NCBI RefSeq assembly: GCF_003324165.1 | Contig: NW_025407865.1 | Span: 124,001-188,000 of the forward strand | Direction of reading: 5' to 3' | Length of the DNA: 64,000 nt | From: Naegleria lovaniensis | Lineage: Eukaryota; Heterolobosea; Eutetramitea; Acrasida; Naegleriidae | In this document: piece by piece, positions 1 through 64,000 of the stretch | How the letters are laid out: each line of letters starts with the position of its first letter | Position numbering within the stretch: the stretch's first letter is position 1 | Position numbers and translations under genes: made by a program | Notes under the pieces: model-generated | Databases searched by the model: none | What the model saw: only the letters and a program-made list of their open reading frames with translations | Told to the model about the DNA's origin: nothing

Positions 1-519
1 GCCATTCGTATTAAAACAGTGAATCAACCTGACAAGTATGGAGCTATGAATGTTTGGAGAGGCTTGGCCATGATTGCACGTGAAGAAGGTCTATTGAGTG
101 GATATTTCAGAGGTCTTGTACCCATTCTCCTTAAACAAGTTCCATATACTGTGACTCAGCTGACCGTATTCAGTTATGCCACCGAGTATTTTTATCGAAG
201 CTTGTTGCCCAATATGTTTGGAAAATCAAAGAACGATTTAAACACTAAACAACAATTGAATGTGAGTTTGGCATGTGGTGTGTTGGCTGGACTTTCGAGC
301 GCAATTGCCTCACACCCTGCCGACACATTGTTGTCGTTGGTGAACAAACCAGGAGAGAAGAGAAGTGTGTTAGAAATTTTGAAACACATTGGTTTTCGTG
401 GAGTTTGGGCTGGTATTGTTCCAAGATGCATTATGGTGAGCTCATTGAGTGCGGCCATGTTTTTGGTATATGATGGAACAAAGGTATTGTTGGGATTGCC
501 AACCACAGGGGGAAAATAA
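1..519 (+). CDS. SLC25A3: Mitochondrial phosphate carrier, 3' part
   Basis: C-terminal part of a mitochondrial carrier (SLC25 family) whose 5' end lies left of the window; the frame is open from base 1. The best family match by eye is the phosphate carrier, which imports inorganic phosphate with protons across the inner membrane for ATP synthesis. Visible are a carrier turn reading GYFRGLVPILLKQVPYT, then SHPADTLLSLVNK, which matches the third-repeat signature SHPADSVVSVLNK of phosphate carriers, then GFRGVWAGIVPRCIMV and a final helix ending in YDGTKVLLGLP. About one and a half of the three carrier repeats are present. There is no sign of damage. The next gene runs towards it from the right. 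Confidence 0.88.
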   Translation, partial: AIRIKTVNQPDKYGAMNVWRGLAMIAREEGLLSGYFRGLVPILLKQVPYTVTQLTVFSYATEYFYRSLLPNMFGKSKNDLNTKQQLNVSLACGVLAGLSSAIASHPADTLLSLVNKPGEKRSVLEILKHIGFRGVWAGIVPRCIMVSSLSAAMFLVYDGTKVLLGLPTTGGK

Positions 520-665
520 GATGTTGTCTTGTAATGGCATGCCCTTGTTGGGCAGCAGAGACTTATCCTTGCCTAATAGATGCAACATGTGATTATTATT
601 AATAAACATGTGAACGGGTTAATAAGGCTAAAGCAAGGTTTATTCAAAATTAAACGCCTCTAACA

Positions 666-1703
666 TCATCTATCGTTAAGAGCACATATAATATTTGGGT
701 TCATGGTCTGGAGAGTCTTTTCGTGTTCTTCATAATTACTCACCCTAACCTCAACTTCCAGAAACTCAAGTCCTGCTGGTAAGTGTTGGGAGAGGGATGT
801 GGTTGAAGCAAATGATTCTAATGACAGGGACAAGTATTTTAAATTTGGAAATAGTTCAAGAGATTGAAAGTACTTTGGGTCAAAGTTATCTTTTGGCTCT
901 GCGATTTGGAGATCACAAGAAAGAACACCACCTCTACCTAAAATTAAATTCAAAGTTGTGGTTCTGATATCTGGGTTAATATTTAAGTCCACGCTATAGG
1001 ACTTGTCAAAATTAAGCAATCTTTTTGGACGTTGATGCCTAATCAGGTGTTGTGTAATGAAATCCAGGCTACTATAATCAACAGACAGAGTATTGAACTT
1101 CTCCTTAAAATACTTGGAAATAACTTCAAGTCGAGATAAATACTTAAAATTCATCTTGTTTGGGCTGAGATCCATGGAAGACAAGGCAAAAGGAAGTTCA
1201 GATGCTTGTTTCCACAACTTGCAAACTCTTGCTACCTTGAGAAAATCAACAAAACTAAGAAAGGAAAATATGTTTGCCCAAATTTCAGGAATAGTGATAT
1301 GATTGAGATGGCCGAATATATCAGCTTTTCCACTGAGAAGTACCACTTCAACTGATTTACACAGCTCCGAGGTTTTAGCAATGTCTGTTTGAATCATACG
1401 CAAAGATGAAAGACAATGTTCTCTATCTTCCTTAGTCATTTGGATATATCCTTCCTTAAGAGTTTCTAACGCCTTCTAGCAGGACATTAGTACTTGTAAA
1501 ATCTCGTGAGCAGCAGGAGAGTCCGAGGTGGTCAATGAAGCCAAGTCCAATGGGTACGAATTAGTTTCAACCTTTGCTTTCTTACTATTTGACTCTATGG
1601 AATGAGTGGCATGATCTGAATCTTCATTACTCAAAGGCTCATGGCCGCTCTCTTCGACCTTCGTTCTCTTTGCAACAACCTTATCCCTTCGCTTCTTGGT
1701 CAT
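666..1703 (-). CDS. F-box protein ORF interrupted by one in-frame TAG
   Basis: The downstream ORF (666-1439) carries an F-box reading IPEIWANIFSFLSFVDFLKVA then CKLW, followed by a leucine-rich tail with lines such as FPNLKYLSLSLESF. F-box proteins present substrates to SCF ubiquitin ligases. Upstream, in the same frame, is a second ORF whose natural start is probably the Met at 1703 (MTKKRRDKVVAKR, basic and nuclear-like). The two are separated by a single TAG at 1476-1478, and the 12 codons between it and Met1439 read as sensible protein. I tested introns that would remove the TAG; none with a good donor keeps the frame, although TACTAAT, a branch-point-like string, precedes the TAG. Either the stop is real (pseudogene, or two starts) or it is an error. 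The F-box call is good; the gene model is uncertain. Confidence 0.6.
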
Positions 1704-1975
1704 ATTTTTTGTTGAGGTACCATAACACGATACCGTAATGAAATGTTGCGCCCAGTAAAGTCCAAATTCCATGTTACATACGTAAGTACAAATAGATATC
1801 AGTATTAAGGTTAGTCTTACCATTGTGTATATACGAATAGGAGGCAATTACACGATGATGAAATGTTTAAGGGTTGGTTAAATCATTTAACCAGCGAGCT
1901 TGTTCAAATCGGGGAGCGCTCTCCTTTTCGGTTATTTCGCCGCTCGATCGATTGTACCTTTCCTAAAGGAGTCAA

Positions 1976-3475
1976 ATGAGCTACAACGTTTCCAACCGCC
2001 AGGCACCTCCATCACAAGAAAACTTTGATGACCTTCGTTATTGCGTGTATCCACTCTCCACCCAAGCACAATCGCAAGGATCAACATCTCAAAAAATGTC
2101 CTTCCTCACCACACCTCCAACAACTTCGAGAAAGTTAAGCTTGAACAATGTGGAGGACACTTCTTCGTTGCTGCTGCTGCAGTTGAATGGAAGCCTTACT
2201 CCTCACTCTGCTTCCTCACCCTTATCGAGTGCATCATCTTCACCATCTTCATCAACCACAAGCTCCAGAAGGCAGTCTACAACAAGTGAGGCTGGAATGC
2301 TGTTGGTACCACCAACGGTTGGGTCTTTGACTCGTTCACGAAGTGCTGGTAAGCTAGAGGAAGGAAGTACTTCACCTCAAACTGCTCGAAAACCTCCACT
2401 GTTGAAGGCAGATTCGTTCCGGTTCCCCACAAGTATGGATGGGAAAAAGGAACAAGAAAAGTCTCTGGTACGGGAGTATCAAAAAGCTTTGCTTCCCTCA
2501 ACAAAAATCTATCTTACAAGCGCAGAGAATGACATGTACAGCATTTCAAGCTCTCTTCATGCAGAAACAGTGTATGAGCCTCAGGTCGAACATTTGGGTG
2601 CTCCTATTCTTTTCACAGCGTGTCATGGTCATCAAGTGTATCGAGGCGGAAAACTCTCGGATGACGAAAAAGTGCATCTGAAAGAAAGTTTGACAAGTGA
2701 GATTGCTCTGTTGCTGGCAGCCAAAGTTCGAAACATGCTCCACTCGTTGGAAGGTTCGTTTGTTGTGTGGAATATGAAGACCATTCAAGAAGAAGACATT
2801 TCGCACATGGACCCCAATTACTTGTTACCTCATCAATACTGCGAATCTCCTTTTCATTTGTTTTTGCACAAGTTTAAAAACTTGTACAAGGGTATTCCAA
2901 TGTTGCATGTAGACATTCATGGAAAGGTCAATCGCAGAGATAATCGTAACATTGATGTTGGATTTGCTCCCATGATGGAATACTGGAGCAATTCCATTCA
3001 TGCCAAATTGCTTAAGGATGATTTTTGTAAACGCTTAACAAACGCTGTGGCGTTGTGCACTCGATCGATTAATGGTTTTAAAATTGGCATTGAAAAAGAG
3101 CCTCAACAAAATGGATGGAGAGGAGAGAATGCGCCTCAAACTCTGAGCCATCAGAGTGTTCTTCTCGGTATACCTGCAGTGCAACTTGAAATACCGTATG
3201 ATGTGAGAAAGGAACTCGTCGAAAATGAAGCCTTTTTGGAAGAGATTGCAAAAGCAATTACTGAATGTTACAAAATCACGGTTTGCAAAATGTATGACAT
3301 GAATTGGCAGCAATGTCATCAACAAATTGTTAATGTGAATACAGAAAATGATAAGAAAACACTCCGATTGACTTCAACCAAACACCATCATGACCACGTG
3401 GATGACATGTTTTTCCAAATGTTGACCGAGTTTGCTGAAATGGAGAAGAAACAAGCTTCCATAAAACAAATCTAA
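1976..3475 (+). CDS. Putative N-formylglutamate amidohydrolase-like protein
   Basis: A 499-residue single-exon ORF starting at the first ATG. Residues 1 to about 165 are Ser/Thr-rich and low-complexity, with no recognisable domain. From about residue 190 a folded region begins with ILFTACHGHQ, then HVDIHGKVNRRDN about 110 residues later and GIPAVQLEIPYDVRKEL near residue 400. The spacing of a His-containing loop after a beta strand, an Asp-x-His motif and a late Glu resembles the N-formylglutamate amidohydrolase / M14-like zinc hydrolase fold, so a zinc-dependent amidase or peptidase is my best guess. I cannot confirm it without a profile search; an unrelated hydrolase is possible. The gene is divergent from the F-box ORF on the left, leaving about 270 bases as a shared promoter region. 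Confidence 0.45.
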   Translation: MSYNVSNRQAPPSQENFDDLRYCVYPLSTQAQSQGSTSQKMSFLTTPPTTSRKLSLNNVEDTSSLLLLQLNGSLTPHSASSPLSSASSSPSSSTTSSRRQSTTSEAGMLLVPPTVGSLTRSRSAGKLEEGSTSPQTARKPPLLKADSFRFPTSMDGKKEQEKSLVREYQKALLPSTKIYLTSAENDMYSISSSLHAETVYEPQVEHLGAPILFTACHGHQVYRGGKLSDDEKVHLKESLTSEIALLLAAKVRNMLHSLEGSFVVWNMKTIQEEDISHMDPNYLLPHQYCESPFHLFLHKFKNLYKGIPMLHVDIHGKVNRRDNRNIDVGFAPMMEYWSNSIHAKLLKDDFCKRLTNAVALCTRSINGFKIGIEKEPQQNGWRGENAPQTLSHQSVLLGIPAVQLEIPYDVRKELVENEAFLEEIAKAITECYKITVCKMYDMNWQQCHQQIVNVNTENDKKTLRLTSTKHHHDHVDDMFFQMLTEFAEMEKKQASIKQI

Positions 3476-3556
3476 ATGAATAATTAATTATTATTATTAT
3501 CATAACAGGGATTGAATATTCATCAGTGATTAATTATTTGATTAATTATTCATTTA
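3473..3556. repeat. 16-bp perfect inverted repeat starting at a stop codon
   Basis: TAAATGAATAATTAAT at 3473-3488 is the exact reverse complement of ATTAATTATTCATTTA at 3541-3556. The left arm begins with the TAA stop of the preceding gene, so the hairpin (16-bp stem, 52-base loop) would open the 3' UTR. The stem is almost all A/T. It may affect 3' end formation or be a chance product of AT-rich sequence. Confidence 0.6.
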
Positions 3557-3684
3557 TAATTTCTGTGATTGATTTAGAATTCTCTCGAGAATCTCGAGCG
3601 GACGATAGAGGTGTAGCACAGCAAAAACGGGGAATGGAACACAGGACCATACGGAGAGAATCTTTTTAGCTCAATCACAAAAAA

Positions 3685-5154
3685 ATGAAAGCAATCATCC
3701 CTTCCTTTTCCAAAAGTGCATTACGTGTATCGTCATCGTCGTTATCATCATGCTCCTCTTCCCAGTTGCTTTTAAAGCACACAAGCAGCAGCATGGCAAC
3801 TCAACGAAAATTCTCACAATATAATCCATTCAATCTTAACTCTTCCGCATCCACACTATCATCATCAGCCACTTCAATGAATACAACCTCATCCTCTCCG
3901 GTTGGCAACAAATTGGAGCCCTCCATTAAACTAGACAAGAGAGTCAGAGGAATATATTTTGATTTTGGTGCTACCACCATGATGGATCCTCGAGTTTTGG
4001 ATGCCATGATGCCCTTCTTAACTGAAGTGTACGGTAATCCACACTCCCGAACACATGAATTTGGATGGGATGCAGAGAGTGCTGTCGAATTAGCAAGAAA
4101 ACATATTGGAGACTTAATCGGAGCATCTCCAAAAGAGATTGTGTTTACAAGTGGAGCTACAGAATCAAACAACACAGCCATCAAAGGTGTTGCTAGCTTT
4201 TACAAAGACAAGAAAAGACATGTTATTACTGTACAAACTGAACACAAGTGTGTTTTGGATACTTGCAGACATTTGGAAGAGGACGGATTTCGAGTTACAT
4301 ATTTACCAGTGAAGAGCAATGGAATTGTTGATTTAGAAGCACTTGAAAAAGCCATCACACCCGACACAGCTCTCGTCAGCGTCATGATGGTTAACAATGA
4401 AATTGGAGTGCTTCAACCTATCAAGGAAATTGGTAAAATTTGTCGAAAACACAAGGTATTTTTGCATACAGACTGCGCTCAAGCTTTTGGAAAAATTCCA
4501 ATCAATGTGGACGATATGAATATTGATTTGATGTCAATTAGTGGTCACAAGATTTATGGTCCAAAAGGAATTGGTGCTTTATATGTTCGAAGAAAACAAC
4601 CAAGAGTGAGAATTCATCCTATTATTAATGGAGGTGGACAAGAAGGTGGACGACGATCTGGTACTCTTCCAGCACCATTATGTGTAGGACTGGGTGAGGC
4701 AGCAAGAGTGGCAGCCGAAGAAATGGATAGAGATTATCAACATGTTTCCGAATTGTCACAACGGTTAATTAACAATTTGAGAGCCAAGTGTGAACATATT
4801 GAATTGAATGGTGATGAGATTCAAAGATATCCAGGAAATGTTAATATTAGTTTTGCCTTTGTTGAAGGAGAAAGCTTGCTAATGGCATTGAATTCTGTTG
4901 CATTGTCATCAGGAAGTGCATGTACAAGTGCTTCTTTGGAACCAAGCTATGTTTTGCGTGCCTTGGGTGTGAATGAAGAATTGGCTCATACTTCACTTCG
5001 TTTTGGTATTGGTAGATTTACTACCAAGGAAGAAGTGGACTACGTTGTGGAAAGAACTGCTGCAGAAGTTATTAGATTGAGAGAAGTGAGTCCTCTCTAT
5101 GAAATGTTCAAAGAGGGTATTGATTTGTCAAAGATCACATGGAATGAACATTAA
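3685..5154 (+). CDS. NFS1: Cysteine desulfurase NFS1 (mitochondrial)
   Basis: A PLP enzyme that takes sulfur from cysteine and passes it to the ISCU scaffold for Fe-S cluster assembly in the mitochondrial matrix; it also feeds tRNA thiolation. The 489-residue ORF has a Ser/Arg-rich, acid-poor N terminus of about 50 residues, as expected for a mitochondrial presequence. It then shows [26 protein letters not shown], the PLP-lysine loop [10 protein letters not shown] (Lys about 289) and the catalytic-cysteine loop [16 protein letters not shown] (Cys413). The C terminus has the [13 protein letters not shown] ending typical of the eukaryotic NFS1/IscS group. The second Met (MATQRKFSQ, residue 37) could serve an alternative start. 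Single exon, intact. Confidence 0.97.
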
Positions 5155-5421
5155 GCTGTGACCAAACAACATCCACAATTATCCACTACTCACTCATTGA
5201 GGCAAGCAATTAGAGATTATTCACGACATTAAGGATGACTCCTCATTACTTTTATAAATACTGTTAATAATAATAACTTGTGTTACACACATCCCAAGAA
5301 TACTATTGTATCAAGGTTGGATGACAGATTCAAAAAATCGATAGCCGTTGCCCATTCTCGCCAACGTCTTCATTCACACGACCCAGATGATATCCGATTC
5401 ATTTCGAAGCAGAGCAAAAAA

Positions 5422-7071
5422 ATGTCCTCTTCATCGTCATCCACTCCGACCTTGGTCGAGACACCCGAAGCCTCTCTCACAGCAGCCGAAACGATTGCTC
5501 GATATGTCAACATCTTCAACAAGGTGACCGAGATTATCATTACCGAATTTCAAACTCATCCCTATCGTTCATTGATTGATTTATCAGTCGTGCTTCTCAT
5601 TATTTGGTACATGATGAGCAAGAGACGTTCCGCTCCAACCACTCATAAACTTACGAAAAAACAAGAAGATGAAATCATTGAAGAATGGGAACCAGCACCA
5701 TTGGTACCATCATCCGATGATGCCAGCAATATTGATGCTACCATCAATGCTATCAAGGAACACGAATATGTTCTCACAAGTGCTGCCGATGTTGAATTCA
5801 CTGTTGAAGGAAAAGAAGGAAAGATTATCAACTTTGGAACCAACAACTTTTTAGGCTTTATCGGTGATAGAGATATCATTGAAAAGTGCAAGGATACAGT
5901 CCGTGAGTATGGTGTTGGTAGTTGTGGTCCTCGTGGATTCTATGGTACCATTGATGTCCATTTGGAATTTGAGAAGATTTGTAGTCGTTTCATGAAGACC
6001 GAGGCTTGTATTTTGTATTCGTTTGGTTTTTGTACCATCAGCTCGGTGCTTCCTGCCTTTTCTAAACGTGGTGATGTCATTGTTTGCGATGATGCTTGTA
6101 ACTATGCCATCAAGACTGGTTGTCATTTGTCTCGTTCCGAAGTGATTTACTTTAAGCACAATGACATGGAAGATTTGGAAAATGTTCTCAAGAAAATTTG
6201 TGCGAACGACAAGGGAGCCACTCCAAATAATCGTCGTTTCATTGTTGTTGAAGGAGTTTATGAAAATTGTGGTGACATTGCTCCATTGAAGGAGATTATT
6301 GAACTCAAGAAGAAATATCTTGGCTTCAGAATTGCTCTCGATGACAGTTTTGGTGTTGGTGTTTTGGGTAAGACCGGCAGAGGTACCATTGAACATTTTG
6401 GCTTGGATATTAATGATTTTGAAATTGTTTGTGTCAACATGGAGAATTCATTTGGTTCGGTTGGTGGTGTTTGTGTGGGTTCACACATTATTGTCGACCA
6501 CCAAAGATTGTCTGGAGCTGGTTATTGCTTCTCTGCTTCATTACCACCTTACTTATCAGTAGCTGCTATTGAAGCTCTTAATCGTGTAGATAGCGATCCA
6601 GAAACTCATTTGGTTCCTCTCCAAAAGAATATTTCGCTCCTTCACCAAACATTGGTCAAGAAGATTAACTTTAAGAATCTCAAGTTGGTGCTTCAACACC
6701 AAGAACAATGCCCAGTCTTTCACATTCGTCTTGCTGATGACCATCCTCTCAAGGAAGGATTTAACAATGCCAAAAAGCAATGGGTTGAGATTTCAAAGAT
6801 TAAAACCAAGAATAAGAAACAACTCAATACCGCAAGCATGAACTTTTACAATGAGAGAAGCAAGATTCAACAAGTATTCAAGGATATTGTCTCTAAGGCT
6901 ATGGATCAAGGAGTTGCTGTGGTCTGTCCAAACTACACTCACAGAGAAATTACTCTTCCAGAACCAGGTATTAGAATTTCTGTTTCATCCAAACATACGA
7001 AGGATCACATTGAAAAATGTAGCAATGTGTTGGCCACAATTTTTGCAGAGACCTTGTCACCTTCTAACTAA
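5422..7071 (+). CDS. SPTLC1: Serine palmitoyltransferase subunit 1 (LCB1)
   Basis: Non-catalytic partner of the ER serine palmitoyltransferase, which joins serine and palmitoyl-CoA in the first step of sphingolipid synthesis. I chose the ATG at 5422 (MSSSSSSTPTLVE, 549 residues). The frame is open further upstream, but only from a non-ATG codon. A membrane segment lies near residues 55-70 (SLIDLSVVLLIIWYMM). The alpha-oxoamine synthase fold follows: NFGTNNFLGF, YGVGSCGPRGFYGTIDVHLEFE, EACILYSFGF and SFGVGVLGKTGRGT. At the place where the catalytic subunit LCB2 has its PLP lysine (TKSFG), this protein reads MENSFGSVGG, so the lysine is missing, as expected for LCB1. The gene is intact and intronless. 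Confidence 0.93.
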   Translation: MSSSSSSTPTLVETPEASLTAAETIARYVNIFNKVTEIIITEFQTHPYRSLIDLSVVLLIIWYMMSKRRSAPTTHKLTKKQEDEIIEEWEPAPLVPSSDDASNIDATINAIKEHEYVLTSAADVEFTVEGKEGKIINFGTNNFLGFIGDRDIIEKCKDTVREYGVGSCGPRGFYGTIDVHLEFEKICSRFMKTEACILYSFGFCTISSVLPAFSKRGDVIVCDDACNYAIKTGCHLSRSEVIYFKHNDMEDLENVLKKICANDKGATPNNRRFIVVEGVYENCGDIAPLKEIIELKKKYLGFRIALDDSFGVGVLGKTGRGTIEHFGLDINDFEIVCVNMENSFGSVGGVCVGSHIIVDHQRLSGAGYCFSASLPPYLSVAAIEALNRVDSDPETHLVPLQKNISLLHQTLVKKINFKNLKLVLQHQEQCPVFHIRLADDHPLKEGFNNAKKQWVEISKIKTKNKKQLNTASMNFYNERSKIQQVFKDIVSKAMDQGVAVVCPNYTHREITLPEPGIRISVSSKHTKDHIEKCSNVLATIFAETLSPSN

Positions 7072-7262
7072 TGAAGAGGATGTCATTCACGATGTATATA
7101 ACAATTATTGCAGAATATAATAGTGAGTATGTATAATAAAGTTTTTGAAATTTCGATTAATGCTATCATTATGACATGATGAAAGTCGATCACAATGAAC
7201 ACTAAAAGTGAGAGAGAAGCAGAAAAAAATATATTTATTCAACAACAAACGCTCTCGTTGAA

Positions 7263-10200
7263 ATGTCCTCGAAGAGTGCTTCATCCTCTTCGGAACGAGA
7301 GAGAATTAAAGTATTTGTGCGGTGCAGGCCTCATTCCGAGAGTGAAACTATTGAAGATCCCTCCTGTAAATCATGTTTGGAAATTCGGGGTAAAGATATT
7401 AAGGTTTATAGATCTGCCTTACCAACGAAATCGTTTACATTTGATGGAATATTCGGACCGGAAGTTACGCAAGAAGAGGTTTTCAATACGGTTGCTATTG
7501 AGGCGATCGATGACGTTTTTAAGGGTTATCATGCAACAATATTGGTCTACGGACAAACAGGAACAGGAAAGGTAATTGGAATGTGATAGTTGTTGATGGA
7601 AAATTATTAACATTTGTTGAATGAATGCTCTTCTGAATATTAGACTGTAAGTAGAATTTGGAAATGGGAAAACGTATATCGTGGTCATGAAATTAGCATA
7701 CATTGAGCAACATTGATGAAAACAATTCTATTCAAAACGGTCTCATACCAAGAAGTGTACAGGAAATATTTAAGAGAATTAAAAACGATAACGACCATGA
7801 ATATTCTGTCAGAATGAGCTACTTACAAATATACATGGAAACGTTACAAGATTTACTTCAACCAGAAAGTAAGAGTTTGCAAATTAGAGAGGACCCTGAA
7901 GGTAACATTTACGTATCGGGATTGAGTAATCGAGAAATGGGTAATTTTGAAGATTGCATTAAATATTACAAAGAAGGAGATGTCAATAGAACGACTGCAC
8001 TGACTAAGATGGTATGTGGAGAACTTGCTTTGTTAAACTCCTAATCCATGCTTTTAAGAATGCAACATCTAGTAGAAGCCATGCCTGTGTAATTATTAAT
8101 GTACAAAAGAGAGGGAAATTGAACGGCACAGAGGCAGTGGAAGGTCTAGACAAAAAGAAGGTGACCAGTGCCAATTTATTCTTGGTTGACTTGGCTGGTA
8201 GTGAAAGATTAAAAAAGACAGAAGCAGAGGGAATTCGAAAAAAAGAAGCAAATTATATTAACTTGTCTTTGACAACTCTAGGTTTAGTGGTTCACTCGTT
8301 GGAAGCTAATCATCCTCACATACCATTCCGAGACTCCAAATTGACAAGACTATTACAGGATTCTTTGGGTGGAAATGGAAAAACTCGGATTGTAGTCACA
8401 ATTGCTCCAAATGAAGCCAATTGTCAAGAAACTGTAGGAAGTTTATTGTTTGGTGAACGAGCAATGAATGTAAAGACAACAGCTAAGGTGAACGAATCCA
8501 TAGATTACAAAGCATTATGTGTCAAGCTGAAGGCCCAACTTGAAACCTTGGAGGGAAAATATAGCGAGCTTGAAGAAGACTATCTCGATGTTACACACGA
8601 TAACGACAAGATGGATTTAGAGATTGAATCATTGATTGATGAGAACAAAAGTTTGAAAAAGCAGATAAAGATTTTGGAAAAAGAACAGATCAAAGAAAAG
8701 GAGAAAATTGTGTCTCTCATGAAAGGAGATTTGGCAGATTTGGAAAAGCAACATGAGATTCAAATTAAGGAGTTGAATCAACGAATAGAGACAATTTCAA
8801 TAGAATATGCACAAGAGTATGCAGGCAAAGAACAAAAATTAACAGAAATCATCAACAAAAAAGCAAGCGAAATAGACCGCTTAGAAACAACACTAGGTGA
8901 TAAACAGTCTGACATTGATGCCATGACAAAGAGGATTCAGGATTTGGAAAACGAAGTCGAGTTATTAACTTTCAACAATGAGCAACTCCAACGAGATTTG
9001 GAAATCACTGTGGAGCAATACGATAAACGCGAGAGTGAGCTTGAGAATGTACAAGAGCTAATTGAAAAATACGAAAAACAGGTGCTACTATTGAAAGAAA
9101 ACATAACTAGGCAACAGGAAGATTTTAATGGAGAACAGGAAGCTCTAAAACAAACTATTAAGGGACTTGAAACAAAGATTCATGAAATGGAAGCACAATA
9201 CTCCAGTGAAAAACTCAAACTTCAAGACGATATTGAGGAGCTCAAAAAGCTAAACCTTCTATTATCTTTAAACTTGGAGGATACATCTAAGGAACACGCA
9301 AATCAACAAAAGGAGTGGTCTAGCGAGAAATCAGAACTTGAACGACAGATTATTGGACTGCATCAAACAAAGAGTGACATGATTTCTCAAAATACTTCTC
9401 TAAACCTTGAAATCACCAACCTTAATAATTATATTCAGGAACTGCAACAGAGCGCCGTAAAATTAGGCGATGAATGGGACAATGAAATGAATAACCTCTT
9501 GAAAATTATTCAAGTTCAGGAGAAAGTAATACGGCACCATCAAGAACAATTCAAACACCATTTAATATGTCAAATTTCCAACGAGACTATCATTGACGGA
9601 ATGATCAGACATAACCAATCCACTGAAATGATGTGTATGGAGTTAAGATTACAGCTTGAACAATCCGAGTCTGAATCCGATCTCCTGCGACAAAAGCTCG
9701 AAGAAGTTTATCTGAAGTCATGTGAAGTGTTTAGGACATCCATGAACAGACATATCGACCAGAAAATTAAGAAAGGCACAGAAAAATTTGGAAAACGTTT
9801 GCATGACCTAAGTAAGGAAGGTCAATTTATTCAATTATTTTCAAAGAAAGAGTCAATTCTTACCAAAAAAAGTCAAGCCCAAACTCCCGAAGAAATAGCA
9901 AGCGATACGCTAAACTATATGATATGGGCTTTGGAATACACAAGTCCGTCATGTGGAACTCTGTCCAACATGCAGCTTTCTGACGAGAAAACTCTCGATA
10001 TTATCAATTCTCTGCTCGAAGAAAGCGAGAGACGAGTGAAATCTTCGAATAAGGACATTGCCAAGCATAAGGATGAAATTGACAACATATGGAGACATAT
10101 CAACAAGACATTGTTGACTCTTGTGGAAAACAATCATGAACACAATGTGAATTATATTAACAATATTATTAATGATGAGAAATATTTGGAGCTCATTGAA

Positions 10201-11226
10201 CTACAAGAAAAGGCCTCAGCATTGGAAGGTATTGATATTGATTTTATAGCTCCATCTAATATTCAAGATTTATCAGAAGAGACAATACATGTATTACAAA
10301 AGCTAGGAGACAAGTTTAAGCAAGATTTTGACACAATTAATTTGTACAGTAACTGGTTAGCAGTTGGCGGAGCTTTTTTGAACACCTTAATCGAGTGTGA
10401 AGATGCTAATTATCATGCATTATTATATTTAACTCATGAATTGTTGCATTTATTGCACACCACTCGAAATTTACTATTCCTGTTCGACTCGTCTGAGAGA
10501 GAGACGATTGTCTACAAGCTGTCATTGCATGGATGCGCCTCCAAGTTGTCCCAGTTTATTTCATCGGCTGAGGAAGTGAAACGAGAAATGGAAGAGCGAG
10601 TGCAACAATATGAGAATTTGAGGCGAAGCACTGATGCTGCTCTCATCATTCAACGATTCTATCGAAGATATAAGAAGAGAAAACAAGAAGCCATACTGTT
10701 GAAGCAGAAACAAGAAAGTGAAGCAGTCTTTCTCAAACAGAAACAGGAGCTTGCCGAACAATCGAGGCATCAGCTCCTAAAGATTCAAGAACTACAAATG
10801 TCTGAGATGAACTTCAAAGCAGAGATTGAGAAGCAAACAGCTAAAACTGGTCGAATGCTGCTCAAACAAAGTTTGTTGGAATTGGATAACATTTTCAATG
10901 CAATGAAAGAATACTTTCTGTACGGAGAGGACGATGACATGCCAGTGTCTCCATCATCTTCAAGACCAAGTACTCCCACATCATCACCACTTCAAGAACG
11001 CTCAAGAGCATTAAGCACTTCACCGCCAAATCCACTCAAAGAAAACTTTGGAGGGAGAGGTCGCTTATCGAGTGGGCAGTCTCGAGCGTTCAGTAATGCT
11101 TTCAACGACAAGGATTTGGAAGAATTGCACTCGTCCCTAGCATCTCGAGACTCCTCCAGCAAAGTTTCCCCAACAGCACGCAGAGTCCTCATTAAATCAC
11201 TACCACAAGGAATCACAAAAAAGTAG
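7263..11226 (+). CDS. Kinesin with N-terminal motor, coiled coil and IQ motif
   Basis: Microtubule motor. Exons placed by eye: 7263-7571, 7644-7646, 7697-8011, 8059-11226 (1264 residues). Motor motifs: FVRCRPHSES, P-loop GQTGTGKT followed by HTL, NATSSRSHA (switch I), LFLVDLAGSERL (switch II) and LTRLLQDSLGGNGKTR. After the motor (to about residue 400) there are several hundred residues of coiled coil, then an IQ-like calmodulin motif IIQRFYRRYKKRKQ, then a Ser/Pro-rich tail. The text SYLQIYMETLQDLL resembles the plant armadillo-repeat/ungrouped kinesins more than conventional kinesin-1, but no armadillo repeats are present, so the class is open. Donors are GTAATT, GTAAGT and GTATGT; the last intron is only 47 nt. 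The second exon is the unusual part: see the separate entry. Confidence 0.92.
7644..7646 (+). other. Candidate 3-nt microexon (ACT, Thr) in the kinesin P-loop
   Basis: The first exon ends in GQTGTGK at 7571 before a GTAATT donor. The next coding block starts at 7697 after AAATTAG with HTLSN. Joining them directly gives GKHTL and loses the Thr/Ser that every active kinesin P-loop needs. Between them the sequence reads ATATTAG, ACT, GTAAGTAG: an acceptor, one Thr codon and a consensus donor. Splicing this 3-base exon in restores GKTHTL without changing frame. Flanking introns would be 72 and 50 nt. No other acceptor nearby supplies the Thr. This is inference from sequence only. Confidence 0.75.
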
Positions 11227-11322
11227 GGGCTAAGGGAATAGGAAGTTACGCCTGTAAATAGAAATTTTCGCACTGGCTCACCAAAAACGATAAATAATAA
11301 TTAAGGCAAAAATTAAATATAT

Positions 11323-12715
11323 TTATTGCTTTCGCAAGTGTCTTTGGCAGAATGCTTCTAATCGGTCGTAAGCTTCCACAAGATCTGCTTTAGATGGGCA
11401 GGTCACTACCCTGAAATAGTTTTTCATTCTAAAGCATTGGCCAGGCAAAACCACAAGGCTTTCTTCCTTGAGAAGAAGCGACGAGAATTCCACATCGTCT
11501 CGAATGGACTCGTCGAACATGTTCAAATCGATACCTATCATGCAATACATGGCTCCTTGTGGTTTGATGGCAGAAAGACCCTTAATTTGTGAAACTCTTT
11601 CAGTGGTATAATCAGAACTTTCCTTCAGTGACCTGTTCACATTCTTGTAGAATGATTCATCGACCTTTTCCAGAATATCTGGTAAAGCACCTTGAATGAG
11701 TGTGTTGGCACCTAAAATCAATGTTGTTAACCTTTGAATACCGTCTCTTACAACATTCAAATAACCTTGTTTATCGTAAATGCAAATCCAACCAATTCTC
11801 CATCCAGGTACAAGGTACTGTTTTGCAATTCCACCTACGCTCAAAATTGGAACTGTCTCAGTTAACTCTGCCATTCTAACAAATTTCTTTGACTCGTCAA
11901 AAATCATATCTGCATAAATTTCGTCTGCAATAATTGGAAGTTTATACTCTTCAGCTAATTGTATAATTTCTGAAATATGTTGCTCGGAATATACTGAACC
12001 ACATGGATTTGAAGGATTATTTACAATGATGGCTCTTGTTTTATCTGTAATGAGCGATTTGACATGATCCAAATCTACCTTCCAATCATCATTAGGCTTT
12101 AAATTGTAATACCGAGCTTCAATACCTTTGCTTCCAGCCAATGTGGTATACAGAGAGAAGCCAGGTTGTGGTATCAGTAATTCATCACCTTCGTTACACA
12201 AGGCTTGAACACAAATATCCAAAGCTCCACTAGCACCGCTGCAAATCACAATATCCTAATATTATTGCAAGAATAATATCATGAGACGTAATCATTACGG
12301 ACATTAACATATTATCGGGTAATTTCAATTATCATCATTGGTTCATCATCATTATAGAAATTCAAAATTGAACGTCCATTCAACTTACCGAAGGCTTCAA
12401 ATCATGATTTTTAGTAGAACATCGTTGTGCAACAGCTTTACGGGCATCATCTCGTCCCATGGATGGTGCATAGCCATTACATGCTCCACTCTTTACAGCC
12501 CGAATTACAGCCTCCTCTACGACATGATCCGTACGTAAATTTCCAAAGACCGTTGGGTCTCCAATGGAGAGTGAGAGTTTTTTCTTTTGTGGATTCAAGT
12601 CCTCATCACGAAGCTTATCAACAATTTGTCGGATGGGATTAACGGTTCGCATGGAAGAGAGAGAAGGCTTGATGGAGGACCATGAGGAAGTTTCGCGTCG
12701 TTGGTTCGTGGTCAT
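11323..12715 (-). CDS. TAT: Tyrosine aminotransferase-like class I/II aminotransferase
   Basis: PLP enzyme moving the amino group of tyrosine (or a related amino acid) to 2-oxoglutarate, the first step of tyrosine breakdown. Two exons: 12715-12389 and 12255-11323 (419 residues), joined in phase 0 across a 133-nt intron with a GTAAGT donor. Motifs: NPIRQIVDKL near the N terminus (typical of tyrosine aminotransferases), LSIGDPTVFGNL, NGYAPSMGRDDAR, NNPSNPCGSVYS, ADEIYADM and the PLP-lysine region SVGGIAKQYLVPGWRIGWI, which matches the family's LAKRWLVPGWR block. Length is close to animal enzymes. No obvious targeting peptide. Alanine aminotransferase is less likely because the NPSNPCG and VPGWR blocks fit tyrosine aminotransferase better. 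Confidence 0.88.
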
Positions 12716-13353
12716 TCTTTGTGTGTGTTGTTAATGATGATGATGGAATTGACTTGTGTGGTGTTGAAAAAGATTTTGGCTGAACTAGTCTTGAAAGTGG
12801 TGGCTGTTGTGTGTGAATGAGGATGTTGCTGTTATTGTTTGTATGGCAACAATGCAACGATTATTTGTGTCTCACAAATTCAGCCCAAGTTATTAAAAGA
12901 TGTTTGTAGTGACTTGATTCAAAAATCTTCTTGAGAAGTTTTTTTTGCGTGTTGTAAACTCGATTTCAGGTCGACCCAAGGCGGGTATTTTTAGTCGTGC
13001 CTCGTTTTGTTAATTTTCCAACGTTGCACTGAACGAGGCACAACGAACCAATCAATATCAACTTGAACAAACCGTACATCGGCTCAGCAACGCTAAATTC
13101 ATCACATTCCTCAAAGATTCGCTAAAGTAACTTGTCCTTAACCTTATTGACTGCATTTATTTTTGTAGCGTGATTTTTTCTACAGCCTGAAGAACTTGTT
13201 GCATGAAAACTTTTAACTTTTTTTGAAACCCTTGCGTGATCTTTGTCTCACAGTGCAGGTTGAAAGCCGATACAACAATGAAAGGATTAAAAATAAATTT
13301 ACTTCATAAAAATTTAACTTTTTGACCTTGGTCATCCCTTCTTGAATTGTCAA
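12716..13353. other. Intergenic stretch with hairpin and TFIIB relic
   Basis: No convincing gene. It holds the upstream region of the aminotransferase, a 10-bp stem (GTGCCTCGTT at 12997-13006 with AACGAGGCAC at 13032-13041, 25-base loop) and a degraded copy of the TFIIB 3' end at about 13050-13160, listed separately. Confidence 0.6.
13050..13160. repeat. Decayed partial duplicate of the TFIIB gene 3' end
   Basis: This block resembles 14210-14325, which is the last codons and 3' flank of the TFIIB gene on the minus strand. The 25 bases at 13126-13150 are identical to 14279-14303 and encode the TFIIB C-terminal residues around NKVKDKLL. Flanking shared strings include CAAACCGTACAT, ATTCATCA and CCTCAAAGATT in the same order, with indels between. 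The copy lies about 1.15 kb away in the same orientation and is too short and diverged to code, so it looks like a partial tandem duplication that has decayed. Confidence 0.7.
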
Positions 13354-13590
13354 ATGCAATCTACTTCTGGTCCTCTCCATACACAGGATTTATTGGACAT
13401 GTTGCCAAACACTCCATCTTCTGATGAACTAATCACTCAACAACAAATCGTTCAACTTATGAACGACATTTTAAACAACAAACAAAGGGAGGCGGGCCAA
13501 AACGAAGAAGAAGATGAAGAAGAAGAAGACGAAGAAGAGTTATCACTCACGCCAGCACAACTGGAGAGATTAAAAAATTTGGGATACTGA
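13354..13590 (+). CDS. Small acidic protein of unknown function
   Basis: A 78-residue ORF from the first ATG in frame (MQSTSGPLHTQDLL). It is followed by a glutamine-rich helix-like part (ITQQQIVQLMNDIL), a run of about 16 Glu/Asp residues and a basic end, LTPAQLERLKNLGY. I do not recognise it. The ordered change from polar to acidic to helical, and the stop directly after LGY, suggest a real small protein, but it could also be the last exon of something larger or non-coding. It lies between the TFIIB relic and the TFIIB gene, on the opposite strand. Confidence 0.4.
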   Translation: MQSTSGPLHTQDLLDMLPNTPSSDELITQQQIVQLMNDILNNKQREAGQNEEEDEEEEDEEELSLTPAQLERLKNLGY

Positions 13591-14271
13591 TTTTTCAGTA
13601 AAGTAATCCAACGAGTAAAATCGAATTTACAACCGAATTTATTCTACTTCATAGCATCAGTCTGTCCAACTCACTTCTCTCACCAGGCGCATTCTGTGTT
13701 GTGCACTACAAAAGCTATGGATAAACTCATGTCATCTACTGCCCGAATGCGATTCAGTTTTTGATTCATCTAGATTAAGGACGTTGTTGAGTTTTTTTTT
13801 GAAAACCTCAACAAGAGTTGAAACTTTATCAGTGTTGAATGACTCATTGAATTGAAACTCTTTCAACTTGATTCATTCTTTTCGTCCGAACTGATCATGG
13901 AAAAGTGAACGCCTTGACAATTCCTTATCCACCCCCAAAACAACACTTTTGATTCAAAGAATGAATAAATGGTTCGTCAGGAACTGTCTGTTGATGAATA
14001 TATTGACTTGTTGAGCTTGTAATAAATTGTGGCTTTTATTCTTTCATTTTAATGCTGACAAATTTAAAACCGTTTATAAAAACAAAACCTCCAAAACAAA
14101 CAAGGTTATTAATAAACCTTGCGTCATCAGGACTGTGTTTTAGCGATGGAAGAAGTTGCTGTAATTGTTCATTTGGCTTCAACGGTGCACATCGAATCCA
14201 TTGAGGTCAATCAACTTCAACAAACCGTACATTGTTTCATGCACTTTACATTCATCAACTGCCTCAAAGAT
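13591..14271. other. Intergenic stretch, nothing recognised
   Basis: About 680 AT-rich bases between the small acidic ORF and the TFIIB stop codon. I see T-runs and weak inverted repeats only. The right end (from about 14210) is the source sequence of the TFIIB relic. Confidence 0.5.
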
Positions 14272-15303
14272 TTATTTCAGTAACTTGTCCTTAACCTTAT
14301 TGAAATCATTGACTGCCTTTCTAATTGTTGCATGAGTGATGGCAGACACTTCTTCAACGTCGATTTCTGTTTTACGGAATTTCTGGTCTGAATGGTTCTC
14401 AGAAGCAAACACAATACAAGCCGCAGCAACTGTAGATGGGTTTTTACCTGCATCTGCACCAATTTCAGCCACTCTTTCGGCAGTGTCAAGAGCAAATGAC
14501 AAAATCTTGGTTGGAAGTTTCAGCTTTGAAGCAAAGCTCTCGATATATGATTTTGGTGAATTGCTGTCTGCAATGGTAAGATCTTTCAATGACTCAATTT
14601 TACCAATTTCCATGATCATCTTGTTCAATTTCTTTTCCTTAACTCCTAATAGAGCACATACTTCTTTGAGCGTCACAGCATGACCCACAACCTTTAATCC
14701 CTTATATAAGCATGCACCTAAAGCCTCTTTTTCATTCCTAGAATTAATTTTGTTATTTTCACTGAGTACTTTAAATATTTGTTGGACTGTGGTGGCTGCT
14801 CTTGATGGAGCTCCAAACTCATCAACCCATTTGTTAATTTCGCTGAATGCTGTTTTCAATCTGTTTTCAATCTTTTCTGTTGTTTGCTGAATTTTCATTT
14901 GTGTTCGCATCAGGCTACCCGATTGACCAGGTACTCGGGCAATGGAAGTTGCCAATTGACCTTCCAATAATTCATTGTTACTTGCTTTAGAAGCACGAGC
15001 CTTGTCCTCGCCTCCTTCATCATTTTGGAAATTTCTATGTTCTTCTTCACGAGAAATTAAATAGTTTGAAACGACTAATCCGCATCCTCGACACACCATA
15101 CATCCTTGAGCGTGATCTTCCACTACATCTTTATCACTCTTACAATTCGAGCAATATAATGGAGAGTGTTGCGGATTTGATATTTGATTCAAAAGTTGTT
15201 TTTGATATTTGCTGAGTTTAGGAATGTCTTGTGGTGCTCCCGAGATGCGACTCGCAGCACTATTGGCTGATGACGAGTGAGTGGTAATGGATGATGAGAG
15301 CAT
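14272..15303 (-). CDS. GTF2B: Transcription initiation factor IIB
   Basis: General factor that bridges TBP-promoter DNA and RNA polymerase II and helps set the start site. Single exon, 343 residues, close to the usual size. The zinc ribbon is at residues 51-74 (YCSNCKSD then CRGCGLVV; Cys51, Cys54, Cys71, Cys74), followed by the B-reader/linker region. Two cyclin folds follow, with the first-repeat text RAATTVQQIFKVLSENN and ALGACLYKGLKVVG and the second-repeat text AERVAEIGADAGKNPSTVAAACIVFASE. The protein ends KVKDKLLK. The fragment of this gene repeated at about 13.1 kb covers only this last part. Confidence 0.96.
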   Translation of the reverse strand: MLSSSITTHSSSANSAASRISGAPQDIPKLSKYQKQLLNQISNPQHSPLYCSNCKSDKDVVEDHAQGCMVCRGCGLVVSNYLISREEEHRNFQNDEGGEDKARASKASNNELLEGQLATSIARVPGQSGSLMRTQMKIQQTTEKIENRLKTAFSEINKWVDEFGAPSRAATTVQQIFKVLSENNKINSRNEKEALGACLYKGLKVVGHAVTLKEVCALLGVKEKKLNKMIMEIGKIESLKDLTIADSNSPKSYIESFASKLKLPTKILSFALDTAERVAEIGADAGKNPSTVAAACIVFASENHSDQKFRKTEIDVEEVSAITHATIRKAVNDFNKVKDKLLK

Positions 15304-15388
15304 TTTTTTTATTTGATTTTTATTTCATAAACTTCACGAATAAATTTATTCGTCGTGAGTTCCCAACGTGTCTTAAATACATTGTAAT

Positions 15389-16044
15389 TCAATCTCTACG
15401 TTGCAATGGTTTTACACCCGCAGCAGTCAATCCAGCAAATAAGATGGTTCCAAATGCATGACCTAAAGCAATTCCCATCTCTGGTTTCTTTAAAATCAAA
15501 CCAGTTAATCCTCCCAATACCACACTACCGAGCCATGCTTGTTGCCACATATTACAATGAATATTACTAGCAAATGTCAATAATAATTGTCATCACCATT
15601 CCACAACACTTACTGCTTGATACGGAAAGCTCGATCATCAAAATTATTTTGAGTGAACGTTCGAGCTTTGCCATAATAAAGAATCGAACCAACGAGAAAT
15701 CCTATCGTTGTTCCTCTCCAAATATATTGTGGAAGTCTAGTGTTCAGAAAGTTAGAAAATGAAAGCGTTGGTTCTTTCCTTCTTTTCAAAAAGTAATGAA
15801 TAGGAGTGTAGATGGCACCTACGAAGAATGAACACGCCGTGGAGCAGAATAGCATGCAAGATCGGAGCCAAGATCATTTTCGTAAAGAGAGAACGATGAT
15901 GATCAATAACCTACCAAACAATCCTCCGACTTGAACGGTGCAGCTAATGACATGCATGAATAAAAAGGTTTTTGGATTTGCAACTTTATCTGCCTCTGGG
16001 ATGATCACTTCGTTGCTAGTTGTTGCTGCGTTGGATGATGACAT
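15389..16044 (-). CDS. Small multi-pass membrane protein (DUF1757-like?)
   Basis: Three exons placed by splice sites and phase: 16044-15915, 15818-15613 and 15565-15389, giving 170 residues. Introns are 96 and 47 nt with GTAGGT and GTAAGT donors. The middle join yields VQVGGLFGAIYTPIHYF, which reads smoothly. Hydrophobic stretches: FLFMHVISCTVQVGGLFGA (about 28-46), RGTTIGFLVGSILYY (about 75-90), AWLGSVVLGGLTGLIL and LGHAFGTILFAGLTAAG near the C terminus. The glycine-rich hydrophobic segments resemble Tim17-like or DUF1757 proteins of the mitochondrial inner membrane, but I cannot prove that. The exon structure is well supported; the function is unknown. Confidence 0.6.
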
Positions 16045-16295
16045 GATGAAAAGAGTGGTCTAATTGTTTTTTTGATTGGTGGGCCAGATTGGAGATTTTG
16101 TTAAGCTAAAATTCCTATTGGAGGACAATTGTGACTGAGGACATTTTTCATTGAGCACTTGTTTTTTAGTTCCTCCACTAATGAATTGATCAAATAGGTG
16201 AGAGCCTTTTGACTAGACTGACCACTGGATGCATTTGCATTTGATTGTTTTTGAATTCCTTCCTTTTACTAAACAGGAATTATTGGAAACAAAAA

Positions 16296-17777
16296 ATGAA
16301 CAAACATCAAGAACCCTTCACAGATGAAGAATATCTGTATGGTCATTCGGAACCTCATCATCATTACCAACATTCCGATGATTCATCATCAGTGTTATTT
16401 CAGTCCATTCAAATTTCAATTCCCGTTCTTCCATTCATTGTCATATTATGTTTGATTTCAATCATTGTTATATTACGAATGATTAAATTTGGGCAATGGA
16501 CTATTAACTGGCAAATAATTGCAAAAAGTTTTCGACATCAAGTGGTTCTACTCTGCTTATTTGTGGAAATTCCTCTCTTGCTTTTTTATTTATTTTCATT
16601 GATCAAGCACGGAAAGAAAGATAGGCTTCTTGCTGTGGTTCTCTTGTTGAATGGAATGTTTTCTGGGCTCATGAGTTTTATGCAAGAGAAGAGTCTTGGA
16701 TTTCTTGTATCATTAATGGGCTGTTTTATTGCTAGTCTTGTAATTGATGAAGCACATGTGAGAACCATATTACTTTGCTTGTGCTTTGTTTTAATTGTGA
16801 TGGTAGGTTGTGTGAAATTTAGCGTGAGTGTGAGGATATATTTGGACAATATTTATTGTGTCTGTTGACCCCTTTAATAATTGTGAAAACGTAAGAAAAT
16901 TCGGAAAATCATCTTCCAAAACGAAAACATGGAGAGTGAACAGTGGCAAGACAAGAGATTTAGAAACGTCAGATTTGAAAACGACTCGTTGTACCCCTCT
17001 CGTGACAGCGACGATAGAAACAGTCTTCGAAATAGGTTTGAGAATTATTATCGAGCTGGTCAATCACAGGTTGAGGACAGATTGATAGCAAATAGGTTTG
17101 ACACTTTCGTGGCAGATGAACACACACCTACTGACGATGACCTGATTCATCAAGAACATGCAGAATCAAGAAGTAAGAGTGCCAATAGCGACTCGTCAGT
17201 TATGAGCTTCTTTCGTAGTTTTCTTCCAAATCGATCCTCGAATTTACCCAAACAACAACAGCCAGATATTCTTGAACGAAAAGCAGTCAAGCTTCAAAGA
17301 CCTGTGACTGCCTATGAAAGATATCTCAATTCTCGAAATCAACCCATTAGGCCTGTACGGGAATCTGCTTCCCCACTTGATTCTTCAACTAATAGGTCTA
17401 CATTTACCCATGCAACAACAACTTCTGCTACTACGGACTCTGAAACCGCATTACAGAACCGACCTTGGTCCTTAAGATATTCGACAACTTCAAGCAATGT
17501 GCATCCGTCCGTAGTACAAGCTCAACAACCTTCCTCCATCACTCTCGCCTCATCATCCCGCCCAGAATCTTCCAGTTATCCCTCCAATGAAGCTCCAATA
17601 AGGCAAAATGTGATTCGATCCTCCTCTCCACAAGCTCCATCCATTCATCGAGTTTCCTTCAACCATAATCCCACCTCATCTCCACAAAATCGATTTGGGG
17701 ACATATCCTCCACGGAAGATGAAGAGTTCATTCCATCTACGTCCACCTTGTACACCACGGATGATGACGATCAATAA
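16296..17777 (+). CDS. Multi-pass membrane protein with long disordered tail
   Basis: Two exons: 16296-16802 and 16896-17777 (462 residues), joined in phase 0 over a 93-nt intron with a GTAGGT donor; the acceptor (GTAAG) is weaker, so the join is tentative. The first Met is MNKHQEPFTDEE. After a short His-rich cytosolic start there are about five hydrophobic segments (for example PVLPFIVILCLISIIVIL, VVLLCLFVEIPLLLFYLF, LLLNGMFSGLMSF). The second exon is polar and rich in Ser, Thr and Arg (ATTTSATTDSETA, SSSRPESSSYP) and probably disordered. I recognise no domain. It could be a small receptor or transporter-like protein with a phosphorylatable tail. Confidence 0.6.
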
Positions 17778-18025
17778 TGAGTAGATTTTGATTCCCAAGT
17801 TCAGGAGCGGAAGCCAGAGCTCACGAAAAAAATATTATTATTGAGGTTTACGCTCTCGAGGGCACATTTCCAAAAAACTACGATCCACGTATCGAATAGA
17901 AGCCTTATTATCTTGAATAACTCTGCTGTAGCTTACTCTTGATCCATACCAAGTATTATTAAGGCTGATTATACCATTGAATATTTACAGACTCATAAAA
18001 AGTTCTTTTGGCACATACAGTATAG

Positions 18026-20550
18026 ATGGGAAAAGGAACAGTTGTACCAACTTCTACTAGTTCTTCTATTGAATTTCAGACACGGAAAACAGGATTAAGC
18101 AAGAGCATTTCACGATCATCAGCAAGCTTTGGTGTCGTACGAAAGAGTACTTATTTTCATTCTGATGATGAAGCTTACTCGGAGAAGGCTGAACGCCGAG
18201 AGAGAAACCCAGTGATTGCTTGCTTACTCTCAGTACGGCTATTCATCATTGTCATAATTACACTACTCATTGCACTTTGTATCTTTTCGATATGGATTAC
18301 ATCCTACGTAACCAGCCAACACACAGCATTACAGAATACGCAGACTCTGTTTAAAACCATGAACGTACAAGTCTCTAATTACCTTTCCTCCCAAATAGTA
18401 CCAGCTCGATCAGTTGCTCAAACCATTGCTGATGATTATCACAACAGTGTTGTTGGACTCAATTTGAACGTCATGCCTTACTTGTCAAGCAAGATGAAAT
18501 GGTTTGGAGTAACAGGTGCCAATCTATGTCTTGGAGAGGAAGGATTGAGCGTTCTCTATGCTTATTCTCTTTCTGTATCAGCCCAAGGCACTGATATTTT
18601 GCTAGGTGCCTTTCAACCAAATGCCAACTCTAGGTTTTTGATGTTCATATCTAATATGGACACAGGAGAATTATATTACGACCAGATGGTGAGAAACATT
18701 TCATATGTAGTGTCTGCTACTGATTATTACATTGATTCCGTCAAGATGTTGAAGACCAACTCTGAAGGAGGCTTCGGCCCCGTATACAAGGTGATTAACA
18801 GTAAGTAATGCTGTTGTATTTTGAAAGATTTATGGGTAACATGGTTTTTCAAGGTGGGCAAGCCATGTACTGGTCCACTCCTGTCTACGACAAGAGCTTA
18901 CTTCCTCATCAAAAGAAACGATTAGGAATCGTTAAGGTCAACGTTTCCCTATTTAAAATTTCTCAATATTTGCTTTCAATGTCATTGCTTTCGAAAGGTT
19001 TTTTTGTAGTCACCGAGAATGATAGCAATTATGTCATTGGTGCCAACTTTGTTATTTCAGGACTGGATAATGACCGAATACCTGTGACAAATGTTACGGA
19101 AAAAGATACAAACATCATTTTCCAAAAATTATTGAACGTAAATCCACAAGATGCAGACATAATCAAAATTCATGCTAAGGGCGTCGACTATCTAGTATCA
19201 ACATTTTCATATTCTTTGTTTAATTTAAAGTGGAGAATCACAATGATTTTGCACGAAGGAGAGGTACAACAAGGAAGCATAATTAGTAGCTATATCATTC
19301 TGGGAGTGGCATTGTTTCTTTCTTTATTTGGAATTATAGCTAGTATTGTGCTTGGCTGGATTGTTACCAAACCGCTACGAATTATTCAACAAGACCTACT
19401 CAAAATTGAAGTGCTTGAATTGGACGACGTTGTTGAGCATCACTCAATATTCACAGAGCTGAAAAGCATTTATGCAAGCCTTATAGAAACAGTTACTGAC
19501 CTTAAAGAGATAAAAACATTTATCCCAGAGTCTGTTTTGAATCAATTAGGCCAGAGCAAAGATTTACCAAAGGAAATGACAGCTTTGCACAACGAATCTC
19601 CATTGCATGACAATGATAGCGGTCATTCTCAAGCTTCAGTTAGCAAACACAGCTCATTGCCAATAACTAAAATGGTTGGAAACATACTGAAGCTCGGTCT
19701 ACAAGAAGTAGAGATAAGTGTACTGTATGTGCAAGTACGTGGGTTGACAGAGCAGGAATTTGTTAACCCCTCTGAGTTAGGAAACGCTGCCAGCAGAATC
19801 ATCACGTCCATTTCGAACATATGCCGATCTTTAAAGCTGGATTTACAAATTCGAACCTATGATGAATTTGTCATCCCGTTTAACAGTGTGACTGCCCAGT
19901 CAGTTGAAACTGCCATGAAAATATCATCCATACTTTCTAAAGACATCTCTGAAGCAGAAGAAGCCATAAAATTTCATATTGGGGTTGCCTCTGGCTTCGT
20001 TTTGCAAGGCAATATTGGAAGTAAGAATCACAGATATCATGCATTAATTGGATCATTAATGGAGAAGGCACAATATTTGTCGAAACTGAACGCTTTTTTC
20101 AATACTACTATTATTATTGACCAAACCACCTTTAACCATGCCAAAGATCAATTCTTTGTAAGGCCAGTAGAAAGATATCTCATGTCAAAAGACATTGAAA
20201 CCGTTTATCAAGTCCTCAAACCAAATCAAAAGTGCGAAGACGATGAGTGGATGTATGTGTTAGCACAAAACAAACAAAACGACACGTACAGAAAATATTC
20301 AGCTAATTTTGCAAGATTGTTTTTGCATGAAAATGAAAGCCAGGTTGAAATAGCTGTTGACTATTTCAAAGACTATATTAATTCCCATTTTCACCACAAG
20401 CAAAAGGACCATATTCTCGAAAGATTAGAGAATATTTTAAAGCAACGAGAAGAAGTTGTGAATTTTAATTTTTCTAAGTATCATTCTAACATTAGGGATG
20501 AGCTTTGTGGATATTTCAATTCCACTAAATTAAGGACAGAACATTACTGA
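18026..20550 (+). CDS. Receptor-type class III nucleotidyl cyclase homolog, probably inactive
   Basis: Exons 18026-18800 and 18854-20550 (823 residues; 53-nt intron, GTAAGT donor, join VINS/GGQAMYW). A transmembrane helix at residues 64-93 and a second near 402-430 (IILGVALFLSLFGIIASIVLG) enclose an extracellular sensor of Cache type. A HAMP-like stretch (IVTKPLRIIQQDL) leads to a class III cyclase fold at about 540-720: VEISVLYVQVRGLT, then FHIGVASGFVLQGNIGSKN and HALIGSLMEKAQYLSKL. Active cyclases read FADIRG and VNxAxRL at these places. Here the first metal Asp is Gln (about 551), and the usual Asn and Arg are Glu and Tyr. The fold is clear, catalysis is doubtful. It may sense a ligand and regulate a partner cyclase. 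Confidence 0.82.
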
Positions 20551-20571
20551 TTGTCAGAGCTATTTTCGAGC

Positions 20572-21568
20572 TTATTTCTTTTTCTTTGATTTTTTGCCAC
20601 TTGCTTTCTTTTCAGGCTCCGATTTCGAAACTTTAAAGATGGGTATTTCGAGCGGTTGGTAGGGTGTAGTGAGAATAGCATCAAAGCTACAGCTATTTAA
20701 AATAGAGTGATCATTGCCCGGCAACAAAACACCTTACTTACTGCTTTAGAAAGTTATCTTTAAATCTATTATAATTTCGTGTGGCTGTTTCCGTTCTAGG
20801 ATGTGTGTGACCAAGTTTTTCTCGGAGAACTTTCATTCCTTGTAAATACAGATCATTGGCATTTTGAAATTCCCCAAGGCATTGTTGGCTGCATGCCACA
20901 TTAACAATTGAGACTGCTGTGTCTACATTATTTTCTCCAACCAAGGCACGCCTTATTTCCAAAGCCTTAGTAAAGTACTTGTTTGCTAACAAGAATTGTC
21001 CAACATGGTAAAATACGCTACCAACACAACTGTACGGGATGGCAGAGTCACAATTGTTCATATTTGCAGCAAACTTTTTGGCCTCCATAAATTCGCTAAT
21101 AGCTAAATCGTCGTTACCTAAACTTTGGTAAACGAGCCCAATGGCACACCTGAAATATACCAATACTTGAGGACTCAAGAAATCTTTATGCATCATACTA
21201 TCTTTTAATTCCTCCTCAATATCTTTCTCCAAAGCCAATCGTCTCTCGTTCTGTTCGGTAAGATCCAAATTTTTCGAAATTTCTACAAAATCTTCCATTC
21301 TCAAATCAATCAACTCTTTTTTTCGTCTAATGTACTCGTATTCGATCCATAAATTTTGAGCTCGAATGTAGCCATCAATAGCTTGTTGATATAAACTCGA
21401 ATTATGATAGTTCATCGCAACTTCAATTAATTTTGCAATTTCTTCATTCGGACATGGGGGAGCGAAAAGAACCTCTCGGATGATGCAAGGAATGTCTTGC
21501 TCCTTTGGTTCATATTTGAGACGATATGAATTCAAATGTAATGGATTCTGTTGGTGTTGCTTGATCAT
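20572..21568 (-). CDS. TPR-repeat protein with lysine-rich tail
   Basis: Exons 21568-20742 and 20686-20572 (313 residues; 55-nt intron, GTAAGT donor). The frame is open 27 codons further up, but only from a TTG after a stop, so I start at MIKQHQQNP. Tetratricopeptide-like helices are clear in the second half: AIGLVYQSLGNDDLAISEFMEA, VGSVFYHVGQFLLANKYFTKALEIR and VACSQQCLGEFQNANDLYLQGMKV. The last exon adds a proline-containing linker and a basic end (KKASGKKSKKKK). TPRs are protein-binding scaffolds; no partner is suggested. The 5' end lies about 100 bases from the stop of the next gene on the same strand. Confidence 0.75.
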
Positions 21569-21666
21569 GATTTTTTTAAATTTCAAATCCCATCTTGCAA
21601 CAGCTTGTAAACTTTTTAGCGCCAAATCGAAACGTTTGATGAAATTCAACTATCAAACAAGTTCGT

Positions 21667-24600
21667 TTATTTGATAGTTTGAACTTCAGAAACAGTATTG
21701 GGGTCCATGTTTTCAATATTTTCGTGTGACTGTACAAAGTGAGTGTTTGGTTGAAATCCAAGAGTTACAGAAGTCCGTGTGGGCATTGGTATGGTCTCTG
21801 CTGGTCTAGCAAAATCGACTGGCAAATTGAAATGACTAAATTCATGTTGAAAGATTGGGAGTTGCGGTAATTGCATGCTTGAAGATGGGTTTAAGGGAAT
21901 TCGAGCTGCAGGAGGAGGTGACACTAGATTCACAACCACTTGTGAAGAATGAGAGCTGGATGAACCTGCCTTACTCACACGTCTGTGTTGATTCTTTGAA
22001 GAAGGAGTGTCAGAGGCGAGATCTACGACGGTTTTTTCTTGTTGACGTTTCAAATAGTTGCTAATGGTGTGTTTTTTCTGTACGGCGGCATCATCTTCAT
22101 AATTAAATGATTCGTTCAAGTAATCATCTGATTCTACTGAATATAACATGTCATGCCATGTCACACCATTAATTTCTTCTAATTTTTCTAGATCTTTCAC
22201 ATGCGACTCAAGTTCTTCATAAATTTTTCCTTTTGGATGCAATGACTCGAGAAGCTTCTGTGTTTCTGATGATCTCTTATCTCGTAGAGTGAAAATTTCT
22301 AGCAACTCTTGTTCAGAAGTAAAGTAACGATATTGATTCTCTTTTACCAGTGTATTCTTAATTAAACCATCCTTAATCACTTGCCTTCTATACATAACCT
22401 CTTCTATAGTTCCTACATTCACAAGTCTGTAAGTGACAACGTTTTTGGTTTGACCGACTCTGTAAGCACGATCCACAGCTATAAGAAATATTTCAAAATA
22501 AGTAGTTGATGCGGGACACGAAAAATTAGTATCATACTAACCTTGTTGATCTGTAGCAGGATTCCATGATATATCTAAAATTATGCATCTGGAAGCTCCT
22601 GTCAACGTGAGTCCAACACCTCCTGCGCCAGTTGTGAGAAGAAAACAGCTATATGACGGGTCTTTTTGAAATAACTCGACTCTGCTTTGTCTCTCTTTTG
22701 TTGACGATATTGTTCCATCAATTCTTAACACCTTCAGCTTTAAATGCTTCCTAATGATATGTTCGACAATGTCAAGCATGGATGTGTATTGTGAAAAAAT
22801 TAAGGTTCTATGGCCGGTTCTCTTGTGTTCTTTGAGTAATTTCACCATCACTGTCAATTTAGAACTTTCAGCAATCAGAGTTTCACAAGGAATGTCAGAA
22901 ACATCAATATGTTCCTCCATTTCTTGAGATAACAATTTTTCAATATTTTCATCATCATCTTCTTCTTCAGAGTTGTCATCAATCTTACTTAAAAATGTGT
23001 CTGCATTAGCATTCAATCTCGGATGGTCACACATTGTTCTCAGCGCAGAAATTGCAGATAAAATACAAGCTCTATCCGTATTTTTGCTCAAAATTTGTCT
23101 AACAGTCTCTGATTTCAAATAGTTAGTGTATAGGACTTCTTGAGCCTTTGCTAAATAACACCATAGCACTAGCTCATTTTTCTGGGAAATCTTAGCTTTT
23201 CCTGTTCCTTGCTTTTTGAGAATGCTCGACATACCAACATTGTGGTCACTTTCAAGTACCTGGCTTTTGAGTCGCTTCAAAAAATAAGTAGAAATTAATG
23301 CTCTCAATTTTTGGCTAAGCTTGTTTCCTAATATTTTCTGGGTATTTGAGGCATCTCTTCGTCGAGATTTCACAATGTCAAGTTCATAATTTTTCTTAAA
23401 TTCACTTCTATTTCCAAGAATGTTATTTCCATAAAATATGTAATCGTATATAGCCCACATTTCAACTAGCTTGTTCATTAAAGGCGTTCCCGTCAGACAA
23501 AATTTTGCCTTACTCGTAACCTTTCTCAAATTTGTAGCAATAGCAGTCTTTTCATTCTTGATTTGATGAGCTTCATCAACAATGGTAACGTCAAACTCTT
23601 GCTTTGCACAAATGGATGCAAATAATCCAATCTTGGAAACCAAGGTTCTATAAGTTGTGATTAGCACACCTGGATGTTTTTTGGTGTGACTGTGGAATGA
23701 TTTTATCATGTATTCAAATTCTGACTTTTGTAGAGCATGGAAGAGATACGGAGTAACAAGGGGAGCCCACTGACGCAATTCACTAATCCACGTCTGCAAA
23801 ACGGACAATGGAGCTACAACCAAAAAGCGCTTTCCTGCTTCAGCTGCTGCAATTCCAGATAAGAAACTCGATAATTGTACAGTTTTGCCAAGCCCCTACA
23901 TGAGTTGAAGTTGTGAGTAAAAAGAAAGACCATAAAGACTTATGCCTGCTTACCATTTCATCTGCCAAAATGCCGCCTCTGTAAGTACTATCATTATATC
24001 GTTGATTTAGCCATTTGATTCCCTCTTTTTGAAAGCTGTAAAGCTTGTTATACATTCTTCCTTCTAGCATGAAGTTCTGGAGGTAATAGGTGGCATCATC
24101 ACCTTCATCATCTGTCTTCCAACCATTTGGTAACTCTGTGAGCTTGGGAGGATTTTTGATAAGCCTCTTGTATTTCGATTTTAACTGGGCGGTGCTTTGG
24201 GTAGTTTCTGATTGGGTCGCCTCTTCAATTTCTATTAAGGCATTGACATCAATATCGTCACTATTAATGGATATCAAATCAATTTCTTGAGACATGGTCG
24301 TTTCTTCAAATTCTTCATCATCTTCAGTTTCTTCTCCTGTTTCAATCTCCTCCTCATCTGTATGGACCTGTATGACTGCTTCCTCTTCTTCCTCAATTTG
24401 GTTGGTGCTTTGAGAGTCTTCAGCATCATCGTCCACAATAAAATCTTCCAGATCTCTTTCAATAATGCGTTTCTTTTTCTTAATTTTTTCTGTAATATTG
24501 GAACCAAATACAATATGTTCATCTTCTGATGAATCATCTCTTTGCTGTTTGGAAGGTTTAGCACTCGTTGTTTTTTTCAGTTTTTTTGATGAATGATTAG

Positions 24601-25066
24601 TCTGTTTGTAATGCAGAATGGCTTGCAAGTCTTTGGATGCTTCCTCATCGGATGAAATTACGATGGCACTACTACTATTTTGACTGTTGGAATGGACATT
24701 GTTGTTACTAGCTGTTCCGTGATCATCATCGGTTTCGGAATCAGATATCATGGATATGGTACATCTCGGAGGAGAGGAAGAAGCAATTCCTTGCTCTTTC
24801 TTCTTCCTATAACTCAATAGACTTTTCTGAATGGTAGGAACTGTATTTTCCTTCTTCTTGGTCTTCTTACGTTGCGGTTTATCGTCAATCTCCTCCGATG
24901 ATTCAAAGGAATCATACAGTTGGTCTTTTGGTCGTTTGCTTTGTTGCGTTGATGGGTTACTTTTTGAAAAACTATTGCTGTTACTACGAATTGGACGAAT
25001 TGGGGTTGCATTTAATACCACATCTTCTTCATCCTCCGAAACATCAAATACGATGGGTGGCGTCAT
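21667..25066 (-). CDS. ERCC6L: SNF2-family DNA translocase, ERCC6L/PICH type
   Basis: ATP-driven double-stranded DNA translocase. Exons 25066-23954, 23895-22542 and 22478-21667 (1092 residues; introns 58 and 63 nt). Residues 1 to about 320 are acidic and Ser-rich, presumably disordered. The helicase core starts at YSFQKEGIKWL, with Walker A DEMGLGKT (split by intron 1), VDEAHQIKN, LTGTPLMNK, LIFSQYTSMLDIVEHII, LLTTGAGGVGLTLTGA and the join DQQ/AVDRAYRVGQTKNV. The part after the core, MYRRQVIKDGLIKN then YRYFTSEQELLEIFTL, matches ERCC6L, the factor that coats ultrafine anaphase bridges. CSB/Rad26 is the main alternative and is less likely given that block. Vertebrate-type TPRs are absent. Confidence 0.88.
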
Positions 25067-25232
25067 CGATTATGTTCCATCCGTGGCTGGAATGCTTCTA
25101 TTTTTTTTGAAAGAAATACCACAAAAAATTTCGTGTTTCACAAATTTCAATTTGTTGAGGTTCATAAAATTCATGGTTTTGTGGTGTTTGGATTGAAACG
25201 TCTCTGCTGTATAACTATTCTGTTCAGAACAA

Positions 25233-26138
25233 TTATTTCCAATCTCCAATAACCTTTGTTTGGAATAAATCTCTGGCAATTTCTTTCACTTGTTCCAAGG
25301 ATTTGCCAAATGTGTCAACATACACAGACTCCACTTGCTCGTTTGTTTTTTCATTGTGTTCCTTCAATTTTTGAAGAATTTCTGAAGTCGAAAGCTGCGC
25401 ATTAACACGATCTTGAGCTTCTTCAAGTGTAAGATTGTTACGTTTACATAATCTTTCAAGTCTATCGTTAACGTTGGACACGTCAATGACCCATACCTGG
25501 TCAATACCATGTTGCCAATCCGCCTCAACCAAAACTGCAGCTTCTATTAGACACACAACTTTGTAATTTTCTGTGGCCATGTCTTCAGCTTTTTTCATCT
25601 CAATTTCAATGAGACGTCTAATTTCTGGCCAAACAATATCTGTCAATTTTTTCATTAATTGTTGATCTTTAAAAACAATTCTTCCTGTATCATTGATATT
25701 ACATCCAAAGTTATTGAATTCAATTTGATAAACGTATTTTGTCAGCACAAAAAATAATTAATTAATTATTGTTTATCTCATGTTCGAAATCCACTCACCC
25801 AATACTCTCCTATTAATTTGACGAGTTTGTGCATCCACAAGTAATGATGGATCTTCCCCTAATTTTTCTTTCACTAATGATCCGAATGCTTCAATCACTT
25901 GATGATAACATGGCGTATCGACCTCATAGGCTTTCCATCCGAGTTCATCTGTCGGAATGATATGAAAATGAATGAGCGGTACATTTGAATGAGTATTCGC
26001 TTCGGAAGATGATGATTGCTGTTTGGTTTGCAATGTTTCATGCTCTGTTATTAATTCTCGGAGATAATTCATCATGGTGGATTTTCCAGAACAAATTCCA
26101 CCGGTGATCCCGATGGTTTTGAGCTTGTTTGTAGACAT
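25233..26138 (-). CDS. Dephospho-CoA kinase
   Basis: Last step of coenzyme A synthesis: ATP phosphorylates the 3'-hydroxyl of dephospho-CoA. Exons 26138-25799 and 25684-25233 (263 residues; 114-nt intron, GTGAGT donor, CAG acceptor). The P-loop reads GITGGICSGKST. The splice join gives INRRVLG/RIVFKDQQLMKKLTDIVWP, which matches the CoaE block RRxLGxIVFxDxxxLxxLxxIvHP. Further motifs are VCLIEAAVLVEADW and the late NNLTLEEAQDRVNAQLS. Part of the intron is open in the second exon's frame, which could mislead gene finders. Here it is a stand-alone kinase rather than the fused animal COASY. Confidence 0.9.
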
Positions 26139-26863
26139 TTTTTAATGTTGACAAGTTTCAAGAGCTTTCAAATGGTTGTTAGAAGGTTGGGGTATCAAGA
26201 CAGCTAAACTATTGGAAAGACTGACTGTCATCAGCGAAAGCAGTGTTAAATAACTCCTTATCATCATGAGAGCGACGTCCATCTCAACACTGGTTCCATC
26301 GTATACTCACAATCTTGCACATGGGAGATAAAACTCCTTTCACATGCCTCAATGAATTTTCGTTTTCCTTATTTTCGAATATTTTCACTGTCAATCTCTA
26401 CATCTAAAAATCGAAACATATTTTCCATTTTATAAACAATCACATGACATGTCATGCGATTCACAACCTTGACTTTCGCGAACTCTGCTCTAAAATTTTC
26501 CATTCTCTTCTTAATTGTGAATTTTTTTGGACCTCACTAAAAAAGTCCAAATGCAATGTCGTGCCAATTCTGATCTGAGAAAGCATACTTGGAGACTCGT
26601 TATTAAACCAAGCAGTCAACTGAAATATGGATTTTTGAGATGCATTATGTTGAAGATGCACTCCATGTTAGGAAAAGAGATGATACATTTTAAGAGTAGG
26701 AAGTTTCTTTTGTTGGGTTCAATCCGTTCGAGTGGAATTTATGCATAGATGTGTAGAACTCAGGTGTCACAAGAAAATAATTCTTCATTCACAACTGATT
26801 GCCTTTTCCACGTCTAGAAGAATTTCGCTTTTTAAATGCAAGTGTTCTTCATACATTTCTACA
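26139..26863. other. Intergenic stretch with a 14-bp palindrome
   Basis: About 725 bases upstream of two divergent genes. No gene is supported. CATGACATGTCATG at 26443-26456 is a perfect palindrome, and GGAC/GTCC arms near 26530-26555 form a weak hairpin. Either could be a control site; neither is a known element. Confidence 0.4.
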
Positions 26864-28877
26864 ATGTCAAAAAGAAAACACGAGATCATCAAGCAGCCAA
26901 CACTCTCAAACAATTCACTTTTTCCAAAATACAATGTACTTTCATTCCAATCGAGCGGATTTCGACAATGTTGAACAAGACGATTATGACTTGTTCTTTT
27001 GTATGTCAGACGACACTCCTAATACCTCTTCCGATATGCTTCAGAATGATCTCGAAGGAGCCAAGCGAGATTTCAGCAGCAGCGACTCGGGAAGTTGTAG
27101 CTCAATGGATATTCACCAAGACGATGACCTGTCTTCAGATTCACCAAAATGAATCTGTTTTCCTCGCGATTTAATCAATGGCCTGGTTTCCAATCGACAT
27201 CTATGAAATGCTGGAATATGGCTGAAGAAGAAGACGGGTTCTTGCCTGAAGCTGAAGTGAGCTTTGTCAATGAAACCAATTCTTTCCATGCTGGACAGAT
27301 GCCTATGTTGTCTGCCCATGTTGGAATGGAACGTGAATCATCAGTCGCCATGTTGTATGCTCCTTTCACAGAATCCCCCTACGAGAATTCTGTTGTAGAC
27401 AAGAAATGTTGGCAAATTCCTCAATTCAATGACGCCATCCGTTGCATGTTGCTTCCTCCCATCATTCTCTCTTTCATTTTGGAGTTCATTTAAATATTGA
27501 GGGTGATGTCATGACTCATTCCTTACCAATGGTAAACAACACTCCGAGGCTCCCATCTCGTCCACAACCAAAAATGCATCAGGTTCTTCTGAAGTGAAAG
27601 AATCTTCGTGCAGAACTCCAAATGTTACCGAGACATTGGACACATTTAATATTCAACTCAGCTCTAGCTCTAGAAGTGATCTTGACGGAAGCAGCACTGA
27701 GCCAGAAACTTCGAGCCCAATTACAAATTCTTGCAGTACCAAAGGTAAATCGACTCATACCAACAACTCATCTCCCAAGAGAAAGCGCACTCTCATTTGT
27801 GACTCTGAAACAGAGGGAAGTACAGAGGACGACCAGTGTTTGGTCATTGACGATAATTTAACAGAAAACATCACCATCCTTGACAAGCAGAGACAGCAAC
27901 TTCAGCGAAGAACCAAGGCTCCAAATCCAGAAAAGAAACTTCGAAAGAAGAAAATTAGTGCCACCACAAAGAAGTCTGCTTGTCCAAGAGAGGAACCAAA
28001 GCGAGAAGACGCAACGAACAAGGAAATTATCCAACCTTCGGCTAGCTTGTGCTCAGAAGAATTTAACAATTCCAATCATAGTCCTGTAACATCTACACTC
28101 AATTTAGTTGATTTTGGTGTAGAATTTCCTAATGTTCCTCACTTAAAGATTGAGCTCGACATGCCATGTCAAGACAATTACGTGAAACCTTCTATTTACA
28201 ACAAGCAAGGCAAATGGACCAAGGACGATTCCATCCTTTCAAAATTTAAAGTAATAGTCTCCACTAGTGGTGGAATGAAGAACATTGATGTTTCCAAGAT
28301 GAGGTTACTGGTAGTCACTCAAAAGAACACTAGCAAGCCAGATGGAGCCATTCTCAATGTTAATCTCATCACAGATTCACAGTACGTGACTCCCAAGTCC
28401 AACAAGCCCATGACCATGTACTATTTGGATAAGGATCCCAACGAGAATGATCTTCTTCAAGTCATTGAGATTGAACAATACGAAAAAAACCAAGCGATTT
28501 TCACTTGTCAAGTTTCCTCCTCCAACAACTCTGGATGGAAGAATAAGTATCACGAGTACAAATTGATTGCCATTGAGACCAGCTCTGCGGATCATTATGG
28601 ATGCTTATCGGAAGGTTTTAAGGTAGCCAAGTGTCCCAAGCGTAAAGACCTTGCTTCTGAGGAGTCTCGTCAATGTAGTACTAGTGATAATGCATCAAAC
28701 AGTGCTGGGAGTGAGATGATTGTATCATCTACCGCTGTTGATGATTCAGAAGTTGTGCTGGAGCATGTATACGTTGAAGAAAATAACAAGAAGAGAAAGC
28801 TCAAGGTTTTGGAGCCAACCTTTGTAGTACAAGATGGCAAGAAGTACAAGATTACCATTGAGCCTGTTTCCGAATAA
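26864..28877 (+). CDS. Unrecognised nuclear-type protein; reading frame shifts in the 5' half
   Basis: The 3' part (open from about 27500 to 28877) is firmly coding: a Ser-rich and basic region (SSPKRKRTL, KKLRKKKISATTKK), then a compact domain (SKFKVIVSTSGG, MRLLVVTQKNTSK, MTMYYLDKDPNEND) and a C-terminal block (NNKKRKLKVLEPTFVVQDGKKYKI). The 5' part has protein-like text in successive frames: MSKRKHEIIKQPTLS from 26864, DDYDLFFCMSDDTPNTSS up to about 27149, MNLFSSRFNQWPGFQ up to about 27493, then a third frame to about 27590. Introns with good sites do not link these. The steps after 27100 all go the same way, as if single bases were missing. I do not recognise the family. Basic tracts suggest a nuclear protein, perhaps a lineage-specific regulator. 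Confidence 0.5.
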
Positions 28878-28952
28878 ATCATGGACTCACAAAGTATTTA
28901 AAAAAGTTGTAAATTTACCCTCCTTTTTCTTTTACAATTTCAAATTCAAAAA

Positions 28953-31266
28953 ATGATGAAACAGAAAAGCAGCGGCACCCTAATGTCATCTGACCAAACA
29001 GGCCTCTCCGAAGTAGAGGTTGCTGCTCAATCATCGAGCGGTGGTCTTTCAAGAAAAACTCTTCAAACCATCGAGAGAATGTCGCAATCTTCAAATCAAT
29101 CCCGAACGTCATCCCGACGCATGAGTACTACCACTTCAAACAATCTAGAGAGTGCTGGCAAGGAGGATTCTTCTTCATCATTGAAAAAACCAAGCACTCC
29201 ATCCCGTAGATCATCACAAACTTCATCATCTGCGAACGACAAACTAAATACATTTATGAAATATTTGGAAGATGTTGACAAACAAAGTGCAGTATCTTAC
29301 ACTTCAGAAATTTCTGTCCCTCCACAATCGTCCCAAACAAAAATTATTCCCCCTTCACCTTCTCATTCTTATATTTCCTCAAATTCTTCTGCCTCCAAAG
29401 TACTAAATAATTCTATGGATTTTGACGATTTCTCTCCTCCAAATTCCAATCCAACAGGTATGCTACTTTTCAACATGATGGTTCTTTCTAATTCGTTTAA
29501 CCAATTTTATTAATCTGAACTAGCTGCTGCCGCTTCATTGTATGATGGTGTCAAGTCAAAAATGAATGCTTTAAAGAATAAGGTAGCTGAAAAAGACAGG
29601 AGAATATTATTGCTCGAAGAAAAAATTGCCAAGCTAAAAGAAACTGTAAATAATGCAGAAAAGATATTGTACGTATAATTTTTATCTTAACATTGCAACT
29701 TATGTCATTACCAACACCGTTATCCACTCATTTCAATAATTGCTCAGCTCTGCTCAAGAAAAACAAAAGCTGCAAGAACAACAAAAAGAATTTGAAATTT
29801 CATTTGCCAAACAAGTAAAATTAATAGAAAAACTAGTTAAGGAAAAAGAAGCTCTCAATTCCAAATGTACAGAACTTTGCAAGGATGCAAAAGTAATCGA
29901 TGAAAAATACGATATGAAAATCAAACTTTTGCAAGAGAAGTATGAAGCTGACCTTAAGCGAGCGAAAGAAAATTGGGAAGCCACGGAAAAGGTGAGAAGG
30001 ACAACATGGATGGCAGAAAAAGAGAAGAAAATGAAAGAATTAATTGTCAAGGACATGGAACCCGATATTCAGAGAATGTTGCTTTCGCACAAACAAGAAA
30101 AAGCAAAACTTGAAGACTTTTATCAAAATGAAATGAGAAAACAAAAAGTGGATCTATTGAAACAAGCTGATTTAAAAATGGAAGAGTTGAAGGAAAAATT
30201 CAAGAGGGAGTTAGACGCGTCCTTAGAAAAGACACGACAAGAAAATTATGCTGAAGTGGAGCAGCAAAAGTTAAGACGAAACAAAGAGCTTGAAGAAATT
30301 GAAGCACGTTATAGCTTGCAAGTCAAGCAGGAGCGAGATCGAGCAGAGAAATTGCTTATGGAAGAGCGAAAGCTGTATCAAGACAATCTCGAAAAAATCA
30401 AAGCTCGCGAACGTGAACTAGAAGACAAGCACAGAGAAGAAGTTGAGAAAATTCACAAAGATTATGACAAGAGGCAACAAGAAGACATTAATACACTCAA
30501 GGCTAAATGGGACATTGAGAAGGAGCAATGGCAAAACAATTTTATTCAAAAGTGTCAAACTGATTTCAAAGAGAAACAAAAGACTCTAAGAGACAAGATG
30601 AATACTCAACTTGAAGAACAAGTGGTTGAAATTACCAATAAGCTGCAAGACGACTTTTTCGAGCAACGGCAAAAACTGCAAGCTGACTATGAGAAGCGAA
30701 TTGCCAAACTACGAACAGAATGCGACGCAGAAGTGAATCGCGTAAAAGAGGAAAGTAATGAATGGAAAGACAAGTACATGACAAGTGCCAAGTCTGCAAG
30801 TACTCTAGAATCGAAACTCAAAGAAAAGGAACAGACCATCATGGAATTCCAAACTCGAATCGAGGAGCAAGAGAACACCATTTCCACTCTTAAAAAGAAG
30901 ATGAGTAAGAAGGAAGAAGATCTCTCCTCCACCATGAAAGACATTCGCGAAGAGCTCGAAAGTAAGATCAAACAATTGGAAAATCAAATCATGGATGGAG
31001 AAGCTGAAAGAACTTCACTCGAAGAAACCATTCAACGCCTCGAGAAGGAACACAAAGAAGAAATTGACTCACTCCTTGATCAAAAGAGCAATGAAATGGA
31101 AGCTCTCATGACCAACATCAAACAAGTCATTTCCAAAAAGGATTCTCAATTACAAGACCTCTCAGAGAAACTCTCTCTATCAGAGCAGAAATTAAGACAA
31201 ACTGAGTCTCTTCTTGCCAAGCAACGTCAAGAGCTCATCGAAGACGATGATGACTTTGATTTGTAA
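28953..31266 (+). CDS. CEP131: CEP131/AZI1-like centrosome and basal-body protein
   Basis: Exons 28953-29457, 29524-29668 and 29748-31266 (722 residues; introns 66 and 79 nt, donors GTATGC and GTACGT). Residues 1 to about 165 are Ser/Thr-rich and disordered. From about 170 to the end it is nearly continuous coiled coil. The block TTWMAEKEKKMKELIVKDME followed by PDIQRMLLSHKQE is the signature of CEP131 (EKTKKIKExTVxGLEPEIQ then LIxxHKQE in animals). CEP131 sits at centriolar satellites and basal bodies and is needed for building or maintaining cilia. In an amoeboflagellate it would act at the basal bodies made during flagellate differentiation. The protein ends in an acidic patch, EDDDDFDL. 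Much of the length is generic coiled coil, so the call rests on that one block. Confidence 0.8.
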
Positions 31267-31334
31267 TCGAGTAATTGAGGCTCGAGAAATTGAGAGGTTT
31301 ACAATTTTCAAAAAAAACAACAAACATCAACGTA

Positions 31335-32294
31335 ATGGCAGGAAAGAGAAAAAGAGCATCTGCGGCAGAAAACGACGAAGACTACAGTGGCGCTGCTGAG
31401 GAGGAATCCAGAGACACTCAGGAAAGTAATAAGGAAGAACCATCTGAGAAAGAGGAAGAGGCTTCCCCAAAACCAAAAGAGAAGAAGAAGAAAACTAAGA
31501 AGAAGGAATCAACAGCCTCGACGAAGAAGGCTTCTTCATCAGCCGGGAAGAAGTCAACCACAGCAAGCTCCAAGAAAGGATCAAAGCCTGTCATCAAATC
31601 AGAGTCAGAAGCAAGAAATATGATACTAGAGTATATGAAGGCTCAAAACAGGTAGGTTGAGCCTTGTCAACGGTTTTTGAATTTTGTTCTTACCCATTTG
31701 CATAGACCGTACTCTCTTCAACAAGTCATTGATAATTTGGGAGGCCAAATCAAAAAAGCAATGGCCACAAAGTGTATCGATAAGCTTGAGCAAGAAGGAG
31801 AGTTGGTATTGAAAGCAAATGGAAAGCAAAAACTATGGTACCGAAATCAAACCGACCTTGAGGTCTTGTCCAAAGAGGAGCTGAAGGAAATTGATAATGA
31901 CATTAAGGATATTCAGAAAGATATTGCTGCTGTCAAGTCAGACAATCAGAAGCGCGCCTCTGAACTGGCCAGAATTCAGAAAGCACCAACCACGGTACAG
32001 CTTGTTTCTATTGTGGCAACACAGCGCGAAGAGCTTGCTGCAAAAAAGCAAAAATTAGAAAAGCTTGAGAGCGGCTCTATTCAATTAGTGTCTCCTGAGG
32101 AAAAGAAGAAGGCACTTGTTGATCTTGATAAGTACTTGAAGGAGTGGAAGAAACGAAAGAACCTTGCGATGAGCATTTTCGACAGCTGCAGCGAGACTTG
32201 TGAAACCAATCCTTCTGAATTGCTGGAAGAAATTGGAATGGACACTGACGAAAGCGTGGGTGTTGATATGAAAACCATGGGACGCCTTTATTGA
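31335..32294 (+). CDS. PSMC3IP: Meiotic recombination factor HOP2 (PSMC3IP)
   Basis: With MND1, HOP2 stimulates the recombinases DMC1 and RAD51 during homologous pairing. Exons 31335-31651 and 31706-32294 (301 residues; 54-nt intron, GTAGGT donor). A Lys/Glu/Ser-rich start of about 85 residues, longer than in animals, precedes the winged helix: ILEYMKAQNRPYSLQQVIDN (joined across the intron) and KCIDKLEQEGELV with GKQKLWYRNQ, matching the human ILRYLNEQNRPYSxQDV and GKQKIYFADQ. A coiled coil follows, then VSPEEKKKALVDLDKYLKEW with KKRKNLAM and EEIGMDTDESV, again matching HOP2. The gene is intact. It follows CEP131 on the same strand at short distance with its own start. Confidence 0.93.
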
Positions 32295-32746
32295 TAGCTT
32301 GTTGTTGTCATATTTTTCACAAACAATACAACGTTCTTATTGGGCAAAGAACCATTAAAACCTGAGCATGTGAATTTTCAAAGTCAATCAACTTGTCACA
32401 CATTTACTTTTTTCTCCGTGCCTTTTTTAGAGCCAACCATCTCATGTTGCAATCTTCGTCTTCGGAAGGTTCCTGTCCAGTCACGACTCATTAATTTTAA
32501 TATTCAAAAAAGCAACATCACACCTGAACCGAAATCCGAGCTGAGGATTTTTCCAATATCGAGGATCATTAGTATCATCACAACACAAACCATCCTCTCT
32601 CTCGCCTAACAACTGCTCTTCTTTTTGAATTTATTTGAAACTACGAAACGGATTAATTTTCATTATCATCATCGAGAATCCATCCGAGCACAACAACAAC
32701 AACATCACAACCACCACTTCATCATCATCATAACAACATCACAAAA
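32295..32746. other. Intergenic stretch, nothing recognised
   Basis: About 450 bases between the HOP2 stop and the TLC gene. The open frame near 32340-32609 lacks an ATG start and reads as non-coding. The right end is rich in CAT/CAA repeats (ACAACAACAACAT), as expected for a 5' UTR. Confidence 0.45.
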
Positions 32747-33963
32747 ATGATTGATCTGAATATAGCCTTATCTCAATTAACCATCACGATGCAACAAAAT
32801 GTCTACTCGTCATGGACCGAAGACTATTCAATTTGTTTTGTAACCTTTCTCAACTCCATTCTGTTTCATACCATGATTTATTTGGTTCTCTCTCCGTTGC
32901 TCTCCCGACACTTTAAATCGTATCGTGAAGGAGATGAAGAAACAAAAATTGAATGGAATTCAAGAGTCGTGAGTAATGTTCATGCCATTCTCTATGTCTT
33001 GTTGAGTTGTTATGCCATCTTGGTGGAAGATGCGTTTCCTAATTTGTCCATTGATGAAAGTACAAAGATGGCACGAGTGGCTGTTCTTTATGCTGGTGGA
33101 TACTTTTTCTATGACTTGTTGTTAATTGTTAGATATCCAAGTAAGTATTGGTGTTGTGTGTGTGCGTGAGTGTCGTTTGAATTCATATTTCAATATAAAT
33201 CCTCTCCTCATTGGTCAACTGTATCAATGTTGAATGAATCGAATGGAAATGATGTTGGTCAACAACAAAACACTGTTACTACAACATGAACACTCACGCT
33301 TAATGTGTGCCTTTCATTGACTTCAATGAACACACGTGTTGTTGCACGCTTCATATAATGACGCTTCACTTGAAAATTTTGCCTTTCGAATTCTTAATTT
33401 GGGAAACAAAACATTTCGGACAAAAATTTATTTTTCCGTTCACTATTCGGACCTTTACAGAGCTTGGAGGAATTGCCATGCTCCTTCATCATGGTTTTGT
33501 CTTGGTCGGAATTATTTGTATCTGGTTTTGTGACAAGTATTGGGTAGTTTTGTGTTATTATTCAATTCTTGAAGTGTCAACACCTTTTGTGAACGGAAGG
33601 TGGTTTTTGATGTGTTGCGGATTGAAGGATTCAGTTTATTACTGGATGAATAATTTATTGGTGTGGCTTGTTTTTGGATTGTGCAGGTGAGTAGCTTGGA
33701 GAATTGTTTTCGAAAATTTATCATGAAATTTCATTCTGTGAAATGAATTTCCTTGTAATGACCTCAGAATGCCATTTGTGATTTTCGGACCCTACTTGAT
33801 CTATGTCAACAACACGAGAATGTTTGCACACAATACATTCTTGGCGATTTTCCTCTATATTCAAATTGCAAACATTAGCATGTTGAATGTTTACTGGTAT
33901 AGTCTCATGTCCAAGAAGTTGGTTCAAACCGCTTCTTCCATGTTGAAAGGAAAGAAGGAATAA
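32747..33963 (+). CDS. TLC-domain membrane protein
   Basis: Exons 32747-33140, 33461-33686 and 33768-33963 (271 residues; introns 320 and 81 nt, donors GTAAGT and GTGAGT). The TRAM-LAG1-CLN8 (TLC) fold shows as multiple membrane helices with the markers WNSRVVSNVHAILYVLLS, YFFYDLLLIVRYP, the spliced KLGGIAMLLHHGFVLVG (the conserved His-His of TLC proteins) and LEVSTPFVNGRWFL. The ending is basic (SMLKGKKE), like an ER retention tail. TLC proteins include ceramide synthases and plasma-membrane lipid regulators (TLCD, TMEM56). The ceramide-synthase Lag1 motif is not complete here, so a TLCD4-like lipid regulator is more likely. The first intron is the longest of the short set. Confidence 0.85.
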
Positions 33964-34303
33964 TGTTTTTGTAAATAATTTTTTTAATTATTTCATTTAA
34001 TAATTATTAAACAACAAAAATTAATTTATAAAATGTTAAAATGTAAACAATACACAACGGAAATTCATTGATTAGAAAATAATAATATCAACACCACAGT
34101 GCCATGGAGCGACAAGTGTCGTTGCAGCTCTAAGGCTTTCCAAAAAGAGACTTTTTGACTAATTCCCCATACTATATTAATGCATTGGACAAAAATGATT
34201 CAACACTTTTATTTTAGTGTCATGTGTCCTTCCCTTTTTGAACTAAAATCATCCATTCCTTCTCCCACTCATCAACTCTAACTACTTTTAAGAATTAAAG
34301 AAA
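33964..34303. other. Intergenic AT-rich stretch
   Basis: About 340 bases. TTTAATAATTATTAAA at 33996-34011 is a perfect 16-bp palindrome just after the TLC stop, another AT-rich 3'-flank hairpin. Nothing else is recognised. Confidence 0.4.
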
Positions 34304-35377
34304 ATGAGCAAACAGCATCAAGACAACCGAAAGGCCAACATGTAAGTTACATTTCGTTTATTGAAGGGGACTAATCTGTTTCAACTATATATTGTGATGG
34401 TGCATTCATCCATGAACCATGCAAATTGAATTTCTTCTTCTTTGGAACTCTTTGAATGGATGTAAAAAACACATTCTAGTTGCACTGCGTGTGTCTATGG
34501 CGCATCCATTCTCTTCTCCATCTCGTTCGCCATTTGGGGTCTATTCATTTACTCCCATATTTTGTATCCGAGAGTTCCATTTGATACGATTCGTTGTTAT
34601 GGATCGACCATTGTCAAATTGTTACTAGTTGTGACGATTTTGGAATTTATTGGAATTTTGTTTGGAACTTTGGCCATGTGTTCTGGATTTTTAGAAGTTT
34701 GTTACAGTGCCCTCGCTGCTTCTCGATCTTACAAATTTGTGGGTCAAGTGTCACCTGCCATGGACGATGAAGGTTATGCTGTATTGAGTGAAAATTGGAT
34801 TCAAGAAACTTCTCCCAACTTGTTTGAGAATGCTCCTTTCGATATGGATGGAACTCAATCCATTCATATGAAATCTAGTGTCGATCGAAGAAATGGAGGC
34901 CAGGCATTGAATGAGCCAGCTGTCACTAATCAAGAACTGAAATCCTCGGAAGAAATGCAAAACCAATCTTCACAAGTAGTTCAAAGCAATGGAGAAATAG
35001 TTGTCACTCATCAATCACTTCCATCCAGAAAACAACAACACATCAAACACCACTATGAATATCACTACGAAGAAACCAGAAGCTCTTGCTGTTCCAATTT
35101 CTTTAGAATTGGTAATTGTTTCACTCTTTCCTTTTTAAGAAGTCTCTGTCAGTTGACAAAATCTGCCACTGGCGTTGCCATCACTGCCTTACTCGTTGTC
35201 ATGGCCTTCTATGTGTTTGAAAGTCGTTGTAACACTGATTACGATCGAATGTATACATTAGTCAGACCATTCCTCATTGCACAATTTGTGTATTGTGTCA
35301 TTGCAACGTTGGCAACTGTGATCATTACCTGTGGACCTTTTTTGTTTAATATTTTGGTCCTCATTGTGTCCTTGTAA
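34304..35377 (+). CDS. Four-pass membrane protein, unknown family
   Basis: Exons 34304-34341 and 34480-35377 (311 residues; 138-nt intron, GTAAGT donor). The short first exon gives MSKQHQDNRKANI and joins a hydrophobic segment with ACVYGASILFSISFAIWGLF. A second long hydrophobic block follows (KLLLVVTILEFIGILFGTLA and on), then a loop of about 150 polar residues containing a His/Tyr/Glu stretch (HHYEYHYEETRSSCCSNF), then two more helices (GVAITALLVVMAFYVF and AQFVYCVIATLATVIITCG). Membrane topology is clear, with four segments and a large middle loop. I recognise no family; tetraspanin is unlikely because the CCG motif is absent. Confidence 0.65.
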
Positions 35378-35745
35378 ATGATTGAGAATTGTTATTTGAG
35401 AATTCTAGAAAAATTCAAACTTTGTAAAAATTTGTACATCATGTCATGAGTTATTGAGCTAGTAAAAACATGTTGTCAACAACGTCGAGAGGGCATCCAC
35501 GATCAGAAACCTGATTACCCGCCTTTGGCTTAGAGATTCGTTGCAAATCCAAACATCAAAAATCTTTGTGAAAAAAAAATTGACTTTTGATTGGTGTGCG
35601 ATCTTTCAAGGGCATTCCAAGCTTTGAACTACCAGCACAGTCTTCAAACACCTCGTTTTTTTGTGTTACGTTTTTCAACCCGTTACACACACTCGTCCAT
35701 CAACAACTGTCAAATTGTCATTGCAAGCCCATCATCATTTAAAAA
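35378..35745. other. Intergenic stretch, nothing recognised
   Basis: About 370 bases between two plus-strand genes. No ORF with an ATG start is convincing. It probably holds the 3' flank of the membrane protein and the promoter of the RGS gene. Confidence 0.4.
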
Positions 35746-38471
35746 ATGTTTTTATCTGGTTCCGGTGCTGAAAATGATTCACAGCGCACTTCTTCCAACA
35801 ACTCATCACCTCGTTCTCTAACTTCTCCTCGAGGTTCCAACAGCGCAAACTCTTCCTTACAGCAGCAACATCATCCAAATGGATCTCATGCAAATTCACA
35901 AAATTCTTCTGAAAAACTTGTTTATTCCACAAAATTATCATTGATCAGTCCTTCAATGACGTCTACGAACGGAACTAGTTTTCCAGGTTCCAATGTTGGT
36001 TCAACTTCTTCCTCATCATTGAACGATGAATCGGATCGTATTTTGGAATTTCGTGCATCGATTCAACATTTGACATTTACTGAAATTTATGAAAAAATTG
36101 AACGACAACATGAAGAACAAAAAGAATTATTGAAATTATATTGTCCTCGATTGTTCGACGAGTTGAAAATTACCAATGAAAAATTATTTTCCATTTTGGT
36201 TTGGATTTTCACACAAATTCCACTTTCCCAAAAATATTCCAAAAGGTTAAAGAAAAATTTCGAAAAAGTGTTCACTGCCAAAACCTTTGTCTCTCTCGTG
36301 ACTTCACAACTACACAAAATTTCATTACCTTATTTTCCAAATATTATTGCCACTCCGAAAAGCAATGCTGATATTTTAGACAAGTTGAAAAATTTATATC
36401 GAAGTATTAATAATACTTTGGGAGATGTGATGAACATGAACATCAATAACAACAACAACAACCACAATAATCATTATGGCGCTCGAACCACGACTTCCAT
36501 TTTGGCACCTCAGGTGTCTCATTCATCATTGACTTCTCCAAGACAACAAGCATCATCATTACCATCCACACACGACACCGTCGTTGATAATTTTTCATTC
36601 AAAAACGATTGGACCAAAGTTCAAGCTGAATTATTAGGTCAATTCTTTTTAGAAATTGGAGTGATTGAAAATATCAAACCAGAAAAGAAGAAGAAATTTA
36701 CAGAGAGATCTCATCGTTACATGTTTCATTCAGAGACGATAGAGTATTATGCTGACTTGTTGTTTGTGAGTGCCATTACTAGTGCAGAACAGAGACAAGT
36801 GTTTGAACATTGGAAAATGTTCATTCCACTCAAAACTCCATTTTCACAATTTGCACATGATTTTTATTCTCCATTTTTGAGTGGCATTTCGACAGGTTCC
36901 ATGCAATTATTGACAGCAGGACAACTCGTTCAACAATGTTGTCTTCGTTCGATCATTGTTTCACAAGAAAAAGATTTTGAGCTCGTTCAAAACCATATTA
37001 AGAAACTTCAAGAATCTGTGAATCATGACTTGTCACCAATCCATGAAAATTCATCGCCTCGTGATGCTAACATGTCTTCATTATCAACCATTGGAACAAC
37101 ATTGTCCACGAGTAGTGCGTATCCATTAGTGTTTCGAAATGTGGAATCTGCACAACAACAATTACGAACCAAAGACATGTCCAAGACAGAGACAAGTTCA
37201 CCATTCATGGATCGAAGATCATTTCGAATGAGTGCAGCTTCTTCTGGATTGAAAGCAGGTTGGGAATCTCAATCATTGATCGGAAAACGACTCATTTTGG
37301 AAAGTGGCATGGGAGATTATGAAATGCAATCTCCGCGCACAAAATTTTATGAACAACATGGAATTCGAGCCAAAGTTGAGAATTTGCAACAAGCTCTTGT
37401 ACTTCCTTCTGTATTGGAAGAATTTTCCAAATTCTGTGTCACTAATCATATTGAAGAAATTGTGAATTGTTGGAAAGCCATTCAATCCTACATGAAAATG
37501 GAATCAGCCAAAGATCGAAAAGACCAAGCGCTCTATATTCTGAATCAATTCATTGACGACTCTTCACCCAATGCAACTCCGATCAATCTCGACTCTGAAA
37601 CTCGTGAACAAGTCCTTTCGAAAATTCAGAGCAATTTGGAAAATTTTGCCTTCTTTACCAAAGATTTATTTTCCGCAATGAATGTCGAATTAATCTTGTT
37701 GAACGATTTGAAAGAACCTTTCATGAATTTTAATCAGAAACGAAATCAAGAAATTGATTTGGAAATTGATGGCTTGCAAGAAAAACTTCGAATTCGTGCC
37801 ATTCAGGAAGAAAAGTCATCGAAGAGTTTCTTGTCACAAGTGGTGGGTGCACTCAAGAAGAAGCCAAGCACGAGTACGACGATTCCTGCATCGTCAAATA
37901 CTTCTTCTTCGTCTGGTTTCCTTAATAGTCCCAATTTGACAGATTCCATGGAATTAATGACAAATTCAAACAAATTGTCAGGAATCAATCGATCACAACA
38001 ACAAATCAATTCTCCAGTGTATCCAGAGATGGAGAAATTACCAGTTCATCTCTATGGTTCATTACCAGATGTGCTTACCCATAGAGATGCTATCAAACAA
38101 TTCAAAGTATTCTGTACGTCAGAACATTGTGAAGAATATGTGTTGTTTTATGAGGCTGTTGAGGAATTTAGAACATTACCGACGCAACAAGAACGAATTC
38201 AGAAAGCGAAGGAAATATTTGAAACATTTATTGAGATACCCTGAAACGAACCAGTTTGTTTGAGGCTCAATCTCGTTATTACACGATTGGATGTAGCGCT
38301 GAAGATATTGAACGCATTAGAAAGAAGGTATTGAATGAAGACATTTCTATGGAAATGTTTGATGACCTTTCATTGGACGTGCAAGAACAAATGAAGGATG
38401 TGTTTGAAAGATTTGCACAAGCCCAAAGAGAATGGAAAGCTAAAAGAATGTTGGCTGGAAAAGAAATGTAA
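35746..38471 (+). CDS. RGS-domain protein, frame broken inside the last domain
   Basis: Regulator of G-protein signalling: RGS domains speed GTP hydrolysis on G-alpha. An 832-residue ORF (35746-38244) starts with a Ser/Asn/Gln-rich region and then has helical segments, a divergent RGS-like domain at about 545-660 (LPSVLEEFSKFCVTNHIEEI) and a clearer one beginning near 765 (HRDAIKQFKVFCTSEHCEEY, AKEIFETFIE). That domain is cut by a TGA at 38242-38244. Its C-terminal half (RYYTIGCSAEDIERIRKKVL, MFDDLSLDVQEQMKDVFERF) continues in another frame to 38471. No GT-AG intron bridges the gap of fewer than 30 bases, so one missing base or a frameshift is implied. It could act together with the G-beta gene about 4 kb away. 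Confidence 0.78.
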
Positions 38472-38643
38472 TTTTACAAGTAAAAAAGTTTTATTTCAAA
38501 TGAAACTATTTCATTGGAATATTTTGTGTGTAACTTCAGATTTAACACACCTTAGTGGAGTACTCAAGAAAATAATTTAACGACTTTAATAATTTAAATT
38601 AGGTTGCAAAAAAAAACTTTGACAAGAGCCGCTCTTGAAAACT

Positions 38644-39573
38644 TTAAAGACCAAAATCAATCTTGTAAATATCTTCAATTTCTTTCCATCTAGTCTCCTC
38701 AATTTCCAAATCCTTAATGAGACCTGTCTCAATATCACATACCCATCCATGAACATGCAAGGTATTTCCCTTTGCCCATGCAGTCTGTACAATACTTGTC
38801 TTACAAAGGTTCAAAGTTTGCTCAATGACATTCAATTCAATCATTCTATTAATCTTTTGGTCCTGATCTTGAATGGCATCAATCTCTGCCTTATGTAAAC
38901 GATAGACATCCTTAATATTTCTCAACCAATTGTCAATCAATCCGAATTGCTTATTGGTGAGAGCAGCCATTACTCCTCCACATCTTGTGTGACCCATCAC
39001 AATCACATGTTTCACCTTCAAGACTTCAACAGCATATTGCAATACAGACATGACATTCAAATCAGTGTTCACAACCATGTTGGCCACATTTCTGTGAATG
39101 AAAATTTGACCTGGTTGAGTTTGTGTCAATTGATCCGGTGGCACTCGACTATCAGAACAACCAATCAACATGTAATCAGGTCGTTGAACTTCCTTCAAAC
39201 GAGAAAAGAATTCAGGATCCTTTGAAGTCTTTTCAAGAACGAAATTCTTATTTCCCTGCAACAACTTGTCATAGGAAGTTAAAAACTCTTCGGTACTTCT
39301 ACTTCTGCTTAATCGACCTGGAGCGTTGATTCCTTTGTTGAGTTGAAATTTGTGTAATAAGCCTTCAATGGATCGTGAAAGATTGTGTTCAGAAGGCTCT
39401 TCTCCCTTGAATGAGTTTCCAGGTGTGGTTTGTGGTTGATGATCAATCGAGAGAGTACTGAAATCAATGGATCCTGGGCAGATGGTAATATTTGGATTCA
39501 TGGAATGACCATGGTGTTGATGGTCGCAACATGAGTGATTTTCGTCTTGTTGTTGTTGGTGTTGTGGTTGCAT
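38644..39573 (-). CDS. Beta-class carbonic anhydrase
   Basis: Zinc enzyme interconverting CO2 and bicarbonate. 309 residues from the Met at 39573. The start is rich in Gln and His (MQPQHQQQQDENHSCCDHQHHGH) up to about residue 70, then comes the conserved fold: IGCSDSRVPPDQL (Cys139, Asp141-Arg143 dyad), QIFIHRNVANMV, VMGHTRCGGVMAA (His195, Cys198) and HVHGWVCDIETGL. The zinc ligands Cys-His-Cys and the Asp-Arg pair of the beta class are all present. The start Met lies directly after a TAG acceptor, so an upstream exon may extend the protein (next entry). The enzyme itself is intact. Confidence 0.94.
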   Translation of the reverse strand: MQPQHQQQQDENHSCCDHQHHGHSMNPNITICPGSIDFSTLSIDHQPQTTPGNSFKGEEPSEHNLSRSIEGLLHKFQLNKGINAPGRLSRSRSTEEFLTSYDKLLQGNKNFVLEKTSKDPEFFSRLKEVQRPDYMLIGCSDSRVPPDQLTQTQPGQIFIHRNVANMVVNTDLNVMSVLQYAVEVLKVKHVIVMGHTRCGGVMAALTNKQFGLIDNWLRNIKDVYRLHKAEIDAIQDQDQKINRMIELNVIEQTLNLCKTSIVQTAWAKGNTLHVHGWVCDIETGLIKDLEIEETRWKEIEDIYKIDFGL

Positions 39574-39723
39574 CTATCATGTGGGAGTACATTGATATAA
39601 GTGGAATGGGTCGTGATGATATTGTCCGAATAGTCATCATCATGAGGGAATAAATATTAAAAAATTTCGGGTTTGAATGAAAGAATGGTCAGAACGGGTC
39701 AGAATGATGATTCATATACTCAC

Positions 39724-40257
39724 CTTTAAAGACCTCCTAGCAAATCGTTTGATATGACTATCAAGCTGAATCAATGTATGAGTTTGTTTTTGTTGAAAAA
39801 ACCTCTTTCCGAGAACGTTTTGGTACTTGAAGTGTCGCCGTGTGCTACTTTCTACGATTGGTGGTGATGATGACTCTGCAATTCCAAGAGAATATTCTCT
39901 TGAGCAATTCAAATTGAGATGATTCAAGTAGGTGGGTAATAGAAAGGAATTTCCGAAGAGGGTTGTTCCTTGAGAGCTGTTGTTCAACAACGTTCGTAGT
40001 GTGATGAACGACGAGGAAGAACGAGATTTTAAATTTTTCATGAATGTTTGGTTGGCACGTTTGTTGGCTTGAAAAGCTTTTGGGAGTTGGAAAGAGACAC
40101 CAATTGAATCTTCTTCTCGGAAAATCAAGGAGACGGAAAACTCAACGGAAACAACTCGATTGTTTTTGGTATCGAGACCAAATGGAGACAGTAAGGACTT
40201 CCGTACCCGCTTTTTTGAGCATGATGCATTTCCTGAGCTCAAGCTCTCTAATTCCAT
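39724..40257 (-). CDS. Possible upstream exon of the carbonic anhydrase gene
   Basis: An open frame from ATG 40257 to 39724 (178 codons) ends in AAG followed by a GTGAGT donor, phase 0. A TAG acceptor sits immediately before the carbonic anhydrase Met at 39573, also phase 0. Splicing (150-nt intron) would give a 487-residue protein. The exon is basic and Ser-rich (NLKSRSSSSFITLRTLL, HIKRFARRSLK) with no domain; it could be an organelle-targeting or regulatory extension. Alternatives are a 5' UTR intron with translation starting at 39573, or chance. Transcript reads would decide. Confidence 0.45.
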
Positions 40258-40406
40258 TCTATGAATTGTCAAACCTTACATGAATGAAGGCCCTCAAAGA
40301 AATTTTCATCTTCCTTTAGGAATGGAGGTGATGAGTGAAAAATCCCAATTAGTTTTTTAATATTTTTCAGCTCATTGACAATTTTTGTTGTTCCTGATAA
40401 CAAAGC

Positions 40407-41990
40407 TTAGATGGTTTCTCTGACCTCAATCGAGATTTGGTCTTGTTGCTGTTTCGTTTTTGCTTCCTTTTTGGATGATGAATTTTCAATGAGTTCAATA
40501 GTGTCATGTTCGAGGTGTGACGTATCATCATGATGATGATCTATAAATTCATGATTCTCCTCGTTCATATGAAGCTCATTCAAATGCTCTCCTTCTCTTT
40601 CATCGTGTTCTCTAACAGCAGTTTCCTTCTTCTCTGTCTCTTGTGCTTGTTTTTTCTTGGCCTTTTCTTGTTGATATTCCGTATACATGAAATAGGAAAC
40701 AGAGGCCAACACAAGTATGCATCCAAGTAATTGCCAGATGGTTTTAAGACTCTCTTGCAAAATGAGAATACTGAAAACAATGGTTGAAACCAATCGCAAG
40801 GCCAAAATAGATCCTACCACAGAGGAACCCAAAGCACTGATTGCAAAAATGTTCAAATGATTGGCCAACATGAACACGAAAATGGTGAAACAAAAGAACA
40901 TGATCCAATCTTTGGGTGAGAGTTTTGTCCAGAGCGTCCAATCATCAATGATTAAGCTTGGAATTAAAAATATAAAACCCATGATGAATAATTGGAGGAT
41001 GAATAGGTTTTCTCCTGTGACAGTCACAATATTCGACTTTTCTTCCTGTTTCATGTACCTTAAACAGAGCATGTACCAAACTAAACAAGCGCTTGACACG
41101 AGTGACATTGAAATACCCAATAAATCCCACCAAGTAATGTGCTCAGAAAATGAGCTCCAATCAATGGCATACGTATAAAAGAATGCATACCAGGGCTGTG
41201 GTGTTGCACTCTTTTCAACAACACTTCCAATAATAATGACCACTCCTCCTATCACTGTCAAAATCATTGAAACCCATGCCTTCAATCCAAATGATTCCTT
41301 TGCATGGCCTCTCAAAAACCACTTGTTATAAATAAAGACAGTCACAAAGGCCAAAATGAAAGGTGTTGTCAGTGCAAAAAGCTGTACAAAAATTGCACTT
41401 GTAAATTTTGAGGACATGATATTCGTTACTGATCTCGTAACGAGTGAAATGCAAAAAAATGTTAGCGGCAAAAATTGCCTCACTTTTTCCTTGATTCGGC
41501 TCCATAAACTGCCTCCCCTGCTTGCTATGGGCTCTGAGTTCATATCTTGATGATTTGATGAATTTTCATGTTCCTCTAACGTGGTAGTATTCTTTGGATT
41601 TTTCTTTTTTGAAATTCTTTCTTTCACATAATAAATTAAAAGGTAAATCATTCTCGGTAAATAGATCAATATTGCTGCAAGATGACAACTTGTAATAAGT
41701 AATAACGAAGGAAGCTTATTTTCCGACTGTGATTGCAAATATCTCGAAAATATAGGATGCATTCCAAACAAGACATGGACCATGATACACGAGAGCCATC
41801 CCAGTGCAGGTTTTAATTTTTCCAAGAGCGTTTTCAATCGTTCATTCATTCCCGACACGAAAAGGGGTGTCGTGTTGATCTTCTTCGGACTTGTTGTTTC
41901 ATCTTGGTTTCGGTGATGATGATTCAAGCCTTCATCGGAATGAGCTTCTTCGTGATGATGATTTGTATTCGTTTCCATGTTGTCTTTCAT
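40407..41990 (-). CDS. Drug/metabolite-superfamily transporter with His-rich tails
   Basis: A 527-residue single-exon protein with about ten membrane helices, as in DMT-superfamily (EamA / nucleotide-sugar-like) transporters. Helix 1 is LGWLSCIMVHVLFGMHPIFSR and later ones include ISLVTRSVTNIMSSKFTSAIF, SMILTVIGGVVIIIGSVV and ALGSSVVGSILALRLVSTIV followed by LLGCILVLASVSYFMY. The last helices show the EamA pattern of a Gly-rich helix then a stretch like LLGCILV. Both cytosolic ends are polar: the N terminus is rich in His, Asn and Glu, and the C terminus has EEKKETAVREHDEREGEHL and many His. Substrate is unknown; the His clusters might bind metal. Confidence 0.75.
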   Translation of the reverse strand: MKDNMETNTNHHHEEAHSDEGLNHHHRNQDETTSPKKINTTPLFVSGMNERLKTLLEKLKPALGWLSCIMVHVLFGMHPIFSRYLQSQSENKLPSLLLITSCHLAAILIYLPRMIYLLIYYVKERISKKKNPKNTTTLEEHENSSNHQDMNSEPIASRGGSLWSRIKEKVRQFLPLTFFCISLVTRSVTNIMSSKFTSAIFVQLFALTTPFILAFVTVFIYNKWFLRGHAKESFGLKAWVSMILTVIGGVVIIIGSVVEKSATPQPWYAFFYTYAIDWSSFSEHITWWDLLGISMSLVSSACLVWYMLCLRYMKQEEKSNIVTVTGENLFILQLFIMGFIFLIPSLIIDDWTLWTKLSPKDWIMFFCFTIFVFMLANHLNIFAISALGSSVVGSILALRLVSTIVFSILILQESLKTIWQLLGCILVLASVSYFMYTEYQQEKAKKKQAQETEKKETAVREHDEREGEHLNELHMNEENHEFIDHHHDDTSHLEHDTIELIENSSSKKEAKTKQQQDQISIEVRETI

Positions 41991-42718
41991 TCACTCGTCC
42001 AGTGTTCAATGTGATGGTTTGTCGAGTTAGTAGAAAAAGTAAACGGTTGTGTTTGTATTTTTTAATTGTTTGATTCGTAATATTAAATTTATTATTTGAA
42101 GCATCGTTGAATTCTCTTGTCCGAGAATCAAGTCCGAATCGATGGTAAAAAGAGTTGGTTTGTGCTGCCTCAATCAAATACCTTGAGAATATTGTCTCAT
42201 CCTATTCAATCAATTTCAAGAAGGATTTACTGTTTCGATGTAACTTGCAACAACGAATCTTTGAGGTAAAGGAACAAGGTTGTGAAAGTGAGAGGAGAAC
42301 GAAATTGTCAGTTGGAACCGCTTAATCGTTAAAGTCAAGTAAACACATTCATTAGCCCTATACTCTGAAAGTTATGAGAGTAACACAGCCATCGATGTTC
42401 AATAATAGGATATGACAGGAAAAAGTTTGTTGAACCAAGGGGAGTCAATACAACACAACAGCTCTTTAAGAGAAATGAAATATTTATGAATTGAAATAAT
42501 AGTTACAATTTAACATGATGTGAAAACAGACTATATGTGTGATATATAGACATTTGACAATTGTTGTGGGATGTGGTGGTAATTTGGACACAGCAACTGT
42601 AAAGTCACTGTTGTTGTTGTTCGTGACATGTGTGTGTGAACAACAAAATGGGAGTGTTGTTAAATAAAATTGAGCAGCGTCATGATACACTTGATGATTT
42701 CAAATAAGTGTGAACAAT
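41991..42718. other. Intergenic stretch, nothing recognised
   Basis: About 730 bases between the transporter start and the G-beta 3' end, both on the minus strand. It contains the transporter's 5' flank and the G-beta 3' UTR. Open frames here lack protein-like composition. Confidence 0.45.
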
Positions 42719-44298
42719 TTAGGCCCAGATTTGCAAATTGTAATCCCAAGAGGCAGTACATAATGCATTGCCATCTGGAGAAACAGCAAGACAAGCAACT
42801 CTTCCGTCTGGTCCATTTTGTTCGTTGGTCAAGTTTTGAATAATTTTACCCTTCAAGGTGTCCCAAACAACAATTGACTTTTCATCGTAGGCAGCATACA
42901 TCAAACGTCCAGACTTGCTGAATGAAATAGATGTAGCACCTTCTCTGACAGAATCATCAGAATATACCTTCAATTCTCTGCTAGCACGAATATCAAAGAG
43001 TCTACAAGTATTGTCATCAGAAGCAGTGGCAAAGCTCAAACCATTAGGGAAAAATTGGACACAGTTGACATCGAGTCGTGACCACCAAAAGTAGCTACAC
43101 ACTTCCCCGATCTAACATCCCACAACTTGGCATAGGCATCACAACCACCAGAAACAAATTGAGATTCATCTGGAGAGACAGAAACAGACATACAGTCACC
43201 AGTGTGCGATTGGAAGGTCTTGATTGGACGCCCATTTCAACATCCCAACAAATACAAGTCATGTCACCAGAGCTGGATAAAATTTGCTTGTCATTTGAAA
43301 TGAATTTACAAGCACTAATGTAACCAGTGTGTTGACTCAATTCACGATGAGGAGTGGTTGGTTGTGAACTATCTGTTGCTTCAGTCAATTGATTAATGTT
43401 AAAGATGGAAACAATATTGTCCAAACCACCAGAAGCAACATATTGTCCAGAATTTGAGTAGGAACAAGTCATGACCCAATTAGTACGAAGTGTAATGGCA
43501 TGTTGTTTGTAGGTGGTCAAGGCATTCCATATAATGAGTTTACCATCTTGAGAGGCAGAGACCATGAGTTTGCTGTCTGGAACTGGACTCCAAGCACAGC
43601 TGTAGACTTTACCCAAGTGACCACGGAGGATATTTCTGACCTTGAGTTTGGTTGGAGTGATTGGAGCGGCATCCAATTGAGATACTGTTGTTGTTGTAGA
43701 GAAAGTACAGAAGAAGAAGAAGAGGAGTTTTCATCAAACAATGATGTGCGAGTGGATGTAATACAATTGGTGTTATGAGAGAGATGAGATGAGATGGATG
43801 TTGTTGTTGTGGTTATGGGAAGAGGAATACATTACGAGAAACAATTTGACGATCACAACACAATTCGAGGGTGGATATTGTTGTTGTTAGAGAGTCATCA
43901 TGAGTATCATGAGAGAGCGAGTTGGAAAGGGTTAGACAAATTCATTTGACATTTGACGTTTCATTTTTGAAGAGCATCGTCGGTGAGTATCGCACCGTCA
44001 TCAGCAACAGAAATGATCGTGATAGTAGGTCGTTCGAGTTGTTGTGTCATCATCATCATTGAGAGACAATGAAATACAAAATTGTTTCAAGTTTGAGATC
44101 CACACAAACGTTATCCACCAACAAGAATAACAACATTTGACAAAACAACAAAATCATCATTAGACATCAATCAGCACTCAACACCAAACACTACTTACAT
44201 TTAGCATCATTACCACCCTCCATACTCTTCTTGATTTGTTCTTGTAATGATTGAGCTTCCTGACGAGCCTTGTTAATTTGTTCTTGTATAGAAGCCAT
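42719..44298 (-). CDS. Heterotrimeric G-protein beta subunit, two single-base frame breaks
   Basis: Seven-bladed WD40 propeller that pairs with G-gamma and binds G-alpha at the membrane. Exon 1 is 44298-44199 ([20 protein letters not shown], the N-terminal coiled helix) and a 514-nt intron leads to 43684-42719. Text follows animal G-beta closely: [107 protein letters not shown] and [11 protein letters not shown] at the end. The frame slips near 43231-43236 (a GGG run) and near 43070-43074. Each slip looks like one missing base, and all seven blades are present across the three frames. About 355 residues if read through. Most likely a consensus error in an essential gene. Confidence 0.9.
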
Positions 44299-45060
44299 GA
44301 TTTCGTTGTTGTTGTTGTTGTTGTACTATAATTTAGATCTAAAATAAATTAGTTTTGAAAATTAAAATTTTCTGAAGCGAGAAGACACAATGATGAGTTT
44401 GCTCGACGTCGAGAGGATGATGATGATGGAACGTGGGATAACTGCCAGCAACAAAGGATAGGCGACGAGTGGTGTGCGGCGGCGGTTAGGAACGATTTTT
44501 TTTTCTGTGATGGTTGTTCGTTTCCAGGTTTCCTCTTCGGGAAAGTGAAAGCTGTCAATGCGTTTGATGTGTGGATTGTGTGTGATATGAGAGAGAACCT
44601 GGCCAATTAACTCTCAGATCAACGCTCTTAAACAACAATTTTTCTTGAGGTTGGTGGTGCAACAGTTCACACCTCTGTTGTGTGAGGTTCTCACTTCGAA
44701 GGTGTGTCTTCAACTCTCTGGTTTATTGAGGTGAAAGTGAGGTTCATCATTCAATTTCACGTGTTCATATTGAAGATGCAGTGAAAAGCAGTATAAACCA
44801 ATTGGGACAGTTGTGTTGGAATCATTAAGGATCTACTTGGAAATTCATCAACCATCAAGACTATCATTGATGATACCATGTGTTTCAAATTTAAATAACA
44901 TTGGATAGGACCATGAGAGAATCATCTCTGGGATTTCATCATCATCACGTTACCGAGTTCGAGAATCATCAAAGAAGAAGAAGACTCTGCTCTCTATCTC
45001 TCCGCGCACGGCAATCATCAAAAAAGAAGGAGCAGGAACTATTAGTAATATATGACAGTA
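44299..45060. other. Intergenic stretch, G-beta upstream region
   Basis: About 760 bases between the G-beta start and the 3' end of the phospholipase gene, both on the minus strand. Frames here lack ATG starts or protein-like composition. CAAC/GTTG repeats flank the G-beta start, as is usual for 5' UTRs in this window. Confidence 0.45.
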
Positions 45061-45594
45061 TCAAAATTCATCCTTCGAGTGATGATGTGTGGGGTTGGCT
45101 CCGTTTCGACATTCACAAGCCTCTTTCTGACTCAACATGTAGGCCTCACATCCGAATATTCCAACACCCATGAAAAACATGGATGATGTATTCTTACATT
45201 CCGAATGAGCTTTGGAATTCTTCTTCTTATTGGTATCGCAATGATGATTCATACATTGGTAAAATTCATCATCGCACTCTTCTTTGGATTTATGGCAATA
45301 CGTATAGCACGTATCATGCTCGTTACAGCAATGAGTAAATCCATGTTCATCGGAAATGGCGTTGAATTCGCCCTGTGTCCCACAGCCGTTGGGTTTTGGT
45401 GAGTAGCCTTTCCGAAGAGTTTTGGTGTGGCCTCTCGGACACGTGTAGTTACATTCTTGAGCTTGTGTTGGGAATGAGAGGAAGAGAATACAGGCTAGTA
45501 TCGCTACGAGAAGAAGTAATGTTTCATGATATCGAGGTTGGATGACAACAATTCTTCTTCTATAGGGTTGAAGAAGAGAGAGGTTTGCAAACAT
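45061..45594 (-). CDS. Secreted phospholipase A2, group XII-like
   Basis: A 177-residue protein with a basic start and a hydrophobic segment (TLLLLVAILACILFLSFPTQA, about residues 25-45) that looks like a signal anchor or a late signal peptide. The mature part is Cys-rich: CNYTCPRGHTKTLRKGYSP, NGCGTQG (calcium-loop-like), the catalytic motif HCCNEHDTCYTYCHKSKEEC (CCxxHD) and GCEAYMLSQKEACECRNG. Spacing matches group XII sPLA2, which has NGCGS, CCNQHDRCYETC and a C-terminal RAACRC. Family members hydrolyse the sn-2 ester of phospholipids, although group XIIB is inactive; here the His-Asp pair is intact. The C terminus is His-rich. Confidence 0.85.
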   Translation of the reverse strand: MFANLSLLQPYRRRIVVIQPRYHETLLLLVAILACILFLSFPTQAQECNYTCPRGHTKTLRKGYSPKPNGCGTQGEFNAISDEHGFTHCCNEHDTCYTYCHKSKEECDDEFYQCMNHHCDTNKKKNSKAHSECKNTSSMFFMGVGIFGCEAYMLSQKEACECRNGANPTHHHSKDEF

Positions 45595-45783
45595 TTTTTA
45601 TCATTGGAGAGGAATAGTTGAACACGTGTCCGTTTTGAGGTCATTAAGGACAAATCCCTTCATTATTTCATTTCGTTTGTTTATGTCCTGTACTATGTCA
45701 GTTGTCACCTTGCACGTTTCAGATTAAATAGAACAAACAACAGCAAGAAAAATTCCTTCCAACCTTATTCGCTGTTTATTAAT

Positions 45784-47055
45784 ATGAGCCAACCACCTTT
45801 CGTTGAACGAAACGGAAATGCAAGACTGGCGTTCAAAAATCAAGATTTTGAGTGTTCCTCTTGCAAGCCAACCGGTAGAAATAATTATGAAATTTACGAT
45901 CAATTATTGATGATCTGTCAACAAAGTGGTCCAATTTTCGAAATTGGGTTTGATGATGAATCGTATGAAGATCGTGATCAGATTTCGGATGAGTTCATTG
46001 ATAACAGTCAGCAAAAAGAAGTGAACTTGCAAGAATCGTTATTTGAAAATCAAACAACAAAAACATTAACTGAAATACAAAACGAAGGCAAGAAAGATTT
46101 ATCAACCTCCCTGATGAGAGAGGAGGACCTGGATCAAATGAGAGTTCAATTGGACTCTCTTCAACAACATGTTGCCTGCAATCACACAGAGATGATTCAA
46201 CTGGTGACTGAATTTGAAATTCAAAAACAGGTAAACCAAGAATTAAGATCATCCATTCACTCTGCTATTCAAGAAATTGAGGGTATTCAGCAACAACTGA
46301 AAATAATTAGGCAACATGAAACTTCACAACACGAAGAACAATTCAAAATGTTACAAAACGAAGCACAATTCATGAAAAATTCCATGAACGAATTGAAAAT
46401 AACACTCGACTCAGTTGGAACAGAAAATTCCTCCTTAACCATTCAATTAGAAAGTATTAACAAAGAAATTGAATCTCTGAAGAATACTCTGAAAACCATT
46501 CAAAACAGTTTACATTCTCCAAAAAAGAGTGAAAGTTCTAAAAACATGAAAACGAAATTGAAGACCCTAACTAGAGAAAAGGATGAGCTCATGAAAAAGT
46601 TCCAACAATTACAACAGGAGGTTTCTTCTCAAAAAGAGACGTTGAAATTGTTTCAGGAGCAAGCTCTCTCGGCAAGTAGTACCATTGAAGACAATGCATG
46701 CAATTTTCGATCAAGTTTGCAAGTCATGAAACATGAAATGAATTCTCAATTGGAAGATATTCAAAACGATTTGGGCACAAATAAGGATAACGTTACAGAG
46801 ATGAAAGAATCATTGAGCAAGTGGAAGGAGGAATCTGTGAAAGTCGATGATGCAATGTCACAATGGCAAACTCTTCAGAAAGAATATTCTGAACTGAGAA
46901 AATTCACGCTCAAGCTGGAACTCGAGTTGAAAAGCTGCAAAGAGCAGACCTCGTTTTTGAAAGTATTGGTCATGGTTGTGATCATTATTTTGGTAGCATT
47001 GATGGCCATGGTATGGATGTCTATCTATGCTGGAGATGGAAATTTGCGTTTCTGA
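45784..47055 (+). CDS. Tail-anchored coiled-coil protein
   Basis: A 423-residue single-exon protein. Residues 1-90 are mixed. About 95-390 is a long coiled coil rich in Gln, Glu and Lys (for example SLQQHVACNHTEMIQLVTEF, EKDELMKKFQQLQQEV). One hydrophobic helix near the C terminus (VLVMVVIIILVALMAMVWM) is followed by only about a dozen residues. That architecture fits a tail-anchored membrane tether such as a golgin, SNARE-like or nuclear-envelope protein. No SNARE core or other family signature is visible. The upstream gene runs divergently, about 190 bases away. Confidence 0.7.
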   Translation: MSQPPFVERNGNARLAFKNQDFECSSCKPTGRNNYEIYDQLLMICQQSGPIFEIGFDDESYEDRDQISDEFIDNSQQKEVNLQESLFENQTTKTLTEIQNEGKKDLSTSLMREEDLDQMRVQLDSLQQHVACNHTEMIQLVTEFEIQKQVNQELRSSIHSAIQEIEGIQQQLKIIRQHETSQHEEQFKMLQNEAQFMKNSMNELKITLDSVGTENSSLTIQLESINKEIESLKNTLKTIQNSLHSPKKSESSKNMKTKLKTLTREKDELMKKFQQLQQEVSSQKETLKLFQEQALSASSTIEDNACNFRSSLQVMKHEMNSQLEDIQNDLGTNKDNVTEMKESLSKWKEESVKVDDAMSQWQTLQKEYSELRKFTLKLELELKSCKEQTSFLKVLVMVVIIILVALMAMVWMSIYAGDGNLRF

Positions 47056-47173
47056 TTTCCACAGAGGCAACTTCAATCCCATGATGGGTGCCAACTCATT
47101 TTAAATGATCTTTATTTGGAATCAATTGTAAATTGACAAACCTTGCTAACCTGTCCTGAGAAAGAGAAAAAAA

Positions 47174-48606
47174 ATGACAGAACAAAAACTGCTTCTCTCA
47201 CTCGATCCAAACCGATCCACAATCGAAATGATTGGAACAGTTACTCATGAACACGACAAGATCACACCAATTCCATCGGATCTGCATGATCCATCATTAG
47301 AGCAATACTTGACGAAACGAGGAATTTATGGCATTAAAACAATAATTGCTAGAACTTCCTTTGTATGTTTAATTCACGAATGGAAATGGATGAAATTACA
47401 ATATCATTATTTGTGAAATGGTGTTATATGATTCAATAATTTTTTTTTTAATTCTTGTTGATGATGATCTCAATATTTGACTGATTCAGTTGTATGTTCT
47501 TACTGATTCTGGCCATTTATTAGAGTTCTCCCATAATACCTCAGATATTGTGGAACACATTCTCGAATTTGTAGAACCCAACGAGAAGATTGTGAATATC
47601 AGTGCCGGATATGCCTTATTACTTGTTGTGTTGCAAGATCAACACACATTGAAAACGAGAGTTTTTGGTAAAAATTCAAGTACATCACACGGCCAATTTC
47701 AATATGCAAAGAACGTGAAACAACATGCACAAACGGTCATGTCGCTCACAGCACGAGCCACGACTAGTTGTTCTAGTCCATGGTACGAAGTTCTTGATTT
47801 CCAACATGTGCTTGATGTGGATGAATACATTATTTTCACGTCATGTGCTGCTTATACAGCCACTTTTATTTCGAACAAGGGGAGGATTGCAGCATCTGGA
47901 TCAAACCAATTTGGTGAGTGTGCAAGCGGCAGCGTTTGTTCTTATCAAGCTGGAGTTAATCAAACCCAAGTAATGGAATGTAAAATTGAAAATTGTGATT
48001 CAAAGAATAGCAAGCCGTTCTTTGTCAGATCTGTGAATGGTGACCATACAATTGTTGCCTTAACAAGAGACAATAGAGTTTTCTATTGTGGTTATACCTT
48101 GAATAGAGGTTCAGACTTATCTATTCTTAGAGAATTGCCATCGCCGTTGGACATCGACGAATATTTTATTGATATTGCTTCATGTTACTATTCTACCTTA
48201 ATTTTAACAAGTAAGTACTATACAATTCGTGAATTGTCAACAAGACTTTTCGTGAACCAACAAAGACAAACACAAGTTATATTCCGTAGAATCTCATAAA
48301 AGAATTTATTGGACATGGAAAGAAAACATTACCCGTTGCAGTATTTTTGCATCACCTTCCTTGTTTTTCATTGTAGTGAATGATTCAAAAATTTTCACAT
48401 ATTCACCAGAATCAATCACTAAAGAAACCAATCTCACAGTGAATACCAAGTTGCACGGATCCCGTCTATGCTTAACAGCGAGTGACAACATTATCATGTA
48501 TTGGCAAAAGCATGAAGAGTCCAAATCCCTCCGAAGAATGAAAGAAACACTTTTAAAATCACTGAACAATGTTTTTTTGCAAGACGTAACAGTGGTGCAA
48601 TTGTAA
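47174..48606 (+). CDS. RCC1-repeat-like protein
   Basis: Exons 47174-47362, 47490-48210 and 48377-48606 (379 residues; introns 127 and 166 nt; donors GTATGT and GTAAGT). RCC1-type beta-propeller hallmarks are seen in LYVLTDSGHLLEFS, VNISAGYALLLVV, the clearest blade GRIAASGSNQFGECASGS and VNGDHTIVALTRDNRVFYCG. The repeats are fewer and weaker than in true RCC1 (seven), so this is a divergent member. RCC1-fold proteins are exchange factors or protein-binding platforms; no activity can be assigned. The last exon is short and ends FLQDVTVVQL. Confidence 0.7.
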
Positions 48607-48762
48607 ACAGAGCAGGACAAGCGAGCAACAAATTCGAATGAAATAAAACCATTGGACTTATCATTGACGCTTGGGGCAACTGAGTTACTTCTGCGGGGCT
48701 TTAACTGTGTTGGAAATAACGCAGAGTTTTCTGTAATTTTGAAAATATAAACATAATCGTAA

Positions 48763-48844
48763 GTCGAGGTGGCCGAGTGGTTTAAGGCGGTAGCCTGCTA
48801 AGTTATTGGAGAAATCCGCGTGGGTTCGAGTCCCATCCTCGACG
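48763..48844 (+). tRNA. tRNA-Ser (anticodon GCT)
   Basis: An 82-base class II tRNA. The acceptor stem GTCGAGG pairs with CCTCGAC, followed by a G discriminator as serine tRNAs have. The D-arm reads TGGCCGAGTGG and TTAAGGC. The anticodon loop is CTGCTAA with GCT at 48797-48799, a long variable arm follows, and the T-loop is GGGTTCGAGTCCC. No intron, and no CCA is encoded. It reads AGC/AGT codons. Confidence 0.95.
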
Positions 48845-48957
48845 TTAATTTTTTGATTTGCTGTAATTTCATCTGTGGCGTAACGATTGCTTTAAATGGA
48901 CGTACAAAATGGTTGACCCAAAAGACACATGAGGTTTTGAAAGTCGTAAAAGATTTA

Positions 48958-49301
48958 TTACAAACTGTTAAAGACAACAAACAATGGAACAACAACAACC
49001 CACATGCAATTGATTGCTTCACCAACCAATGAATGAGCTCCGTTAGTTGTTGGTTGTCCAGGAGTTACAGGAGAATATGGAGTCAAAGTTGCATTAATCT
49101 CCATTCTCATATCCTTACCAGTGTATTCTGGATTCAATTTGACCAACAATCGAACTGTTCCATAGTCATTTCTTGGCGGAGCAGCAAATGTTCCCCTGAA
49201 GACATTTTTTTAAAGATCATTATTTACGCCAACATAACTTTCCACAAATTCTCCAGCAGCAGGAAGCCGGACAGAATCAAATTACCTCCTCTATTAGACA
49301 T
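48958..49301 (-). CDS. Small protein of unknown function; gene model ambiguous
   Basis: The solid part (48958-49195) reads GTFAAPPRNDYGTVRLLVKL then NPEYTGKDMRMEINATLTPY with good codon use. A start at 49301 (MSNRGGN) can be joined by a 32-nt intron at 49196-49227 (GTAAAT donor, CAG acceptor, phases agree) to give 103 residues. However, the region from about 49280 to 49215 also reads well in a different frame (PAAGEFVESYVGVNN) that meets a TAA before the solid part. Either the very short intron is real or the locus has a base error. The last 15 residues (MWVVVVPLFVVFNSL) are hydrophobic. I recognise no family. Confidence 0.45.
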
Positions 49302-49594
49302 GTTTGCGTAGTCTCGATTTGTTATTTAATTTTTTTTTGAACATGAGCAACAAAGGTGAGCCAAAGGCTCTTTTGTTGTGAGTTGCACAAATGCGACCAC
49401 ACTTGCCCAACGGGTCTGTTCTTGGCACTTCATGCAACAGGTATTAAGTTGTTGTTCAAGTTCAGCAAAGTTTAATTCACCAAGAACTCCACACGCGGTA
49501 TTTCCAAACAAAATTGGGGAGGTTCTGGTCTGCCGTTTAATTGCATTAGAGCTCGAAGGCACAATAAAATAAATGGTAATATGATAATGTCAAT

Positions 49595-49666
49595 TCCCGT
49601 GTAGTCCAATGGTTAGGATACCTGGCTTTCACCCAGGAGGTCCGGGTTCGATTCCCGGCATGGGAG
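49595..49666 (+). tRNA. tRNA-Glu (anticodon TTC)
   Basis: A 72-base tRNA. The acceptor arms TCCCGTG and CATGGGA pair (one G-T), then a G discriminator. The D-arm is TAGTCCAATGGTTAGGATA, the anticodon stem CCTGG/CCAGG encloses loop CTTTCAC with TTC at 49628-49630, and the T-arm is CCGGGTTCGATTCCCGG. The internal promoter boxes (TGGTTAGGATA-like A box, GGTTCGATTCC B box) are consensus. No intron. It lies about 750 bases from tRNA-Ser. Confidence 0.96.
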
Positions 49667-49802
49667 CTAAATTTTGCCAGCCACTGACATTTTCAACAGT
49701 TTGTTTTTAATGCTTGATACATAATCCACAAATCAGCTCTCCACACGCGTGTGCTCGTTCATGAATCTCAACTAATTTTCTCCTCCAATTAATCTCCTTT
49801 TT

Positions 49803-50108
49803 TTATCGTAAATATCCAGGCAGTACCTCTTTGGCATCATAATACGATGCAGAACTAGGCGAATCGGAATGTCTCTTGTATCCTTTATAATATCGTTTGT
49901 GTCGATTCTTTCGATTTTTCAATACCACAATCACCACAATAATGACAATGACAGCCATCACTAATGAAATGACTGCAAAACTGCCAACTCCGATGGCAAT
50001 GGCAATTTCTTTCGAGATGAGAGGTTCTGTGGTCGAGTTGTTGGAAGAAGTAGCTGTCACAGCCGAAGGAGCGAGATCCAAAGTGGTCATACGGAGATTT
50101 GATTTCAT
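49803..50108 (-). CDS. Small single-pass membrane protein
   Basis: A 101-residue ORF from ATG 50108. A Ser/Thr-rich start (TATSSNNSTTEPL) precedes one strong membrane helix (FAVISLVMAVIVIIVVIVVL, about residues 46-65), then a very basic juxtamembrane stretch (KNRKNRHKRYYKGYKRH) and a short tail with tyrosines (SASYYDAKEVLPGYL). The positive-inside rule puts the C terminus in the cytosol, and there is no separate signal peptide. Function is unknown; it could be a small adaptor with phosphorylatable tyrosines. Composition argues strongly for a real protein. Confidence 0.65.
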   Translation of the reverse strand: MKSNLRMTTLDLAPSAVTATSSNNSTTEPLISKEIAIAIGVGSFAVISLVMAVIVIIVVIVVLKNRKNRHKRYYKGYKRHSDSPSSASYYDAKEVLPGYLR

Positions 50109-50279
50109 TTTTTTGTGTTTTTTTGAAATTGGACAAATAACAGATGATCATAATGAAGCAATCCTAAATCAATTATTAAATTTTTGTGACATCCTCGTTT
50201 TGATTCATGAAACAATCTGAAGAGATTTGTGATATCTTCAAAATATTTCTCTTTATTATAAAATCACACATTTGAGATG

Positions 50280-52317
50280 TTACCAATAGGTCCTATTGAC
50301 ATATGATTTTTCAATCACCCCCTTCTCAAAACAATAATAAGGAAGATAATAATTCCACTGCTCTCTTCTCTCTTCCCCTGCATCTACTCTGAGTTTAGAA
50401 GGATTCAACGACCAGACATGCAATATAGGTTCGCATGTCTGTTGCAAATTTAAATATTCACATGAACGAGAATAAAAATTATATTCTTCCTCGCTCTCAA
50501 TCCGATACAGAAATTCATTGTTGTGTTTTGAAAGTCTTCCCTCCAAGTTGTAGCTTTTAACAATTGCAAAAGGGAGAAAGATGATTTGATCTTGTCTTGA
50601 AAGTTCCATTGGTTTCTTGAATTCTGATCCATGTTGTAATGTATACTTTTCATTCGTGATCTTCTCATCCCGAGAAACAGGCTCCGAACGCGTAGTCAGA
50701 ATCAAAAACTCTCCCTGAAGGACTTTCATAACATGTTCACATTTTTCTTTACCTACCGAGACATAGAGTCGACTGGAATCGAACGAATGGCCACACGACA
50801 AATCTCGATCCAAACATGTAGTTGAATCTACTATACCCATGATCGATTGTAATTGAGAGAGATGAAAAGGCTTGTATCTACGTTCATGTGTTCTTATATA
50901 GAGAAATGTTGTGTTCGTCGATTGGCTAGTTGAATCTATGGTCATTTTGATAAAACTTGCTTCATGTGTTTCTTCGGCTGCTGAATGTCCGTTGCTGTCG
51001 TCCTCTGCTGAGAAGAGAGTCATGTTGCTATAGTCCAAATCGTCGTTGCTGGTTGAGAGATTTAAAAATTTTGAGGAAATGATCATTCTCGAAGGTGCAC
51101 AACACCAACAATATTGTTGCAAAGTTTCTAATAAGGCTTTTCTTTCCTTCTCTTTACAAGGCCGCTCGTGTTTGGACAACTTGTCAATTTTTTTTTGATC
51201 CTCCTTGGAAATCAACGCTCTTCGTTCCAAACCACCCAATTCTCTAATTCGCTGTGCTGAAAGATAAATCATTGGTTGAGGATCCTTTTCCTTTCTCACG
51301 GCCCAATAAGATTCACCATTGGTTGAAGTTTCATCCAAAGGACAAAAGAAATAAAGCATTCCTCCAGATTTAGGAACTACATGTCCAATCATAATATTCC
51401 AATTGTTGAAGATTGATTTGACAAGCAAAAAGAAATGGATCACCATCTGAACACTTGGGCCATTCAAAATTTCGAGGTAAATCTGGACAACCTCCAATTT
51501 TTGATTCTCCCACAGCCAGATATTCCTCTCCTATCAACAAGGACGGTCCCATGTGTTCACATGGAGGAGTTTCCCAAAAGAAACGAGAAGGAGAATATTT
51601 CTTTCTTTTAAAATTAGGTGGTTGGTAATAGTGAGAAGAAAAGGATTCTAAGGTGAAGGACATGCATGGACGACAATTGTGAACTGGAGAATGGATCATG
51701 ATGGTTGACTTGTTTCCATCGTTCTTCATCTTGGTATTCTTTGATTCTTCTTCTTCTAAATCGGAATTCGAGTTGTTTTGGGCGTTGGAATGAATAAATT
51801 GTTGTTGCCAAGGAAGATATTTAAATTTTGCAACCTTTTCAATGAAATATCGTTTCCAAAAAGAGTTCACAGCACGAGGATCCATTCCTGACTCTTTTCC
51901 AGTTGTGGTTGTTTCTTGTTTGACACTTTGTATAGGTCGATAATGTGACCGAATGTGTTGCTCGATGATTCGAGAATCAGGAATGATTGGTTCAAAACCG
52001 AGTCTTCTCTGAACGAGTAATTTCCAGTCCAACTCATTCGACACGAGTTCGAACCAATTTCGACACACTTTGGAAATATTTTTCAATAATTCACATCCAT
52101 TTAAATATTCGAAAATGCTCAATAACAATTCGTTTGGAACATGTTGTGAAAAACTACAATTATTCGAGTCGGAAAGAAGCTTGGATAGGGTGGTTTCCTT
52201 TCTGGATTCTTCATTGGTTTTTCTCATCTTGTCAGCAGGTTGTTGTGTGAGAAAATAGTATGGCTCGTCATACGAATGCATGACCATGTCTTTGCGTTTT
52301 AAAGACATTTTTATCAT
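50280..52317 (-). CDS. F-box plus DUF1963 (YwqG-like) protein, one frame break
   Basis: The N-terminal ORF (52317-51370) has an F-box at about residues 60-105 (VPNELLLSIFEYLNGCELLK, SKVCRNWFELV), implying SCF ubiquitin-ligase assembly. It then enters a YwqG/DUF1963 domain: YLAVGESKIGGCPDLPRNFE, FACQINLQQLEYYDW. The frame stops at TAA 51370-51372, just where the domain continues in the next frame (KSGGMLYFFCPLDETS) to 50280. Dropping one base within TTCCTAAA would restore about 678 residues with no loss. The end of the domain is visible (HVMKVLQGEFLILTT, LFSAEDDSNGHSA). DUF1963 proteins are of unknown function. The F-box pairing suggests it selects substrates. Confidence 0.75.
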
Positions 52318-52607
52318 GAGGTTGAGGCGACACGTTTCTCATTGCCTGAGCGTGAGGTGTTGTAGAAAAATGGAAAGGGTTACAATTTCTCGTTGAAATT
52401 GGAATTATTAAGCAGAAATTGTGATGAGATCAAAAATTAAGGCTTTGCTATGACTTGGAAGGGCAATTTATTTCTCTTGTGAATTCTCAGCCAACTTTAA
52501 AATATAATAATACAAACATTCATTCCAAACCATGCCGCTTCCCTTTCTGACGTACGATCGCTCAACCACATACCCTTCTCAAAATAATATTAGTGAAAAA
52601 GAGTGGG

Positions 52608-55061
52608 TTATGAAATGATGTCTGTCATGTCATCCACATGATGAGTCGTCATATCCTCAGCAACATGTTCATGATCGTCCAAATGGTCCTCATGGTGTTG
52701 TGCTTGTTGCTGCATGGCAGCATACATTTGTTTGACAATTTCATTTCCTTGAAGATACCATTCATGCTGCTTGACTTGTTCCAATCCATATCTTGTCTCG
52801 GCATTCACTTCTAACATTTTCTTTATCAAATCTCGACAGGCAGGAGACAATTTCACTCTCTCGTCGTCGTCACACATGTAACAATCTGAAGAGTTTTCAT
52901 CATCTTCATCAGGGTCATCCAATGATATTGTAAATTGCATTAAGAGTTTTTGTTGAGCTCCTCGAAATGGCATGTATCCAGTTAGTAGTTTGTAAGCTAA
53001 AACTCCCAGTGCATAGACATCCATTTCAGGTCCATAGGGTTTCTTGAGAATCATCTCTGGAGAAGCATAGTGACTGCTACCACAAAATAAAGTTTGTGTC
53101 TTTTGTGAAACATTGTCACTCTTGAAGAAACAACTCATTCCGAAATCGACCAATTTCACACACTTTGAAATTTCCAAAGTATCATGCGTAGGACTCGTGC
53201 TGCTACCTCCTTCCAAGCAACAATTGGATGGTTGAATATCACGATGAATAACTCCTAGCTTGTTGTGAAGGTGATCCAATGCGTTCACTAATTGAGCAAA
53301 ATATATTTGAACTTGACGTTCTGAATGCTGCTCATTTTCCACCAGTGGATTGTCCAAGCAGCCACCTGATAAGTATTCCATGACAAATAAGAATTCTTCT
53401 TCTCCTTCATAGACGTCAAGAACTTGAACAATATTGGGATGAGGATTTTCCTTAATTAACTTGAGAATTGCCATTTCATTTCGCACATGATCTTCAATGC
53501 CAATTAGTTTCATTGTTTTTCGACATAAACGTTTCACTGCAACTTTTCGCCCAAGGCTCAAATCTAGTGCCACTGACACTGTGCCATACGTTCCCTTTCC
53601 AATATGTTCGTCAGGGTTGGCCACAAATCGATCTAAAATACATGGATGAGTTTTCAAATAAATTTCGCACTCCACTAGAGATTGTTGAATTCGTTTCTGA
53701 TGCTCTTGCAAGACGCTCTTATTGGTGTACTTGGTCACAGACTCAAACATTGGATTAAGATGAACAATTTGAGTATACATTTCCAGTAATTGTGGAGGGC
53801 AATCTAAATCGTCATCATTCAAAAAACATTTCACTTTGTGCTTTTCAACATGAGCCTCTTTAGATTTTCGAGAGAATACTCGAAGAGGATGAATATGATG
53901 ATGATGATGATGCTCAACCTTTTCCTCTGTCTCTCCTAATAGTGTTGAAATACATGTCGCAATATTTTGCAAATGTTTAACAGATTCAATCTTTAAATTC
54001 TCAAAATTTAGAAAAATCATTTCTCTCTCAGAGTTGTACATGATTCTTCCCCAAACATTGTCCATGGTTGCATGATCAACACTCAACCTTCTCGAATAAT
54101 GAAAAAGAGGTTCAGCGGCTGATCTACCGTCCGATACCACCATTGTATTTCTCCTTTTCAGGAGATGTGAATGCATGTGGTGATTTCCTTTTTTTGGTTC
54201 ATGTGAAAAAAACTTGTGCGTAGTTGAACGGTGAGATTTTGGTGTTTGCAACTGTTGTAGTGAGTGCGATAGCTTTAGCGTTGTACAAGGAGATTCAATG
54301 TGAGAGTTATCCACAACGGTTTCATTGGATTGAATCGATTCGGTTGCAACCATTGAGGATGGTTTTCCTCCACTCGCCACTGCAGGAGTCAAGATTGGAA
54401 CACTTCCATTGAACTGCGCGCTTGATACAGTATCATTTGCAATCACAGAAACAACGCCGCTACCACTACTACTGCTGTTTTCAGGATCAACTTTGAGCTT
54501 CTTCTCTTTTGTGGCCAATATTAACACATCATCCATTGATTTCGATTCCTTATTTAAGTGTGATTGTGGAGCATGGATATGGTGTTTGGAAAAGAATACA
54601 CCCAAATCCTCATCTGCTTGCTGAGAAGTTGACGAGTGACTTCGAATGCTCAACACACTGTCCACAATCATGGACGAAGAGTGAGACAACTGATGGGAAA
54701 TTCTCTTCAACAAACCCTTCTTTGGAGTCGTTGCTGCAGCAACATGCTCAATCACGGGTACATTTGCAGTCGGACCATTCAATAACGGTAATTGCTGCTT
54801 TGTGCCTCCCAATGCATTAGTCACAACCATGACACTCTTCTCGCCCTTTAATGTTGCTGCTGCTATTTGTTGTTGTTGAGTACCGCAGATGCTTGATGAA
54901 GAATTAACAGCAGCTGCAATAGAAACCTTCTTGTTCATGACGGTTGTAGCTGCAGTTGTTGTGTTGAATGATTTCTTGGATGGTGTTGAGGAACAAGCTT
55001 GAAGTGACGATGATGTGGTGGACGAAGAAGTATTGTATTCAACCATTTCGTGCAAAACCAT
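52608..55061 (-). CDS. Serine/threonine protein kinase with long regulatory N terminus
   Basis: 817 residues, single exon. Residues 1 to about 480 are low-complexity (Ser/Thr/His), with a modest domain-like part around 320-480 (REMIFLNFENLKIESVKHL, QQSLVECEIYLKTHPCIL). The kinase domain spans about 485-790: glycine loop IGKGTYGTVSVAL, VAVKRL (ATP lysine), FLFVMEYLSGGCL, catalytic loop VIHRDIQPSNCCL, LVDFGMSCFF and the P+1 loop GSSHYASPEMILKKPYGPE. The usual Lys of HRDxKxxN is Gln here, a rare change. The Asp, DFG and Asn are kept. The domain most resembles CAMK/AMPK-like kinases. Insert DDPDEDDENSSDCYMCDDD lies late in the C-lobe. The C-terminal tail is His- and Asp-rich. Confidence 0.85.
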   Translation of the reverse strand: MVLHEMVEYNTSSSTTSSSLQACSSTPSKKSFNTTTAATTVMNKKVSIAAAVNSSSSICGTQQQQIAAATLKGEKSVMVVTNALGGTKQQLPLLNGPTANVPVIEHVAAATTPKKGLLKRISHQLSHSSSMIVDSVLSIRSHSSTSQQADEDLGVFFSKHHIHAPQSHLNKESKSMDDVLILATKEKKLKVDPENSSSSGSGVVSVIANDTVSSAQFNGSVPILTPAVASGGKPSSMVATESIQSNETVVDNSHIESPCTTLKLSHSLQQLQTPKSHRSTTHKFFSHEPKKGNHHMHSHLLKRRNTMVVSDGRSAAEPLFHYSRRLSVDHATMDNVWGRIMYNSEREMIFLNFENLKIESVKHLQNIATCISTLLGETEEKVEHHHHHHIHPLRVFSRKSKEAHVEKHKVKCFLNDDDLDCPPQLLEMYTQIVHLNPMFESVTKYTNKSVLQEHQKRIQQSLVECEIYLKTHPCILDRFVANPDEHIGKGTYGTVSVALDLSLGRKVAVKRLCRKTMKLIGIEDHVRNEMAILKLIKENPHPNIVQVLDVYEGEEEFLFVMEYLSGGCLDNPLVENEQHSERQVQIYFAQLVNALDHLHNKLGVIHRDIQPSNCCLEGGSSTSPTHDTLEISKCVKLVDFGMSCFFKSDNVSQKTQTLFCGSSHYASPEMILKKPYGPEMDVYALGVLAYKLLTGYMPFRGAQQKLLMQFTISLDDPDEDDENSSDCYMCDDDERVKLSPACRDLIKKMLEVNAETRYGLEQVKQHEWYLQGNEIVKQMYAAMQQQAQHHEDHLDDHEHVAEDMTTHHVDDMTDIIS

Positions 55062-55948
55062 TCCCTATGTTGACGAGAAAGAGCAGCAGTCCCTTCTTTT
55101 TTCAAAAACGCTACTTTAGCGTGTAAAGAAAAATGATGAGAAAATGTTAACTCTTCCTCAAAGCGAAAAGTTTTTTTTGGTATTTTCCTATATTAGAAAT
55201 GTAGATATTATGAAGAATTTCAATGACAGACTTCCCTCTCGCCGACGTTGTTTCTTGTAAGATGCGTTGATACATTTTGAAATTGGCCAAAACGAGAATC
55301 CTTTCAAAATGTCAAGAATATGATTGGGGAAGTAGCATTGATCTGGGCATATTGTCAAAATACTTGACAGGCGGTCCGTTTCCATGATTTGGCAATATTC
55401 GGATTCTAAAACTGTTATTAGGTTTGATTTGGATTGTATTTTCAGGATATAAAAGGAATTGGCTGATGATTAATTTGTTGAACTTGTAATTCCAACCACA
55501 TTAGGCCTTGATGAGTCTATTATTCAATCATCAACGAAATAATAAATATTGGCTAGGTTCCGATCATAAAACTGGCTTTCAAACCAATTCCAAAGAAATT
55601 ACTTCATTTTTTTGGAAACCGTTTATTGACAACATCAACGATTGTGAAGCCTCGCCGTTGCATCCGACTGCTGTTGGATGAATGAATGTTTTTTGACGCA
55701 GAAAACTCAACGAGTTCTAACTTGACCAAAATACTCATGTAAATCCAAGTCATCATACAGAATCGTGTTGGTTCCATGCTTACAGTGAATCCCCAAGATC
55801 CTTTTTCGTATTCAAAAACATATCCAGAAGATCATCCTTGCTGGAGATGAGAAATCAGCACCAGCAACAACTCATACAACATAATCATTTCCATCCTTAA
55901 CAATTAATTCGATATCTTTTATTATCTCAATATTTCCATGAGTTTGCA
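55062..55948. other. Intergenic stretch, nothing recognised
   Basis: About 890 bases between the kinase start and the LPMO-like gene's 3' end, both on the minus strand. A 65-codon ATG frame at 55188-55385 has no protein-like pattern. I see no repeat or RNA gene here. Confidence 0.45.
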
Positions 55949-57215
55949 TTAATAATTCCAAAATGTCAATGCTGAAAGAATTTGAACCACACCAAATACC
56001 ATCGTCCACACCAATGCAAGTGGACTTGTCCTTACACTCGATCCATTATTTCTCTTTCCTGATGTACTTGGATTAACGATAGGGAAGGTTCCGTTTTTAC
56101 ATTGGCTTGCGAAATTGGAACATCGTTGATTGGTGGGAGGAATGTAGAAATTGGTGAAGGTTTGAGTGAGTTTCCATGATTCATCACTTTGTCGAGTCCA
56201 TGTCTTTGGTTTTTAATGCAACATTTTCATTTATGAAAATTTGTAATTTGAAATTGTCCAAAAAATTGAGAATTCACAATTTCCAATTAAGGTATTCAAT
56301 TAAAAAAATCAAGGCAAGAGCACTCAACTACTTACAGCCGCTTCTTGAGTATAATCCCCACAAGGTCCAGTATAGTTATATCCACTCGACATGAATTGTT
56401 GAACCGACTTGGTTCCAGTAATTACAATATTCGCACAACTATGATACACACTGAAACATTGAGGAGAGGATCCACTTGCAGTTGGATAGGAACAACACGT
56501 TCCTGAGGTAATCTTGTCCGTCATTGGATTGGTCAATGCCAATGAACATTTTGGACAATTAATGTCAGGAATGATCACTTCATATTGATAGACCTTGACG
56601 GGATTAGATTCAGTAGCATCGTTGTGGGGAATGTGATCAATGAGAATGTACTTGTCGTAACTACTGTCGTCGTTGATACTGAGGGCAATTCGGAAAGGAG
56701 CTCCTCGATGGGAAATGGTTTCTTCGAATTTCAAAATTTGTTTGCCTGGGGAGAGAGTGGTTACGGGTTGTCCTTGTCCATGGAATTGAATGCCACCGCC
56801 TGTTGTTGGCCATGTTTAAGTGTTGAAACAATTATTGTTGACGCATTCGAAATGGAATAGTGCGGATTGGAATTTCGTTTTTATCATTCCATAGGAAGGA
56901 AATTTTTGTTCAAGTGAAAAGTGTGAACGAACAAAACTTACATGGATAGGTTTTGAGTCCAGCATCAGAGGTTCTTGGACTTGATTGTTTTGTGTGTGAC
57001 GCAAATTATTCGGAGTGGGTGAAGAGGAATATATATTATCATCATCGATACGGAGATCCAATGGTTCATGATGATTCTCTGAGTTTGTAAAATCAACCGT
57101 TATTGACATACCTTGGATAGGTCCAACGAGCATGACCTTCGACGAATTGCGAGCTCAAACGCAACAGACAGCAAATCAAAGCGAGTGTGATGAAATACAC
57201 AGCTCTGGATGACAT
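55949..57215 (-). CDS. Secreted LPMO-like copper protein (chitin-binding type 4 fold)
   Basis: Four exons: 57215-57112, 56973-56942 (only 32 nt), 56799-56336 and 56203-55949 (284 residues; introns 138, 142 and 132 nt; donors GTATGT, GTAAGT and GTAAGT). A signal peptide (residues 1-27) is followed by His28 in HARWTYPR, then TSDAGLKTYPCGGG, which reads through three exons and matches the PRxxxxGIKxGPCGG block of secreted LPMO-type proteins. EETISHRGAPFRIALSI gives the second His of a copper histidine brace, and CPKCSLALTNPMTDKITSG with CFSVYHSCANIVI is the Cys-rich half. The C terminus (ALVWTMVFGVVQILSALTFW) is a GPI-signal or anchor helix. Likely oxidises polysaccharides or binds copper at the cell surface. 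Confidence 0.78.
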
Positions 57216-57362
57216 TATTTTTTGTGTGAAATTTGTTGATGGTTGAGGCGAGAATCAAGATCTTGATGACAACAGAAGGGTCAAGGCTAAAGATCCAATG
57301 ACGGATTACAAAAAGGCAACAACGATTTACTGTAATATTATTCGTGGTTAATAGAGGGTAAA

Positions 57363-60300
57363 TTACTTGTGATTAAGAAATTCCTTCTCTAGGTCTTCGA
57401 CTGACATCATTTCTTGAGATGGCATAAACATGTTTGGATACATGACGCCAGTATTTTGCATAAAGCCTGGGGGTACATTTGGAAAGCCCATACCACCAGC
57501 ATTTGGATAGGGCTGGTGAGGAGGAACAAAACCAGGATGCATGATGGGAGGGATAAATGCAGAAGGATTATTTGGAAAAGGTGAATTTGGGTTGAACAAA
57601 AAGCGTTTGTCATGCATCATACGAGGCTGTGGTTGCATTTGATCCATCAAAGGGCTAACAGGATGCATTGATTGCATGTTTGGTGGTTGAGCGGTGTTAA
57701 TCATATTTTGTGGTTGAGTATTTTGTTGTGACGAAGCATAATGTGGAAGACTTGAAGTAGTAGTGCTTGGTAATGCAGTAGTAATTGTATCTGTAGTAGG
57801 TGAAGATTGTTGTTGTGGAATGTTACTGTGGGTTATTGCGGCATTTGAACTAGTCGAAGCATCAGAGGCAGTGACTGGCTGATTTGATGATGTTTGTGGA
57901 CCAGTTTTAACTGTTGTTTGAGCATTGGAAGTGGATGTTGTTGTTGTGGCTTGGCTTGGTGTTACCTTAAGCTTAATCTTCTTTTCGGTATTGGTACCCA
58001 TCTTTTTCATGAGGTGGGAAGGTACGAATGGAGAATTAGCAGAGGTTTTGGAAAGTTTTCTTTGAGTGCCTGTTGCTGTTGACTGTGATGGAGTTGATGC
58101 TTTAACTGTTGGTTGTTTGGAGGGAGTTCCTGGTTGAGTATTGTCTTCGATGTTTTTTTCTGCCTTCTCTTTGTGTTCTTGATATTGCTGGAATGGCGAC
58201 ACAAATTTTGGAGTGGCAGTAGTTGCTAATGGAAGCTCAACATTGTTTTGAGCAGTTGTAAAGGAATCTGTGGAAGATAATGTAGCTGTTGAGGAAAGTG
58301 ACTTAAATAAATGTTCAATGCCTTGATTTGATAAAGCAGGTATTTTGGACGATTCCGAAGGTGGTGACGCTTGCTTCAATGGTTGAGAGCTCGAATCGTT
58401 GAGGGACAACAAGAATTGGTTTTCTAAATCTTCGGCACTCATCATTGAAACCTGGTTGGCTGAGTCTATGACTGCAAATTGATCAAATTGTGCAGGTGCT
58501 GTTTTCGTTTCTTCTTCATTAATGCCCTTTTCAATGCTAGAAAACTTGCTGCCTCCTGTCTGTGCATTTCCTGTTAATAAAAACTCAGGAATGGCATTCA
58601 TGGGACGTAAAAGTGGAGACACTTGTTGTTGAGAGGATAACGAACCTGTAGTAAAGAGACCTTGCAAGTTTGGAGCAGATTGAGGGTAGGCAAATGAATT
58701 GTCATTCAGTGGTTGAGCTGTCATTGCACGACCTGATGGTAAATGCTCGTCTAATAGAGATGCAGGACTGATGTTAGACTGCAGCTGCTGTTCATCAAAT
58801 GATCCAAACCCAAATCTTGACTTTCCTGATTTGGTACCCTTAATCATTGTAGAAATTACAGGATCTTCTGAAACGAACGGAGGAACTGCATCGGTCTTTG
58901 TGTCTCCTAATGCAAACAATGGTTTGTCTCTCTTTTGAGATGAAGGTGCTAAAGATGAAGGAGTTGGCAAATTAAGAAAAGAGTCCTCAAGCTCTGAAAG
59001 TGAATGTTCTTTCTGACCATACTCATTTTGGTGGGAGCTTAAAGTGAAAAAGTAGCTTTCCAAATCGCTTGCATTGCTTGATTCCTTCATTTCATGCAAG
59101 TCAGTACCAAAGGTTTCTTCGTCGAGAGAGGTATGATAGTCCTCTTCTAAAGCTTCTCCTTCAGTATTGGACAAATCTCCAAAGAAAGAGCCTGCTCCTG
59201 TAGTAGCTTGGTGAGTTTTTCTAAATTCTTCAAAGGCCTTCTTTCTTTCAAGTTCCTCGTTTGTCAATTCATCATTGGAAGCACTCGAGTCAAACCAAAT
59301 GGCTCCCTTTCCTCCTCCAGTTCTCACAACTGTGCTGCCGCCGCTTGTTGATGAAAGAGCGGCATATCTACTATTGTTGCCTGTTGATGCCGATGAGGAA
59401 AGAGTTTGTGCAAATGCGCTACTATCTCTTCCACCAATACCTCCTCCGGATTGAGAACGACTACTGGCACCTCTTCTCGATGTGGATCCGAATGGATTAG
59501 AAGCCGACTCAGAAGTGGTGTGTTGTCTTGGAGGGCGTTTGAAAGGATCTGATGATGACACAGGTTTGGAAGAAGACTGTGTTGAGGAGGATGGAGCTTG
59601 AGTAATTCCCCAATCCAGCTTTCTGTAATCCAAGTCTGGTAAGTCAGGGTGTTTCTCAGTGCAAATTGGGTTGCTAGTCCCAATATCGAGAACATCCCTA
59701 ATGGAATATCTGAGTCGACCAGTCTCGTCAGGGAATTGCTCTGCTCTGCGATTTTGAAGTTGGTCCACTGCAGCAAGAATAGATTCTGCATTGAATTGAA
59801 GAGTAGTGTTATAGATTTTCTGGATGGCATTGGTGGATAGTCCTGCTTGAATGTCCGAGTCATCATCTGTGATATTACTTTGATGTTGGCTAACTTGATG
59901 AGATGAGTTTGAATGAGAGTGATGATGATGATGATGAGAAGTATGGTGATTGGAATGATGGTGAGAATGATTATTGTTGGAGTGACTCAATGGTGCATGA
60001 GAGTCCTTATTGGTTGCTGCCAATGTTCCGTAAAAGCCGCCAAAAGGTTGATTCCTTGCTGAAGGATGGTTATTGGTGTTGTTGTTGGTCGAGGAAGGAT
60101 GTGAAGTAGATTGATTTGGAGATGTTGTATTAAAAGTATTAATAGCCGCATAGTCATGGCTCGAGTTATCACCAATATCGTTCATGTCCACGACTTGTTT
60201 TTGATCATCGTTGGGGCTGAACGCTGCGTCAGTGGAACGTTGATTATTGTTATTGCTGTTTTCATTACTAACATCATCAGAGGGCGGAGATTGTTCTCTG

Positions 60301-60512
60301 CTCACACTTGATCGTCGACGACGAGGTTGCGGGATAATTGCTGAAGCGTTAGAAGCCAGACGAGGATCCAATGTTGTTGATGATTTATTACTCATGATAG
60401 AAACACCCGAAGGAGGTGTTGGTGTTGTGGGCGTGGTTTGCTGTGTTGATGACGAGTTTCTATTCGATGAGGAACGACCATGAGATGGATTGTAGTATTT
60501 TGTTGGCGGCAT
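57363..60512 (-). CDS. Large disordered protein, possible eIF4E-transporter (4E-T) relative
   Basis: 1049 residues, single exon, mostly Ser, Thr, Gln, Asn and Pro. A short conserved-looking island near 268-300 reads YSIRDVLDIGTSNPI and KLDWGITQAP. 4E-T has YTKEELLDIK at the start of its eIF4E-binding site, so the similarity is suggestive, although the exact YxxxxL spacing is off by one. A second island reads KGAIWFDSSASNDELTNEE. The motif MMSAEDLENQFLLSL near 690 recurs as MMSVEDLEKEFL at the C terminus (about 1035), and LSELEDSFLNL and DLESYFFTL are cousins. Met/Pro-rich text precedes the end. Composition fits an mRNA-granule (P-body) protein; the function is inference. Confidence 0.6.
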   Translation of the reverse strand: MPPTKYYNPSHGRSSSNRNSSSTQQTTPTTPTPPSGVSIMSNKSSTTLDPRLASNASAIIPQPRRRRSSVSREQSPPSDDVSNENSNNNNQRSTDAAFSPNDDQKQVVDMNDIGDNSSHDYAAINTFNTTSPNQSTSHPSSTNNNTNNHPSARNQPFGGFYGTLAATNKDSHAPLSHSNNNHSHHHSNHHTSHHHHHHSHSNSSHQVSQHQSNITDDDSDIQAGLSTNAIQKIYNTTLQFNAESILAAVDQLQNRRAEQFPDETGRLRYSIRDVLDIGTSNPICTEKHPDLPDLDYRKLDWGITQAPSSSTQSSSKPVSSSDPFKRPPRQHTTSESASNPFGSTSRRGASSRSQSGGGIGGRDSSAFAQTLSSSASTGNNSRYAALSSTSGGSTVVRTGGGKGAIWFDSSASNDELTNEELERKKAFEEFRKTHQATTGAGSFFGDLSNTEGEALEEDYHTSLDEETFGTDLHEMKESSNASDLESYFFTLSSHQNEYGQKEHSLSELEDSFLNLPTPSSLAPSSQKRDKPLFALGDTKTDAVPPFVSEDPVISTMIKGTKSGKSRFGFGSFDEQQLQSNISPASLLDEHLPSGRAMTAQPLNDNSFAYPQSAPNLQGLFTTGSLSSQQQVSPLLRPMNAIPEFLLTGNAQTGGSKFSSIEKGINEEETKTAPAQFDQFAVIDSANQVSMMSAEDLENQFLLSLNDSSSQPLKQASPPSESSKIPALSNQGIEHLFKSLSSTATLSSTDSFTTAQNNVELPLATTATPKFVSPFQQYQEHKEKAEKNIEDNTQPGTPSKQPTVKASTPSQSTATGTQRKLSKTSANSPFVPSHLMKKMGTNTEKKIKLKVTPSQATTTTSTSNAQTTVKTGPQTSSNQPVTASDASTSSNAAITHSNIPQQQSSPTTDTITTALPSTTTSSLPHYASSQQNTQPQNMINTAQPPNMQSMHPVSPLMDQMQPQPRMMHDKRFLFNPNSPFPNNPSAFIPPIMHPGFVPPHQPYPNAGGMGFPNVPPGFMQNTGVMYPNMFMPSQEMMSVEDLEKEFLNHK

Positions 60513-60734
60513 TTTTTTCTATCGATAATTTTTTTTTAAAACTACTCGTGCTGTTAATATGCACAACCATCGTTGAATGTTTATTGGTTGGGATTGAAAT
60601 GGTTGAAAAAGAAGAGGAGTGTCAAAGGTGTTCGAAAGAAGTGTTGGCTCAAAGTTGTATGTTAATTGCTAACACAAAGAATGTTGAACGTGGCCAAAGA
60701 AGTGAGTGTGTGTCATTTGCTTAATCGAGCATGT

Positions 60735-61989
60735 CTATTCACGTGTGTCCATATTTCCGGTAGAGCTTTGACTTGTTTCATTCAACTTGCTAAATATGCT
60801 ACTGATGTAAGGGTGTTGCATGGCTTCCTTAGCTGTCATTCGTTGTTGATGATCGTATCGAAGTAATTTGTCCAAAAAGTCGATGGCTTCATCATTGGCA
60901 AGATGCGAATTATCCTTGTTAACAAAAGAGTGCCATGGCTTTCTTGGATATCTGTTTCTTGAAAGAATACCCTCATAGTGTGCAGAGAGTGTAATAGAAT
61001 ACTTGTCCAAATAGTCATACAATTCCTCAGTTCCTAACACTTTTGCAATTTTAACTAGCTGGTCATAGTTATCACGACCATGGAAGAATGGTTCCTTTCT
61101 GAAAATCATACCGGCAAACATGCATCCAAGACTCCACATATCCAGAGAGTAATCATATTCTCTGAAATCTACCAAAAGTTCTGGTCCTTTGAAATATCTT
61201 GAAGCAACTCTTACATTGTATTCTTGACCAGGATGATAGAATTCTGCAAGACCCCAGTCAATGACACGTAATTTCTTTTGTTTGTGGTCAATCATGACGT
61301 TGTGTGGTTTAATATCTCGGTGCATTATTCCCATCGAATGGCAAAAATCTAGAGCCTTCAATAATTCATACATGTAATATCTAATATCAAAATCAGAGAA
61401 GGTTGGATATAAAAAACGGAAATCGGTGTTATCAACATTTTCCATGACCAGTGATGGAGTTTTAGATTCAGGATCTCTAACAACATCCAAAAGTTTTACA
61501 ATGTTGGTTCCTCCACAAAGGTTTTGTAGAATTTTAATTTCTCTCTTGATTTTCTTCTTCTTGACAGGTTTGAGTACTTTGATGATACATCGTTCATTTG
61601 TTTCGGCGTTGATTCCTTCAAAAACTTCACTGTATTTTCCTCGGCCTACTTTTCGAACAATTTCGTATTTATCTTGAGAACTGTTTGTATATGATTTGTA
61701 GATGATGTAAATAATGTATGTAAACACAAGAGGGTAAGTTTTTGTTGTTGTTGAATGACAGTGATGTGGCAGACCACAAAAGATGATAAAATATTGATGA
61801 TGATGATGATAAAATAACGAATTTGAATAACAATTTGAGATAATAACGGCGGTGGTGTGGGTTGTTGTTGGTATGGTATATTATAAAGACTTGGTCTACT
61901 TACCCCCAGTCAATTTGAAGGCTTTCATAATCCCAATATTCCTTCGGTTTTCTCAAGTTTACGTCGGCATACACTCTTGCACGGCTCAT
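60735..61989 (-). CDS. CSNK2A1: Casein kinase 2 catalytic subunit alpha
   Basis: Constitutively active acidophilic Ser/Thr kinase acting in nucleus and cytosol. Exon 1 is 61989-61904 ([20 protein letters not shown]), a 223-nt intron (GTAAGT donor) follows, and exon 2 is 61680-60735 (343 residues). The join gives [22 protein letters not shown], as in animal CK2-alpha. Hallmarks: [15 protein letters not shown] (basic cluster), [45 protein letters not shown] (DWG in place of DFG), [17 protein letters not shown] and [17 protein letters not shown]. All catalytic residues are present. An upstream in-frame Met (62109) is possible but unlikely. Divergent from eS30 over about 380 bases. Confidence 0.97.
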
Positions 61990-62369
61990 ACTCGATGTTA
62001 TTATTTTAGTGATGGCGTTTATCAACAACTTTGTGTGCAATTTTTGGGAGTTATTTTTTGGTTTTGAAAAGGCTCGTGTTGTCGAGAAAGGCGGCAGGAT
62101 GGTGTTCACTGTTGCTCGTCATTCTAGATGTCGATGATGCTAATCACTTTGTGGGATCCTGCACTTTGCAGAAACATCTCGCACACTTCCAAGTCGACTT
62201 GTTCTGCGTTCGTGCTCTGTGCGTCTTTACCCATTGTAAAAACCAGTCAACCAAATTTTTGCCAACAAAAAAATTTTCGTTTGAAAAAAATACGTCAAAA
62301 AGTATGTATCAAATCCTCGCATCCTTTTATTAATGATTTTGCTGTTTTTTGAATTGCCTGTTCGATAGG
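61990..62369. promoter_or_regulatory. Shared upstream region of CK2-alpha and eS30
   Basis: About 380 bases between two divergent genes, so it should contain both promoters. I see no recognisable element apart from a T/A-rich stretch at 62250-62300 before the eS30 start. GATAGGATGGG at the start could hide a splice acceptor (TAG) directly before the ATG. Confidence 0.4.
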
Positions 62370-62645
62370 ATGGGTAAAGTCCACGGTTCATTGGCTCGTG
62401 CCGGTAAAGTTAAAAACCAAACACCAAAGGTTGACAAGCAACCATTCAAGGGTAAGAGAAAGACCGGAAGATCAAAGAAGAGATTCCTCTACAACAAGAG
62501 ATATGCTTCATTGAAGAAGGGTACTAACCCACTCAGAATGAAGTTGAACTCTATTGCCATGCAACAAGAGATCAAGGAAAAGAAGAAGGCAAGAGTTGAA
62601 GAAATTGCTCAAAAGAAGAAGGAAGCTGGTAAGAAGGAAAAGTAA
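62370..62645 (+). CDS. RPS30: 40S ribosomal protein eS30, with long C-terminal extension
   Basis: A 91-residue protein. Residues 1-53 match eS30: [20 protein letters not shown], then a basic stretch ([20 protein letters not shown]). It is a small-subunit protein near the decoding face. The usual eS30 is about 60 residues and ends soon after the KKGxNxNS block; here [12 protein letters not shown] is followed by about 32 more, Lys/Glu-rich and probably helical ([20 protein letters not shown]). The protein starts directly with MGKVHGS, not fused to a ubiquitin-like domain as in animals (FAU). Codon use is highly biased, as for other ribosomal genes. Confidence 0.93.
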
Positions 62646-62801
62646 ATCATTTGACTTGCCATACTCATCATAATTAAACAAAAAATTTCTAAATTATTTA
62701 TTTGCGTGTGAGTGTGTTTGTTCGATCCAACCATGAATGCGAGAGGCAGAAAACATGATGAATTTGACCCGCACAATGATGAGCTGTGGATACAAAGACC
62801 T

Positions 62802-64000
62802 TTAAAGCTTTAATTGTTCGTAGTCTGCATTCTCTCCCATCAAATCTAGCATGTTGCCGAACATTTTTGCCATGGACATAATCTCCTCTCTTCGTGCTTC
62901 GTCATCTTCCGTGTTGCAAATGGTGAGCAAGTGGTCTTGGGCAATCTTCTCAAAATCTGTACCGTTGAGAATAGCTTCACTAAATTCTGCCACTGCTTCC
63001 ACCAGGAAGATATTCTTCGAGACGACAGGTAAATTCATGATTTGCAAATTCTCAACATTTCTCAACAAATCCACAAGGACTGGTATTTGGTCAATCAGAA
63101 CGTCTGTGAGATGTTTCTTGAGCTATTCGTGAACCGTGGACAATTTGATATTTCAATAAGGATGAGTTTTCGCATTGTGCACCCCTAAAACAAACAACTA
63201 CTTACCCCAACAACTGTTTCCCTTCTAAAGGTTGTATACTCGTACTTGTTTCTTGTTTCTGGATCTACTAACAAATTATTTAGGGCAAGCCACACTTGTG
63301 CTTCATATTGTGACACTTTCAAATATTCGTCAAACGAAACAGTTTCCCATTTGTTTCCATTGTACTTTTTGAATCCAGACTTTTCCTTCCTTTTGAAAGG
63401 TGAATCCTCAATAATGTACGCTAATGCAATTGGAGAGTCGTGTTTTTCTAAAATTCGATGTACCACACTTGGAGATATTTCTTTGAGATTGTCTGTGATG
63501 AATCTAAATATTGTGAGGGAATACATGCAACAGTTGAATTCAATTTCTAGCATTTGATCCTGCCAAATTTCATCGTCTGATAATTTCAAAATTTCCTTTT
63601 GATCGTGACGCTCTTGCAATTTTTTGTTATGAATAAGAGTATTGAATTTTCGTTGGCAATAATCTACAAGTTCAATGAGAATGGATTCCTCACAATAAAT
63701 GATGGCATCCTTATGATACATGACACATTCCAACAAATTAACCAATGTTGCCTCATGATAATAAATTAAATAAGGTTTGATGGATTGTTTTGCTGCACTT
63801 GCCAATTCTTCCTTAATGAGCGGTGCCACTTTGTTTTTCCAAATTTCGACAGTGATGAGCTCTTTAATGAGAATTTCCACTTTTTGAGAGGAAATTATGC
63901 TTTGGGCAACATATTCATCTTGGTTGAGAGCAGCATTTTGATGAGCCTGAATATTTAACATGTTGATCACTTCACGTTGTTTCATCCATTTCGAAGAGCC
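62802..64000 (-). CDS. ZMYND10: ZMYND10-like ciliary dynein assembly factor, 5' end outside window
   Basis: Cytosolic factor needed to assemble axonemal dynein arms. Exons: from beyond 64000 to 63206, then 63122-62802 (83-nt intron, GTAAGT donor, phase 0). The visible protein reads NIQAHQNAALNQDEYVAQSI, ELITVEIWKNKVAPL, YYHEATLVNLLECVMYHKDA, LVDYCQRKF, TIFRFITDN and SQYEAQVWLALNNLLVDPET, and the splice join gives VVG/LKKHLTDVLIDQIPVL. Each block matches animal ZMYND10 in order. After about 100 further residues it stops at NADYEQLKL, where animal ZMYND10 goes on to its C-terminal MYND zinc finger; no Cys-rich part is present. The frame is still open at the window edge. Confidence 0.92.

Follow-up and report, generated by a model that had tools for sequence, protein, structure and literature searches.

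The threonine that completes the P-loop of a kinesin motor is most probably encoded here by an internal exon of only three nucleotides. The gene lies at 7263-11226 on the forward strand of the window, by which we mean the whole 64-kb stretch of DNA that was analysed, and comprises a motor domain and a long tail. Judging from the sequence, we put at about 0.92 the probability that ACT at 7644-7646 is a genuine spliceosomal internal exon that supplies this threonine, that its two flanking introns are removed sequentially, and that its inclusion is constitutive or the main form. Joined in the RNA, the exons 7263-7571, 7644-7646, 7697-8011 and 8059-11226 would encode 1264 amino acids, and this frame has no internal stop and one terminal stop. 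The parts of the gene model are:

7263..7571 (+), exon 1: from the ATG start to GQTGTGK, 103 codons, ending in phase 0; placed by translation and by alignment with kinesin motors in the PDB
7572..7643 (+), intron A: 72 nt, GTAATT...TATTAG
7644..7646 (+), predicted 3-nt microexon ACT: threonine of the Walker A motif or P-loop (GxxxxGKT), phase 0/0; placed by the unique combination that restores GKTHTL, the shuffle test and the gain in Pfam score
7647..7696 (+), intron B: 50 nt, GTAAGTAG...AATTAG
7697..8011 (+), exon 3: HTLSNIDENN...TALTKM, with an in-frame TAG directly upstream
8012..8058 (+), intron C: 47 nt, GTATGT...TTTAAG, just upstream of switch I (NATSSRSH)
8059..11226 (+), exon 4: switch I SSRSH, switch II DLAGSE, the remaining motor domain, a long hydrophilic tail and the stop

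With splice junctions marked by slashes, the region around the microexon reads ...GGAACAGGAAAG (7571) / GTAATTGG...GAATATTAG (7643) / ACT (7644-7646) / GTAAGTAG...GAAATTAG (7696) / CATACATTGAGC. By eye, the tail of the protein has coiled-coil-like character and an IQ-like stretch; a Pfam search of the tail returned no domain beyond the motor.

Source of the P-loop threonine

The first-pass annotation had placed GQTGTGK at the end of one exon and HTL at the start of the next, and both the sequence and the coordinates (7571 and 7697) proved to be right. It had also claimed that the threonine is missing unless ACT is spliced in. We enumerated all GT/GC-AG combinations of one or two introns, each at least 20 nt long, and obtained 41 in-frame models. 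The claim stands, as exactly one of these models, with introns 7572-7643 (72 nt) and 7647-7696 (50 nt) around ACT, gives GQTGTGKTHTL. One other model has a threonine after the lysine, but it inserts nine residues and needs an intron of 23 nt. A single intron between the lysine and the histidine can produce only GTA, GTG, GAG or TAG as the codon between them, whatever the splice dinucleotides, and serine or threonine is therefore impossible by this route; the same algebra rules out an AT-AC or other non-canonical single intron. Nor can the HTL exon be extended upstream, because TAG stands immediately before 7697. A recursive splice site, in which AG and GT abut with no exon, is inapplicable, as the AG and GT here are 3 bases apart.

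The gap might also be an assembly error in a gene whose true form has an ordinary exon at this place, and in three other genes of the window the loss of a base would indeed account for the frame breaks seen. However, no single-base change sets a serine or threonine beside HTL, since the triplet before CAT is, by inspection, TAG, and the kinesin frame is otherwise unbroken through 3.8 kb of coding sequence. The kinesin result is not accounted for by small consensus errors of this kind, as an ordinary exon would need three additional bases beside HTL, not one. We regard an assembly error as the least probable of the explanations considered here.

Since it is the protein, not the motif, that sets the gap, what matters is the frequency with which a gap of this kind carries an appropriate codon flanked by AG and GT. 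Dinucleotide shuffling of the 125-nt gap, repeated 100,000 times, yielded a serine or threonine codon in this position, with both introns required to be at least 40 nt, in 0.92% of the shuffled gaps, and AG/ACN/GT in 0.39%. The longer patterns AG/ACN/GTRAG and AG/ACN/GTAAGT arose in 2 (2e-5) and 1 (1e-5) of the 100,000 shuffles, respectively. A modest correction for the search of the whole window is fair, yet the conclusion is unchanged. When both strands of the 64 kb are counted, AGACNGTAAGT occurs a single time in the window, at the microexon.

The motor domain with and without the threonine

The Walker A pattern GxxxxGK[ST] is present, as GQTGTGKT, only with ACT spliced in, and without it the loop reads GQTGTGKH. 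The Pfam Kinesin profile (PF00225) scored 341.3 bits with the threonine and 329.9 bits without it, a difference of 11.4 bits, and the match of the threonine-containing protein covers the full profile (1-327 of 327). For PF16796 the scores were 82.2 and 71.3 bits, respectively. The best solved relatives of the motor by sequence are the KIF4 and kinesin-1 motors in the PDB, with E-values of 1e-68 to 1e-70. The motor is otherwise intact over 340 residues when compared with KIF4, and NATSSRSH and DLAGSE are both present. The predicted product is thus a complete motor if ACT is included, and an in-frame protein of 1263 amino acids with GQTGTGKHTL if it is skipped, while intron retention would lead to an early stop at codon 108 (intron A), 124 (intron B) or 108 (both).

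If a single 125-nt intron (7572-7696) were removed, the kinesin would lack the P-loop threonine and be a degenerate or non-catalytic motor. Such an intron has both a donor and an acceptor available, and the frame would be kept. This explanation is nevertheless very unlikely in our estimation, as all the remaining motor motifs are intact, the 1264-codon frame is open, and the AG/ACT/GTAAGT match, at about 1e-5 by shuffling, would be left unexplained.

A DNA pattern of the P-loop that ends before the serine/threonine position had mostly prokaryote matches and, besides these, six kinesin-like stretches (contigs L013, L053, L091, L114, L123 and L124). All six carry S or T at that position. In tblastn, five of the six matched across the P-loop, with no intron there, and the stretch on L124 matched only further along. 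These kinesin-like genes on prokaryote contigs are probably eukaryote contamination of metagenome-assembled genomes. When the kinesin protein itself was used as a query against the viral and prokaryote collections, no relative was matched.

Probable splicing of a three-nucleotide exon

In TATTAG/ACT/GTAAGT a very short coding segment lies between an AG and a GT, as in a microexon. The donors at 7572 and 7647 ranked at the 99.8th and 99.2th percentile of GT sites (top 0.2% and top 0.8%). The acceptors are ordinary rather than strong: among all AG, that at 7643 stands at the 69th percentile and that at 7696 at the 63rd. The donor of intron B had previously been called perfect, a fair description given that two other predicted introns in the window have the same 8-nt donor, GTAAGTAG. 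Ten other introns, predicted in the window by a crude gene finder, served for comparison: the lengths of 72 and 50 nt fall inside their range of 47-223 nt, and all four splice sites around ACT score within the range of the other introns. Introns A and B are rich in A+T, with a G+C content of 28% and 34%, compared with 41% in exon 1 and also 34% in exon 3. A branch-site motif was not evident by eye in intron B, and its acceptor is average; every gene model uses that acceptor. RNA folding of the introns and of the whole region was no more stable than that of shuffles (z of -0.65, 0.35 and 0.92).

The exon is too small to be recognised as a unit: three nucleotides leave no room for the acceptor machinery and U1 together, since the acceptor and donor complexes would overlap, and this argues for intron definition and for removal of the introns one after the other. 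The two short flanking introns would most likely be defined across the intron and excised in turn. Removal of the first, whichever of the two it is, would fuse ACT to a long exon and give the other intron an ordinary splice site. For the single-nucleotide exon of Arabidopsis APC11, intron definition is likewise the authors' preferred model, the two introns being excised in succession (PMC4674806), and competition between flanking introns has been discussed for plant microexons (PMC8831610). The short introns found here suit the intron-definition model, and we infer the same for the kinesin gene. Because the motor is active only with ACT, the microexon is probably included constitutively or, failing that, in the main form.

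The first-pass annotation had proposed that inclusion of ACT could act as a switch. Its premise holds, in that skipping stays in frame and breaks the P-loop (GQTGTGKHTL), but the switch itself is conjectural, and the splice-site scores do not favour skipping. If the microexon were regulated, skipping would give a full-length GQTGTGKH kinesin unable to cycle ATP, which could hold fast to microtubules and obstruct the normal motor; from one gene the cell could then make an active kinesin or, alternatively, a possibly rigor-like blocker of that motor with a defective P-loop. The frame would be kept (1263 amino acids), and the 125-nt intron needed is inside the local length range. In kinesin-1, T93N at the equivalent residue is a rigor mutant with no ATP hydrolysis and tight microtubule binding (PMC7305210), a comparison that is merely suggestive because it concerns a point mutation and not a deletion. 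Besides, deleting the threonine displaces the residues that follow the loop, with the possible result that the protein simply misfolds. Moreover, the splice-site strengths do not single skipping out, the RNA structure of the region is not beyond chance, and in a survey of 65 eukaryotes that covered Naegleria gruberi, intron retention was commoner than exon skipping in every species but one (PMC6142364). We therefore consider regulated skipping improbable, and favour ACT as an exon included constitutively or in the main form.

Although rare, exons of 1-3 nt are already on record in plants, animals and a fungus. The microexon had been described as close to the lower size limit for exons, which is fair for 3 nt, but 3 nt is not the limit, as 1-nt exons have been documented in Arabidopsis APC11 (PMC4674806), plant VPS55 (PMC8831610) and Fusarium CYP621A (PMC12940212). 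The APC11 exon resembles the one proposed here in being an ultra-short constitutive internal exon that is required for the correct protein and for which sequential removal by intron definition has been proposed; it differs in its length (1 nt against 3 nt), in its proof by RNA, in its plant origin and in lying outside any nucleotide-binding loop (PMC4674806). Plant microexons of 1-15 nt were similarly overlooked by annotation and restore a conserved protein (PMC8831610). Among them, the 1-nt exon of VPS55 is followed by a conserved strong donor, GTRAGT, where the kinesin has GTAAGT; the VPS55 exon is conserved across land plants and seen in RNA-seq, whereas the kinesin microexon is predicted from DNA. 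In Fusarium CYP621A a tiny exon also completes a short conserved motif (PKG), although that gene is a fungal P450 and its 1-nt exon is backed by orthologs and SRA reads (PMC12940212). The same length of 3 bp is found in the micro-exon of Drosophila homothorax and in exons of troponin T and NCAM (PMC7392893). In contrast to the kinesin exon, those of homothorax and NCAM are alternatively spliced, and that of homothorax lies between two conserved domains and not in a catalytic motif. Our literature searches found no paper naming Naegleria and microexons together.

A one-codon exon in a catalytic loop, in a host that is probably a deep-branching protist, would indicate how small exons can get without function being lost. 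It is also a warning for annotation, since an automatic pipeline would yield a protein without an essential residue or lose most of exon 1. Standard aligners of RNA-seq reads will overlook an exon of 3 nt. Our own simple gene finder, run over the window, missed the microexon and dropped most of exon 1; it has no knowledge of P-loops, and 3 nt offers it too little signal.

Other genes of the window

Frame breaks of apparently 1 nt occur in three other genes of the window, each of which reads on in a different frame at a stop or close to one, and the assembly may therefore hold small errors. The RGS-domain gene at 35746-38244 (+) has a TGA in the middle of the domain (profile position 59 of 117), and the frame from 38241 continues at once (LKRTSLFEAQSRYYTIGCSAEDIERIRKK...); no intron fits this break (window 38200-38470), and either a small consensus error or a genuine frameshift seems to be the cause. 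At 18026-20550 (+), two open reading frames in different frames meet at 18803-18808 (...VYKVINSK* and VMLLYFERFMGN...), and this points to a single gene that either contains a consensus error or has a very short intron. The F-box and DUF1963 gene at 50280-52317 (-) changes frame near 51370 (...QLEYYDW / VPKSGGMLYFF...). Taken as a group, the three breaks look like small consensus errors, and we left the genes unmended.

The window is eukaryotic by its introns and by its genes for the kinesin, TFIIB, the RGS protein and a mitochondrial-type cysteine desulfurase, and the style of its genes may point to Naegleria or a relative. Rfam and ARAGORN searches over the window gave two tRNAs only. In a gene for an SNF2-type helicase, a predicted 58-nt intron at 23896-23953 (-) splits motif I (ILADEM/GLGKT) and is supported by that motif, which makes this gene a second P-loop ATPase in the window with an intron at the nucleotide-binding loop.
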